Assembly (NCBI GenBank): GCA_950295325.1 | Contig: OX485805.1 | Location: 43,362,758-43,426,757 of the forward strand | From: Polytrichum commune | Taxonomy: Eukaryota; Streptophyta; Polytrichopsida; Polytrichales; Polytrichaceae | Length of the DNA: 64,000 nt | Direction: 5' to 3' | Part shown: piece after piece, positions 1 through 64,000 of the stretch | Layout of the letters: each line of letters begins with the position of its first letter | Numbering within the stretch: the first letter of the stretch is position 1 | Notes under the pieces: model-generated | The model's database searches: none | Told to the model about the DNA's origin: nothing | What the model saw: only the letters and a program-made list of their open reading frames with translations | Position numbers and translations under genes: made by a program

Positions 1-3000
1 GGCAAAATCCTCTCCAAGTATGTCTCAAATGCCTTCCGGCAAGCTGGTACTAGCTCCACCAATGCAGACAGTGCAGCATGTGCCACTTTATGATGCGGAT
101 CATCCAAGTGTTCAGAGAACAGTCTCATCACTCTCTCAAAGCTTTGTCCTACTTCTTGAAGTCCCTTATTCCCTTGTTGAAGTGATTTCCTGAGGAATGT
201 AAATGCTGCAACACGAGAAGACCAATCTGCACCTGGGCTCAACCCTTCCGTAAGAGCATCATTCAAGGACGTCAATCCGTCCATGTATGCGGACGCCTCT
301 CCAGAGAAATTCATACCAACAGCTGGGTAACTATCCTCTATGCTGTTCCTAAGAGTGCTTGATGACCTCACTGCGCCACTCTGTCGAAGAAGAGGCCTTT
401 GATAAGCAGGCATTACATTCGAAGTGGCTTCAGGCAGTAATCTTTCCAAATGCCCATCTAACTTTGGGATTCTTTTTGCAGACTTGATCTCATCAGAATC
501 ACCGTATATATTGCGAAGGTTGTATTTTTGTGTATTTGCCGGTACCCTCTTTGCTGTCTGTGCCTTCCCAGCAACTTCAGCCTCTCTATTCATGCCATTG
601 TAATCTCCTATTTTCCCAGAACCCAAGTCATGAAAATTGTGTATCCCGCTTACAGTTTTACTTGCGTTTCCTGAATGGTAAGAAGGCATATTAGATCCCA
701 TGAACGCCGTTGACCGCAAATTGGCAGGATATGCTGGGTCTTGAGTAGAGGGAGGCTCAACACCTGATCGCAGTGGCCAACCAGCCGTAGCTGGGTGTAT
801 CCTTGAATATGTTCCATCACCTGTTACATTCAAATTGGATTCCAGCAATTGCACATTCCTGGTGAGTGCTACTCGTACACAAATAACAGCAAACAAAAAT
901 TAATTGAGTCCGTTACAGACAAGCATGAAATATTGGTAACATTGTTCCCAAAGAGCAAGTGTGGCAAATCACCTGGCATATTTCCTCCAGTCTGGGTGAC
1001 GGGAAAGAAGGACCCCTTGTCCTCAAGGACAGCTCCTTTCAACATGGTCTCTATGGCGGTCACTTGCTGTTGACTAGCTTGTAGAACACTCTCTAAACTC
1101 CTCTCAGAAGCACTCTCTGATGACCTTTTCTGAAGCAAATTTGGTCCTGACCCTGACACCAGAGTATGGTTGTGTCCGTTGGTCATGGAGGCCGGATGTC
1201 CAGATAATGGGATTGATGACCCTGAAAATTTTGAAGAATGCCCAGGCACAGGGGCAGTTGAATGACGAAATTGGTGAGAAACACCTATGTCATTGACAGC
1301 TGCAGAGCCATATTTCTTTGGAAATCCTCCATCTTCGTCATGTATATGCTGTAGATTACAGGAACTATTTTAGATCAAATGAAAACCAAAGCATAAGAAA
1401 AAAACATTATCAAGCTAATATCCGATGTCTACTTCACAAGCATTTCCATAGATCACATAAAAGGCAACTCACCCTCTGAATGACAGGATCAAAAGTTTGA
1501 AAAAGACGGCGAGCACGATCTGGCCAGCACCTGGCAAAAACTCGATAACACTGTCTTGCAATTGAGCGTACCTGCAATCAGAAGCTCAAACCTGTCATAA
1601 TTACTTTGAGAAAAATAGTGTATCACCTCACTGAATCCAGATTGTATCAATTTCACAAGCACAACTCAGGTTTGTACATTTTTAAGTTCTAAATTTTTCA
1701 CAAACGTTGACAACTTCATGGGTTGCCCATCCATTAACTCAGTTCCTGATTTTGCTACATATTTATTATTCTCCACAACTAGTAAATCATCGATACACTG
1801 TTGAACGGACAAAGACTGAAAACACAGGAGGTTCAACATACATGGCCGAACAGAAAATTACGGATCTGCCTTAGTTTGCCACATTCAACTTTTGATACTC
1901 TTTTATGCATTGTGCCCTAAACTAAACACTTCCCGTAGAATGTGGACATTCACCATATAAAGTTACGCTGACCTACAAATAACAAAAGTATACACTGCAA
2001 AACATATTTGTACCTCACTCATTGCATCTCCACAGCAGCATTTGACAAGGTCCTCATAAAGCTCAGCAGACCGCTGCACCTCTGGAGATTCACACCACTG
2101 CTCCAAGAACAACAGCGAGTACTCACAGCACCTTTGAAGTCAATGAAAACAGCGTCAGACTTCAAAGCAAAGAACATTTTACACTCCAAGCAATCAATGA
2201 GGTAGCTCTACTTGAAGGAGGTTATATCCTTAATCCTTCCCCATTTGCAGCTTTTGAAACTATGACACTGGCTTATCGCAGGTTTGTATATCCAGATTGT
2301 CTTTATATATCCAGACTGTTTGGACTGTTTCTAGATTTTGATACTTATTTGATCTAACCATGTGCACAACCCCAATGGATTCCATGTAAATTTGTCTCTT
2401 AGTCTTGGCTGCAACTGAACAAAGATATTGTGGGGTTTGAGTTCATACTACCTTGCCCGCAATACTGCATTTCGATCATGTTTTGCCAGCTCAATCATTT
2501 TGGGAAGAATCCGGGCAACTTTGCAATGCAGAAGAATCTGCAACACACAAATCAAGTATTTTTCAGTATATGACCTGCTGTTATTAGCAAGAATATATAG
2601 TTGGATGAATTTGAAACATAGCCTATGCTAGACAGATAAACTTCACTAAAACATGAGGGATTAGACACAAGATACATCTGCAGGAGAACCCATGACTTTT
2701 TTTGACAAGTTAAATGGCACACTCATGCAGTGCATGTCACTAAATAGCAGCCAGTATGCACAGGCAATAGGACTAAGAGGCTTTCAGAATACTGACCGAT
2801 TTAATGCAGAGATCCGCTGATTCGGCAATTACAAGAACAGTGATGACCACCAACTTGAAGAGCATCTGTGTTCAACACCTTTAATCTGATAAGCATAGTT
2901 GGCTTTCAAAGTGAACCACAACCCTCACTATATCAATAAATCACAATCCTATGTAACCTAAGAAAAAAGGCTAAATTCAACCTGCATAACCCAAGAGAAG

Positions 3001-6000
3001 CAGTAAAGGTACTGAAGGACTGACCGGTAAAAAGGACTCTGCAAAGATTTCAAAGTCAGCTCCAAGCTCCTTGCATAGCAACTTCAAGAGCTGGCATGCC
3101 TGGAACCCATGAATGAAGTCAACATCCCTCCAATTTGCAACACACATACACACCCCCCAACAAGCAAGGAAACTAAGACTACAGAAATTATCCAATTAGT
3201 TTCAACTAAATTATTTTCCTAGACCCAGGGAGGTGTGGTCTAACAAACAGCAAACTACACATACGAATAGACTAAGAACTTCGTGATACAAATATTTTAC
3301 TAGGCTAGATGATTTTATAACCACTTTTATTTTCTGACACAGGATTTCTCCATCCACATAAATTGGACATTTGGGCTCATAACTTGTCTCAGGTGACAAA
3401 CCATAAATTGCATATGCTTCAACCAAATGCTACCTGCTTGACAATGCTAGAGCGTCGATCTGCGAGTTGATCACTCAGAGGATTAACTAGTTGCTTGAAG
3501 AGAAGAGTAAAGCAGCTGTACTTTATTGCTCCTGCCAATACAGATACTAAAATGTCATGAAAGGAATGGATTGGTGATAAGAAAATGTATTATAAATACA
3601 TGAAGAGAAACGCCAAGACAGTTATTTGCTTCTATGAAGTTTCTTATCTTCATTCCTCAGTGATGACTACAATGGGACAAATATCAGGTTTGAATTCCCA
3701 CCAGCAGACAAAAAGAGAAGAGTCACTCATCTTCCAATATTTCTTGAATGAAAAAAGTGTTGCAAACAACCCATAAAGAGTGAAAATAGAAGGACTAGCC
3801 TTAAGTTTTACTACTGTATTATGACCATGCTCCTTGGCTACTTGAGCTGTGCAGTATGATCTTCGTCAAACCATAAGTTCTATCTGATAACCTTCTTTTA
3901 TTACTGAGTGATCTAAGAGAAACCAAATGGAAGTTTCCTAAGAGCCCAGAGGATAATAATTACACCTGCATGAGCTTTTGGCGCACCCTGGAGAGCATTG
4001 CTAAATCAATAAGACAGTTCATGGTGTCTCCAGGACCCCAAAAAACCTTCCACACACACAAACCATTAATTTAACCTACCCTACCTAAAACCCCTCCTAA
4101 GTTGGCCGTTTACAAACCCTTGACCTCATCCACAATCAAAACAAGACTATAAAGTTGAATCTTTAAAATCCCTCCTCATAAATAGAATTTGCACCTTTTC
4201 ATACAATTCAATTCCAATAAGTGTGTCCCTCTAAAGAACTGATTTAAAAGAATGAATCAAGAAATAAAAAATAAGAAGTTGGTGTCATAGACCAATTGGA
4301 GCAAAGTCATCATCTTAAAGATCTCCATAACCTTCAAAAAGAAGTCCCTTCCAAAAAGTATACCCCAATTTTGTGTAAAAAGGAAATCAGCCCACTAACA
4401 ATTGCAAATGCAGAACTCTGACGGCATTGCTAAAAAGTCTCAGGAGGGGAAAAAAGGGCAAAGAAGGCCAAAATTCCAGAAGATTGCGAGTAGTTGACAT
4501 TTCCAAATCAACACATAACCTTAATATGTTCGTTACATTGCATGAAACATACTCCAATTCCTTACCAACCAGCATCTTAGACTGCATCTGCCCACAAAAT
4601 GTACACAACAAACATTTCACATTTATAGAACAAACTCAATTCGACTTACCTCCGGCAACCAATCCTTCAACCCTTTGCATGCCTGCCATCCTGACTGACC
4701 AGTCCTGAACTGGAGAGAGCATGCTGGCCACTTTCTCGATCTCTTTAGCAAGCTCCTTCTCAGAAAATACCCTCACTGGTTCGGCAGGCTTTTCAACCAG
4801 TATAGTATCACCTGCAAAAGCATTGGAACAACATTACACTTCTGGAATTAGCACCAATCTCAATGACCAAAGTCCAGTCATATTATGCACTCTAGAAGGC
4901 CAGAGCTTAAATGCCCGCCTCAGCCCACAGTCCATATAGACCTTTCTAAACAAGTCATTCACACCCAACCCTAGCTGATGCAATTCCAATAGGGAAGTGT
5001 ATTTGTACTGTTATAAGCTCTATCCCTGTTGGTTGATTGACCTAAAGAGAGAGCCTTAAGGTATTATAAACCACCTCCATCTTTGTTAAAGTCTCTCTCT
5101 CAGACTTTCTGACTGCTATAGAGCACCTTTTGACAACAAGAGCCCCCCATCCTGAAATGCATGGAAACTAACATCGGGGGCAACTGGGAGATGTATAAAT
5201 GGCCACAAGAAATATGGACAATTAGCCTAGTGCTATGAGGTAGAATTTTGTAACGGTGTGAGCTGAACACAAAGTGGAATCTGAAGCACAGAAGGACACA
5301 TTTTAGAGGTACCTTCGGAATTGGCTGGCTTGGACTTTGGACTGTTCCCCCTGGCATTTCCTACCAAGACCGAGCTCTTTGACTCTGTCCCAGGCCACTG
5401 ATGATTTGTCAAAGATTGTTGATTGCCACTTCGATAGTTGTTGGGAGCTCCTGAATGCCGGTTAGGTGTAATGGATTGCAGTGCTTGGTGCTTGGTATCA
5501 AAACCACTTCTCAGAGGCTCTATTTTCTCAAATCTACAGGTGATTTCCTTAAGCTGCAACAAGAAATAATACTGTCATCAAATCTCTTATTTGTCACCCG
5601 TTTTACAGAGCAGATATATAAGATTGAGTTCATACTCCTCAAAATTAAGGCACCCATACTTTTTTATAATCTGAACTTCTATATGTCAGAAACCAACAGG
5701 TAGGTACATATATTTAGCAGACAAATAAAACAAAGGACACATTCTCCTCTACATTATATAGTTCAATGTGACTTGCTCATGATGTCAACCAGAGCATAGC
5801 ATGAGATACACATATGCCAGTTTTGTCAATCTTTTTTAACTCATTCATGACAATATGGATGCTAGTACGCTGGACTTTCCTACCCAAAAGTCCATATATA
5901 CCTGGGCTGGTCGTAACTGGTGGCGCTGAAGCTCATCCCCAAACTGCTGCCCACCCTGCCTGAACATTTCCTGTTCAAAGAGGGAAAACAAATCAATGAA

Positions 6001-8423
6001 AAGTGCCACAATTCAATACCATGATACATTTGGAAGAGCTCCACAATGTAGGGAAGGTATCCAGATGCAAATTGCACAAGTCTAGGCAAAACCAAACGCA
6101 ACATTACAAACCAATGAACCATAGACCTTGTATTGATCACCTGCAACTACTGAGTGCCAATCTACTTTAAATGAGTTCCACAAAATCATTGCAAAATATT
6201 TCAGAAAAATAACACATGATTTTCATTCCTAGAGAGACTAAATCTGTTTTTTCACTAGATTTTCAAGAAATGTGTGATCAGGTCACAGGTCGGCAACTTT
6301 GCAGTGTGCACAAAATACTCCACTGATGAGTTTGTACCTCAAGACACAGCATAGCAGCTTCCCTCACATTGCTATTGGAATCTTCTAGCAGTTGTAGAAC
6401 CTGCCATTACAAACAAAAGATTCCAAACCATGAACAGAAACCGTAAGTTCCAAACAGAGATTATAGAGCAGACTGATCGCTTTCAAGAAGGCAAGTATAA
6501 GTGAGAACAACTGCAAATGCAAACGCTCCCATTTCGATATATTTAAAGCCAATTCTGTATCCTTATTGAAGAAAATTACCTCCTAGCTTCTACTGCAAAT
6601 TTCTAGAACTTAGGGTATGGAAAGAGGAATAGGCCCCTTTTTTGCCCTTCGCAGTCCCAATAACAACAGGCCTGGCACTGACGCACCACCTACCTATGAG
6701 AAATAGGAAGCACTTACTAGTATAGTTCGGAACAAGTCTTTGCCTCTTCATTCAAGTGCCTCATCCTCACTTAATGAAAACATGCAAATACTTGCTGACT
6801 TGCAAATAAGTAAATTCATATTCATATTCATATTCATGCAACCCTGGACTCTTTCAGTCTACACACAGAAATTGGTGGAGCATGACAGAACACAGAAACG
6901 CCCTGGACATGTAAGTCATACCGATGGCAAAAGCAGACGCTGAAAGGGAAGCTCTGTTGCTGTGAACAAGTTAATTGCAGACGCCGCTGTCCTCGCAAAT
7001 TCCTCTCGCACCCTCCAATTCTTATGACCCCAAGCAAAGGCACCGGCTCTTTCCACGATGGTAGTAGGTGAAGAGATCTGTTGTGAAGGTAAAAACTGGC
7101 TTAGGACAAAATTTGTGGCCAAATTGCACATGGGGTTGAGCAACGCCAGGAATGAATGCTGTTGAGTGAAAAACTGAGCTTGGAATACCACTGCTACAAT
7201 GTGCTCACTAAGAAAACAAGGACTTCCTCCTCAAGCCTCAACAATATCAAACTCAAGCAAGTTTCCATACAGTAGTATGAGGTACCCAATAAGTTGATAG
7301 CCGGGAGAGAAGGCTGCTCTGAAGCACAGCTCAGAAGATCTGAGACATACAGTACAAAATTCTATACGATACCTAGACCCCGTGGGTATTGTTGGGTTTT
7401 GTACACAGGTAAGACATCTACAAACATTACTCCAAAGGGCCACTTATTTGAATGAAAGCAATTGCACCTGCATGAGTGCGCATGGGGTTGGGCATCGCCA
7501 GAAATGAATGCTATTGATTGAAAAATTGAACTTGGAATACCACTGCTACGATGTTGTCACTAAGAAGACAAGTACTTCCTCCTCAAGCCTCAACAAGAAC
7601 AATCTCGAGCACGTGTCCATACAGCAGTATGAGGTAACCAATAAGTTGATAGCTGGGGGAAGGCTGCACTGAAGCAGAGCTCAGAAGGGCCGAGACAAAC
7701 AGTACAAGACTCTAGACGACACCTAGACCCCACAGGTATTGTTGGGGTTCGTACACAGGTAAGACATCTACGAACATTACGCCAAAGAGCCCACTAATTT
7801 GAAGGTTTTGGACCAAGTGAAAGCAACTGCACCTCCACGAGTGCCAACTCAAGCCTCGACAAGAACAATCTCAAGCACGTTTCCATGTAGTAGTATGAGG
7901 TACCTAATCAGTTGATAGTTGGGGGAAGGCTGCCCTGAAGGACAGCTCAGAGGAACAGTACAAGACTCTAGATGATACATAGACCTCATGGGTATTGTTG
8001 GATTTCGTACAAGGGTAAGACATCTACAAACGTTACTCCAAAAGGGCCACTAATTTGAAGGGTTTGGGCCAAGCGAGAGCAATTGCACACCTCCATGAGT
8101 GCCAAAAGTAGGCGACGACCTGCGTCGCGCACAGGCTGTTTGCTGTCACCTAACCGCTCCACAATAGCTGGTAACAATGCGCCAAAATGCAGCTTCAGAT
8201 GCTCCCCTGCCACAGCGGCTGCCGAAGCCAATGCCTGCAGAGCCCCTTGGCATACTTTGAAGTTGTTGTCCTTCAACAAAGACATGGAGGCATCAACCAG
8301 ACTGGCCGTTTCGCTGGACGACAAAGACTTGCGGCATTGCTCCAGCAGAGTCTGCAGCCTCTCTACACCTGCCATTCTTTCCTTTGTATCCTTGGATTGC
8401 AACTGCGCTAAGGCTTCCTCCAT
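1..8423 (-). CDS. CLASP: CLASP, microtubule plus-end/lattice-binding TOG protein (3' part beyond window)
   Basis: CLIP-associated proteins bind tubulin through TOG (HEAT-repeat) domains and stabilise cortical and spindle microtubules. Coding exons read on the minus strand from the ATG at 8423: 8423-8091, 7077-6922, 6400-6338, 5970-5902, 5553-5313, 4811-4650, 3531-3434, 3099-3025, 2865-2797, 2537-2452, 2131-2014, 1571-1473, 1348-973, 868-<1. All junctions are GT-AG and phases agree, giving about 937 residues before the edge. Exons 1-4 (residues 1-207) form TOG1 and start MEEALAQLQSKDTKERMAGV. TOG2 covers about 300-523 (LVVITVLVIAESAD, RQCYRVFARCWPDR). A Ser-rich linker follows, with the plant motif SERSLESVLQ. 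A third TOG begins near residue 830. The acceptor at 869 (TAG before 868) is chosen because the CAG at 861-859 breaks the frame. Plant CLASPs are about 1,400 residues, so about a third lies outside. Domain order and identity are clear from family knowledge. Confidence 0.96.
7122..8090. repeat. Three diverged tandem units of about 250-370 bp in CLASP intron 1
   Basis: Three units share blocks such as CTCAAGCCTCAACAA, AGTAGTATGAGGTA, CCAATAAGTTGATAG and GTAAGACATCTAC. They start near 7130, 7480 and 7842. Each ends with a near copy of the last coding bases of exon 1 and its splice donor, including CACCTCCAYGAGTGCC on the plus strand. This implies duplication that included the exon/intron boundary. 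Unit 3 is shorter than the others. The repeats fill nearly the whole intron. Confidence 0.85.
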
Positions 8424-10004
8424 CGTTGTAAAAATGATAATGATGCTGATGCCTACTTATCAAACTCTGATTATTATCGAGTGTCAAGGAATTACAAAAC
8501 AAGTATTCAATGTTGCCTCCCGACGAGAAGGAACCTCCATTTTGCCCCGCCATTGCCAAATCTCCCTCCCTTTCTGTCGCCCCTCTTCTTCATGACCTCA
8601 TCATTCCCACTCCCACCATCGCACGATGCTCCCCCTCCAGGAGCGGAGAGCATCCTCTTCGACAGCTCACCACGGACCATGCCTAGAAGATGACCATCAC
8701 TTCACCACCAACACATTCCCCACACCCCAGAATCGGCCAATCTATCCCTCCCCCGGATCTCCAACCCCCGCTTCACTCAATTCCACCTCCTCTCACTCGC
8801 CAAAATTTCCACACTCCCGATGGCCGATGAAAATGAAAACAGCTCCTCCACACGTCAAGTTACACTCACATGCTCTCACCAAATCCACACTACCTTAACT
8901 CACCACCACTGCCCCCAGTCAATTCCGCAATGCAAGCTGCCCCAATAAGCCTCAAACCAGAACTCGACAATGTATTGAACTGGCCTGAAAACCTAGTCCC
9001 CGAGGCTCGCTCCACACCACGCAAACTCCCGATTGCCGATGCAACCACAGCTGCTACAAACACACGCTCCAAAGCCACCTCCCCGGGGCCTTACTTACCT
9101 CCTACCCCACTTCCTATTCCAATACCAGCACAACTCCTCGGAGCCTCAATCAATTCCACACCACAACCTGCTGCTGCCACCACTCGAACCTCCAGAAACC
9201 TGGAGCATCAGCAACCGATGCACATTGACTTCCTCCCGTCTCTCCCAACTTACAGCAGCAAGTCCAGCTTGCCTCACCCCAGAAACTCGTCACTGTAATA
9301 ACAGACTGGCCCGAAAACCTAGACCCGGGGCTCGCTCCCTCGCTCCACGCCCTACGTAACAATGCCGATGCAACCACAGCTGCTGCTGCTACAAGCACAC
9401 GCCCAAGCGGCCTCCTCCGACCTCACCTCCCACTACATTACCAGCACAAACTCCTAGGAGCCCCAATCAATTCCACAGCAGCACAAGCTGTGCCTGCCAC
9501 TGGAAGAAGCTCCCAGAAACCTGAGGCAATAGCAGCAGCAGGCAGTCAGTCGATGATGCGATGGCGATACGCGGAGAAAGTAAGCCAAGTTAGGTTAAGT
9601 TGTGATGGCTTAACCGAAGAGCAATTGTGCATCATGACATAGTTTTACTCCGGGAGCTGGAGAAGCTGGAGAGTGGCTACTGGTGATGATGACGACGACG
9701 ACGATCATGCTGTCACTACTGCCACCCTCCCTGTCTCCATGCTCGCGAGCTAGCTGTCTGTCTGTCTGCCTGCCTGCCTGCCTGCGAGGTGTGTGCGTAG
9801 CGTAAGTATGTTGAACTTACCCCAACCCTAGAGTGGTGATGAGTGAGCCTAAAGTTGCTGGTTGCTGAGAGGGAAGAGAAAGGAGAAAGAGAAAGAAGAT
9901 GGTGGGACCCCTCCTACTTCTGGTGGGGCCCGCGCTGTCTGGTGAATGTGGCGTGGGGCCCCCTCCTCTGCGCCCTGTCTTGCCTTGCCTTGGCTTCTCA
10001 GTGA
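8424..10004. repeat. CLASP upstream region: C-rich, with diverged tandem copies
   Basis: No gene is seen here. A Pro/Ser-rich open frame in several phases reflects C-rich composition. Blocks recur at about 8818, 9026 and 9360 (GCCGATGCAACCACAGCTGC in the last two), and around 8975 and 9303 (GGCCYGAAAACCTAG), and CCAATCAATTCCACA-like blocks recur at about 9150 and 9460. This is a tandem repeat with a period near 330 bp. A TGTC/TGCC microsatellite lies at 9754-9785. The region probably holds the CLASP promoter and 5' leader; I could not place a TATA box or leader exon. Confidence 0.6.
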
Positions 10005-11036
10005 GGGCCAGTTCACATGAGGTCCCAAGTCCCAAGTCCCACTCATGTTAAGCTTAGCAAGTCCCAATGTGGAGGCAAAGTCCCAACTTTTGAGCCTCAA
10101 AGAGTCTGTTAAAATATGGTCAATTGTCGTTAGAGTCGGATCTTGATTATTTTATGCAGTATATTCGTTGGGTTTATCATAACATTATCAAGTAGTGTGT
10201 GTCCGTTAATGTGGACCCCGAGAATATAACCATGGGATGTCGCAAGTACTGCAGATCCAATTTGAATGTGCACTAGTTACGGCGTCTCGTGGTTATATTC
10301 TTGGGGTCCACACGAACGAACGCGTGCCCATTGTTTAATAAACGTTATGGTGTTGAGGGTGGAGTCTGACTTTTCGCTCGACCCAACTCTCAACACAAGC
10401 CCCAAGCCTCACTTCCAAAAAGGTGTTGCCATGTAGACATCCATGTCATACTTGGGGACTTAAGACTTGGAATCCCGTGTGTGCAGTGGAAAGTCCCAAC
10501 TTCCATGCTCTCAACGGCCGAGATTGCACCGATTGACCTCGAGTGAACCGGGACTTAAGACTCAGGACCCCACGTGAACCGGCCCCTGAGTTTTCGTGGC
10601 GGAGCCTACTTGTCTAATGGTGGGACCCACGCGCGTTGGTGGTGGGGTCAAGGTCAGCACCACACGGTTCTTTACACTTGGATTTTCCATAAGTTTTTCA
10701 AAAAACCCAATCACCTAAGATCCAAAAAAATCCGGTTTTATTCGACTTATTACAAATAAGTTGAGATTATAGGTCAAAGGGCCCAAGGTCCGCCGGTGCC
10801 GAGTGCCAAAATAAAACGATGGTTTTTATTCGCAGAAATCGGGATATTTTTGCATTGAAACCAACAAAAACCCAAGCATGTGCCGGAACAAGTTGGGTTT
10901 TTTCCACCCTCGGGTGGGGTCCATCTGTATGGTGGTGGGGCCCACTGGCAGCAGGAGAATGTGGCGTGGGACCCCCTCGTCTACCCCGGGTGGGGCTTGG
11001 CTTTGGCTTTGGTTTTGGCTGGGCTTGTGCGTGAGT
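9901..11036. repeat. Two-copy GC-rich repeat (9901-10004 and 10914-11036)
   Basis: Both copies carry GGTGGGGCCC, GAATGTGGCGTGGG and a run of CTTGG/CTTTGG ending in GTGAG or CGTGAG. The left copy is split by the inverted-repeat element at 10005-10586. The sequence after that element (TGAGTTTTCG) continues the match to the right copy (TGAGTTTCAA), so the right copy shows the uninterrupted arrangement. Confidence 0.6.
10005..10586. mobile_element. Non-autonomous TIR element, Harbinger-like ends, TGA target duplication
   Basis: The left end reads GGGCCAGTTCACATGAGGTC. The right end, on the other strand, reads GGGGCCGGTTCACGTGGGGT, giving about 30 bp of imperfect terminal inverted repeat. TGA precedes the element (10002-10004) and follows it (10587-10589). 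Inside lies a second inverted repeat with arms at about 10172-10241 and 10281-10360, built around GTGGACCCCGAGAATATAAC. There is no coding capacity. Three-base duplications and GGGCC ends suit PIF/Harbinger MITEs, although TGA is not the usual TWA. Confidence 0.6.
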
Positions 11037-11693
11037 TTCAAACTCCGTACTAAAAAGTTGTGCATCATAAGTTAGGAAGTGTGGCTAGTTCGGCATGGCA
11101 GGGTGAGCCCGTACGGGAGACTCGGCCCGCCGCCCCCCTTCCCTCTTTTCATATATGTATATCTATACGCCTGCCCCCTCTAATAATTTGGGAATGTTAC
11201 TTTCTATGATTGGAAGTTATTTCACTCGAGTAAGTGAGTAAGAAAGAGAGAAAGAGAGGATGACGACTCCGATGTTGCCACCGACGTGAGCTATGGTGTT
11301 GCTTTACTTTCGAGTATGTATGGGTGGGTGTTGGGAGAATGAGAGGGTTCCCAAAGATTGTTGCCTCCTTTGAGCTCCCTCCTTTCACCTCCTTTGGGTG
11401 GTTTGGGGATATTGTTTCGTACGATTCGAAGTCGTTTCGCCGAAATATGTGAGTTTGTGTGGTTTTTTTTCGTCTTCTTTTTTCTTTGTCTTCCAATAAT
11501 GTCAATTGTATTGAACAAATGGGAGTTGTTAGAACGTTCGTGTTTGAGATGGAAAAATGGATGACATCTCGGTCGTCATAAAGTATTTAGGTGTTTCTCG
11601 TATCATGCACAATGTTTATCTCGCTTTGACACCTACCATACAATGATGGTGTGCCTACCTCCTTAATGCCATGCATTGTGCCGCACTATCTAT

Positions 11694-11745
<52 letters not shown>

Positions 11746-12399
11746 TTTAACGTAAAGTCATGTGGTTAAGTTTCTACACATAGGTAACAATATGTTCCTC
11801 TTGCATTCCATGTAAAAAAAAATTTATTGGATCTCAAAAGTGCTTTATATGCAAAATGCTTCAGGGCGAGATCCCATTGGGATTGGCAATGAAATATGAT
11901 GTCACCTCACTATCACCTTTTTGAAGCTAACATTCATAAAGATACAATAATGCTATACATTCTTTATTAACAAAATAACACTCCATTAACTTCTGCTAAC
12001 TCCCTAATCTATGTATAAATGTTTGGGTGGGTTGGTCCATCGTTTTTTTTCTTTGAATAGGGCATTTCTTGCATGTTTCAAGGTTTTATTGAACTAAAGG
12101 TGGCACACTTGCCCATGAGTAGCCTTGACTGAGGGTAAGAGTTTGGTGAAGGTTACCTAACATTGTTACCCTTTTTAGTTAGAAGGTGGTCTTATCAACA
12201 AGTAGGTGACTTGTTTTTGCTTTGATTCCTCGGTCTTTGGTATATAAGTATGCATCTTCTATAGAATTGTCAAGTTAGATTCATTTTCAATACCTTAATA
12301 ATGTCCAAGTGATCATAAAGTTGCCACTCTTCTTTTCACACACCTCCTAACTCTTAAAGTTACATCATTTTAAAGAGGTTCTCACTCCATCTTCCCATG
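10587..12399. other. Gene-free stretch with a GA microsatellite
   Basis: Apart from the right copy of the GC-rich repeat (10914-11036), I see no conserved coding sequence. A pure GA dinucleotide tract lies at 11694-11741. Short open frames at 11197-11564 run on both strands over a biased G/T-rich stretch and match nothing I know. Confidence 0.5.
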
Positions 12400-13285
12400 A
12401 AAAAAGAGGACACGAGAAGTAATTTGAATAACACTTATGCATAAGTCTTGACCTTAGTCTTCCTCGTCTTGTATTATAACTAGGTTGGACCCATATCATC
12501 CCAACTTATTCCACATGTGCATGCGAATTATGAATCACTTCAATGTGAATGCCTAGGGAGTTTATGTATGGATAATAGGTACATGGAAAATGCAACGGGA
12601 ACATCATTTTCAACATTACATTTGGTACGCATTTGCATGTAACTTTTGTTTATTTAAGAAGAGGACACAAGATGCTACATTTATGCATAAGCCCTAACCT
12701 CAACTTTGCTTGCCTTTTGATACATTAGCTTGGACCCATGTTGTCCCAACCCATTCCACATGTGCATATGAATTATGAATCACTCTAACACATTCCCCCC
12801 CTCCTCACGCCCACCGTTTGCAAGCCAAGCCAACCTCCTTGCATGCCTCCTTGTTTTTGTCCATTCTTCTTAGAATGGCTGGAAACAATGGGAGGGCAGC
12901 GACCTCACCCATTATCACTTTATCGTGATACCTAGGGAGTTTATGCATGAATAATAAGCACATGGAATATGTTATGGGACCGTTGTATGCAACATTACAT
13001 TTGGCATGCATTGTATGCAATTTTATTCCATATAAAAAGAGGACACAAGATACAATTCAAATAATATTTATGCATAAGCCCTAACCTTAGTCTTCCTTGC
13101 CTTCTATTACATTAGCTTGGACCCATGTCATCCTCACCCATTGCACATGTGCATATGAAGTATGAATCGCTTTAACGTCCCACCATTTCATGGACCAAGC
13201 TGACCTCTATGCATGCCTCTTTGTTTGTGTCCATTGTTCTTAGAATATATGTAAACGATGGGAAGGCAATGACTTCACCACATGT
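12400..13285. repeat. Three diverged tandem copies
   Basis: Units begin near 12400, 12655 and 13030 with AGAGGACACRAGA. Each continues through TTATGCATAAG, TTGGACCCAT, CACATGTGCATATGAA and GAATCRCTTY. Units 2 and 3 also share GCATGCCTCYTTGTTT and a block near GGAAACAATGGGAGGGCA. The spacing is about 255 and then 375 bp. No coding function is seen; this is probably old tandem duplication of an intergenic segment. Confidence 0.65.
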
Positions 13286-13563
13286 GTGCTCCGTTGTGTA
13301 TATAATAATGTTGCATGAGTTGAATGAGACTTTTCCGATGTGAGTGGACCACATCTCCTCCTCTCATCCAACTAATACTTTGGGCAATTCGAGAGTGGTT
13401 GGATTGACTCCCTCATTATTGAGGGTTTCTTAATGATATTGTTAAGTTTCAACAAACCACGAGCTTCCATTGAGGCAAGTGACCCGAATGTCAAAGGCTA
13501 AAGGCCACCACGGAGAATCGAATCCTTGACCTTGTGGGTTAAAGCTTCCATAAGATCCTACTA

Positions 13564-13920
13564 CACTAAATATTATATTTTAATGTCATGTAGAATTTAG
13601 TTTTCCTATGGTAACTTTTTGGATGACGCTTCTTATGAATAAGTGAACGAATGTTGTCACGGATGATGGATGAGTTCATCCATTGCCTGAAACCCTACCT
13701 TCTCTTGTCAACAACTTGTGTTGAAACATTGTCACGGATGATTGATGAAATTCACTTGGTAAGTGACAATATTTGCAATACTATTGAACTATAATCCCCC
13801 AACAAATTTACAAGGAATGACAAATAATTTTGGGTTAACATTTAGTGTTGGTGATACTATACGGCGGTTTACATTGAGTTTTGAGCAAGACAATTAGAAA
13901 TGGTGAAACTGAATATCATG
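13564..13920 (+). mobile_element. CACTAAATAT-family non-autonomous element (right end truncated)
   Basis: The left end is CACTAAATATTATATTTTAA. The interior (CTTCTTATGAATAAGTGAAC, GATGAGTTCATCCATTG, TTGGGTTAACATTTAGTG, GAGCAAGACAATTAGAA) matches the copy at 28917-29312. The right end stops at GAATATCATG, about 10 bases before the expected ATTTAGTG terminus. No open frame is present. Confidence 0.7.
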
Positions 13921-15977
13921 TACTTGCCTCTTGCATGGGTAAGTAAGGAGTTGGGCTTGTTGATTTCGGGTTTTACCAAGAAAACATGATCCTTACAACC
14001 CTAATGAAGAAGAGAACGAACCCCTTGCTCCTCAACACTCTTCCTCTACGACATCTACATCAAGCCTCAAGCCTCAAGATATTCAACTATACTTTACCAT
14101 AGGCCAATTACGCAATTATTGGCATCATGAATTCCATTTAACATCCATACTCGACCATGTTCATTTAATTGTTCACCATGGCCAGATCGCAATTCAGTCC
14201 CAACCACATTAACTTTCAATCCCAATCTTATCGAAAGTATGGCATCCTAAAGATTGCCAATGGGGTCCTAATCGAAAATAGGTGCCTCTACTCTACCCTC
14301 ACAAGGGTTTTTGACAATTGTCATAACTAAGCATTATAATTTAAATGAACAATTATGGAATAACCTATAAATCAACCATGTGTTACCGTAACTTTACCGC
14401 TTCAAATCTGTAGCAATTCCCATATTCAGGAAGAAAGAAAAAAGAAAAAAGAAAAGAAAATCCATTTTTTCAATTCTCCTTCGAATTTGATTCTCTTCAC
14501 GAGATAAAAATTTCCACTCCATCACTCCTCCTAAACATATGCAAACTCCCTTAGTTTATCGGTGATAGATGCCTCAACCCTAGGTGTCCAAAAAAGGCCC
14601 ACATACCTCAATGGGAAAATTTAGAACTTGGTGTGTCATAAGATTCTCTAAATTATACATTCAGAGTCCTCTTTGACCCGGTTTGCTTCCACTCTTATTC
14701 TAAACTAGGGAATTGGCCCGGTGAAGAAGCATCCTCGCACTCAAAAACGATGGCCATGGGAAAAACCCCACAAACGGTACCCTTTAGGCAACACTTGCAT
14801 ATATAATGCCCGTGGCAAGATCAAGTCGGCGAAAACTATTAAGGGCATGTTTTTACACAAAAGCCATTAGGCCATGGCTCTTGAAAATCCAACCACATCT
14901 TGGACAACTGCCAACATAACTATAGTTAACTAGTTTTTTTAATACATTTTAGGGAACAATTGTAATTAACTATACAAATTTCAAACCGATTTGATGAACA
15001 ACCATAGTTAACTAGAAAAACTTCAAGTATTTTTTGTATATTTAAAGAACTTCGCCTCTTGATTTGCTTCGGTTGAGGGTCTTTAATATGTTCGGGTCAC
15101 TGAGAATCATCAAGAAATGCCTTTATACGATCACTCATAGTGATGGGCTTTGGAACAATCTCCATGTACACCAACACAGATAACACGCTAGTGACACTAC
15201 AACACTACAACAAAATTTTGTGAACATGTTGCACTCAACTTAAGTTAATTAGATATAACTATAGTTAACTACATTTTTTGACAATTCAAATCACGAACAA
15301 CTGTAGTTCCGGAAGGCAACTAGATAACTAATTGTTTAATTAGTTGGTTGGTTGTCCAAGGTCTTGAGTCCTTGACTTTTCATTGGTTGAGAGTGTCGTA
15401 TGTCTCCACTTTAGGTTTACACAAGGGCAGTGTTGGAGCACAACCCACAATACTTACAGTGCATGAAAGATCTAAATGGAATTTCACGTGACATGCATGG
15501 ATAATGTGGCTGGGATTGTAGGGGTTTCTTTCTTCCTTTTTGCATGATGGCTCTTGAAGGTGGGCTTGATGGAATTTGCGAGCCCGTGAGGGCAACCAAT
15601 CAAAACTTATTAATAATACATATTATGATACTATCCATGTTTAGTTGAGAATGTAATTGTTGGAGCTACTATATAAGGCCAATTTTTTGTGGAACGCTAT
15701 GCAATAATTTTCTAATGTGTAATTCTTTGACTACACAATTAATTGTAGTTAATGTTTTGTGCAATAAACAAAGCTGATTATATTATTCATATCTTATGAA
15801 TAGAGCTTCAATGCTCAAAACTTGTTGAATTGACATATACAAACACCGATACATAATGGAAGAGTGAATCTATAGTAATATCATGAGATTCTTGTGCATG
15901 TCAAGATCCTCTGTCATTTTGAAGTGTTCGAATGTTCTAGATGAGAGGTGTAACACTAGTAGGTCTTTGTTCCAAAA
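13921..15977. other. Gene-free AT-rich stretch with a decayed repeat fragment
   Basis: At about 14190-14290 a segment (CAATTCAGTCCCAA, GATTGCCAATGGGGTCCTAA, AGGTGCCTCTACT) matches one arm of the inverted-repeat element at 19848-20105. Otherwise I see no recognisable gene or RNA. Confidence 0.5.
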
Positions 15978-16316
15978 TTATTTCAAGGTCAATAGTGCAC
16001 TTTCAACATCATTGGACTCTACTCTATCTACCACCACATCACCAACTTGCACATTATCAACTTCTTCTATGGGTTCATTGTCAGTTGCATCATCTTTTTC
16101 ATCAAGCATACCTATAATTTCCTCCTCAATGGGTATGTAGGGATTGTTTAAATCAAATTCAAGTGCATAATTGATGAACTCATGTGCATTCATAGTGGGT
16201 CTAGTTTCACTGTTTGCAGATACCAATGCTAATTGTTCATATAAGGTAGTAGGGTGCAAGGTTAGGGCTTTTGTCAATTTCATCCATGTCATAGAATTTC
16301 CTAGCCTCACTTTCAT
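15978..16316 (-). pseudogene. Unrecognised 112-residue acidic open frame, possible gene or transposon scrap
   Basis: An uninterrupted reading frame, unusually long for this AT-rich stretch, encodes an acidic peptide with motifs TRPTMNAHEF, YALEFDLNNPYIPI and EEEIIGMLDEKDD. The residue mix is protein-like, with few Cys or Lys runs. I do not recognise a domain and see no convincing exons on either side. It may be the tail of a decayed transposase or a remnant of a host gene; chance cannot be excluded. Confidence 0.25.
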
Positions 16317-17376
16317 CCAAAATAACAGTTATCAAGGTGAATCCATTGAAGAAGAGAACATTTTTTTAATATATAAAATCTCTTATCAATTGACAATTAA
16401 CACTTACTAGTGTATTTTTGGATTCTTTTTGGGGGGAGAACGCACTTAACCTTAGCACACATGCAATTTTAACACTTATCGAGGGTGGATTGTAGAAATT
16501 GACTTCCCCCCTAGTGCTCAACCGACAAAATGTTAAGAAATCATGTCCATTTTTTTCTGAATTTCAATGAAGTCTAACCTAATTTTATCCGCCATGAAAG
16601 TGTGCCCTTAGTGGTGTTATTTTGGACGAATTATCCCCAAATTCAACGCAAACATCTATTCAATGGAATATTATATCATTTTGATTCCATTTGATTGCTA
16701 GAAAACTACAAAAAAGTAACATACAAATTTGGATAAAGTCACCATACTTGGAATGGAAATATACCATCGTCCATACGCGGCTTCATCGCTTCAATAATAG
16801 TTGCCCGTGTGGTTATCTTGAGAATTTGTAAAAAAGAATTGAAAATCCATCGGCCCTTAGTATATAAGAGTCCATATTCTTAGCGATTTCAAACACACCT
16901 TTCCAAAGGACAAGATGCTTGAAAGTCGATGCCAAAGTGAATGTCAAGTACAAAGTTGCTACATCGACTTAAGGTAGGTGCACCAATTTTGGCTTGCAAC
17001 CTACCATGAACACCTCGAATCATGGCTATAGTGGATACAAAGCATATAATACATGATTTTAAATAATCCATAACCAAGTAAGAGATATAGTATGACCTAT
17101 GTGCACACATGGTTGGTCTATGGATAGCACATTGTTCCTAGAGACGAGTAAGTGGCATCAAAGCTCCAACACATGTGGGGCCATGGATTTGTCAATTTTA
17201 GACTTCAATTAAACTACGTATGAGGTGTTATGAGCAAGTGTAGTATTTCAGTTGTGGTCCCACATCCTCACAATCATGATGGTTTAGAGGAAGCCACACG
17301 AAGTTACATGTTCAAGAAACATCTACTCTCGTACACACGTAGGGAGGGAGAGAGGGAGTTATCGCATATGACCATA
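16317..17376. other. Gene-free stretch
   Basis: AT-rich DNA with only short open frames and no conserved motif. I see no RNA gene and no clear repeat ends. Confidence 0.45.
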
Positions 17377-17526
17377 TTGTAGAGGGGCTCTCTGTTTCGA
17401 CACAAAAGAATTATTTCCCCTTACAACTTGCCATGTGTCATGTTCACATTCGCCATGACCCACTTGTATCCCATGTGGAGACTACGTTCCAACACATGTA
17501 AAGATGAAATAGGGAACCTTATATGG
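17377..17526. mobile_element. Short TA-flanked MITE, older copy
   Basis: This copy resembles the element at 18019-18168 over its whole length: TTGTAGAGGGGCTCTCTGTT at the left, then CACAAAAGAATTATT, GCCATGTGTCATG, CACTTGTATCCCA and AAATAGGGAACC. Its right terminus is decayed. Confidence 0.6.
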
Positions 17527-18018
17527 TACCTCTCGTACATTCAATATAAAACTTGATCCCTATGAGTTGGTGGTTGATTCATTTCAAATGACTTGGACTA
17601 GACTGATTTGACATCTTTGAAGCTCATTCCAATGTCAAATCAACTTAAGAAATGGCCTTTGGGATGCGTACTATTTAAGGATTGTTTTAAGTGTTGGATG
17701 AATGAGTGGTATGCTTGTGTGCGATTATTCATTCTCTCCCACAAGTGGGGCATGACCTACATGAGTAGCAATAAGAAAGGCCCATGTAAGAAACAAAACA
17801 AAAATATACTTTGGTGTCACTCTGACATGAATGTGACCCCTTGGCCCTCTCACGTTCAAGAGTCTTCTTGTTAGGGTTGAGCCGCACCACCCAATTAAGA
17901 GAATTGTCTAAGTTACGAGTTAGTGAGGATTAGCTAACCAAAATTCTAGCTTATTAAAATCATGGCCGCACCCCTCCTAGGAGAATTAGCTAACAATTTG
18001 AGTTAGTGAAATCAACTA

Positions 18019-18168
18019 CTGTAGAGGGCTCTCTATTCCAACACAAAATAATTATTCCCCCCCTCAAAATGTGCCACGTGTCATGCTCACATTTGCCACA
18101 ACCACTTGTATCCCACGTGGAAACCACGCTCTGCCCCATGTAAAGAAGAAATAGTGAACCCTCTACAG
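18019..18168. mobile_element. 150-bp MITE with TA target duplication
   Basis: The terminal inverted repeat is CTGTAGAGGGCTCTCTATT at the left and, on the other strand, CTGTAGAGGGTTCACTATT at the right. TA lies on both sides (18017-18018 and 18169-18170). The interior has no open frame. TA duplication and small size fit a Stowaway-like (Tc1/mariner) MITE. A diverged sister lies about 640 bp upstream. Confidence 0.75.
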
Positions 18169-18170
18169 TA

Positions 18171-19847
18171 GCTCGTATGCGAGCTACCTAACTGCACAAC
18201 CACACATTTCGATTACCACTAACCAAAGGTTGACCAATTTAAGAGAGGACTTATGGTTGACCCACCAAGGTTTTGTTAACTTGCCCTAGTTTTGAACATG
18301 ACACTAACTATGACACATTATAATTATGTGGCCTGCACCATTTGTGTTTCATTATAATAAAATATTTTTAAAAACATAACTATAATAAAATATTAGCGTG
18401 TCTAAGTTTGAACACGGAAATGATTTATTAAAGAATATTCTATCATTTTAAAAGTATGTCGATTTAAGATGATGTAAGTGTAAGTGTGGTCGTCGCAGAA
18501 TGGAGAAGAGGTGGACCAAATGAAAGGTGGGCATTCCAGACAAAAACTTGAACTACTCATTTGTAAAAGTTAGTCAACATCAGGGGTATGGATGAGTTAA
18601 GATTCATTCACATAAGTAAGCTCCCAAAAGCTACATTGAATATGATATGTAGTGTCATATGGTATTTAATATCACCATGGTAATTTTTCAGATGACGCTT
18701 CTTATGAGTAAGTGAACAAATATTTTCCACAAACACAATGTTATTCACAACTATTGTCCACAACATTGTGAACAAATCTACTACTAGGTCCACAAACACA
18801 TGCCATCAACTGAGTAATGTTATGTTCGAGATCACAATGTGGACTTAAAAAAACATAAAAATGTATGACTCATGTCTAAACCTACCTTAATAAGTGCTTG
18901 TTGATGGTCGTGCATCTTATTGTGGTTTGGCAAGTGCTTGTAGAATGGTGGGCAATATATTGAACAATGAAGTATCATGTGAACTAAGGCCCATAGCCAA
19001 TAGCCTAAAGTACGTTCGTAAGGCCTGTTAGTTACACATACATTAACGGAAGGAAACATAGTACAAGACTAACCAATAATAGTCGTACACCTGTTTACAT
19101 ACAATGTACTTGTGCAGTTTGGGTTAATTAATGTTATACTCTCGTGTTTCCGTGCATATGAATTGGCTCACTTACTGTATGCTCCCCTCAACACCCAAGC
19201 CCAAATCTTTTCAAAATCTCCGCTCATGGCAACGGTCTAAATCGTCCCAAAATCGCCACCTAATTCAACACTTTTATAAAGGAAATCATCTACCTCGAAT
19301 GATGGGTGTGATTGAATGGATGACATGCTTTGTAAAGTTAGGAATTTTGAAACAAAATTTCGGTCATTCAAATGTTCCAAGTTGACAACCACTATGATTT
19401 ATTTGAGTATTTTCTCACCATGAGTTGCAATGAACAAGTAACAACATTTGGTTGTAAGCAATTGTTTTTCTTCTAGTGCAAGGTCAAGGTTACGGTGCTT
19501 TACATTATTACCCTATAACTTGTGCCTCTGGTGTCACGACAACGCTCATGGTTGTGTATAAAATAAAGGCACCCATAACTGATCACTTAAGAGATTTTGT
19601 GCCAAATCTGTAGAAGTATAACGTGATGCAGAATTTTCCTGTGTAGGAAGATAGAAATAGGAAGGATTGCCATTTTTTCGGTAACCTTATTTTTTAAATT
19701 GAAATTACTATGAATTTCTTAAGCCAAAAGTTGGCCCGAACATATTACCAATGTCTAGGATTTGCCATAACCACTCCTTTTAATTGGTTTCTCCTCCTCA
19801 CTTTAGCACTCAAAACTAGGACATGTGTCATGGCACTATTGGTTCCA
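18171..19847. other. Gene-free stretch with a partial CACTAAATAT-family fragment
   Basis: At about 18640-18720 the blocks AGTGTCATATGGTATTTAAT and CTTCTTATGAGTAAGTGAAC match the left part of the 13564 and 40293 copies, but neither end is intact. Nothing else is recognisable. Confidence 0.5.
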
Positions 19848-20105
19848 ACTTGATTGAAATTCAGTCCAAACTTGATCGATATTCCGGTATCCTATAGATT
19901 GCCGATGGGGACTTGATCGGGAATATGTGCCTCTACTATAATGCTATGGGTCGATGATCCAGTTGTGGGTTGTGCTTCATGCTACTGATACAAAGAAATA
20001 GAGTAGGGGTGGCTATTCCCGTTCATGACCCCATTGGCAATTTATAGGGTACCACAATTTCGATCAGACTAGGATTGAATTTCCGATCAAGTTGGGAATG
20101 AATTT
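19848..20105. repeat. Inverted-repeat element, arms about 90-100 bp
   Basis: The left arm (CAACTTGATTGAAATTCAGT, GATTGCCGATGGGGACTTGA, GTGCCTCTACT) pairs with the right arm read on the other strand (CAACTTGATCGGAAATTCAA, ATTGCCAATGGGGTCATGAA, GCCACCCCTACT). The spacer is about 75 bp. A related single arm lies near 14190-14290. I could not fix the exact termini or a target duplication. Confidence 0.6.
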
Positions 20106-21738
20106 TGAACTATCAAAACTTTGAGAGAATTTTATGAGTTAAAACATGGTATGAACATGGGACCCACTGTCCTAAATCATGGGGCAGCCTATACAAGGCT
20201 AGCTTGGCCCATCCATCCTAGCAGGACAGGCTAGAAAACCGGTTGTTTTTAACTCGACACCACTCTTTGTGTGTGCTAACTTAAGCATGAAGAAAACTTG
20301 GGTGGCTTCGTGTTAGATTCTCAAAAACTTAGGGTTTCGGACTAAACCCATGGTTTCATCTGCTTTACTTTACAACTAACTCTACTAAATACAATATTTA
20401 GTGTAGTACACTGTCCCGGCGACTGAGCACCCATGCTAGTTGCATCCTCGATGCTGGTGAGCCCACGACTCAATGCCCTATAATCTAAGCAAATTTCTTA
20501 CAAGTGCCGCCTCCACTAAAACTTAGGGAGCACTTTCCAGTTGATCAAAACAACTGGGTTTCCAGTTCCTCCCCAAACTTTACAGCCTACTTGTGCTAAT
20601 TATGACAAGATATGAAATTTTAGTGCGAAATCCTTCAAAGTTCAAATATTGGCTGAGAAGCTCCCCAACCGCTCATGAGCTTGTTTCTCAAAGGGGTTTT
20701 GTTTTATTAATTTTCTTGGAGAGAATGTGGAGGAGCTACTTAGACATATGGTAAACTTTGCAAGAGGACCAGCTACATAAACCTACATTCTTTGCTTTTG
20801 GCATGTTAGACACAAAGTCATAAATAGTGTACTTTTTCATTCTGTGCTCATTCGTTCAATGGCGACCATACTCATTGTAGCAACAACAAACCGATGCCAC
20901 GCTGGTATGTACAACAGAAAATTCTTGCAGTGGCAACTCTTAATAGTCCCTGGAAAATCTTTCAATGAAGACAGTTGGTCTCTATTCACTGCAAACCTTG
21001 TCAATTTACTATGTATGTACCAGTGTTGGAGTGGTATATAAGTGATAGATATCAGCATGATATCAATACACATTATCAATATTGGTATTGAAGAACCTGC
21101 CTGAGTGGTATCAAAATTGTAATACTAGTCATACAATGATACTTGGTGGGTATCACAAGATAAGAGTATCTTTGGATACTTGAGTCATTATTTGGGTTGA
21201 AACTTACCTATTACTATATTGATGCACAGGTTATCTTACCTGGGTGTGAAATAATTTGCATGTTATATAGACCTGAAGGGTATTAAAAAAAACAGAAATA
21301 ACCTCAAAATGTCCATACCCTACCAGTATTAAAACAATGTAAAATCCTCATTATACATGCCCAAGTGGCATAAAGAAAAGGTGGTACCAGTCCAAAACAG
21401 TTTTAACTACATTGGACTGCAGCTTTAGATATGTGAGGGTAGTCAAATAGACATATATAGTTCTGTGAATCTACAATTATTGCTCCAGAAAATCAAGTTA
21501 TGGATACAGTTCTGAACAATTAAACTCGGTGCCAAAAATGAGTGAAGTGCAATGCAATGTGTGCAAGCTGGTTCGAGCTGAATCAACAATTTCGAACCAC
21601 ATGGGTTTATGATACCAAGAGCTATACATCCACTGTGAATAAATATACAAAAATAATTGCTGTACTGTGTGTAAATATACAAAAAGAATTGTTGTACTGT
21701 GCCTATTCTAGATGTAGGAATTAGATCACCTTCAAACT
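20106..21738. other. Gene-free stretch downstream of phosphomannose isomerase
   Basis: At 20388-20415 there is a solitary CACTAAATAT-type palindrome (CTAAATACAATATTTAGTG). The last few hundred bases probably contain the 3' UTR of the isomerase gene, but I could not identify a poly(A) signal with confidence. Confidence 0.5.
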
Positions 21739-24700
21739 TCAGCAAGCTGAGGGGTGGTACACACGGGCATTCACTCCTGCTCGGTATATTTGCAGAGGAA
21801 TTTGGGTTTGAGGCACATCCTCATTCACCTCCACAGTTGCTGCTACTTCAACAGTTTTGCCTGCACCTACAAAAAATATGTCGCCTTTCTTCACACCAAT
21901 AGTAACATTTTGGGTGTCTCCTTGTGTAATGACACCGATACCGTCAAAGACAAGTAGAATGGAAGGGCCAGTAGTTTCAACTTCAATTGACTTGCCTACA
22001 GGCACCACAATGTGGTCTACTTCAAATTCGTCAAAGGGTGGAGTGTATCTTTTCGTGAAGGCATTCACAGGTGTGCCAGTCAGTACCTCAGGTAAGCCCT
22101 GTAAATGCAACCAAGACATCCATCAAGGATTAGTTCATTAGTTAGTATGAGCAGATACAGATGGTCAATCACATCATTCACATATCTCCTCATTTCACCT
22201 CTACTTCCAATCATGGAGCCCCCTTCACAAACATCCCATAACTATTTAGAAAGAAAAAATTGTGCCACATCATTTAGAAGGATTGTTATGCATAATCTAG
22301 CAACTACTACGTAACACAAGAAAATCTACATTGATGGCCTTGATTGTCCAAAGCATGTGCATAGGACTGACTAGGTCTTTGCCTCCCAATACTTCTAGCC
22401 TCATCCGTACTTCCCATAACCCTCATTGCCCTTTGCTCTCATTAGTTGCGGCTATTTATTCTCTAACTATTTCCAGGCGCCTCAAATGGCAAGAAATGAT
22501 TTCGTGGATTTCTTGAAGCCCACCTGCTTATATGTGAGCATCGAGCAGAGCGTTTGGGTGTCAATATACTTGGGGGTAAAACCTGCACGAACCACATTAT
22601 CAGATGCTGCCATACACTCCACAATCTCACCCGACAAGTAGGCATGTGGTTCGTTGGCATCCAAGTAAACAGCTTCTCCAGGAGCTAGTTTGATGTAGTT
22701 CAAGAAAAAAAGGGAGAGCACTCCAATGTCTCCTGGGTACTGTTTCTCGAGCTTCAGTGCAAGCTCCTCTTTTCCTGTCAACTGTCGAACCTGCAACATG
22801 AAGGGTGCATTTTTGCTTTAACCTTTGAAAACACACAATTAACCTTTACTGGCCTGAGCCAGGGTAAGGCAATCTCTAAGATGCGCTATAAACTAACATC
22901 TCCAAATCACAGAGCAAAATTTGTGAGGCCCCATCAAAGGATCGCATCCATGTGGTTAGAAATTCAAAAAAATACTTTGGTCCTCCCATATTTTAGGATT
23001 TTTCAAATAGAACTCATAAAAAAAATGATCATAATCACATTCTCATCATTTGGATGAGAATATTCATACGCTTGGCTGAAATTACCCAAAGGATATAGAT
23101 TGGTGGATAGTTGCAAGCATAATATGACCTTGACGTGATCAAAATTTCAAAATGTCTCTTAAGATGTGATCACTTCATGAGTTATAGAGGATAACTGTAT
23201 GTGAAATTTAATAATCGAGCTTTGAAGGTGATGGACAATGTCAATAGCTGTGTCTGGGAAGCTTACAAATTGCTTGGGATTCCCATCCTTGTGATCATGG
23301 GACGTTAAGGCAAACTTGGGTTTAACAAAAACCAGGAGGACATGGAAAGTGAGGGTAAGATTCGGAACACGTTCTATCTAACATATGTATTTGATGAGCG
23401 ACATACCTGCTTGTCCCTCATGAGACGGCCAACAAGATCTGACACAGTGCTAGCAACCACGTCCTTGGGCAGTGTCATAAGTGTTGTGAATGCACACTTT
23501 AATATAGACTTTGCACCTTCATCCTTGACTTTGTCACTGGCCAGATCCACAAGGGATTGAGACAAGTGCTCCCCCAACATCAAGCGAAGCTCAGGGACAG
23601 TATCCACGGCTTTCTTTAGCTCCTGCACTCATAAAACGACAGCCCACATAACTTCTAGGGTGGATAAAATATTTAGACATCCATTGATATTTGCAATATT
23701 ACAACCTTGAACTTGGGTTTGCTTAAACAAATAGTATTTTAAAAATCCTAGGTATGTTATCCCAACTTTATGTCTGGCATAATAGGCATTCTAGTTTCAT
23801 AATGTATACTCGTATACAAGCCAATTCCTATAAGATAATATATCCCTTTGTTTAAGCTGCATATGTAATGGTAAAAACTACGAACAAAGTTGAATTCCTA
23901 ATTCTGAAACTGTGAGTAACTATCATCTGAATGTATCATCTGAAAAATTTGCTTTTTTACCAAGAGCATGGATTCTTTGGAATACTAAATAGGTAACTTT
24001 GTAACTCTGTGACTCCTGTTAATCCAATTTCTCCTTTTCCAATCTCTCCAAGCCCAGTTAGTGAATGCCATATGACCTGGCCCAGGCCGTGATCTTGACC
24101 CCAGCTTCCACTAACTGGAACACTAACAAGCAGGATAGCCAGCCCCACGGAATTAGAAAACAAAGTAAGACAAAATAGGTGCCAAACAGAACATACCTCA
24201 GGACTGGCAAAACCGCATATCGCTTCAAAATGAGTCAGTGCAAGCGCCATTTCTGGTTTATGGTTGGGATCCTTGTAGATGTGAGGTTGTGTCGAGTGCA
24301 GAAACTGAGCCAGTTTCTTATCCGGGTGTGCTTGAATTGAGAGTGCTTTTGCTACTGACAACACCTGCCATATATTAGAATTTTCCCTTTATCAGTTTCA
24401 GCAAGGAGACTGAACCAACCTTGAGGTGAAGCGGAGTTCTTCTGGGTCATAATTTACCTGCCATTTAAATATCCCAACTGACAAAGCAAATCTTAATAGC
24501 AGATGTGAAACATTTTGCACGAATTTTAGAATATGTGGACTAATGGAACATAATTGATAATGCACTGGCTGATCTCAGTACCAACCATCATGTGCCATAT
24601 TCACTAATGATATGGTAAATCATTCATTTCCATTGCTGTGGATTATCATCTGGAGTTAGATAGTGCTATAACGTTTTACAGAGACTTTAGTTTTTTGCCA

Positions 24701-25231
24701 TCAAAGGATTGTTGTGTTCCTTTAAAGTACTTACTATCTATTTGTGTTGTATTATGAAGAAATTGTATTCTCTGAAAGACATCATAGCACTGTTTATATC
24801 AAAACACCAAACCACACGAACTGAAATAAATAGTCTACCTAGTTGCATGAATCAGTACATGTGGCGTTCCAGGATGTATTATTGCAAAAGAAGAGCATGC
24901 TCACATGGTGAAAACAAGTGAAGGACCAAAAAAAACACCTAAATACCTTGAAAAGGTATGGCAATTCTCCTTGCCACCGTTCGACCACTTTGGGCCCAAG
25001 TGCTTCGGGGTGTGCGTCCAGCCAATCCTTGAGAGAAACCTCCGGGTGGGTTGTTTCATTTCCGGAACACACGAGGGATGGCCCAGACTTGTGGGTGCCC
25101 ATCCATAGCTCTGCGTAAGGCACATCTTGGATGTCGTTCCCAGACGTTAATGCATGAATGCGACCCACCTCGCTATCTGCACCAATACGCCCCCAGTCAT
25201 AGTGCTGGACAGCACACTGCAGGCGCAGCAT
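21739..25231 (-). CDS. PMI: Mannose-6-phosphate isomerase, type I (phosphomannose isomerase)
   Basis: The enzyme interconverts fructose-6-phosphate and mannose-6-phosphate, the entry step to GDP-mannose, ascorbate, glycans and cell-wall mannans, and acts in the cytosol. Exons on the minus strand are 25231-24947, 24364-24197, 23622-23407, 22790-22524 and 22098-21739, all GT-AG and all in phase 0, giving 431 residues, the usual family length. The zinc-site motifs are intact: QAHPDKKLA (Gln106, His108), NHKPEMALA (Glu133) and NEPHAYL (His272). The active-site Arg lies in DNVVRAG (Arg291). The N-terminus has the family motif YDWGRIG followed by [15 protein letters not shown]. The start is set at 25231 by alignment of [13 protein letters not shown] to the family start; an in-frame ATG at 25324 exists but probably lies in leader or intron DNA. 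Plants usually have one or two paralogues (PMI1, PMI2/DIN9); I cannot tell which this resembles. Confidence 0.96.
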
Positions 25232-25765
25232 TGGTAATAAATTGCTATTTTCTAACACAACCTTGGTCTGCTCCTGCTCCAGAAAAAGGCAAAATACAAA
25301 ATCAGTTCTACCACTTTGATCCATTCAACTAAATGCAGTACTACAAAATAAAATAATATTGAAGATTGACTGCTATTGACAACAATTAGCTCTTCTTACT
25401 TCTGTTTGTTTTGTCCAATTGGCAAGAAACAGCAACATAGACAACATAAATAAGTAAATTCGTGACAATGACTGTGTTCCTCTCCTAAATTCTATCTACT
25501 CCAGAATAAAGGGAAACACAGAAGCAAAGCACAGTCAGATGGTGACCTGAGTGTTTTCAGAATACTTTTGCAAGAAGAAAGAACAGGTCACCTAAAAAGA
25601 AATCCAAACTTGACACTAGATCCAGCAACAAAGACCCCGACTGATATTGCTTTAAAAAGGCACTATTGGTAATACATTGCTATTTTCTAACACAACCTTT
25701 CTCTGCTCCTTCTCCAGAAAAAAGTCAAATTTAGCGCTGCACTCAATCCATTCAACGCAAACAAT
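25230..25765. repeat. Direct duplication around the isomerase start
   Basis: The segment 25230-25340 (ATTGGTAATAAATTGCTATT, TTCTAACACAACCTT, CTCCAGAAAAA, ATCCATTCAAC) recurs at 25664-25762 with the same order of blocks. The duplicate covers the 5' flank and a potential acceptor site but not the coding part. Confidence 0.75.
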
Positions 25766-25779
25766 TACCATAAGAGGTT

Positions 25780-26660
25780 AAGCCAGCCCAAAGTTCGAGA
25801 AGCAGCTTGAAAGGCCAAATCCTAAACAAACTTTTACCCAAAAATTACCAAAAGATGAGAGGCCCAAAGGAGAGTCCCTTCTCACAAAAACAGTGCCCGA
25901 ACAACAAAACCTAAGCTATAGGTGCTTCCCAGAAGAGATGAGAGGTTGAGAGAGCGATAATTGGTCACCTTCCATTATTCACGTCTTACACACATTGCCC
26001 AAACAAAAATTCCTAAGTCATGGATGCTTCCCCAGACGAGATGAAGCCACCCTGAAGCTGCATTGCCGAATCCGCAACAAAAGTGCACCCAAAATTTACA
26101 GAAAACTGGGATCCCCAAAGCACAACCCCTTCTTACATCCATTACCAATACCACAAAATATAGGCCACGGGTGTTTCCCCAGAAGAAATGAAGCCAAATC
26201 CGCAACAAAATTGCACCCAAAACGTACCAAAAGATGAGAGCCTGAGAGTGACACTCCGTCAGCTTCCATTATTCCACATCTTACACACATTGCCCAAACA
26301 ACATAACCTGAGTCCCGGGCACTCATCAAAAGACATGAAGCCAGCAAGAATAAGACCAAATCCTCAACAAACTTGAACCCACAATTTACCCCAAAAAAAA
26401 AAAAAAAGACCCCCACAGCACAATCCCCCCTCTCCTCCTCTCACATACATCACCAATTCCTCAAAGTCGGAGTGATGGGCGCTAACCAGAAGAAGAGGAA
26501 CTGACGGTGGGTTCTGTTTCAATCGCCGAATCCTCTCCACAACCTTCCTCCAAGAAATACTAACTTCACAAGTAGCACAGAAAGATGACTCCTCCTCGAG
26601 GCTGATTGCGAAGAAGAGCCCAGCTGAAACTCAGTCAGCTTCCATTATTTCACGTCTACC
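25780..26660. repeat. Tandemly repeated upstream region of the isomerase gene
   Basis: Blocks recur several times: CTTCCATTATTYCACRTCTTA at about 25970, 26266 and (diverged) 26639; TTACACACATTGCCCAAACA at 25987 and 26281; CCAGAMGARATGAAGCC at 26033 and 26178; and TACCAAAAGATGAGAG near 25847 and 26226. Spacing is mixed, roughly 120-300 bp. The region probably contains promoter or leader sequence. Confidence 0.6.
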
Positions 26661-27330
26661 ATCATTATTCATGCTCCTCTCCTCGATCACGTCCCCCGCA
26701 TGAAGACTGCCTGCAATCATCTCTCTTTCTCTCTCTCTCTCATCGTGCCATCAGCGTTGAAGGTGGCAGAGAGAGAGACAGAGTGCAGAAGTGGCTGTGC
26801 TCGTGCCCGTATGGATGAACGTAAGTGTGTATGTTTTATCATCCTATTTCAGTTTATCATCCACATTGCTATAATAACCAGGTGCCACTACCAAGAATAA
26901 TAAACAGGTTGAAAGGGGGTACTGTTGTGTGTACCACCAATCCTTGAATCAAGAATAGAGGAACCCAAAATTAACAAGGAAAAAGCTTTAAAAAAATGAA
27001 AGTGAAGGGTGACACATGCCCCCTTGACTTTTTGGGTGTTATTTGGGAAGGCATGTGTTTGTAGTGGGAGAATAAAATGGCGCATATTGTATGATATGAA
27101 TACCTAACTTAGTAGGCATGCTTTAGTGTATTGTTAGTTTGTATGCGACCGACGTTATAAGGTGACACGCGGGTGTTATTACGTTGTTTTTCTTAATTGG
27201 ACACCTATAGTATTTGATTGGTTGTGTGGGTAGGTGAGGATTGAAGAATAAACACCACAATGAGACATGTTTGAAAGAGTTCAGACCACGTTTTGAAATA
27301 AGTTCGTTTGAAAACACATTGGTTGCCATT
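26661..27330. other. Gene-free stretch
   Basis: A CT-rich stretch (26720-26790) is followed by AT-rich DNA. I see no conserved protein or RNA. The last part may belong to the upstream portion of the LINE remnant, but I could not read its motifs. Confidence 0.4.
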
Positions 27331-28641
27331 CTCTCTTTATGTTGATGATGTTGTTATGCGCTCTAAATCATGATCATGCTTACAGAGACTTGAGAATAAG
27401 CTATACGAGTCATGCACTTCCTCTAGCCTTGATGTCAATTTATGTAAGACCGAAATCACGATCTTTGGTCTCAACAAAAGGAAATTAAATCAAGAGGGAT
27501 TTTACTTAGGCAATGACCAAATCGACATAACCCACGAATAGAAATGCCTTGGGATTGACTTCTATTCATGTGGTTACTTTGAGGCATCAAGTAAAAGGCG
27601 ATGAATTGCAAGTATGAAACCCTTGATGGCCACCTCGAGGAAAGAAACAATATCGTACATAGGCCACTTACCGCTCACAGCCACTAACCGTGCACTTTAC
27701 CGTGCACTTCACCGTTCACTACTCTACTGTTCACCGTTCGTCTCCTCTATTGTTGTTTTGTTCTTTGACAATGTATCTTGTGATACTGCATGTGTATGAG
27801 CTTTGCTTTGAATATATCATCGGGATAATCTGCTTGTTTGAAGGAAGTTAAAATGCCAGTGGAAACATACAGAGGTAGATGGTTTACAACAATATCTTAC
27901 TGCATAAAATTGGTCAATGGAGTAGCACACTAGAGTGAATCTCTGTAAGCCCGACGAAGCTCAAAATCACTCATGCAGGTGGAGCGAAGAATGATGGAAA
28001 AATCCGGAAGCAGCTTGAAAAGGAGAAGGTAGCATAACTGAAGAAGAAAGAAAAACAAGAATGCCCAACAGATAATAAGGTTGAGAAAAAACAAGAAATG
28101 AGGCTTAAAAGCCAACAACGTCCAACAATCGTGTTTGCCAGAAAGAGAGCTTCTTTTGTAACGCCTGTAGCAAAAGTTGAATGAACATTGATAGTGCACG
28201 GTTAGTGGTTAAGGTAGTTAGTTTCCAATGCCCAATACAGTTGTATAAAGAACTATGAAAAGGCCATGATTTTTCAATAAAAATTTTCATTTTACTTTTC
28301 AACACTAATATTAAGTGAGCCATTAATTTAATTCAAATACCAAATTTGGAAAATTTTGCTACCCACCTCAAAAAATAAAACATCAAAGTCAAATGTGCAC
28401 GGTTAGTAGCTTGCTTACGATAGTTGGAGTAACGTGTTGGAAGCTCCAATCCCATTCATTCAAGGCTTTGGTGCTTCCAACTTTCACACGTGGCAGTGAG
28501 ATTTTGGGAGGTGACTTGAAAACTCTCACTGAAAAGGTTTATGGGAAAGGTGTGAAGATACATATGATGTCTCACGTCGTTGTGTGTTCTTTGACAACCT
28601 ATGATATTTTGTTGGCTGGATTCGGAGACCTTCGCCCATAA
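27331..28641 (+). pseudogene. Non-LTR retrotransposon (LINE) reverse transcriptase remnant, split by an insertion
   Basis: The first piece (27331-27652) contains the polymerase motif Y-V-D-D at 27338-27349, followed by features of LINE reverse transcriptases: LQRLENKLYE, LDVNLCKTEITIFG and KCLGIDF. In-frame stops occur after SKS, after THE and after SSKRR, so it is dead. The second piece (28421-28641) continues the same protein with GVTCWKLQSHSFKALVLPTF, EILGGDLK and SLTTYDILLAGFGDL, the region after the thumb in plant LINEs. The two pieces join in frame if the 27653-28420 element is removed. The 5' end and any endonuclease domain are not recognisable. Confidence 0.75.
27653..28420. mobile_element. 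768-bp TIR element inserted in the LINE, TA target duplication
   Basis: The termini read TCGTACATAGGCC on the left and TCGTAAGCAAGC on the other strand at the right. Each side has TA (27651-27652 and 28421-28422). Subterminal inverted copies of CACTAACCGTGCAC lie at about 27683 and 28190, with another at 28396 (GTGCACGGTTAGTAG). Removing the element and one TA restores an uninterrupted LINE frame across the junction, which confirms both boundaries. No transposase is visible. The TA target suggests Tc1/mariner-type mobilisation. Confidence 0.75.
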
Positions 28642-28916
28642 ATTTATATCCTCATTAAATAACTATAGGTTTTTAACAACCACTTGTCCACCTACCATCC
28701 GCTTGGTTAGTCAATCAAGTAACTTCGCTTTCTCAACACCTTGTCGACCAAGAATTTGACACCTAACACAAACGGACAACATGTGGAAGGCATCACAAAG
28801 TCTATCTCGTTGGAAAACCCATGAAAACCCAACACCATCAATAATCACATTTGATGGTCTCAAGGAGGTTTTTTTTGCTAAAGAATTTTTTTTTTCATCT
28901 TTGAAGCAAGAAACTA

Positions 28917-29312
28917 TACTAAATATGATATTTTAGTGGCATATGTGTATTTAATGTTACTATGGTAACTTTTTGGATAACACTTCTTATGAATAAGAGA
29001 ATAAATATCGTCATGGATAATGGATGAGTTCATCCATTGGCCAAAACCCTACCTTCTCTTGTCAGCAAGTTTGTCATGAAACATTGTCATGGATGATTGA
29101 AATTTGGATGAGAAATTACTTGGTAAGTGACAGTGATTGCAACATTGTAAATCTATAAACCCCCCGCCCCCCCCCCCCCAATTTTTTTTTAAATAACAAT
29201 AATTACAAGTAATATTGGGTTAACATTTAGTGTTGGTGACACTCTCCTGCGTTTTACAACTAGTGTTGAGCAAGACAATTAGAATTGGTGACACAAAATA
29301 TCATATTTAGTG
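28917..29312 (+). mobile_element. CACTAAATAT-family non-autonomous element, nearly complete
   Basis: The left end is TACTAAATATGATATTTTAG and the right end is ATATCATATTTAGTG. The interior matches the 13564 copy throughout. A poly(C) tract with one G at 29161-29179, followed by poly(T), interrupts the middle. The length is 396 bp and there is no coding sequence. Confidence 0.75.
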
Positions 29313-30144
29313 TAGATTACCTCCATCTCCTGGATTTTCTCAAACATGAACTTGAATTGTACTTGAAGGAACCACTGACACCACCCAAACACAAGATCAT
29401 TGTTGCTTATTGCATTTTTAATCATAGACTTGTAATTGAAAATGGATGGAAGTCGACTATCCCTATCTTTAGAGATAGTAGATCATGTCACTTTTGCTCT
29501 TAAAATGTAGTTGAAATCAAGGCACACTTTGTGTTGGAATGTTCTCTATGCCCTTTGTTGTAACTTCTTTAGAGTTGAGTTTCAATCAATATATGCAAAA
29601 TTAGTACGAGGGAGTCTCAAGTCTTTCTTTCAATGAGTCCATCAAGTTGATATTAGCCTCTATCTCACCCAGAGTTATATACTTTGCCACTATGAGGAAT
29701 TAGCCGGTTTGACACGATCTTGATGTACTTTTAGTCCCATAAACCTTTTGTCTTCCCAAACCTTTAAATCAACAAACATGACTTGTTTACTAAGTACTCC
29801 ACAATCTGCAATAAACACCATTCAAAGGACTTTTATCTTCAATTGAAAAAACCATAACTAAAATGAAATGAGGACCAACTTTTGTTAATGCTCCATCTTA
29901 GAGTTGCTCATGCAACACAAGTTTCATTGTGTAGGTTTAATTGGTAGAAGTTGGAGAACATGAAATGTGAACAAAATAACACCCACATACCTTATCATGT
30001 GGAATTCCTTTGGACGAAAGCATGGACATTAACTCTACATCACTTTATCCAAAGAAGTTTTGTATTGCTTGAGCACCAAACACTAGGGGCTTGAGAATCA
30101 AGAAGTTTGTTACCATTGCCATGGTTGTACCATTGGTTACGGAC
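29313..30144. repeat. Intergenic stretch with an interspersed repeat fragment
   Basis: 29600-29790 (GGGAGTCTCAAGTCTTTCTT, CAAGTTGAYATTAGCCTCTA, TTTCAGTCC/TTTTAGTCC) recurs at 54089-54250. The nature of the repeat is unknown. The remainder shows nothing recognisable. Confidence 0.5.
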
Positions 30145-30146
30145 TA

Positions 30147-30358
30147 CACTAAATTCTCTTATTAGTGTGGGTTAGCATTTGGAGTTATATGTTGCTATAA
30201 CCTTTTACCGAGATATTCCCTCTTTATCAAGTTATATGATGTTCTTTGATTTGCATACTAACTTTTATGTAGCTTGAGTAGAAAATCATACGTTTGGTAG
30301 AATGTTAGAGCAATGCGTAACTCCAAATGGTAACCCCCACTAATAGGACAATTTAGTG
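30147..30358. mobile_element. 212-bp MITE with about 50-bp terminal inverted repeats
   Basis: Left: CACTAAATTCTCTTATTAGT then GGTTAGCATTTGGAGTTA. Right, on the other strand: CACTAAATTGTCCTATTAGT then GGTTACCATTTGGAGTTA. TA flanks both ends (30145-30146 and 30359-30360). The termini resemble the CACTAAATAT family but the interior differs, so it may be a sister family. The CACTA ends suggest the CACTA superfamily; the TA flanks equally suit Tc1/mariner MITEs. Confidence 0.75.
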
Positions 30359-30716
30359 TACACTATTTTGGTATAATTTTGGTAGGCTACACTAATTCCA
30401 ATTACCCACATTTTTTATTGTAATTTGAAGTGACCCACTGCAATTTTTTATGTGAGAAATCAGTGGGTTTTTTTGTCTGGATAATAGGATGAAAACTCAA
30501 GGCAAGGCAAGTACTATGAAACTAGTAATGCTAACCAATGTGAAATTAATGTGGGCCACACTAAATCCCAACCCACATGAATTTCCCACCCACACTAATT
30601 AGACGAAACACTAGTTATGATAAAGTACATTGTAATCAGAGATTGCACAAGACTTAACCAAAGTTAGCATTAGTGAAGCATAACACACACACTTGTTTTC
30701 AAGCTCTCTTAACTAA

Positions 30717-31133
30717 GAGCATCCCCAGGAGAGATAGTAAGCAACCCGCCAAAAATAAAATATTATATGGTGTTTAGGAGCCCTCCATCTTGGGCGGGGC
30801 CGCTCATCTTGAGTCAGAGCCCACCAAAGCCTAGGCATACCCCCGGTATAATTAGGAAGCAATCAATAAGACAACGACACCTATTATCTGACATGGGATA
30901 AAGTAGGATATCGGAGTATCTGATATTAAAGTAATCTCTTGGCGGGCCGGAGGAGGGTCGCCATATGAACCATTTATGGCGTTGGAAGGCCTTTACTATA
31001 CCCGGGCCGCTTCTAAATTATGCCGGACCGGACATTGGTGGGGCTCAATTTATGCCGGTACCGCCACCTAAGAACCCGGGATGCCCCATTTTTGGCGTTG
31101 GCATGCCCTATGGCGAGGCTGGTGGGGACGCTC
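30717..31133. mobile_element. 417-bp MITE with GAGCATCCCCA ends and 7-bp target duplication
   Basis: The ends are GAGCATCCCCA and, on the other strand, GAGCGTCCCCA. TAACTAA lies immediately on both sides (30710-30716 and 31134-31140). The interior is much richer in G+C than the surrounding DNA. GAGCATCYCCA ends recall a MITE type common in plant genomes. The target duplication is 7 bp, or 8 bp with one mismatch, so a hAT-like origin is possible. Confidence 0.75.
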
Positions 31134-31164
31134 TAACTAATAGTCCATGAGTGGATAAACTAAA

Positions 31165-31255
31165 ACAATGTTGGGATGACAATACTTGTAAACTTAGTCA
31201 TAAGGAGCGTCATGAAAAATGCTACCACAACGACACTAAATCCAATCTTTATTGT
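31165..31255 (-). mobile_element. Fragment of CACTAAATAT-family element, minus orientation
   Basis: GGGATGACAATACTTGTAAA, CTTAGTCATAAGGAGCGTCA and GACACTAAATCC match the left end of the family read in reverse, as also seen at 49245-49360. Confidence 0.5.
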
Positions 31256-31283
31256 AGTTAAATGTAGTTAAGCATATAGCTAA

Positions 31284-31771
31284 GGGCCATTTCACACTAT
31301 GGCCGAAGGTCAAGAGGCCATCGATTTCCACCAATAAGATGCGAGAAATCAAGAATTCAGCCTCTCAACCCTTCACATCAGAAGCCAAAGTCCAAAGGCC
31401 GTCACTCTCCAAAATGCCTACATGGCAATACTATGTGACCAAGGCGATGGACTCTCAAAGGAAGTTTGGATCAAGCAAGAATGGAAACCCAAACTATGGT
31501 TGAGAGGCTATCAATTTTTATTTTTATTTTTTATATAAAAAAAATACAGGAACTGTGCCGTTAGATTGGAAGGGTTGTTTTGAACCGGACAAATGGATAT
31601 GGATTTGGACTTTGGACTTGGCCTTTGGAGGCTTCACACTATGCCTAGCCGAAGGCTCCAATTCCTATATTTTATTGGTTATTTTCAGCTCATTTCTTTG
31701 GACTCTCATCAAAGTTTGGCCATTCAATCCCACGTCCTCTAAACTTGGACGGCCATAGTGTGAAGTGGCCC
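31284..31771 (+). mobile_element. 488-bp Harbinger-type non-autonomous element
   Basis: The terminal inverted repeats are GGGCCATTTCACACTATGGC and, on the other strand, GGGCCACTTCACACTATGGC. The flanking triplets are TAA (31281-31283) and CAA (31772-31774), probably one mutated TAA duplication. The interior (ATGGAAACCCAAACTATGGT, CGTTAGATTGGAAGGGTTGT, GCTCATTTCTTTGGACTCTC) is shared with the element at 41755-42579. No transposase is present. Confidence 0.75.
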
Positions 31772-32065
31772 CAAAGTTAACATTCCTAACACTCATTGGT
31801 TAATTTCAATTGGCGGGGCGTCACCAAAGCCACATTGTTTGGTGTACTTTCTCATACTATGCACTTTCACCGCCTCCACGATCACCAAGCCCTAGATCAC
31901 GAAGGAAAGAAACTTTCCAAGAAAGAGTAAAAACCAATCTTTTCTTTTTTAGGGAAATAATGGGTAGCATATCCCTATTTGTTCTTTAGGAATAACATAA
32001 AGTATCAATTTGGGAGTAAATGGGAAAGAAAGAGGAGCCACAACTTAGGTTTAGTTGTCTATGTC

Positions 32066-32153
32066 GGCCACTCACCCACGAAATTCTAGTGGAAATGTAG
32101 ATGCCACCAGGTGGTATCTACGTTTCCACTAGAATGTGGTGGGCGAAGTGGCC
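32066..32153. repeat. Compact hairpin, arms about 43 nt, almost no loop
   Basis: The left arm (CACCCACGAAATTCTAGTGG, AAATGTAGATGCCACC) pairs with the right arm (AGGTGGTATCTACGTTTCCA, CTAGAATGTGGTGGGCG). Only a few positions are mismatched. It is small enough to be a MITE relic; transcription cannot be judged. Confidence 0.7.
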
Positions 32154-32164
32154 TCCCTGGAAAC

Positions 32165-32384
32165 TACACCGTTTGTGACATTTAGTGTCACTTACTATTC
32201 GGAATTATGCAATGCATTGACTTCTTACTCTAGACTCTTGTTTTATTTTCAAAGGTTGTATAAGTTGTTCATATCTTATAGAACATAAATGAGTTTGCTT
32301 GGTAAAATATTACATTCTCAATAAAGAGTTATAGCATTGTGTAACTTTGAATAGTAAGTGACACGAAATACCATAAACGATGTA
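32165..32384. mobile_element. About 220-bp MITE related to the CACTAAATAT family
   Basis: Left: TACACCGTTTGTGACATTTA then GTGTCACTTACTATTC. Right, on the other strand: TACATCGTTTATGGTATTTC then GTGTCACTTACTATTC. The terminal inverted repeats are about 38 bp. The GTGTCACTTACTA block also occurs near 50449 and, in reverse, at 57027. Confidence 0.65.
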
Positions 32385-32389
32385 GTACA

Positions 32390-33718
32390 TAATGAGGCCC
32401 ATTTAATGGAGAATGGGCATTATTGTATAGGAGCATGCCTCTCATTCATCCAATATAAAGCTTTTAAATAGTATACATGCGGAGGTTACTTTTTCTCAGT
32501 TAATTTGACACCATAATTAGCTTTAAAGACCCCCAACTAGCGATTTCGCAGTCATATGAGATGAATTGGCAACAAACCTATAAGGGGGGTGTAGTTTTTA
32601 TGTTGGAGGAATGAGAGGTATGCTCGTATGCGATAATTCTTTCTCTCAGTTTGAACACTCAATTCGATCACACAATATTTCATGTTCGAAACCATGGTCC
32701 TATTGACACGAAGTATTGGTATATTCGAGCCATTTTTGTCAATCCAACTACCATTATTTCTATTGGGAAGCATGTATCTTCAATAGTGCATCTAGGTGGG
32801 CTAGGACTTAGGGGTTGTTTTACATCATGGACCATGAAGTCGTCCCTTGCTCCCCTAAAACTTGTGATTGGTTGTCGAACTTGTCCCGAGACACACTTCA
32901 ATTTCTATCAAGGAGAAAATGTCAAAGTAATCTTGACGATTGAGGTCCCCGAAAGGCCTATATTCAGGCGTACACTAACCATCGTCATGATCCAACATGT
33001 CTTTATGGTGACAAAGGTCGAATAGGTTATTTTGCTGCTACAAAGTCACCGGACCATGGCAAAGAAATACCATTTTAATATTTTAAATCATTTTTTATTT
33101 TATTTTATTTTTGGGTTGGTATGGAAAATGTTATTGTAGTTAAGAGATGAGAAAAGGGAAGAAAAACAGAGGATATGAAACATGAAACGAAACAAATACA
33201 AAACTACCCTATTTGGACATATTTCAAAAAAAAAACAACACATCCACTTTTGGGTGCATGATTATTATTAATCCACGTTCGGTCTAGTGAGAAACCTAAA
33301 AGCTTAAAAAATTACATTCTTTTGTAAATCTGGCCATGGAAGTGTGAGCATGGAGAAAAGACCATTAGACATGGGACAACTTCATGGTCCATGATGTAAA
33401 CAAAGCCCCTCAAGTTACGTTCTCCATTCATCACCCAGTAACTACCCATGCATATACATGCCACCTTCAGCTTCCCATTAAAACTAACCGAGTCTTTACT
33501 CAACATTCACTAGAAGGATCATGTGGATTGGGCACTAGGCACCGTATTTGGGTCACATTTTCATGAGATGAAAACCAAGAAAATTTGGGAGGATGAAGTG
33601 AACTTATCCCATGCTAATGTAAACCTAACATTATTTGTGATTCCTTGTAAAAACATATTTGGGCGGTATTGATCGCCATATATTATTGCTTCCAAACCAA
33701 GAAGACTCATAGTGATTT
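32390..33718. other. Gene-free stretch
   Basis: A block at 32590-32645 (GGAGGAATGAGAGGTATGCT, CGTATGCGATAATTC) matches 17690-17745, so part is repetitive. An open frame at 32651-33025 shows no domain. No RNA gene is seen. Confidence 0.45.
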
Positions 33719-35382
33719 CCAAAAGTAATGCAACACCCTTCACAAACATACAAAATCGACGTTTTCTCGGGAAAGGGGAAACCTTACATCATGCAGTGCT
33801 AGCACAAGCTAAAGAACGTATGTAGCTAGCCTCATGTCAATTTCCATGGTAATCATATTCACATGCCAACAATAAATGGTAAAAAAAACGTGAATTTGGG
33901 TGTTGCATTATTTTTGGAATTCTTCAAATTTGGTGAATTGCAATAGCAGTCTACGTTATAGTATGCAATAACTTGTTGGTTAACATGTTTGCTTTGCATT
34001 CACAAGGTCCTTGGTTCAAGTTCCCCTTCCATCGTGCCCAAAACTTCCTTTGAAATGTGTGCACATGTCATTGCCCTCCATATTGAAGAACAAATTTGTT
34101 GTACATTAGCTAGGAAACTAGAAACAACACCATCAACAATTAATCACATCATCAACGTTACGGAGCTACATGGAAGTTAAAGGATAAGGGAAGGTCATGG
34201 CGTCTATGCATTATTAGTGCAATGGGATGATTGTTACTTGGCTCGATTGGTGCAAACATAATAGTAGACTATTGCAGTAAAAGGTTAGAGGGTTCTCCAG
34301 GTGTTTCAAATGTCACAACTTCCCTTGACACAATAAAAAGAGCACTACAACGCGAAATTTTTTGCAGTTTAGAAGAAAAAAGAACCTTTCCTTTTGGATT
34401 GTCACAATCAATGAAGACATGAATGGGCAAAGGATCACAAGGATTGGACAAAGGAGCAGTGGAGGAAAGTCGTATTCTCGTATGAAAGTAAATTCAACAT
34501 TGTGGGGTCTAATGGTCGAGAGTGGTGTTGTGAAAGGCACGGGGAATCCCTAAGCAATCATGTGGTTAGTACAACTAAAGCATGGAGGAGGGAGAATCAT
34601 GGTCCAGGGTTGCATGAGTTGGGAGGGCGTTGGGGAGTTGACCATAATCCAATGAGTATGAACAATGAACAATGAGCATTATCATAACATCTTACATGAT
34701 GACATGAGCCTGTCAATTGTGAAGTTCAAACATAAAGCGGATGAATGGGTGTTCCAACATGATAATAACCCAAAACACACTAGCAGGTCGACAATCAAAT
34801 GGTTCAACAATCACGCAATCACAGTAGTGCCATGGATTCCACAATCTTCCGACATGAATCCTATCGAACACATGTGGAATGAAGTGGATCGGTGCCTCCA
34901 ACTCTATAAATACCACCCCACTAGCAAACATGACATTTGAAAGAAGCTATAGGAATGAAGGGAACAATATTGAGATGGAAGTCATACAAAAGTTGGTGAA
35001 ATCAATGCCCAACAAAGTGCAGGCATTGTGGAAGGCGAAAGGAGGAGACACCAAATACTAGCCAAATAGCGTAGCATTGATATAAAATGAAGAACAAACA
35101 AAGTGTATTTTTTGTATGATTTGCAATGTTTTCAATGTCATCTAACAGGGGGTTCATGTGTCCTGGAACATAATAATGTCAAAAGTGCCAAAAGTAATGC
35201 AACGCCCCCAAATTCATATTTTTACCATTAAATGTTGGTATATGAGTTCGATCACCATGAAAATTATAGGCTTGCCACATACTTTATTTTGATTGTGTTG
35301 GCACCACGTGACGTAAGCTTTTCCCATTTCCAAGAAGATGTCAATTTTTTTATGTTTGTAAAGGGCATTGCATTACTATTGA
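33719..35382 (+). mobile_element. Tc1-like (DD34E) DNA transposon, 1.66 kb, with long terminal inverted repeats
   Basis: The two ends are about 195-199 bp inverted repeats: left 33719-33917, right 35188-35382. Each carries an outer and an inner copy of CCAAAAGTAATGCAACRCCC facing each other. The aligned interiors match throughout (TTACATCATG/TTACGTCACG, TCATGTCAATTTCCATGG region). The total length is typical of Tc1 elements. The exact outer boundary is uncertain: a TA is visible at the right (35377-35378) but its counterpart on the left is AA. A decayed transposase lies between the repeats. Confidence 0.85.
34041..35061 (+). pseudogene. Tc1-type transposase pseudogene (DD34E)
   Basis: The transposase would bind the terminal repeats and cut out and paste the element. 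Pieces in order are: an N-terminal helix-turn-helix (FEMCAHVIALH, TPSTINHII), the first catalytic block reading FSYESKF at 34475-34495, a GCMSWEGVGEL block, and QHDNNPKHTS with the second Asp at 34761-34763. The block MNPIEHMW follows, with the Glu at 34866-34868. The C-terminus is KLVKSMPNKVQALWKAKGG, ending in a stop at 35059-35061. Exactly 34 residues separate the second Asp and the Glu, the DD34E spacing of true Tc1 elements. The first catalytic Asp is replaced by Tyr, and several frameshifts and stops break the frame, so it is inactive. The full span would suit a protein of about 340 residues. Confidence 0.85.
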
Positions 35383-38300
35383 AAGTCGTTGTACACGTAT
35401 ATAGATGGTAGGAGACTCTATTGGGCTATAAATCCGATATACATTACATTACATGCCACCTAGTACTGGGACCGTATGTCCTAAGGATATTTTTAAAAGA
35501 AGAAAAATCATGTTGGTTGAAAGGGGTGTGCCTCCATAAAACATGCCCAAACAAAACAGTTTTAACGTGGGGGCGACCAAACGACCACACTAATAACCAA
35601 TCTTTATGAAAAAGTTTGGGTGTTTGGTAAAGCCATGTGAGGATGAGCCTTTAGTGTAGCACAAATCCATGCCCTCTTGGCCCTTTGCACATGTACATAC
35701 GACACATAATTCGTCATGCCTTTTTAAAACGGTGGTGAACGGTGGGGAATCATCAGGTGATGGCTGCACCACCACCACCACATTGTTCATTGTACAAAGG
35801 CTATTAGCATGCATACGTTAGGGTATGTTGTCTAATATTAGGATTGGATACAAAACATTCTTGTCATCTTGGTCACACCTTCTCCAAGTAAATATTATCC
35901 TATGTGGATGGTGTTGAATCTAGACATCAAAATGGATATATTTTCAAAATTAGATTATGACAAAGCTAAAGTTTGACATTTTCCAATTCCAATTGTTAAT
36001 TTTAATTTTGATATTTCGAGAAATAATTTAATTTCCATTGAAACCACCTAGGTAAGCCGGTAGTGTCTTAATAGAGAGTCATGATTGAACCTTCAACTGC
36101 TCACTTTGTGAAACCCCTTTTAGAGTACATGGTGAAAGAAAGGGTGCAAATTATACCCATAATTGCTATCATGGAAAAAGTTGTGCCATTGATTGAAGCT
36201 TTTACTAAATGCCTTCAATTAACTCTATGTGAGGAAGTACATTTCAAGGCTATCAATTTACCATGTCCATCACATCGGACATTAATTATGCATTGTGTTG
36301 GAAAACAACAATTAAGTTATCATCATCATCATCGTTATTATTTTCTTTATTAGTATATGGTAGTGTTAAGGAAATGCTCCCGTAGTGGTTATGTGGAGAT
36401 CAAGTTTGATAGAAGTATGCTATCCGTATGAATGTAGTATGAAGTTCATCCCTAGATATTCATTCCGCACGATATTAAACACTCAAAACAAGGACCAAAG
36501 AGTATATTTTCAAGCAACTACGCCCTTTTATTACCCAAGACCTTGAGACCTAGGAGCATCTAGTTACTTGACCCAGGACTTCTCATCCCTCTAAACACAT
36601 ATAAGCCAAGTTATCTTTGTAAAATTAAGTGCACACTAAACTAAACACCAAATCATCTACTGTTGTAAACTCTCGAAGAGAGAGAGATTATGTCAGTCAT
36701 AGGTTAGAGAATGAGAGATGCTTCACACTTGACCATGGCTGTGAACTCATATGTAAACTTGAGCGAGGTTTTATGTAGCACAACATCATTAACCTTTAAT
36801 GATCTAAAGTTCATATTTGTATATATAGTTGAATCAAGCCCAAGTTGTAATTACAACATGCATGAGTTGTGTGGTAGGATCCTTCAATAAGAATAGACTT
36901 GCATGCATGACCATGAGAATAATACACATGTTAATTGATAAATTGTTTTTAACATCATACAAATTTATATTAAAATTTAACCAAATTGAAACATCTTTGT
37001 ATTTGAATAATCATAAAAATTGCACATACACGCCATGGAATTAAAATTTATTGAAAGTGTGTCATCAGATCTGCCCGTAGAATTGAGGTAGCCTAAATTA
37101 TGAATTATGAAGAAATGTCCTCTTTAACTTAAATATTAGTTCTAAATGTATACAAATGCTTTAAAATGTATTGATTATATTTTTGTTATAATAGCCATGA
37201 TACATACCACACAGGTGTCAAAACCTCAAAAGAATTTAAAGTTTTCAAATAACATGTTCAACACTTTTATGAGAAAAATTCAACATATTTTCAAATACTT
37301 GTAGGGCAAAACCAAATAAAACTATGAAATTAATATGAACCTAGTAAGATCAACAAGTTGGAGGCTTGATGGTATGTGAGGAGATTCAATGGGACTTACA
37401 CCTACTTTGGTGTTCTTTATAGTTTGATAGAGGTTAATGGGAAGTATGGTAATTATTTCTATTAGTATGGGTGAAAATTAGTGTGAGGATAATTAGCAGG
37501 GACCATATTGAATTTCTAGTCAAGGTGGAATTAACGTAGGTCCAAGACTAGACATGGGTCCATGTCTATAAGTAAGTCGTCATGAAGACTTGCGACCAAC
37601 ACATTGATTATCAGTTATAGGACAAGAGTAGCGCAAAATTAAAATAACCACCCACATCAATTTTTTTAGAACATCACCCTTTGTAATGTCGCTCCCTCTC
37701 TTATATCCCCAAACCCCAGGGAACGGATGTGCTTAGTTGAATCTCCCTCCACATTGTCACATTTCCCTCCCATAAATCATAGATTTTTACACTAAAATAA
37801 TCCAACAAAGCATTCATACCACATACGCTTGCATGCATCCCGTTGTCATCGTTGTAACTATTGTCATCATTGCAATGTTGACTTTCTGATATCCCATAAT
37901 GTCACACGCTACATTGATTCTCTATTATCATGCGCCCATGTTAATACTATAAACCTCCTTAATATCACGTGCACTTTGGTTACCACATGCATGATATCAA
38001 GGAGGGTAGAGTGTAGTGTGTCCCACACTTATTTTCTACTAGAAACTTAGCACGGGTTTGAGAACTAATGTAAATCCACTTTAATTCTCATTATGAGCGT
38101 GGGCTTCAGAAAACGACTAGCTCACAATAATAGGACTCAACTACACTATAAAAGATATTTAGTGTATGGTTATATTTAATGTTATTACCACCCTATCATG
38201 CTCAATAATAATTTTCAATTTGTTGACAATTAGTGTTAGAAGACTTGCTAGAACATATGCTGAAATTCTCCTTGTATCATTTAATTTTTCTTTTCCCATA

Positions 38301-39010
38301 TCCTTACTAACACTAAATTCAAACATGTAACTTCCACATATTACCATAGATGATGTTTGAGTTTTCAGTTAAGGTTACTTACTTTCATAGGGTTATTGAT
38401 ATTTAGTGTATCAAACACTAAATATCCTATTTAGTGTACTGTATTTAGTGTTGTTTCTTTTTAGTTACTGTGTACTGCTATGGTGGAATAGCTGGAAACG
38501 GTCATTCAGAACGTGACACATAACAATCAGCCCTTTTAATAGAGTTGTACAATTAAAGTTTTTAATAGCTTACGTAATGGAATGCTCAATGTAGTCAAAG
38601 CTTAAAAGGTATCGTGGACTCTACCTACGAGCCTTCTAGGTAAAGGGGATGAATAACTGTACACATAACCTAAACCACCTCCAAGCTTTGTTACATAAAG
38701 AATGCATGTAAGTGGCCCACGATCTTAATTGGTTTCTAGTATACAAGTACATATTCACGTTTTAAATGTGCATATCTGAAAGAAAACCATTCAAGGAAAT
38801 CTACGAGCACCACTTCAAGAATTCATAAGATATACACTTTCATTTTTAAGATAGCAATATTAGCTATCATGTTTCTCGTTTGGATTCGCGAATGTGTTCA
38901 TGTAAGTTCTCTTGGATTGGCAATCCCCTACATATTATGTTGGAATGTTGGAAGTGTCCATTTTAGGCACACCCACCTTAAAGTAAGCCAATGCAGACCA
39001 CTCGACACTT
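35383..39010. other. Long gene-free AT-rich stretch
   Basis: No conserved coding sequence is seen. Terminal-type motifs of the CACTAAATAT family cluster at 38150-38455 (TTTAGTGTATGG, CACTAAATATCC, TATTTAGTGTAC), suggesting decayed or overlapping copies. Short open frames at 36081-36353 and 37829-38050 lack recognisable domains. Confidence 0.45.
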
Positions 39011-39565
39011 GTGTTCCTTAATTGAATTTGTTAACGTGCTCGTATGATTTCAAATTTGTTACTAAAACTCTATCTATGTTGACATCTTTAAAAATGTGCT
39101 TAGCATGTGTCCTCACCTTATAAGTCGTACACAATGAGCTTCTTGGAACCATAAAGGTTAATCTTTAACTCGCAGTTAAAAGACCCAATTCATGCTTCTC
39201 CATGCACAAAAATATGCATTTGAACTACATATTTTTCATTCTACGATAAGTGTGTTAGCATGTCAATTTGCTAAGTGTAAAGTATGTTATGGTAGAACTC
39301 TTGACTCTTATACTCCTTGATCAAATTTCGCAATGTGCTCATATAATTTTAGATTTGTTACAAAACAATTATATATGTTGAACTTCAAGAAGTGTACTTA
39401 GCAAAATATACTCGCCTTATAGGTTGTGCATTGACCTTCTTCGAATTTTTACAGTTAACTCTATTAGGGTCTAAGAAGTCCAATCCATGCTTCTCCATGC
39501 ATAACAAACGTGTATTTCAACTACATATGTTTCCATTTGAAGTGTGTCAACTTTGGCCCTGCTCA
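39010..39565. repeat. Two diverged tandem copies of about 285 bp
   Basis: Unit 1 starts near 39015 and unit 2 near 39310. Shared blocks in order are GTGCTCRTATRATTT, AAATTTGTTACWAAA, TATATGTTGA, CCTTATARGT, ATGCTTCTCCATGCA and TTCAACTACATAT. No coding function is seen. Confidence 0.65.
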
Positions 39566-40655
39566 CAATCAACTCATTTTTAGTTATCAATATCATACAT
39601 GCATATATTTTATTTTTCCCTCCTTGACATACGAGTGCATTAGTGTGCTCAATAATATTATGATGTCTAAATCGAGGTTACATAATGGTCAACAAGATGA
39701 TAATAATTGTAACAACTCAACACTTGGCATAAGTATGGTCAATTTTATCTTCTCGTTGTATAAAAATATATAAACACATGACAAGTCTTGCCATTAGTAT
39801 GCTTAGTATTGTTGTCCTCTTGCATACTCAATTGTTAACACATGACACTTGACATCAATATGCTTAGCAATATGTCCCTCTTGCATACAAAAATGTAAAT
39901 CAACATTTCAAGTACTCCAATGTGCCACATTGAATGCCATATTGCAAATTTTGGTTCACTTCAAAGCACTGCTTATATTGGCAAATAATATCGTGTCCAC
40001 AATTAACGAGTGTGACATTTTAAAGTCTATAAGTAATCATGTTTAAACCTTTCACAAACAATGCATGTGACACTAATTAGTTACCATAAACAATGAGACT
40101 AGAGACCCACTCTTTGAGTTGGGCCTCACCAACATTATCCGAGGTGAAAACACAATTGATTACAATAAAGCCCATATTTTTCATTTTCTAATACTTTTGG
40201 CCTCGTAATAAGCATCAACGACCATGAATAGGTTAAAGAACCCCACTCAAGATATCAACGTAATCGCAAATATGCAAGGGGTCGAGTACTCACTACACTA
40301 AGTATTCTAATTAGTGTCATATGGCATTTTATGTCATTGTGGCAACTCTTATAACGACGCTCCTTATCTATAACTTTTACAAGTATTATCATCCCAACTT
40401 ACTTCTAATTCTTCTACTACCTTAAACCCTACATGCTCCATGGGGTTGTTGATGTGCGGTTGCATGCAAGCTTACGATGGTTTGTAACTGTGGCATAATG
40501 CATGAAATCTATGCCAATCATTGAAAGAAAGTTTGATGTATTTTTGCATCATAAACATTTACATAATGAAACATTATAATAAATGGTTGAGATTTAGATT
40601 AAAAAACCACTCCACAAGTGACAATGGTTGCAACATTGTAAGGGCCACTTCACAC

Positions 40656-41202
40656 CAGAGCCCAACATTTTTCCTTTAAATTGCACTCATACCCAGACCA
40701 TGCCCATCAACAACGACCTATGCCCACCCATGCCCACCCATGCTATTTAAATTGCGCCCATGTATTCAAAAATTGTGTAATGTGTATTACCCGCCTACAC
40801 CAAGTATTGGTTGGATTGGACAAATAAAAATTCATTCACTATCGTTGGCTTCAGCCCGGAGCGCTTCTTGGTTAGCGTATTCCCTGCATCCGAGAAGTTT
40901 GACTCCGATTTGGAGTTGGATGTAGGGATGCACAAAACCGAACGCGCCACGCGCGACATGATGGGGAATGTGGGGGCTCCTCTCAGCTTCCACCACAAGA
41001 GAATACTAAATTTAGCAACGGTATCCAATATGTTTTGCTTTAGCCTATGCTGACCCATGAACAATAATATCGAACCCATGCCCACCCATGAACAACAATA
41101 TCGCAGCCATGCCCATCCATGAACAATAATATCGCAGCCATGCCCACCCAAAACCCATGGGCATGGGTGGGCATGGGTATGGGCACCCAATGTAGGGCTC
41201 TG
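40656..41202 (-). mobile_element. Internally deleted hAT transposon, 547 bp, 8-bp target duplication
   Basis: The ends are CAGAGCCCAACAT and, on the other strand, CAGAGCCCTACAT. The octamer CTTCACAC lies directly on both sides (40648-40655 and 41203-41210). Both features define the hAT superfamily. The minus strand still encodes part of the hAT C-terminal dimerisation domain. The subterminal region contains many direct and inverted repeats of CCCATGCCCA, typical of hAT transposase-binding regions. Confidence 0.9.
40795..41050 (-). pseudogene. hAT transposase C-terminal (hATC dimerisation) fragment
   Basis: The translated minus strand reads FPIMSRVARSVLCIPTSN followed by SESNFSDAGNTLTKKRSGL and VNEFLFVQSN. 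This is the conserved end of plant hAT transposases: the motif beginning with SE.FS..G and followed by KRS.L.P. The N-terminal zinc finger and RNase H-like catalytic region are missing, so the protein cannot act. The open frame runs to 41244 but only this part shows homology. The fragment lies wholly inside the 40656-41202 element. Confidence 0.85.
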
Positions 41203-41754
41203 CTTCACACACGAGACTGAGAGCCAGTGACCATCACACTTCAAGCACTCTCATTGGTGGAAAAGGTGAAGCCGGTTCACGTTCACTTCACGCTATGCTT
41301 GAGGGACCGACATAGTAAGTGAATGTAAGATGGATGTAAGGTCTACATGGATTCCTACATGGCATCCAATGGATCATGTTTCATGGTCACTTGGACTATT
41401 TTCAAAAACCACCTCTTGGAGGTATGCCTAACACAAAACTGGGAGACCATGGCGCTCCAAACGCTCACAACCGTTGGTTTATTTTATTTTATCGTGTGTG
41501 AAGACCCGCATGAATAGAATTTCATTAAAATAGCAATTGTTGAGGGCCCAGTGACATATGACTTCACACTACACTTGAGGATCCGTGACTACACTACATG
41601 ATTGTGGAGGTGTCTTGGGACGGCCTTAATTTGGACACTTCTCTTTTGGGCTCTCACAATTTCATGGTCATGGATCTTGGCTCGTGTGTGAAGTAGTCCT
41701 TAGTACTTAATTATTTTTTACAATAAATGTTAAATATTGTTAGGTTCACATTTA

Positions 41755-42579
41755 GGGACACTTCACATTATGGCCGAAGGTCGAGAGGCTGTCCATTTCC
41801 ACCAATCAAATTGCAAGAAACCAAGAGTTCGGCCTCTCGACCCTTCACACTAAGGCCAAAGTCCAAAGGCCGTTGTCGTAGTTCAAAATGATTATTTTTT
41901 GAAGAAGGTGACAGACTCTCGAAGGAGGTTTGGGTTGCACGGGAATGGAAACCCAAACTATGGTCGAGAGGCCATCGGTTTTTTTCATAAAAAAATTAAA
42001 TCTTTGACAAGATCTTGGCCGTTAGATTGGAGGGGTTGTTCTGGGCAAGGAATAAAGTGGGATGCTCTTTTGGGTTTGGATTTTGGGCTTGGCCTTGGCC
42101 TTGGAGGCTTCACACTATGGCCGTCGAAGTCGAGAGGCCGTGAGATTGAGTGGCCAAACTTTGTTGAGAGTCCAAAGAAATGAGCTGAAAGTAGCCAATA
42201 AAATATAGTAAGTGGAGCTTTTAGCTGAGCATAGTGTGAAGCCTCCAAAGGCCAAGCTCAAAGTCCAACCCAAAAGAGCATCCCAATTTATTCCTTGCCC
42301 AAAACAACCTCTCCAATCTAACGGCCACGATCTTGTCAAATATTTTATTTTTTTATGGAAAAAAACCGACGGCCTCTCAACCATAGTTTGGGTTTCCATT
42401 CCCGTGCGACCCAAACTTCCTTCGAGAGTCTGTCGCCTTCTTCAAAAAGTAACCATTTCAAACTGCGACGACCTTTGGACTCTGGCCTCAATGCGAAAGG
42501 TCGACAGGCCAAACTCTTGGTTTCTTGCAGTTTGATTGGTGGAAATCGACGGCCTCTCGACCTTAGTGTGAAGCACCCC
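41755..42579. mobile_element. 825-bp foldback element with arms of about 350 bp
   Basis: The left arm (41755 to about 42120) and the right arm (42579 back to about 42227) are near-perfect reverse complements. Shared blocks include GAATGGAAACCCAAACTATG, CCGTTAGATTGGAG and CTTTGGAGGCTTCACACTAT. The spacer is about 105 bp. TTA flanks both sides (41752-41754 and 42580-42582). Read on the minus strand, 42579-42105 is a full copy of the unit seen at 31284-31771; the left arm is a second, half-length copy in opposite orientation. Confidence 0.85.
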
Positions 42580-42582
42580 TTA

Positions 42583-43115
42583 GGGCCGCTTTACACTTAG
42601 AGGCCGGGCCAATTCGCTGTGTAAGAGGCTTGAAATCCTCATTTGTGATTGGTCAAAAGGCTCAAATCGGCCCCAACCCCTTTACATCTAGAGGCCGGGC
42701 CGATTTGGTGGTATGATTTTTTAAATTAAAAAATGTATGTTATGACACGGCCCGAGCTCGTTGAATTGGGTGCACCCAAAATGGAAGGCCAATTCTTGGC
42801 CTAGAGGCCAATGTCATATTCCACTAAAAAAATCTTCTTAAATAAAGTATAATTTTTTAAAGTGAACTAGATCCATTGGATTATGTGGAATCTAAAGGCT
42901 CTATCTTAGATTATGCTACATCCGTTGGATTAGGCTAATTTTTTTGAATAAGCTTGGCTTCTTGGCCCGAGGGCCTTTACATATGGGAAAATTGGCCCCT
43001 GGTATAATCTTATTATAATGTGTAGTAGAGGCCGGCCTCCAACCCAAAAAAGGCTGAAATTTTGTGCAATCGGCCTCAAGGGAAATTGGCCCGGCCTCTA
43101 GGTGTAAAGCGGCCC
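42583..43115. mobile_element. 533-bp Harbinger-type MITE with 34-bp terminal repeats and TTA duplication
   Basis: The left end is GGGCCGCTTTACACTTAGAG then GCCGGGCCAATT. The right end on the other strand is GGGCCGCTTTACACCTAGAG then GCCGGGCCAATT. TTA flanks the element (42580-42582 and 43116-43118). The left TTA is also the right flank of the preceding element. The interior has further copies of GAGGCCGGGCC. No coding sequence is present. Confidence 0.85.
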
Positions 43116-43349
43116 TTAGTATTGAGCAAGACAAATGGAATGGTGACACTAAATACAATATTTAGTGAAGACCCCTTGGTCTCCATTTTCCATAATAGGT
43201 GCCCGCACCTTATGTATAAAGGTCGTCCATTGGTCCCCAGGGTAGTTGTACCTTCCCATGCTCACTAATTGCCCATTTTAGTGTAGTGGAGGGGGGAGGT
43301 TAGTAAACTAACTAAACCTACTGTAGCCATGACCTTGAAGGCGCCCCTT

Positions 43350-44666
43350 AAAAGGGGGAAGTGGCGGACGTTGACGGGCTCCCTCGCACTACCTTTGTGC
43401 CGCTCAGCCTCCGCGAAATTTGGCATCGCCTTTGCCTTCCCTCCCCTCCCCCTCCTGATCTCTTGATCTCTCGGCGCGATTCCACAACGATGCTTATCTG
43501 TGGGCCACTTCCAAGTCCTTTCTGCGTTACTTACCTGCCGCTGGATTCAAGGACTGCCTCCGGAGTTCGCACGGCAGTCTGTCAGGCCTCCGAATCACGC
43601 CCGGACAATGCGTCGTTACGCGCGCTCGGAGGAAAGCATCGGCAACATCGAATCATGCGGCGAGGCAGGGAGAAGCGAGAGAGAAGCGCTCGGAATGCTC
43701 CCATACGAGTGACGCGGTCCTGGTGTGCTGTGCCAGTCGCTGCGGAGCGGTGAGAGAATTATCATAGGTTAGTGTTGTCGTGGAGTTGGATCACTTGCGG
43801 CAGGGGAATGTAATTGAAAAATTACAGGTTCTGGTGTTGGTAGTGAGACTAGACGAGAATTGTTATCATCGTGTTTGGCGGAGTGGCGGCGGGGTAGGGG
43901 AATGCGGTGATATCAGCAGTTGAGATCTTGATTTGCTGTGGAGTTGGAGACTGGACAGAGAGAAGTTTAATTGTGTTTCGTGGAGTTGGAGCTGGAGTGG
44001 CCGCGAGAAGAAGGGAATGTGGTGATATAGCGCTTGAGATCCATACTGGTGTGGTGCCTGTGGAGTGAGCAGTGTTTTGTGTTCTTGGCGATGTGGTTGT
44101 GATGATCGTCAGCAGTCGGTGTGTGCCTGCCTTGCTCTTTTTTTCACGTTGGATCCAGGGGACGCCTACACCTACGCTGCTGGAAGTAATACTCGGAACT
44201 GTGGCAGAGTGTTGTGGAAGTTGAAGAAGTTGCGGTGAGGGAGAAGCTCAGTGGACAGTGTGTGGACGGGGATGCACTGGCACACTTGAGATCTAGGTGA
44301 GGTCTGGTGACCAGGAAGTGAGGATTTGTGTGCACAAGAGGATTTGTTGTCGTTGTGGTGACGGTCCTTGTAATCGTCCACCGGCGGATAAATGTAGTTC
44401 ACCTGCATTCTCGAATGCTCTGTTCACCTTGAGTCGAGGAGCCTCTCTTGTTCTTCGGCACTGTGGCGTCATATCGATCGGTGGATGTAGTAGACATGCG
44501 TTATCGGATTTCTACAGCTTATTGGAGGTTGTAGCGGGAAGCAATGAGTCTCGAGAAATGCGTTCCCTCGCTTGAGATATGGTGGCAACGATCTCATCAG
44601 TAGCGTATGTGTGAGAACTCCATCGGTTAGGCTCGTCCGAGTATAGATAGTATTGCTGCGCTAATA
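43350..44666 (+). promoter_or_regulatory. GC-rich probable promoter and long 5' leader of the coiled-coil gene
   Basis: Base composition changes sharply from AT-rich transposon DNA to GC-rich DNA at about 43350. The stretch contains imperfect repeats of TCGTGGAGTTGGA, GGGGAATGYGGTGATAT and TTGAGATCY between 43770 and 44050. Several upstream ATGs and short frames (for example 44297-44575) precede the main start, which would be upstream ORFs if the whole stretch is transcribed. The transcription start and any leader intron cannot be placed. Confidence 0.5.
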
Positions 44667-47600
44667 ATGGGAACGATGATTGTTGCGGAAGTGGACGAGA
44701 GCTCTGTTGACACACGAAAGACAAATTTGAATGTAGACATTCCGGTGAGACCGCGAAAGGACTTGAACAGCCTCATAAGTAGGTTTGAGGGATTAAATGC
44801 AACAAGTCCACAGAAAGCTGTGCGGAGCAAGAGTCCTACTACTCCTGTTGTCTCCGTCACTGAGCAATCTTTATCGAGTACGAGAGATGATGAGAACCCC
44901 ATGCAAAATGTTGGAGACAGCTTCATCTCGGAGAATGTACAGACACGTCCAGAAAGTGCGATAACCTTGAGCAGTCTCGTTGAAATGAATCCTATAGGAG
45001 ACGAGCCTTTGGGCGAGACTCGAGAAGTGGAGGAGGATCTTCTGATAGAGAAAGAGCCAACACCCGAAAGTACCTCTAGTATTGCGCTAGAGATCCCCTC
45101 CTCCTCCGTAAATGTAGAGACAGATCCATCTAAGTCAGAGAGGTTGAGTGATGTCAGTGATTTATCACCTCGAGTCTTCTCAGAAGTTGCTCAAGATGCG
45201 ACTGGAAAGAATGTCAGTCAAGAAGATATGAATTGCTTATCGAAGAATCACACCGAAGAAAGTGATTCGTCTGTCAAGCAGGACGCTCCTCACTTGAACG
45301 ATAAAAATGAGGAAGAGTCGATGGATATGGTTAATCTTACATTGGATCTTGAGCCAGATGTTCACCGTCTTCCTGCCAAGGACGACGAAAACTATTCACC
45401 AAATAGTTTATCCACTGTAGCGGAGATTAGGGACGTGGAGATAGGTCCAGAGAAGTCGTTGAGCTTGACTGATCTCCGTGAAGTGGCGCAGGAGGAGATC
45501 CCTTTGGTGGATCGAGAAGTTAAAGACGAATTTACTCTAAAGCCAGTTGATTCTATGACCGAGGACGACAAAGGGAAAATTGAATCGTCTCTTCAGGGGG
45601 ACGAGACTTCTAAGGAAGTGGCCATGGAGGAGATTAGTCTTCACGAAGATGGTGAGCCTGAAGCTCAAAGAAGTGAAGGTTTACAAAGCCTTCAAGCAAA
45701 CAGTGAGGATGTTAGCAACTTGCAAAATAGAGCTACGACTTCCGCTGCTTTTGAGAGCAGCTCTCAAAATACTACTCTTCAAAATTCACCGAGCTTCAGT
45801 AGTGTCAATGAAATGGTGCAACGGAGAGTCTTAGCAGAGGCCGATGATGAAGGTCCTGTTCGAGAGGAGATTGCAGCCATTCAGAATGACACCGAAGAAG
45901 ATGAAGCTTCGACTGGTCATTCCATTACCCATGTGAGTGAGATTGTCGAGGAAGAGCTGGAGGAGATCAATCTTGAGCACGATGGTGAGCCAGGGGTGCA
46001 AAAATCGGAACCACAAGCGAATTTGAAGGATGCTAATCATGAAGATGAGGACGCTTCTAGTGTATCTTCGAGCAATTCTGATTCGTCAACTGCAGGAAAG
46101 CCAGCTGAAGGTAATTCTTCTTGAACACTCGAAACAATTGCGGACCCTTGAAGAGCTAGAGCAAGTAGATTTTGTTGGATGCCTGACCATGTTATTATAG
46201 GCCTGTTCCACTAGGATCTCTATTCCCATCATTCCCTAGGTTTCTGAATGATCGCATATAGTGTCTTTTCAGCATCGTCTTAATGTTTAGCTACGCTTTG
46301 GATTTCACCAAAGGATTTTCTGGCTGGTATTGCTAGAAAGTGGACCATAGGAAAATGCTTTGCACGTACCATTTTACTTTTGCACTAGCACTTTTAACTT
46401 GGTCTTTTAAGGTAAGTGTCCGACGGGAGTGGCTAAGTGATGCTTTTAGTTCCTTTGGCTTGCTGCACATAACAATCATACAACTCTCAGAATTAACGTT
46501 GAACGCATTGATGTGTCTACGGAAAGTAAAGTTAGCCTTAATTTCCTTTCAATGGTAATGATTGCTGGGAGATTAAGATTGGATTCTGCAAATCCTGACA
46601 TATCCTTCAATGGGAACTTTGCGACACGGACAACTTTCCTCTGAGAGATCTGAGGGTTTATAGTGGGGAAATGGTCATTGAGGTGTCGAGAGCAGGTGTA
46701 GATACTGTGTTCTGGTCTATTTCAACTGAGGTCTTCTTGAATATAGGGTCAACAACTGTTTCACGGTAGAACTTCGGACACGGTTTATATTAAAATATCC
46801 AGGAGTGAAAAGTGTAGCGATCCTGTTGTGAGTGATTGTTCGGAAAGAATGTTTAGGGGTTAAATTTTAACGCAGCACGGTGTAATTAAGTCAACATCAT
46901 CGATACTGAAGGTTTTTCTTATTTTCTTCAGGGTCAAAAATAGAGGAAGTGCAAGAGGTCGATCAAGAAACAGCTGCTCGTGCGCCAGAGAGAAGTGCGG
47001 TGATCCGTCTCACGAGGCAAATGTCTCGAGTCCTCAGTAGCATGGGTAGCATGTCTCCACGGTTCGAGATTCGCGAGACCAAGGAACTTCAAGAGCTTCA
47101 AGAAAGGGTGCATTCATTAGAGAAGGATCTTAAGTCGAAGATGATGGATTATGAGATCCTGACATTAACCTTCAAAGAAAAGGAGAATCAACTGATGAAT
47201 AAGATCGAATGCCTAGAACTTGCAAACGAGCAGCTACTTGCGGGTGGAAATGATACTAGCATCCAACTCCAATTGGAGCTCACTCGCCTTCAGCGACAAA
47301 ATTCTATTCTTTCTCTTCGCGAGCGTGAGCTTCTATTTCAAATTGGCACGCAAGAGATGCTCAGTCAGCAGATGCTTAATAGGACACCGAATGGTCCAGT
47401 AGTTTCTAGCTCTGAAACCAAGCACCTGGAGGACAAGATTACTGTGCTCGAGTTAAAGCTTGCCGAAGCAGTCAAAGAGAGCAACATGTACAAGGTTCAG
47501 CTTCATGACGCATTCGACAAACAGAAAAATGTACAGTCCGCTGCTATTTTGGGCCTAGGTGATGGCGACGATGTAACAAAGGAACTAGAGAAGCTGAGGA

Positions 47601-47743
47601 AGCAAACAAAGGAACAGGAAGTAGAGCTCCAAGACTTGCAGGACAGGTTCTTCCTCATCAGTGTGCACCTTGCTGAATCGGTAGCTCAAAGGGAAGAGCT
47701 ACTCATGAAAATGAAGAGGATTAATGGGTACTTAAAGCATTGA
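44667..47743 (+). CDS. Unrecognised 751-residue acidic protein with C-terminal coiled coil
   Basis: Two exons: 44667-46110 and 46932-47743, with the intron starting GTAATT and ending TTCTTCAG. The split Gly codon keeps the frame. Residues 1 to about 480 are rich in Glu, Ser, Asp and Thr and look disordered, with short repeats such as EEINLEHDGEP and MEEISLHEDGEPEAQ. The second exon starts with a basic Ser-rich stretch (VIRLTRQMSRVLSSMGSMSP). It then has heptad-rich helices (LQELQERVHSLEKDLKSKM, QLQLELTRLQRQNSIL, ELEKLRKQTKEQEVELQDL), predicting a coiled coil from about residue 515 to the end. There is no membrane segment, catalytic motif or signal peptide. A scaffold, cytoskeletal or tethering role is only inference. 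The start is the first ATG of the long frame; the upstream leader is GC-rich. Confidence 0.8.
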
Positions 47744-48612
47744 CATGATCTTATATTGTACACCCCTTCGGAACAGGCGGCCAATTCTGCTGCCCTCGTA
47801 CAGTGACTCCCGAGTTCGTGGAGGTGGGGCAAGTTTGTAAGTTAACAACTCTTGAAACTCGAGGTCCATTAGATTCATTCTACTTTATCGAATTCTCTGA
47901 ACTGTGGTTTCTTCATGCAGTATGTGTTGTCACATCGAAAAATGGGACTTTTAGGTCAAGGGAATTCAATCCTTTACATGAGTGTGATTCTCTCTTCCCG
48001 CCGCTGGAACAATTGGCATTGCTTCTTGAGACAAATCTATGTAATACAGTTTGCCACTCGCCAGGAAGTTTGGCCAATCTCATGTCGAACTATAGTTTAC
48101 ATGGCAGAGCTCCCATTTTCAGCAAGTTAAGCTTGCGATCAAGATTCAACACTGCCAGTTTAACTCCACAATGGACTCACTATCAGTTGAAACGGAATCT
48201 TTCAGTACATGGTGCAGTGCGAGTACTATATAAGTTGTAGGCATCTTTTCTCAAAAGTGAACCAACCTAGTCTTGGACTGTGCCAACGACGCTCAGCGAT
48301 CGTAAAGGGTATTCTGGTCATCGAAAGTTGTGGACACAAAGAGACGATGCGACCATATTGTAAGTGTTTCGCTTTGACACTAAAATTTTGGCCAAAGCGT
48401 CGTTTGATCGTTCCGATTTGGGTATCATCACTTGATGTTTAGTAAAGCACTCATCTATTTTCAGACAGTCTAATCAATATATTCAATACTTCTGAGAGCA
48501 ATTAACATTTGCTTCAGATACGCTAACTCTTTCCCCACCACCATCCTGAAGGTTAGAAAATCAGAGACAAGTTCGCTTCTTCATATATGCGCACTAAAAA
48601 GTTTCCCTTCAG
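47744..48612 (+). other. Probable 3' UTR and downstream flank of the coiled-coil gene
   Basis: The open frame at 47803-48240 has no recognisable domain and mixed codon use. I see no clear poly(A) signal. Confidence 0.35.
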
Positions 48613-48801
48613 ATGGGTTTTCTATCAACCATTGAACAGAAACCAGAAGGATGTTGCCCAGAATGTGGGTGGTCTAACTATCTGCGTGAATGCCCAGAAT
48701 TAGCGAAGAAGTTGGAAGGATATCATCAAGGAGACCTACTGGTGATGAAGGTCTCCAAGCTGGTGCCATTAAATCGGTTGTTGACGCTCCAAATAGCTTG
48801 A
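48613..48801 (+). pseudogene. Possible retroelement gag zinc-knuckle scrap
   Basis: The 62-residue frame contains CCPECGWSNYLRECPELAKK, which resembles a retrotransposon zinc knuckle (C-x2-C ... C followed by PELAKK), although the expected His is a Tyr. No LTR, protease or polymerase is seen nearby. It may equally be chance. Confidence 0.3.
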
Positions 48802-51800
48802 CTTGGCTGGTAACCTACCCAACATGATGGCCTTAGCCCTTAACTTGGCTTCCTGAGAGGCCCGTTTAGGGCTTATGAATGGCTTTTGAAGGCAAGCTCA
48901 TTCAAAAGGGAGGTGCTAGGCAGCTCACAATAGATATCGTTGTGTTCCTCATGAAAATCTCTTGTCAATGGTGATGATCTCATACCAATACAAAAAAAAA
49001 TTAAAGTCCAGGATGACCTAACATTTTTCATTATTGATACATTCATGTATATAGTAACTTCATGCTATTTTGATTGAAGATTGTCAATTTTTTATGGACT
49101 CTTTTTCTTACCTAAAAGTGTACTAAGTGATTTTTCATCATCTGGATTTCAATCCTCCATGAAAATATTTTATTTCAAGAATGCTAGGATGCATAACACA
49201 CCGAACTTTGTTTCAATAATTGTCACCTGAATGAAACTAAACGTAAGTTGGGATGACAGTACTTGTAAACTTATTCATAAGCAGTGTCATCAGAAAAGTA
49301 GCCAAAGTGACACAAAAATGAATACCATGACACCACATACAATATTTAGTGTAGTCCTTGCCCATTGTACTTGTACTTCTAGATTAATGTGCCGGCCATC
49401 TCTTGGACCTTAGTGACCCGGTTTCAGTGATTTGTTTATGAAGATCGTCATGTACCATTGAATTTTAACTGTATGGTTGGGCAAACATTAAAGTTGCAAA
49501 ATTTACAACATTTTTCCAACGGAACACATGCCATTTAACATATCGTATAGAATGATCATTTAAAGGTTTATATGAAACTTGGGATCATACATGTCCCCAA
49601 TTGCATTTAAGGGTGAAGTTTTGTCCAATGATCTAGGCTGAGTTCGAACAAGCATTGGACAAAGCATGCTTGTTCTAACCAATTATCATGTAGGCTGAGT
49701 TCTAGGGATTTGGTACAAGCCTGTGAGCTATTGGAATGGGATTCTTTATTCCTTTAACCCATGTATGATAACGGGTTTTAGCTTGAATCAAAGATGTATT
49801 GTAGAGTATGAATTAGAAACATTAGTTTGTGTTGTCATACAAGAGAAAGGTTTAGAGTGTTAATTTCAAATCGCATCCATGCAGTTAGAATATGGATCTT
49901 TATCCTTGGTCTCCACCAAATCACTTTACAAGCATTTTCCTTCTTAAAATAATAGAAATTTCAATATGTATCAAAACCACTTGATTTTTTATACAACTAG
50001 CTAAAAATATGAGTGGCATAATTTGGTGGAAAAAAATAAATTATTAATGTCATTGACATTGTTACTTTTTGAAAATAGCTTATTTTTGTAATAAAGGATA
50101 ATTAAGGGTTTCAACCACTTCAAGGTCCATATCTTAGACTCATTGATATAATTTTTGATTGGTTTGCTCTAGATGGTGCAAAACTTTATTATGTCAAGGT
50201 GCTAGAAAAAGAAAAGAAAAAAAAGTTTGCCTTGAGAAATATATCTTTGAAAAACGCTTGCAACCACTTTTAGGCTTCCTGGACATTTAGGAGTTTAGAC
50301 CAAATGGCGATTTCCATTGACCCTAGATAAAGTACACTTCCAAAAACACCGCAAGCCCGAGCTTGGGAGAGCTACAAGGAAAAGGGACCCATTCAAAGAC
50401 CACACATTAGTCATAAAACTTTAGAGAATTACACTCAATATTCTATATAGTGTCACTTACTAACTCGAATCACACAATGCTAAAACAATTTACAACGAGT
50501 ATTTAATTGAAAGTAGACTTTTAAATTACACTAGAATAAATTAGCAATAAATTACTAAATCTTACAGTTGAAAATAGAAAATAAATACCCTTAATTCAAC
50601 ATGAAATTTAATTAGTAGAGAATTTAATTATAATTAGAGACAAAGCCTGTGTAAAATGTAGAGATTTCTCCATGTTAGTAAAAAAATATTTTTTAAATAT
50701 TAAATTATAAATTGGAGAGACCTCTTGGTATGGTTCCAAAAAGTCAATATTGGAGAATCCATAAATATCACCTTCAAAGCCACACTGGGAGATCTCCATA
50801 TATCAATTAAATAAAACTAAATAAAAACTAAATAAAACTACGAGATCATTTACAAGAAGAAGAATTAATTTCTCTGATTTGGCCTTTAAGACACAAGCTA
50901 TAAGAGTTTAGACAAAAACATTATACACATATCAAAAGAGGTAAACACATGGACTCAAAAATTTGAAGACATTAGAGTGTAGGATACACTTTAGGAGAGT
51001 TCAAGATAAAAATTTGTAAACATAAGACTCTAGGGTTGAGACATAAGACATAAGACCTAATCTGGACAAAAACATGACATGGGAAAAAAAATCTACTTAT
51101 GAACGATAAAATATTGGGAGCACTCCCAATGTATGATTTGAAGAAGAAAGAAAAATGAATTGTTGCATTTTAAAACCGACCATAACATTGCTCATTAACA
51201 TAGAAACACAAGTATTGATAGTTTAAAATAAAAATTTATAATTGTCAAATGATTATCATGTTAGTAAGCTTGAAGACTTATGCAACTCACGAGAAACGGT
51301 AATCCCAAGGGCTCCATGAAGTTCCACAAGAAACTTTATATGGAAAACCATCGAGGAACGCTCCCAATGTTTTCCCTATGCTAGTTGGTGGGAGGACCTT
51401 GCCAGTTCTAAATTTTGTTGGGCGTGTTTCTTCTCCGATTTTCCTATTTGTACATCAAAAGTGTCGTTTTTGTTTTTCTAGCTTTGTTGGAATAAAGCAC
51501 AAGGCTAAATTCTATCCACATTATTGTTGTGGAAGTTGGATCGCACTCCCACTTACCATCCCAAGCTATGTCTTGAATACCAATTTAAAATTGACCATAC
51601 TAAGAATAATGTCTATTTTGTTGCACAATTGTGAGTGCTTAGCCCATCCTCACATGGTAGATACTAGTACCTGGAGGACGGACAAAAACAAAATCACCTA
51701 AAAAACCATCATTGTAGGGGTTTAGGAATATCTAGGATTGTCGTGTGCAATTTCACAAAGGATCTCTAAAATCATGCTTTGGTGCTGAATCCTCTTGAAC

Positions 51801-51804
51801 TGCA
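48802..51804. other. Gene-free AT-rich stretch with element fragments
   Basis: 49245-49360 is a minus-oriented fragment of the CACTAAATAT family: GGGATGACAGTACTTGTAAA, TTATTCATAAGCAGTGTCAT, ending CAATATTTAGTGTAG. Near 50431-50490, TATAGTGTCACTTACTA and CACACAATGC match the MITE at 32165. The rest has no recognisable gene. Confidence 0.5.
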
Positions 51805-52640
51805 TCAAACATGCTTGCATTTGTGATGGAATGACCAAAAACTGAGTTGTAGCTTGCAAGGCGTCAGGGGCATTGGATTATCTAATTCCTTAGCAATATT
51901 CTTCCAATAAGTGACGTAATCCTCAAATTCTCCACGGTAAGTGTCCTTCTCCAAACAACCACTCTCCGCAATTTCAATATACTTATTCCACAAAGAATTC
52001 CATTTTTTTTTGTTTACATGATGGCCATCTTCAACAATCACGTTCTTGTCATGTGAGAACATGGCCCGAAGAAGGCCTAATTTGGAGAGTAGGTGGTTCG
52101 CATTTGGGAATGAGTGGGTGACCCTGACCATTGTCCTTCCACGTGCAAACCAAATTGTTTCATGGCAACCACTTTGGATCAAGTGTATTGAAATACACGC
52201 CATTCATTGTTGTCCACAAAGAACCTAAAAATATGTAATACTATTATCTTAACCCCCACAAGCTCCTCACGATAACCTTTAATGAAAGATTTGAAATTAG
52301 CAACGTCCTAAATCAAATCTCGAAATAATTGAAAGCAATTGTGATTCCATGAAAGTTTTCATGAGGTTAGCAAGAGCAAACGTGTTTGTTGTGTTGAGTT
52401 GTTTGAATAAGTAGTTAAAATATCCATATACATCTTCATGGGTGTGACCAACGAGTAGGATTCCAACCTATATATCTTTTGGAAAACCTTTCAAACCATC
52501 CACACAGGCCAATTACTTTCAGAATGCGGTTCAATACTTTTGAGTTTCCATGTATGAATATGTATGAATGTATTTGTTGTTTGTTCCACATTTTCCCAAC
52601 ACATGTGTTTCTTGATATTGGGATCAAGGGCTTTCCTAAT
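51805..52640 (-). pseudogene. Decayed DUF7869-like, transposon-associated protein
   Basis: On the minus strand, 52432-52460 reads LLVGHTHEDV followed by FNYLFKQLNTTNTFALANLM. It is preceded, after a frameshift, by KMWNKQQIHSYIFIHGN and GWFERFSKRY. This order fits the core of DUF7869 proteins: an Asn-rich strand, a long helix, then the GHTHED motif. Downstream (52203-51838) an open frame with FSHDKNVIVEDG and WNSLWNKYIEIAESG looks like the C-terminal portion. Stops and frameshifts between blocks show that it is dead. DUF7869 proteins occur in multicopy, transposon-like families. I did not recognise an N-terminal DNA-binding domain or element ends. Confidence 0.5.
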
Positions 52641-55100
52641 GCATCTTCTCCGCATGATTTTGAGGTTTCTATTACCCTTGTGCGGCCTAAGTACCAACCT
52701 CAACCAAGGCCCTTCAAGTTGGTCTTTCTCTTTGCCAATGATCTACTTTGTAGTCGCTTTTCACCAAGGGTGAGACAAAAGGCCATTATGCATTTTAATG
52801 GACACGGTAATCTTGGAAGTGATAAGCTCTGGGACCTCAAAGTTTGTCCAAGTTACAGGAATTTATGTCACTACTCTTACGTAATTTCTAGGTCATTGTG
52901 TGGTCATGCAGGATGATGTTGTCCTCCACAATGAGTTTCGACACCTATTGCCAGAGAACGTCATTCGTAGGTCGAGGTGTATGAATACGAATGGGTTCAT
53001 TAGTAGTGACATATTTTTCCTCCTTATACATATATATAAATTCCTCTTTAGCCACCACAAAAAAATGTTTGATTGCAAGGAGAGAAATATCTTGTTTGTA
53101 AATGATCAACCCAACAAACACATAAGGAACAAAACCTTAGAGTTTTGCTACTTCCCCCACACTTGGTCCAATTGTAAAGTTATATGATTTCAACACCGTT
53201 TGTTACCTCCACATTGAAAAACTTAGACCCACACCAAATGTTCCTGTGTATTTGGCAAATCATATCATAGATGGACAACTCTGAATTCCAAAGTACCATA
53301 AATGGTATGTGTTGTTTGTAGATGGTAACTACTTGCCGAACTCAACAAAATCTCAGAGCACATTGAGTGACTACTTCCCAATCTCTCTTTATTCAATTTT
53401 CATCTTCTATCTCTCTACAACTACCATGGACCAGAAGGTCTCCCAATTCAACACTACTACGATGTATCCCTCTCTATTTAATTGCATTAAAACACTTTAA
53501 GCTTGGTTTTCTTTTTGTATCAAGTTTCTATGAGTGTGGCACTTTTGGGCACCACAATTTTTAAATCCAAGAAATCTCCAAAGAAGGATGTGGACTTGCA
53601 ACCCATGAAGCTATCAAAGTGTTACACCTATGTTACTTACCCACCTAAGGGAAATCATTTGCAATTGATTTGTCATTATAATGATACAAGCTTATATCTT
53701 TTGTTTTCTCTCTTTTGTAGGTTCAACCAACTTAGCTCTTGCCCACACCTCAAGGTTTTTTCCAAACAAAGTTTAGCCAACTCTACAGAAAAGTCACTAA
53801 TGACTACAAAGAGACCGGGAGCTCTCCCGGTCCTATGCTTCTTCCACAAAGAAGTCAAGAAAGTCATTAGGAGGTTGTAGAGAAGGTAATTGATTCATGA
53901 TTATTTGGCAATCGGGAACCCTACCAATCTTCTGCTGAACTAGTAGAATATATAGTTTAGGATTTTTGTATATTTGTGGACCATAGTTTTTTTTTTAGTT
54001 TATTGTACATTGTAATTTCGTGTTGGAACGACCCTGATATAATCCCATTAGAGATAGCTTTCCATCACTATTTGAGAACGTAATTCCAGGGAGTCTCAAG
54101 TCTTTCTTTCAATTACACCAACAAGTTGACATTAGCCTCTAGAGAATTAGTTGGTTTGAAACCATCGTAATGTACTTTCAGTCCTATTAGCCTTTTCGGC
54201 TTCCTAGACTTTAACATCAATTTCATTTCTATTCACAACTTGTGTTTGAGATTTTATGAATAAAATTGTTATTCTAGAACTCCATTTTTACTCTCCACAT
54301 GTGCTTCATTTTACAAATTTGGTTGAGTGTGTTTTATTTCGAGTGGTATAGATGGCGAGATCCACCGATGTTCTTGGAGATTAAACTTGTTTCAATAATC
54401 TATAATGAAATTTGTGGTATACTCTACTACTTCTTCTTTTTCTTATAAATACTTGTTCTTTTACTTGAAGCTAAGAATAATATGGGCATCGGGAGTGCCC
54501 CAGGTCCCGTTCTTGTTACGAGAATGTTTTGGGGAGTTCTAGTATTAATTTCCTAATTAATTATCATTAATCATCATTAATTGAATAAAATAAAATTTTA
54601 GACTCCTTGGTTGTTTGATTTTAGTTAAATACTTATTTAACTCTATATCTCATTTCTTTTCAACAATGGTCACAATGGTTGTTTGGACAATATATAACAT
54701 TAACCCCCAAACGCCGAAGCCTTCGCTTACCATTTTCGGGCATTTCCATCACCAATGTTGATTTATTTTGTTATATAGCAAAGTAGACTATGTTTTTTTG
54801 AAATCCAACTATACGGATGTAAACTAGACTACCATATAGTTTCATTAAGAAAATTTGAAGTCAATTGGACCACATTTTCTAGGTCGAATTGACTTATAAA
54901 CATGTCCTTCATCTAGGGGGTGCCTATAGAAAATTCTATTTTTTTTTGTTTCATGACCATATCGATCATGCCAAAAAAATTAGAAAGTTAGCAACTCTGT
55001 CATAATATGCTATAATGTGGATGACAAATGAGCTACTACCAGAAATTTGGGGTTATATGAGCAAATTTAGATGAAGTTTGTCACCCTCAAAATTGGAGGG
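52641..55100. other. Gene-free stretch with one interspersed repeat
   Basis: 54089-54250 matches 29600-29790 (GGGAGTCTCAAGTCTTTCTT, CAAGTTGACATTAGCCTCTA). The open frame on the plus strand at 52479-52916 overlaps the decayed gene above and shows no domain. Nothing else is recognised. Confidence 0.45.
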
Positions 55101-55108
55101 GCCGCATG

Positions 55109-56536
55109 CAGTGTATATGTTTGACAAAGTTTTTGCAAGTTTTTCTCTTTTGACACGCAAAAACTTGCACAAAAAAAAAATGCACGTCAATTGACACGCA
55201 CAATCTAGAAATTGACACATACTGTGACTTGTGAAGAGAAAAACCACACGTCAATTGACACACTAGAAATTGAAATGACACGTATTACTTGAGTACTATA
55301 AAGTGCAGCTCAAGTATCCGGAAAACATAACCCATAACAGTAGGAGAACTTCCTACACTCACTCACATACTTAAGTTCAACTTTGCTCTTGCATTTTCCT
55401 TTGTAACCGGGAGCTAAGACGGTGATCGGAGAGCGAGACTAACTAGGAACATGGCGAGGCAAATATTTGTATCACCGTGGTGCTTGCACATCCTCCACTC
55501 CATATGAGTTTTTTCTTGCTTCCAACCAATGTGAGTTCTTCTTGCTTTCAACCAAAGTTGTTTTGAGCAATTCCCTTTGAATTGCAAAGCTCCCTTGTTG
55601 AAAGCATCTGAATCCCTTTGAGCTTTCTTGGAGCTGGAGAGGCTTCTTATTGCAAAAATGACGCAGAAGTGGCACGAAAGGTGCTTTTGGTTAGGATTGA
55701 TTGTAGCGCACTTTGTTCCAGAGTGAATTGTTCTGTTGGGATAATTAACCTGTAATTATGAAGTTATGATTGTGTGGTTGCTTTCCACTTCCCCTGCCTT
55801 TCTGGAAACACCTGGAACCAATTAATTCCCAACGATAATCAATATTCCTTCTTGTAACAAACGTTTTTTTGCCAACACACTAGAAGTATTTCTATATTTC
55901 ACAATTCCAGTTCAGAGACCTAGATCAGACCTCACCAATTGAACAACTTTTTATTCTTTTTCTTTACCTCTAAAGGATATAATATGCTTCAAGAGGATAT
56001 CGGTTGATATTGATTGTTCAGCATTTAGGTAGATAGATAAATAAATACATTCAACTAGAATCAAGCAAAGGGAGGAGCATACGTAATTGTGAGCCTCAGA
56101 GCCTCCGTACTGGAGTGCAAGAGTCACCCATGTTGATCACCTTTGAGAGTTTTTGTCCGTTGCTTTTGGCAGAGACATAGCAGAGTCTGGCTGCAGATTC
56201 AGAAGCAAAAAGTGGAGAAAGACGCCTAAATTCAAGGCTCTTGACTTCTTTTCTATATGTCGTGCATTTATCTCTAATCGCATTGCATAAGTGGAGAAAC
56301 ATGCGAGACCGAAGGATACTTATGCTCGATTGATAGTTTTTTTTGTTACAAATCAAGTTTGTTTTTTATTATTCAAATATTAGTTTTCTAAAATAATGTG
56401 TAAGCCAAAAATTGAGGTGACATTTTGGAATAAAATGTAGATGTCAATTGACATTCATTTTTGTTTTTGAAAACGTCACGTGACACTTTGGATTTGAGGT
56501 TGAACGTCACATGAAATTTGTCAAACATACACACTG
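55109..56536. mobile_element. 1,428-bp hAT-type non-autonomous element, perfect 8-bp target duplication
   Basis: The left end is CAGTGTATATGTTTGACAAA. The right end, on the other strand, is CAGTGTGTATGTTTGACAAA. GCCGCATG lies immediately on both sides (55101-55108 and 56537-56544). Subterminal regions hold several copies of GTCAATTGACA and related motifs in both arms. The middle (about 55320-56300) has no recognisable transposase; short frames at 55472-55675 and 56096-56356 on the minus strand show no known domain. The conserved ends suggest a relatively recent insertion. Confidence 0.85.
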
Positions 56537-56544
56537 GCCGCATG

Positions 56545-59340
56545 AGGTCATTTTGGGAGATTTCCCTTTTTTACATGGAGCAAGCAACATGTGCATCATT
56601 TTTTTCACCCAAATCCATCTAGTCAAGTTGTGCACAACCATCACCTTGTCTTAAGAGGAAAAAGAAATAAAAAAAAGAAAACGAAAACACCCAAAATCGG
56701 GCATCATATGTGAGAGATATTGGCTCCTAAAATTGGGCAACACATAAAACCGCCTCCGAAGAAAAGTAATGCCAGCCTAACAATAGCTCCTGCATGCTTG
56801 GAGTATGAGGTTTTTATGTGTTATTTTGGCCCACATAGTGGGCACCCCCCTACACCAATGGATACCCTCCATGCACGTAGATTGCCACCTAGTGGGTCAC
56901 AAACCCCATCATAATATTAGGTGGCGACTCATTTCAAGTTGCATGAGCATTTAAGGGTTAACATCTTTACATGGTAAAAAAATTCATCAACAATAAAAAT
57001 TCTAAAGCAACATGTAACTCCAAATAGTAAGTGACACTAAATATCATATTTAGTGCAACAACCTTTGTAACTACAAACTAAAGGCACTTGCGTTCATGGC
57101 AAAAGCCAACAACTCCCTCAAAATGTGGTTGTAAGACACATAGATTGGAATTGAGATGACTAAATCATTAGAGAACAAAAATCTCCACTCCTCACTCCTT
57201 CATTAACCCTTAAGGATCTGGGAGGTTCAAATTGGGCTTTCTATGTATTAAACATGTATTTTATCTACACACTTCTAGTTTTAGCCGATTGTGTTAAAAA
57301 CGATCACATCTAAACTTGAATTACTCTTCAAATGTACTTTTCAAATTTCTTAAAAATGTTAAAAATGTTAAAAATCTTGATGTCATTGAAGATTTAAAGT
57401 CGAAATATGCAACATAGACACCTTTGGATACAAATACAAACTTTGTATTTTGATCATCATTATCAAGTATTAGTATATTTTTGTTTTCTTCCTAACATAA
57501 GACAATATATCAAAAATGTTTTAAGCCATAAATATATAACATAGGATTTGTAATGTTGGCAAGGCTCATATGAAATGAAATGAAATTGATTTTAAAGTCT
57601 TGGAAGCCATATATGGTTGTATATTGAAGCTAGGCATCCTTTAAGGATGAACCCCTAAATGCCCACACCATATTTTGCACATTTTTTAGAATGATATGTG
57701 GCTTCTTGTACGAGTAGTTGTTGGAATGCCTTTACAAATGCTAATTGAAAGGCCCAAATATCCATCCCTATATATGAACATACATATTTGATTGTGGATT
57801 CATAAGGGTAACGGTGTCTAAGAATTGCACATGAGTTTACGTATTCAAGTTTACGGCACATCACAATCTTCTTCTAATATTGTTGCCTCCCAAGTATTTG
57901 TGAGCTCATGTGAATGTATTCTCCTATCAAAAGCTACAACAATATTGGGGCATGTTCAAGACAATGATCGTTTACTCCATATCAAGCACTCATATTGTTA
58001 CCGGCCCAGCTAATCAAATGATGTCATCATTTGCCCTCTACCAATACAAGAACATGTCATTGCACCGATGTCCTAGGAACTGAATGTATAATCTCTTCGT
58101 ATTATATACATGTAGGATGCCCCCTCAATTGGCCGGGGATTCGTGGCACTCATGTATTTTCATTAGTGAGAGTTCATTCATCTTTGCGGATAAGATGAAT
58201 CACTTAAGATACTACCTTACGTCCTTGGCTCCTTGTGTCAAGGGTTTTAAAAAAAACCAAGTTTTAGTAGTTCTAAATTATCCTACTCTAATTCAATACT
58301 TAAGGCAATAATACAAAGGGGGTTAGACACAAAAAACAATATGCCTCATATAGATGCAAGTGAATGCATCATGCGTTGCCAACCTACCATTACTAGTCCG
58401 GTTATTTTTAAGAAATTAATATGGGCGGACGTTAAATACCCCCTCATGAACTTTCAGGGGCGTTAGATTCGGGCTGGGGCAACCTTCTAAAGAAATTTTT
58501 GAACTCGACCAAAAATTGTTGCCCCTCCCGCCCAACTTTAAAAAAAAAATTGCCCTTGCATTCTTGAAGGCCACTTGACTACAAATTCTATATTGAGTGC
58601 ATTTCACCTTCAACGTCTAAAATCCAATATATATGTGCACTTCCAATTAGTAAATAAGCAATTGATTGGGATTTCATTTCGGAAGTGAAACCATCAATGA
58701 AGGACATAATGAACTTGGAAGTCAAAAACATTTCAAAATCCTCATTAACATTGAAGTTATAATTTTGTGACTTACCATTTAAAATTATCTTTGCCATTAT
58801 AATGATAGATTAGTATAAGTATTCATAAGATAACCAAAATGAAACAATGAAGATAGAATATAAAATATACAACAAAAAATATTATATAAAAATCAATTTT
58901 ATTTTTTAGGTAATATAATGAGGTATAAATAAATGATATGTTATTTGGAATTAGACTTGTGGGACAACATTATGGATGGGGTATACTCAGAAAATCATAA
59001 GTTTCTGACTATAGCCTATTTGAATTATTGTAATATTTTATCCTCATCACATATTGTATTATCTTAAAAATCACATGGTGTAGATTTATTATTTTAAAAT
59101 TAATTTTCATACTAATCATAATTAATTTTTATTATTGAATTTATTATTGAATTTATTTTTTGAGTTCACCAATTTACCATAAGGTGATATATATTTTTGA
59201 CATATTACAAATGTTTGCGCAATCACATCCGTACAAAATAAGTGAATTATGAACCAAAAAATGTCTATGACAACACATCATAATTCTATGTTGCAACGTT
59301 GATATCTTGCGATATTTATCAAAATAACCATGTGGAATTC
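56545..59340. other. Gene-free AT-rich stretch
   Basis: At 57003-57052 a fragment (AACTCCAAATAGTAAGTGAC, ACTAAATATCATATTTAGTG) belongs to the MITEs described at 30147 and 32165. No conserved gene is seen. The composition becomes very AT-rich from 58800 to 59200. Confidence 0.45.
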
Positions 59341-59600
59341 AAAGCCACATCATGGCCTTGGAAAAAATTCATGAGAGGTTAGAAAATAAGCTTAGAGCAT
59401 CCAAGGCCACATCATTGCCCCTTGCCAACTAATTGTATTTACAAAATAGCTAGTAGTTCACAATAGCTATGAGGGAGAAAATAGGTCTTACATGCCAACT
59501 TGAATGCCAACTTACATGCTTCTTGATGGACTCATCCGATTTTTGTTACCGGATGACTTTACTTGAGTGCCACGAATCCCTAACCCAATATAAGTTCATT
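59341..59600. repeat. Direct repeat, copy upstream of the ferric reductase gene
   Basis: Blocks AAAGCCACATCATGG, CCACATCATTGCCCCTTSCC, TGATGGACTCATCCG, TGTTACCGGATGACTTTACT and TTGAGTGCCACGAAT recur in the same order at 63048-63310. The copies are diverged by small substitutions and indels. Confidence 0.7.
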
Positions 59601-60041
59601 ATAACTACACATCAACACATAAGGTGTTGGTGGGTAGTCTCCAAGAAGACTTAGGGGGAAACCTAAGAACTTCGGCCCATGTAATCCCCACCTGGAGTAG
59701 AAAATTGGAATGGGCCACACTCATCATTTCCACATTGATTTTCCACCTACACTAATAAGACTATTTCGTGTATCATTTTATCGTTTTAATTTTTATGGAA
59801 GAAAGTGAAAACCTTCTTCCATTACATTCTCATAAAGTGGGTCTTCTGTATGCAAAGTTTCATGTAAATAAAAGGAAAAGCTAATCTGTAACAAGCTTAA
59901 GATCATCCAAAAGCAAAAGTGAATAGTGCTCTTAAGGTTCTAGCTAGTCAATATTTTATTTTTTCTAATAGTCATTTTACTTTTGCCAATATTCATTTTA
60001 CTTTTTTCTAATACTTTACTTTTGAATGTTGGGATATATAT

Positions 60042-60063
60042 ATGTGTGTGTGTGTGTGTGTGT
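60042..60063 (+). repeat. TG microsatellite upstream of the ferric reductase start
   Basis: A TG tract follows a GATATATATATG stretch at about 60032. It lies roughly 100 bp before the ATG. The AT stretch could serve as a TATA box, but this is not shown. Confidence 0.7.
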
Positions 60064-60161
60064 ATTTTCAAATGTCCTATTAAATTTTCAAGCTCATGCT
60101 ATCGTTTCACAAAACACTCAAGGTGGAAATATATAGAAAACGAAGAGATCAGTGAGCCAAG

Positions 60162-62435
60162 ATGACAGTTGCAATGGATCCAAACATCATGAGAAGGATA
60201 ATGAAACTTGTGATTTCCACTTTGATGTTCGCAATATCCATGTATTTGATAATCTGGTGGTTCTTCACTCCCACAATGCTTGGTTGGACAATCGAAACGC
60301 TTGTAACACAAAACACACACAAATTCGGCGACATGGTCGGAGTTTACATGTTATACACGTGCCCTATTATAATTCTCGCACTTCTTGGGACATTGCATTT
60401 ACATCTCACGAAGAAATCTCCGCCATCATTGAAAGCCAAGAAGAGCAGAAGTGATAAATTTTTCGCTCGAGCTTCTCGCATGTGGAGAATGTCGTGGACA
60501 CGGCCGGTGTTTATCAACCGCGTGTTCGGGGTGATGGCCGTAGTTGATCTCGTCGCAATTATAAGCACATTGGTTTTGGTTTTTTGGCTTTTCTACGCTT
60601 GGTACATGCCCCAAGCGAAAGCCATTGACGCGGTTTCTAATACCACTGGAGTGGACAAAGTGGTGGCAAAGACAGCACAAGCAGGAACGATGTTGGGCCG
60701 GGTCTCGGCCGTGCTCATGTCGCTTCTTCTGCTCCCGGTGACAAGAAACTCACCGATTCTACGCATGCTTGGCCTCCCATTCGAGCAAGCAGTGAAATAC
60801 CACAAGTGGGTGGGCTACCTCCTAGTCGCGGTCATTTTAGCGCACGGGGGCTCGTTCATTGGAGTGTACGCGAAAACACACACATGGTACCGGTTGATCT
60901 CCTTCACCACGCCGCCAAACGGATCATCGGGAGTGGTCGTGGTTCCCGGACTTGTCGCCTTATTCATCGCCATCTACATGGTGGCCACATCGCTGCCGAC
61001 GATCCGGCGCCGTCATTTCAATTTTTTTTACTACTCTCACCAACTCTACATTGTGTTTTTTGCCGGCTTCGTGTACCATGTTGGGGTGAGAACGGTCGGA
61101 TATACAATGGGCCCCATTTTCCTCTTCTTCCTCGACCGGTTTATGCGGTTCTGGCAATCAAGGCAATTGATACAAGTGTCCAGGGCACGCGTGTCTTTTG
61201 ACGGAATAATCGAGCTCAAGGTTCCGAGGTCCTCGACATTAACGTACGACGCCCTGAGCTTCATGTTCTTGAAGGTACCTAGCGTTTCCCATCTTGAATG
61301 GCACCCGATTAGCATGGCGTCGAGTGCTCGAGATTGTGCGGGCGAAATGACCATTCACATCAAGAAAGTCACAGGCGCATCCTCCGCGAAAAACTCGTGG
61401 ACATCCCGCGTCGCTGCACACGTCACGGAGATCGCGAATACGGCCACTGAGAAAAAATGTCCGTTCTCCATGCCGATCGCCGTGGAGGGTCCGTACAGCG
61501 ACGAATCCGAGTATTATCTTAACTACAAGACGTTGGTGCTCGTTGCGGGCGGCATCGGAATCACGCCGTTCATGGCCATCATCCAAGACATTTTGCACCG
61601 ATATCGCATCACAACTCACGAAGAAAGAGTTCACCTACCGAAGAACATCGTGCTGATATGGTCGGTTCGGTCCGAAACTGAGCTCGACATCCTCCGTCAA
61701 GTTTCACCGAGTTTGATTTTCAGGGACTATGAATCGGGTGCATGTCGAATCTATGTGAAGGCGTACGTGACGCGGTTCCAAACCAACAAAGCTTATGTGG
61801 ACGACAACGTTGACAACAACCTCGGAGGGACGATTCATGCGATTCCCACACCTGGTCCCAACGACAATCTAACCAACACGAGTCGCGTTCGCTCAGTCAT
61901 AGGAACGGGAGACAACTTGTGGATGTTCTGGATGATTTTGATCACAAGTTGTGCGACGGTTGCAACGTTTCAAGGCATAAATCTGGTGCCTCAAAACATT
62001 CCGAACTTCCAATGGATCCAAGGCAGCCTCTTGTTCGTGAGCATGTTTGTGGGCATCGTGGTCGCCGGGAGCGCCGTGCTTTTGTGTTGGACCGCCCATT
62101 CCAAAAGCAAGGAGAGAGAACTGATGGAAAATCATGCACATGCGGCGCGGGTTGTGGGCTCATATGAAAATGAGCTTGCTAGTGTTGATGACATTGAGTG
62201 GGCTCATCCAACTTTGTATGATATGGCCGAGGGTTACATGTTTTCGCGCCCCGATTTTTCAAGGGAGTTTGATCAAGTTGTAAAGGATTTTGGACACGAA
62301 GATGTCGGTGTTCTAGTTTCCGGCCCGGAGGGCCTTCAACATGTTGTGGCGAAGGAATGTCAAAGGTGGTCAGGTTTGCAAGCCACTTTGAAAGCCGAAA
62401 TCTTTAATTATCATTCGGTTAGTTTCTCTCTATAG
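60162..62435 (+). CDS. FRO: Ferric reduction oxidase (FRO family metalloreductase), intronless
   Basis: FROs pass electrons from cytosolic NADPH through FAD and two hemes across a membrane to Fe(III) or Cu(II), supplying Fe(II) to transporters. The single open frame encodes 757 residues, slightly longer than typical plant FROs (about 700-750). Membrane segments are predicted at about 14-35, 60-82, 123-148, 180-193, 215-232, 258-280 and 290-330. The heme-ligand His pairs are His214/His228 and His293/His306. HPISMAS (381-387) is the FAD-binding motif and LVAGGIGITPF (460-470) is the NADPH-binding motif. Two more membrane helices (586-606, 621-642) precede the cytosolic tail, as in plant FROs. 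The C-terminus FNYHSVSFSL matches the family ending. The usual Cys in the VL.CGP motif is Ser (VLVSGPEG, 718-724). No introns are present and codons are richer in G+C than the flanks. Plasma-membrane or organelle location cannot be told. Confidence 0.96.
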   Translation: MTVAMDPNIMRRIMKLVISTLMFAISMYLIIWWFFTPTMLGWTIETLVTQNTHKFGDMVGVYMLYTCPIIILALLGTLHLHLTKKSPPSLKAKKSRSDKFFARASRMWRMSWTRPVFINRVFGVMAVVDLVAIISTLVLVFWLFYAWYMPQAKAIDAVSNTTGVDKVVAKTAQAGTMLGRVSAVLMSLLLLPVTRNSPILRMLGLPFEQAVKYHKWVGYLLVAVILAHGGSFIGVYAKTHTWYRLISFTTPPNGSSGVVVVPGLVALFIAIYMVATSLPTIRRRHFNFFYYSHQLYIVFFAGFVYHVGVRTVGYTMGPIFLFFLDRFMRFWQSRQLIQVSRARVSFDGIIELKVPRSSTLTYDALSFMFLKVPSVSHLEWHPISMASSARDCAGEMTIHIKKVTGASSAKNSWTSRVAAHVTEIANTATEKKCPFSMPIAVEGPYSDESEYYLNYKTLVLVAGGIGITPFMAIIQDILHRYRITTHEERVHLPKNIVLIWSVRSETELDILRQVSPSLIFRDYESGACRIYVKAYVTRFQTNKAYVDDNVDNNLGGTIHAIPTPGPNDNLTNTSRVRSVIGTGDNLWMFWMILITSCATVATFQGINLVPQNIPNFQWIQGSLLFVSMFVGIVVAGSAVLLCWTAHSKSKERELMENHAHAARVVGSYENELASVDDIEWAHPTLYDMAEGYMFSRPDFSREFDQVVKDFGHEDVGVLVSGPEGLQHVVAKECQRWSGLQATLKAEIFNYHSVSFSL

Positions 62436-63047
62436 GAAACCAACATGCGCCTTTGCAAGTCAAAGTGCTATTGTTCTGGCTTTTGTAATATGGAATGTGA
62501 AAATATGCATCCCACATGCATATTTCCTAAGCCAAATTCTCAATACATGACTTTTTGTATTATTTACACATTCTACACATAAGAATTTTTGTCATGGTAA
62601 ACAACTAGTTTGTGTTGAGGTTTATTACTTGTGCAACCGAATGATGCTAATGCACTTGTTTATAGGGGAAAGCACTTTTCGATGTTGGAAAAGTGGCGGT
62701 GAATAAAAATGAGTATTGCAACCCTAACCACTTCAGCATTTCCTATTAGCACTTTTTGGTTTCACAATTATGTAATTGATTACTTGGACTTTTGTTTTGA
62801 TCACTTCATCTCTTTGTTTTTTTATTTGAATTGGTTAACAATGGGAGCCGAAGTTGAGTTTGTCTATAAAATGCTCAATTTTGTTCATAAATGTGCATTG
62901 AAATTTTGTCCATGCAAAATAAATAACTTGAATAATCAAAAATATATTTTGGCTCTGACGATATGTCATAATGTCGTGCTTGCGACATGTAATACACGTG
63001 GACACTTATGTTATTAATAAAAAAATAGCTATCTAGAATCCAATGCC
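62436..63047. other. 3' flank of the ferric reductase gene
   Basis: Contains the probable 3' UTR. No clear poly(A) signal was fixed. The open frame at 62709-63017 shows no domain. Confidence 0.4.
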
Positions 63048-63310
63048 ACATTTGACTTTCTTGACAACTTGTGGGAGGTTAGAATATAGGCCTAAAATAT
63101 CCAAAGCCACATCATCGCCCCTTCCCACTTATTTTCTATTTAAGAAATAGAAAATGCTACACAATAGCGAAGAGGGGACAAATGCATCTTATGTGCCAAC
63201 TTGCAGGTGGTTACCTAAACTAAAGTCCATCCAAACCTCTTGATGGATTCATCCAGTATTTGTTACCCGATGACTTTACTTGAGTGTCATGAATTCCTAG
63301 CCCTCAATTG
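63048..63310. repeat. Direct repeat, copy downstream of the ferric reductase gene
   Basis: Matches 59341-59600 in the same orientation (GGTTAGAATATAGGCC, CCACATCATCGCCCCTTCCC, TTGATGGATTCATCCAG, GTTACCCGATGACTTTACTT). The pair brackets the ferric reductase gene at a distance of about 3.7 kb. Confidence 0.7.
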
Positions 63311-64000
63311 GTTGTGAATACACATGTACTTCGCTATTGCAACGACCACACACATCCACATTTTCAATTTTGTTCAATGCATTTCTACCCACAAGTAAGT
63401 TTCCTTATATGAGCCACTACAACTACAAAGGCCACCACCCACATGATGCAAAATACTAAATAAGAACATCATTTTATCTGGGCCAAATATCGAGATTTAG
63501 CTGGGGCTGCGACCTCCAAGTCTCTTTATCATTGTTGTGTGTGCAAATAATTCCACGTGCACCCCATGATTTGTCAAATTGTTCCATAAACCACCCACCC
63601 ATCACAGTGGATCTTGCAATCATGGAGGGTAGCTTCTATGGAGAATAGCTTCTATGGAGAACAAAGTAATTCCTTTTTTATCCAAAAATGGAAGTTCTGA
63701 AAGCAAATTAAATCACATGTGAGAGCTATAACAAATCCTTCTATTTTTAATAGTAAAAGGAATGAAGGAAAAAAAAATTACTGAAAAATATATATAGATG
63801 ACAATCACAATGTCTCTTCCAAATGAAACTAATTATTCTAGATTTGAAGAATACAAGAATACACGAATTTTGTTCAAACCAAGCAAGCTAACCCTGCCAT
63901 CCATGATCTCAAAGTCAAACATGGTTGAAAAATGGCCTCTCTGACCATTCAGGGGTTATTGGAATGAGAATCAACAAATATAATAATACACCTTGAATAT
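63311..64000. other. Gene-free end of window
   Basis: AT-rich DNA with no conserved coding sequence. I looked for the start of a second ferric reductase and did not find one. Confidence 0.45.

Follow-up and report, generated by a model that had tools for sequence, protein, structure and literature searches.

A decayed Tc1-like transposon in the moss Polytrichum commune and facing inner sites in the ends of seven DD34E families

The transposon and its surroundings

The window contains a decayed Tc1-like transposon with long inverted ends. The window is a 64,000-nucleotide stretch of the Polytrichum commune genome (GCA_950295325.1, contig OX485805.1, positions 43,362,758 to 43,426,757), in which an alignment of 45 terminal repeats from the genome and a terminal-repeat profile delimit a real transposon of 1682 bp at 33710-35391 (forward strand). 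An initial annotation, made from the sequence alone, had placed it at 33719-35382; the element stands, but its true termini in the 45-repeat alignment are 9 nt outside these coordinates at either end. The inverted ends that it described are present as a left terminal inverted repeat at 33710-33930 (forward strand; profile match 33711-33930, 205.7 bits) and a right one at 35176-35391 (reverse strand; profile match 35390-35176, 193.9 bits). Conservation in the alignment sets in sharply at TA followed by CAGTGACTTCCAAAAGTAATGCAACACCC. The termini of this family, termed family A, read TA followed by CAGTGACTTCC, and the majority of the 45 repeats is TACAGTGA, giving CAGT termini. In the window copy, decay has changed the termini to TAGT and CAAC. 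A TA target-site copy follows the right end at 35392-35393, while the left end is preceded by CA at 33708-33709, probably a decayed TA target copy since TA is conserved there in the alignment. Elsewhere in the window we found a hAT transposase fragment at 40795-41250 (reverse strand; Pfam Dimer_Tnp_hAT, 1.3e-18) and host genes represented by a TOG/HEAT-repeat exon at 7986-8456 (reverse strand), a phosphomannose isomerase exon at 24839-25324 (reverse strand) and a ferric-reductase type oxidoreductase at 60156-62435 (forward strand). The plant host proposed at the outset agrees with the 4 LFY-family and 13 dynein heavy chain matches (12 over the cut-off) in the genome, as expected of a land plant whose sperm swim. 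The LFY DNA-binding part at locus L019 has its best match in PDB 4bhk (1.1e-36), a P. patens structure, followed by 9g19, 9fwy and 2vy1, consistent with a moss.

The transposase of the window copy is broken and carries tyrosine at the first catalytic position. Its reading frame is interrupted by frameshifts and stops and is split over several frames, all on the forward strand. An open stretch at 34415-34675, aligned to relatives, includes the first catalytic position, where a TAT codon for tyrosine (34481-34483) replaces the aspartate of the relatives. A second fragment at 34662-34940 holds the second catalytic aspartate (34761-34763) and the catalytic glutamate (34866-34868), and matches Pfam DDE_3 weakly at 22.8 bits, below the cut-off of 28.6. 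The C-terminal fragment at 34858-35061 lies in a different frame and its last part aligns to relatives. The D-34-E block read by the initial annotation is thus present with a spacing of exactly 34 residues, and the label DD34E holds for this copy in its spacing and glutamate but not in its first aspartate, the window copy being Y-D34-E. A plant DD39D mariner would have aspartate as the third residue at a spacing of 39; the window has glutamate at a spacing of 34, and its relatives match Sleeping Beauty, consistent with the original assignment to the Tc1-like group.

Each end of the window copy contains an inner copy of its outer site in facing orientation. Each end was searched for its own first 32 nt. 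At the left end, the outer site at 33714-33738 (forward strand) is complementary at 23 of 25 positions to an inner site at 33898-33922 (reverse strand). At the right end, an inner site at 35189-35207 (forward strand) faces the outer site at 35363-35381 (reverse strand), and both inner sites lack the CAGT end. The facing scores are 21 and 15, and the sums of outer and inner position are 218 and 214. None of 500 mononucleotide shuffles and none of 200 dinucleotide shuffles per end reached these scores, which excludes chance for the facing sites of the window copy. Inner sites in direct orientation, as in IR/DR ends, were also searched for and gave best scores of only 6-10, against up to 21 for facing sites. 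Where the direct score was 9 or more, 11 to 54 of 200 dinucleotide shuffles did as well, and such matches look like background. The earlier reading that the internal copies face their outer sites instead of repeating them directly is therefore borne out.

Family A and its relatives in the genome

Family A is an old family of decayed copies. We searched the 407.8-Mb assembly of 64 contigs, of which seven contigs of 42-78 Mb total 406 Mb; seven chromosomes would fit Polytrichaceae. The left 202 bp as query gave at least 40 terminal-repeat matches genome-wide (40 scored among 90 candidates), from which 36 loci besides the window were taken for examination. Further copies with both terminal repeats, the check suggested with the initial annotation, were found at 14 of these 36 loci, with spans of 449 to 2926 bp, some of the terminal-repeat matches being partial. 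Of 15 two-ended family-A copies, which include the window copy, 8 are flanked by TA at both ends; the window copy is not among these 8. Ends that are mobile by themselves were not seen, as all 36 loci continue into the element interior. The repeats have a median likeness of 86% to the majority and 78% to each other, and the copies form a star-like tree with long tips. We read this pattern as that of a family old in this genome, which probably expanded in one burst long ago and then decayed. Among individual loci, the 449-bp copy (L044, 155-603) is a MITE-like internal-deletion derivative with TA on both sides, and an open frame beside another family-A copy (L068, 2421-2873, forward strand) looks by eye like ribosomal protein L23a.

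Tyrosine at the first catalytic position is common in family A. The codon could be compared in 41 aligned loci, 29 of which have letters there and 12 of which do not. Across the 29 loci, window included, it reads TAT in 14, GAT in 5 and AAT in 5, the other five being one each of T-T, TGT, AGT, ACT (probably misaligned) and CAT. Loci of other families keep the first aspartate in 19 of 21 cases. Some 13 kb to the left of the window, another family-A copy (L067, C3:43348200-43351600) also has tyrosine at this position. Fourteen independent identical transversions are implausible, so elements already carrying tyrosine must have been copied. In the Tc1/mariner superfamily the first catalytic aspartate holds the catalytic metal, and the tyrosine elements were therefore probably mobilized in trans by a transposase that retained it, a reading drawn from this one codon. 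The tyrosine copies do not form a clean subfamily: the star-like tree does not unite them, and no tyrosine-linked columns were found, compared to 0-2 in 12 label shuffles. A second catalytic subfamily defined by a glutamate-to-lysine change was also rejected, the codon lying on a CpG with both decay products present.

The genome contains further DD34E families, some of them better preserved than family A. A search with one 92-amino acid fragment returned at least 150 scored relatives among 382 candidates, several of them with open frames of 300-400 amino acids. Besides family A, we distinguish families B (L056-L058, L060, L061), C (L059, L062), D (L063, L065, L071, L073, L075, L078), E (L064, L076), F (L070) and G (L079). 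Family H (L074, L077), for which no ends were found, was left out of the family count. Pfam DDE_3 and HTH_Tnp_Tc3_2 matches above the cut-off are present in families B, C and E. The affinity to Tc1 over mariner comes from an intact family-B relative, which matches Sleeping Beauty (SB100X) at 2.5e-46 and Mos1 at 1.9e-6, the animal sequences compared being PDB chains. Identity between families in the catalytic region is 26-55%, with A nearest to F (46-47%). An unrooted FastTree tree, built without fungal members, separates A and F from B, C, D, E, G and H, and Sleeping Beauty joins A and F with a local support of 0.977. Relatives in viral and prokaryotic collections were limited to weak matches (14 loci; best 80 of 307), and the best 80 of these 307, bacterial by record, we infer to be IS630 elements. 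Family B has 18 further pieces at 93-98% identity, a likeness from which some DD34E families appear to have been active far more recently than A. Beside a family-C element, perfect 27-nt inverted arms 487 nt apart (L059, 590-616 and 1104-1130) perhaps represent another small inverted-repeat transposon.

Facing sites in seven families

Facing inner sites at a fixed spacing are common to seven DD34E families of this genome. In each of families A-G the family's own outer site recurs in facing orientation, the two copies lying about 180 bases apart at approximately 9-27 and 191-209 nt from the terminus. Their positions thus sum to about 218, placing a mirror axis near 109. The site cores are CCAAAAGTAATGCAACACCC in family A, CAAAACTGAGT in B, TCAAGAAATGAGTCTATG in C, CAAAAACCGAGTCTATG in D, AACAAAATTGAGT in E, ACAAAAGTTATGGGCCA in F and CTCACAAAATTGTTCCAATG in G. 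The C and D sites are partly alike (cross scores 13-14), which limits the independence of the families. The inner match corresponds to about positions 9-27 of the outer site, without its CAGT end. The facing structure that the initial annotation regarded as an unusual trait of the window element is real, but it is not peculiar to that element.

The shared position of the inner sites carries the case. When every family is represented by its first copy (for D, one end each from two elements), the single best facing placement falls at sums of 212-223 in 12 of 14 ends, the misses being end 2 of B_L056 and end 2 of F_L070, and better copies picked for B and E raise the count to 13 of 14. The chance of such a sum is about 0.07 per end, for a range that was fixed after the first axes had been viewed. 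Over all 41 ends, which are not independent within a family, 32 fall within the range, with 2 ties and 7 misses. Family-A terminal repeats have sums of 212-223 in 39 of 45 cases and of 205-223 in 42 of 45. Off-range ends with a facing site are the two of D_L075 (237 and 207), end 1 of A_L027 (207) and end 1 of A_L040 (189), values that insertions or deletions would give. Several individual matches are weak. Dinucleotide shuffles reached the scores in 11 of 200 trials at both ends of E, 14 of 200 at end 2 of C, 27 of 200 at the 3' end of B_L060 and 43 of 200 at the 3' end of B_L056, and the match at end 2 of B_L058 has the right position, although 287 of 500 shuffles scored at least as high. 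Because of these weak B, C and E ends, the argument rests on shared position and not on single ends.

The inner sites are related to the outer site of their own family. In a comparison between families, the inner sites scored highest against their own outer site in 7 of 7 rows, with B tied with E. In eight element pairs from families B-G, the DNA separating the sites shows no greater likeness from end to end (0.65-0.72) than between families (0.69). The inner sites of these pairs are alike between ends at 13-19 of 20 positions, compared to 11-13 in controls, with E equal to its control.

Relation to known elements and possible roles of the inner site

The window element itself is a dead, decayed member of an already known kind. 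Tc1-like DD34E elements were initially described as typical of animals and fungi, but in plants PpTc1 and PpTc2 of the moss Physcomitrium patens were already published in 2014 (Liu and Yang, PMC4054914). The early observation is confirmed, and its interpretation is supported in part. The two elements share the moss host, CAGT termini, TA target and D34E spacing with the window element and are of similar length (1,584 and 1,709 bp versus 1,682 bp). As described there, their copies are about 96% alike, compared to about 78% for family-A repeats, and their terminal inverted repeats are given as 33 bp, with an inner site unmentioned in the accessible part of that paper; the comparison is by description only. 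As regards origin only, a horizontal transfer that brought the family from fungi into the moss lineage, of the kind suggested for PpTc1 and PpTc2 (PMC7466625), seems to us unlikely here. The P. patens elements are reported to be closest to fungal ones (PMC7466625), and the plant distribution of Tc1-like elements is patchy (PMC4054914), both of which favor such a transfer; the age of family A, with its repeats at a median of 86% likeness to the majority, and the coexistence of at least seven Tc1-like families in one genome speak against it.

The facing arrangement is what distinguishes these ends from those of known systems. Tc1-like elements whose ends carry inner direct repeats form the IR/DR group (PMC7827188, PMC3828361, PMC4120734), and for Sleeping Beauty the way in which inner and outer transposase sites are arranged is described as determining the order of assembly before cutting (PMC7827188). 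Families A-G resemble this group in their Tc1-like transposase, as seen in the SB100X match of family B, and in having a second, inner site per end at a roughly equal distance, with ends near 220 bp in the descriptions available, but their inner site is turned towards the outer one and is not a direct repeat of it. Plant DD39D mariner-like elements (PMC4054914) and Mos1-type mariners share the superfamily and TA target, and differ from the elements described here, which have glutamate at a spacing of 34 and, in family B, a weak match to Mos1. In searches of the open-license PMC literature, no description of facing inner sites in Tc1-like elements was recognized, a result that does not imply their absence from the literature. 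What is new is the facing-site architecture at fixed spacing common to seven families, and this is the part worth following. Tc3 of Caenorhabditis elegans is a Tc1-like DD34E element for which an internal site has reportedly been found. A single site per end is described for Tc3 in the accessible text of PMC7827188, in contrast to the two facing sites found here.

We consider it probable, from sequence comparison, that the window element is an old, dead copy of a family-A Tc1-like transposon and that its inner facing site is a putative second transposase-binding site, bound but not cut. The absence of the CAGT end at the inner site would fit such a role. Within one end, the outer and inner sites mirror each other just as the two outer ends of the element do, which could allow a symmetrical transposase dimer to span both sites and bend the intervening DNA into a loop. 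This facing arrangement may be the counterpart of the ordered assembly at the direct-repeat ends of Sleeping Beauty.

Two other accounts of the inner site appear less consistent with the data. In one, which we regard as improbable, transposase bound to the inner site controls promoters inside the ends and the site has no part in end pairing. A Bari3 end does contain a promoter, and a reporter under its control was lowered by transposase (PMC4120734). The inner site of C_L062 (193-212 from the terminus) likewise lies upstream of the Met opening P0003, about 340 nt from the terminus. A single promoter, however, would need no facing site at the opposite end, where families A, C, D, E and G carry one with the same spacing. 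We give very little credence to a historical residue, in which an ancestral inverted duplication of the end was inherited without function. The seven families, all from a single genome, may have a common ancestry, as their identity of 26-55% in the catalytic region would allow, but a functionless residue would drift, whereas in B-G the inner sites stay alike while the DNA between the sites differs from end to end, and the inner sites vary with the outer site of their own family.

Facing-site families fall on either side of the split between A and F and the others in the unrooted tree. Going beyond the bound-but-uncut second site, we tentatively consider a lineage-wide architecture of moss Tc1-like elements, with an outer site and an uncleavable facing inner site about one nucleosome repeat apart, in which pairing within an end might act as an assembly checkpoint and the family-A elements lacking the aspartate might be passengers and possibly repressors. 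The facing sites suggest a second look at the published moss elements whose terminal inverted repeats are given as 33 bp. The mirrored arrangement, recurring over seven families with different site sequences, represents a natural test of the idea that site arrangement sets assembly order, and the well-preserved family B offers material for such a test.
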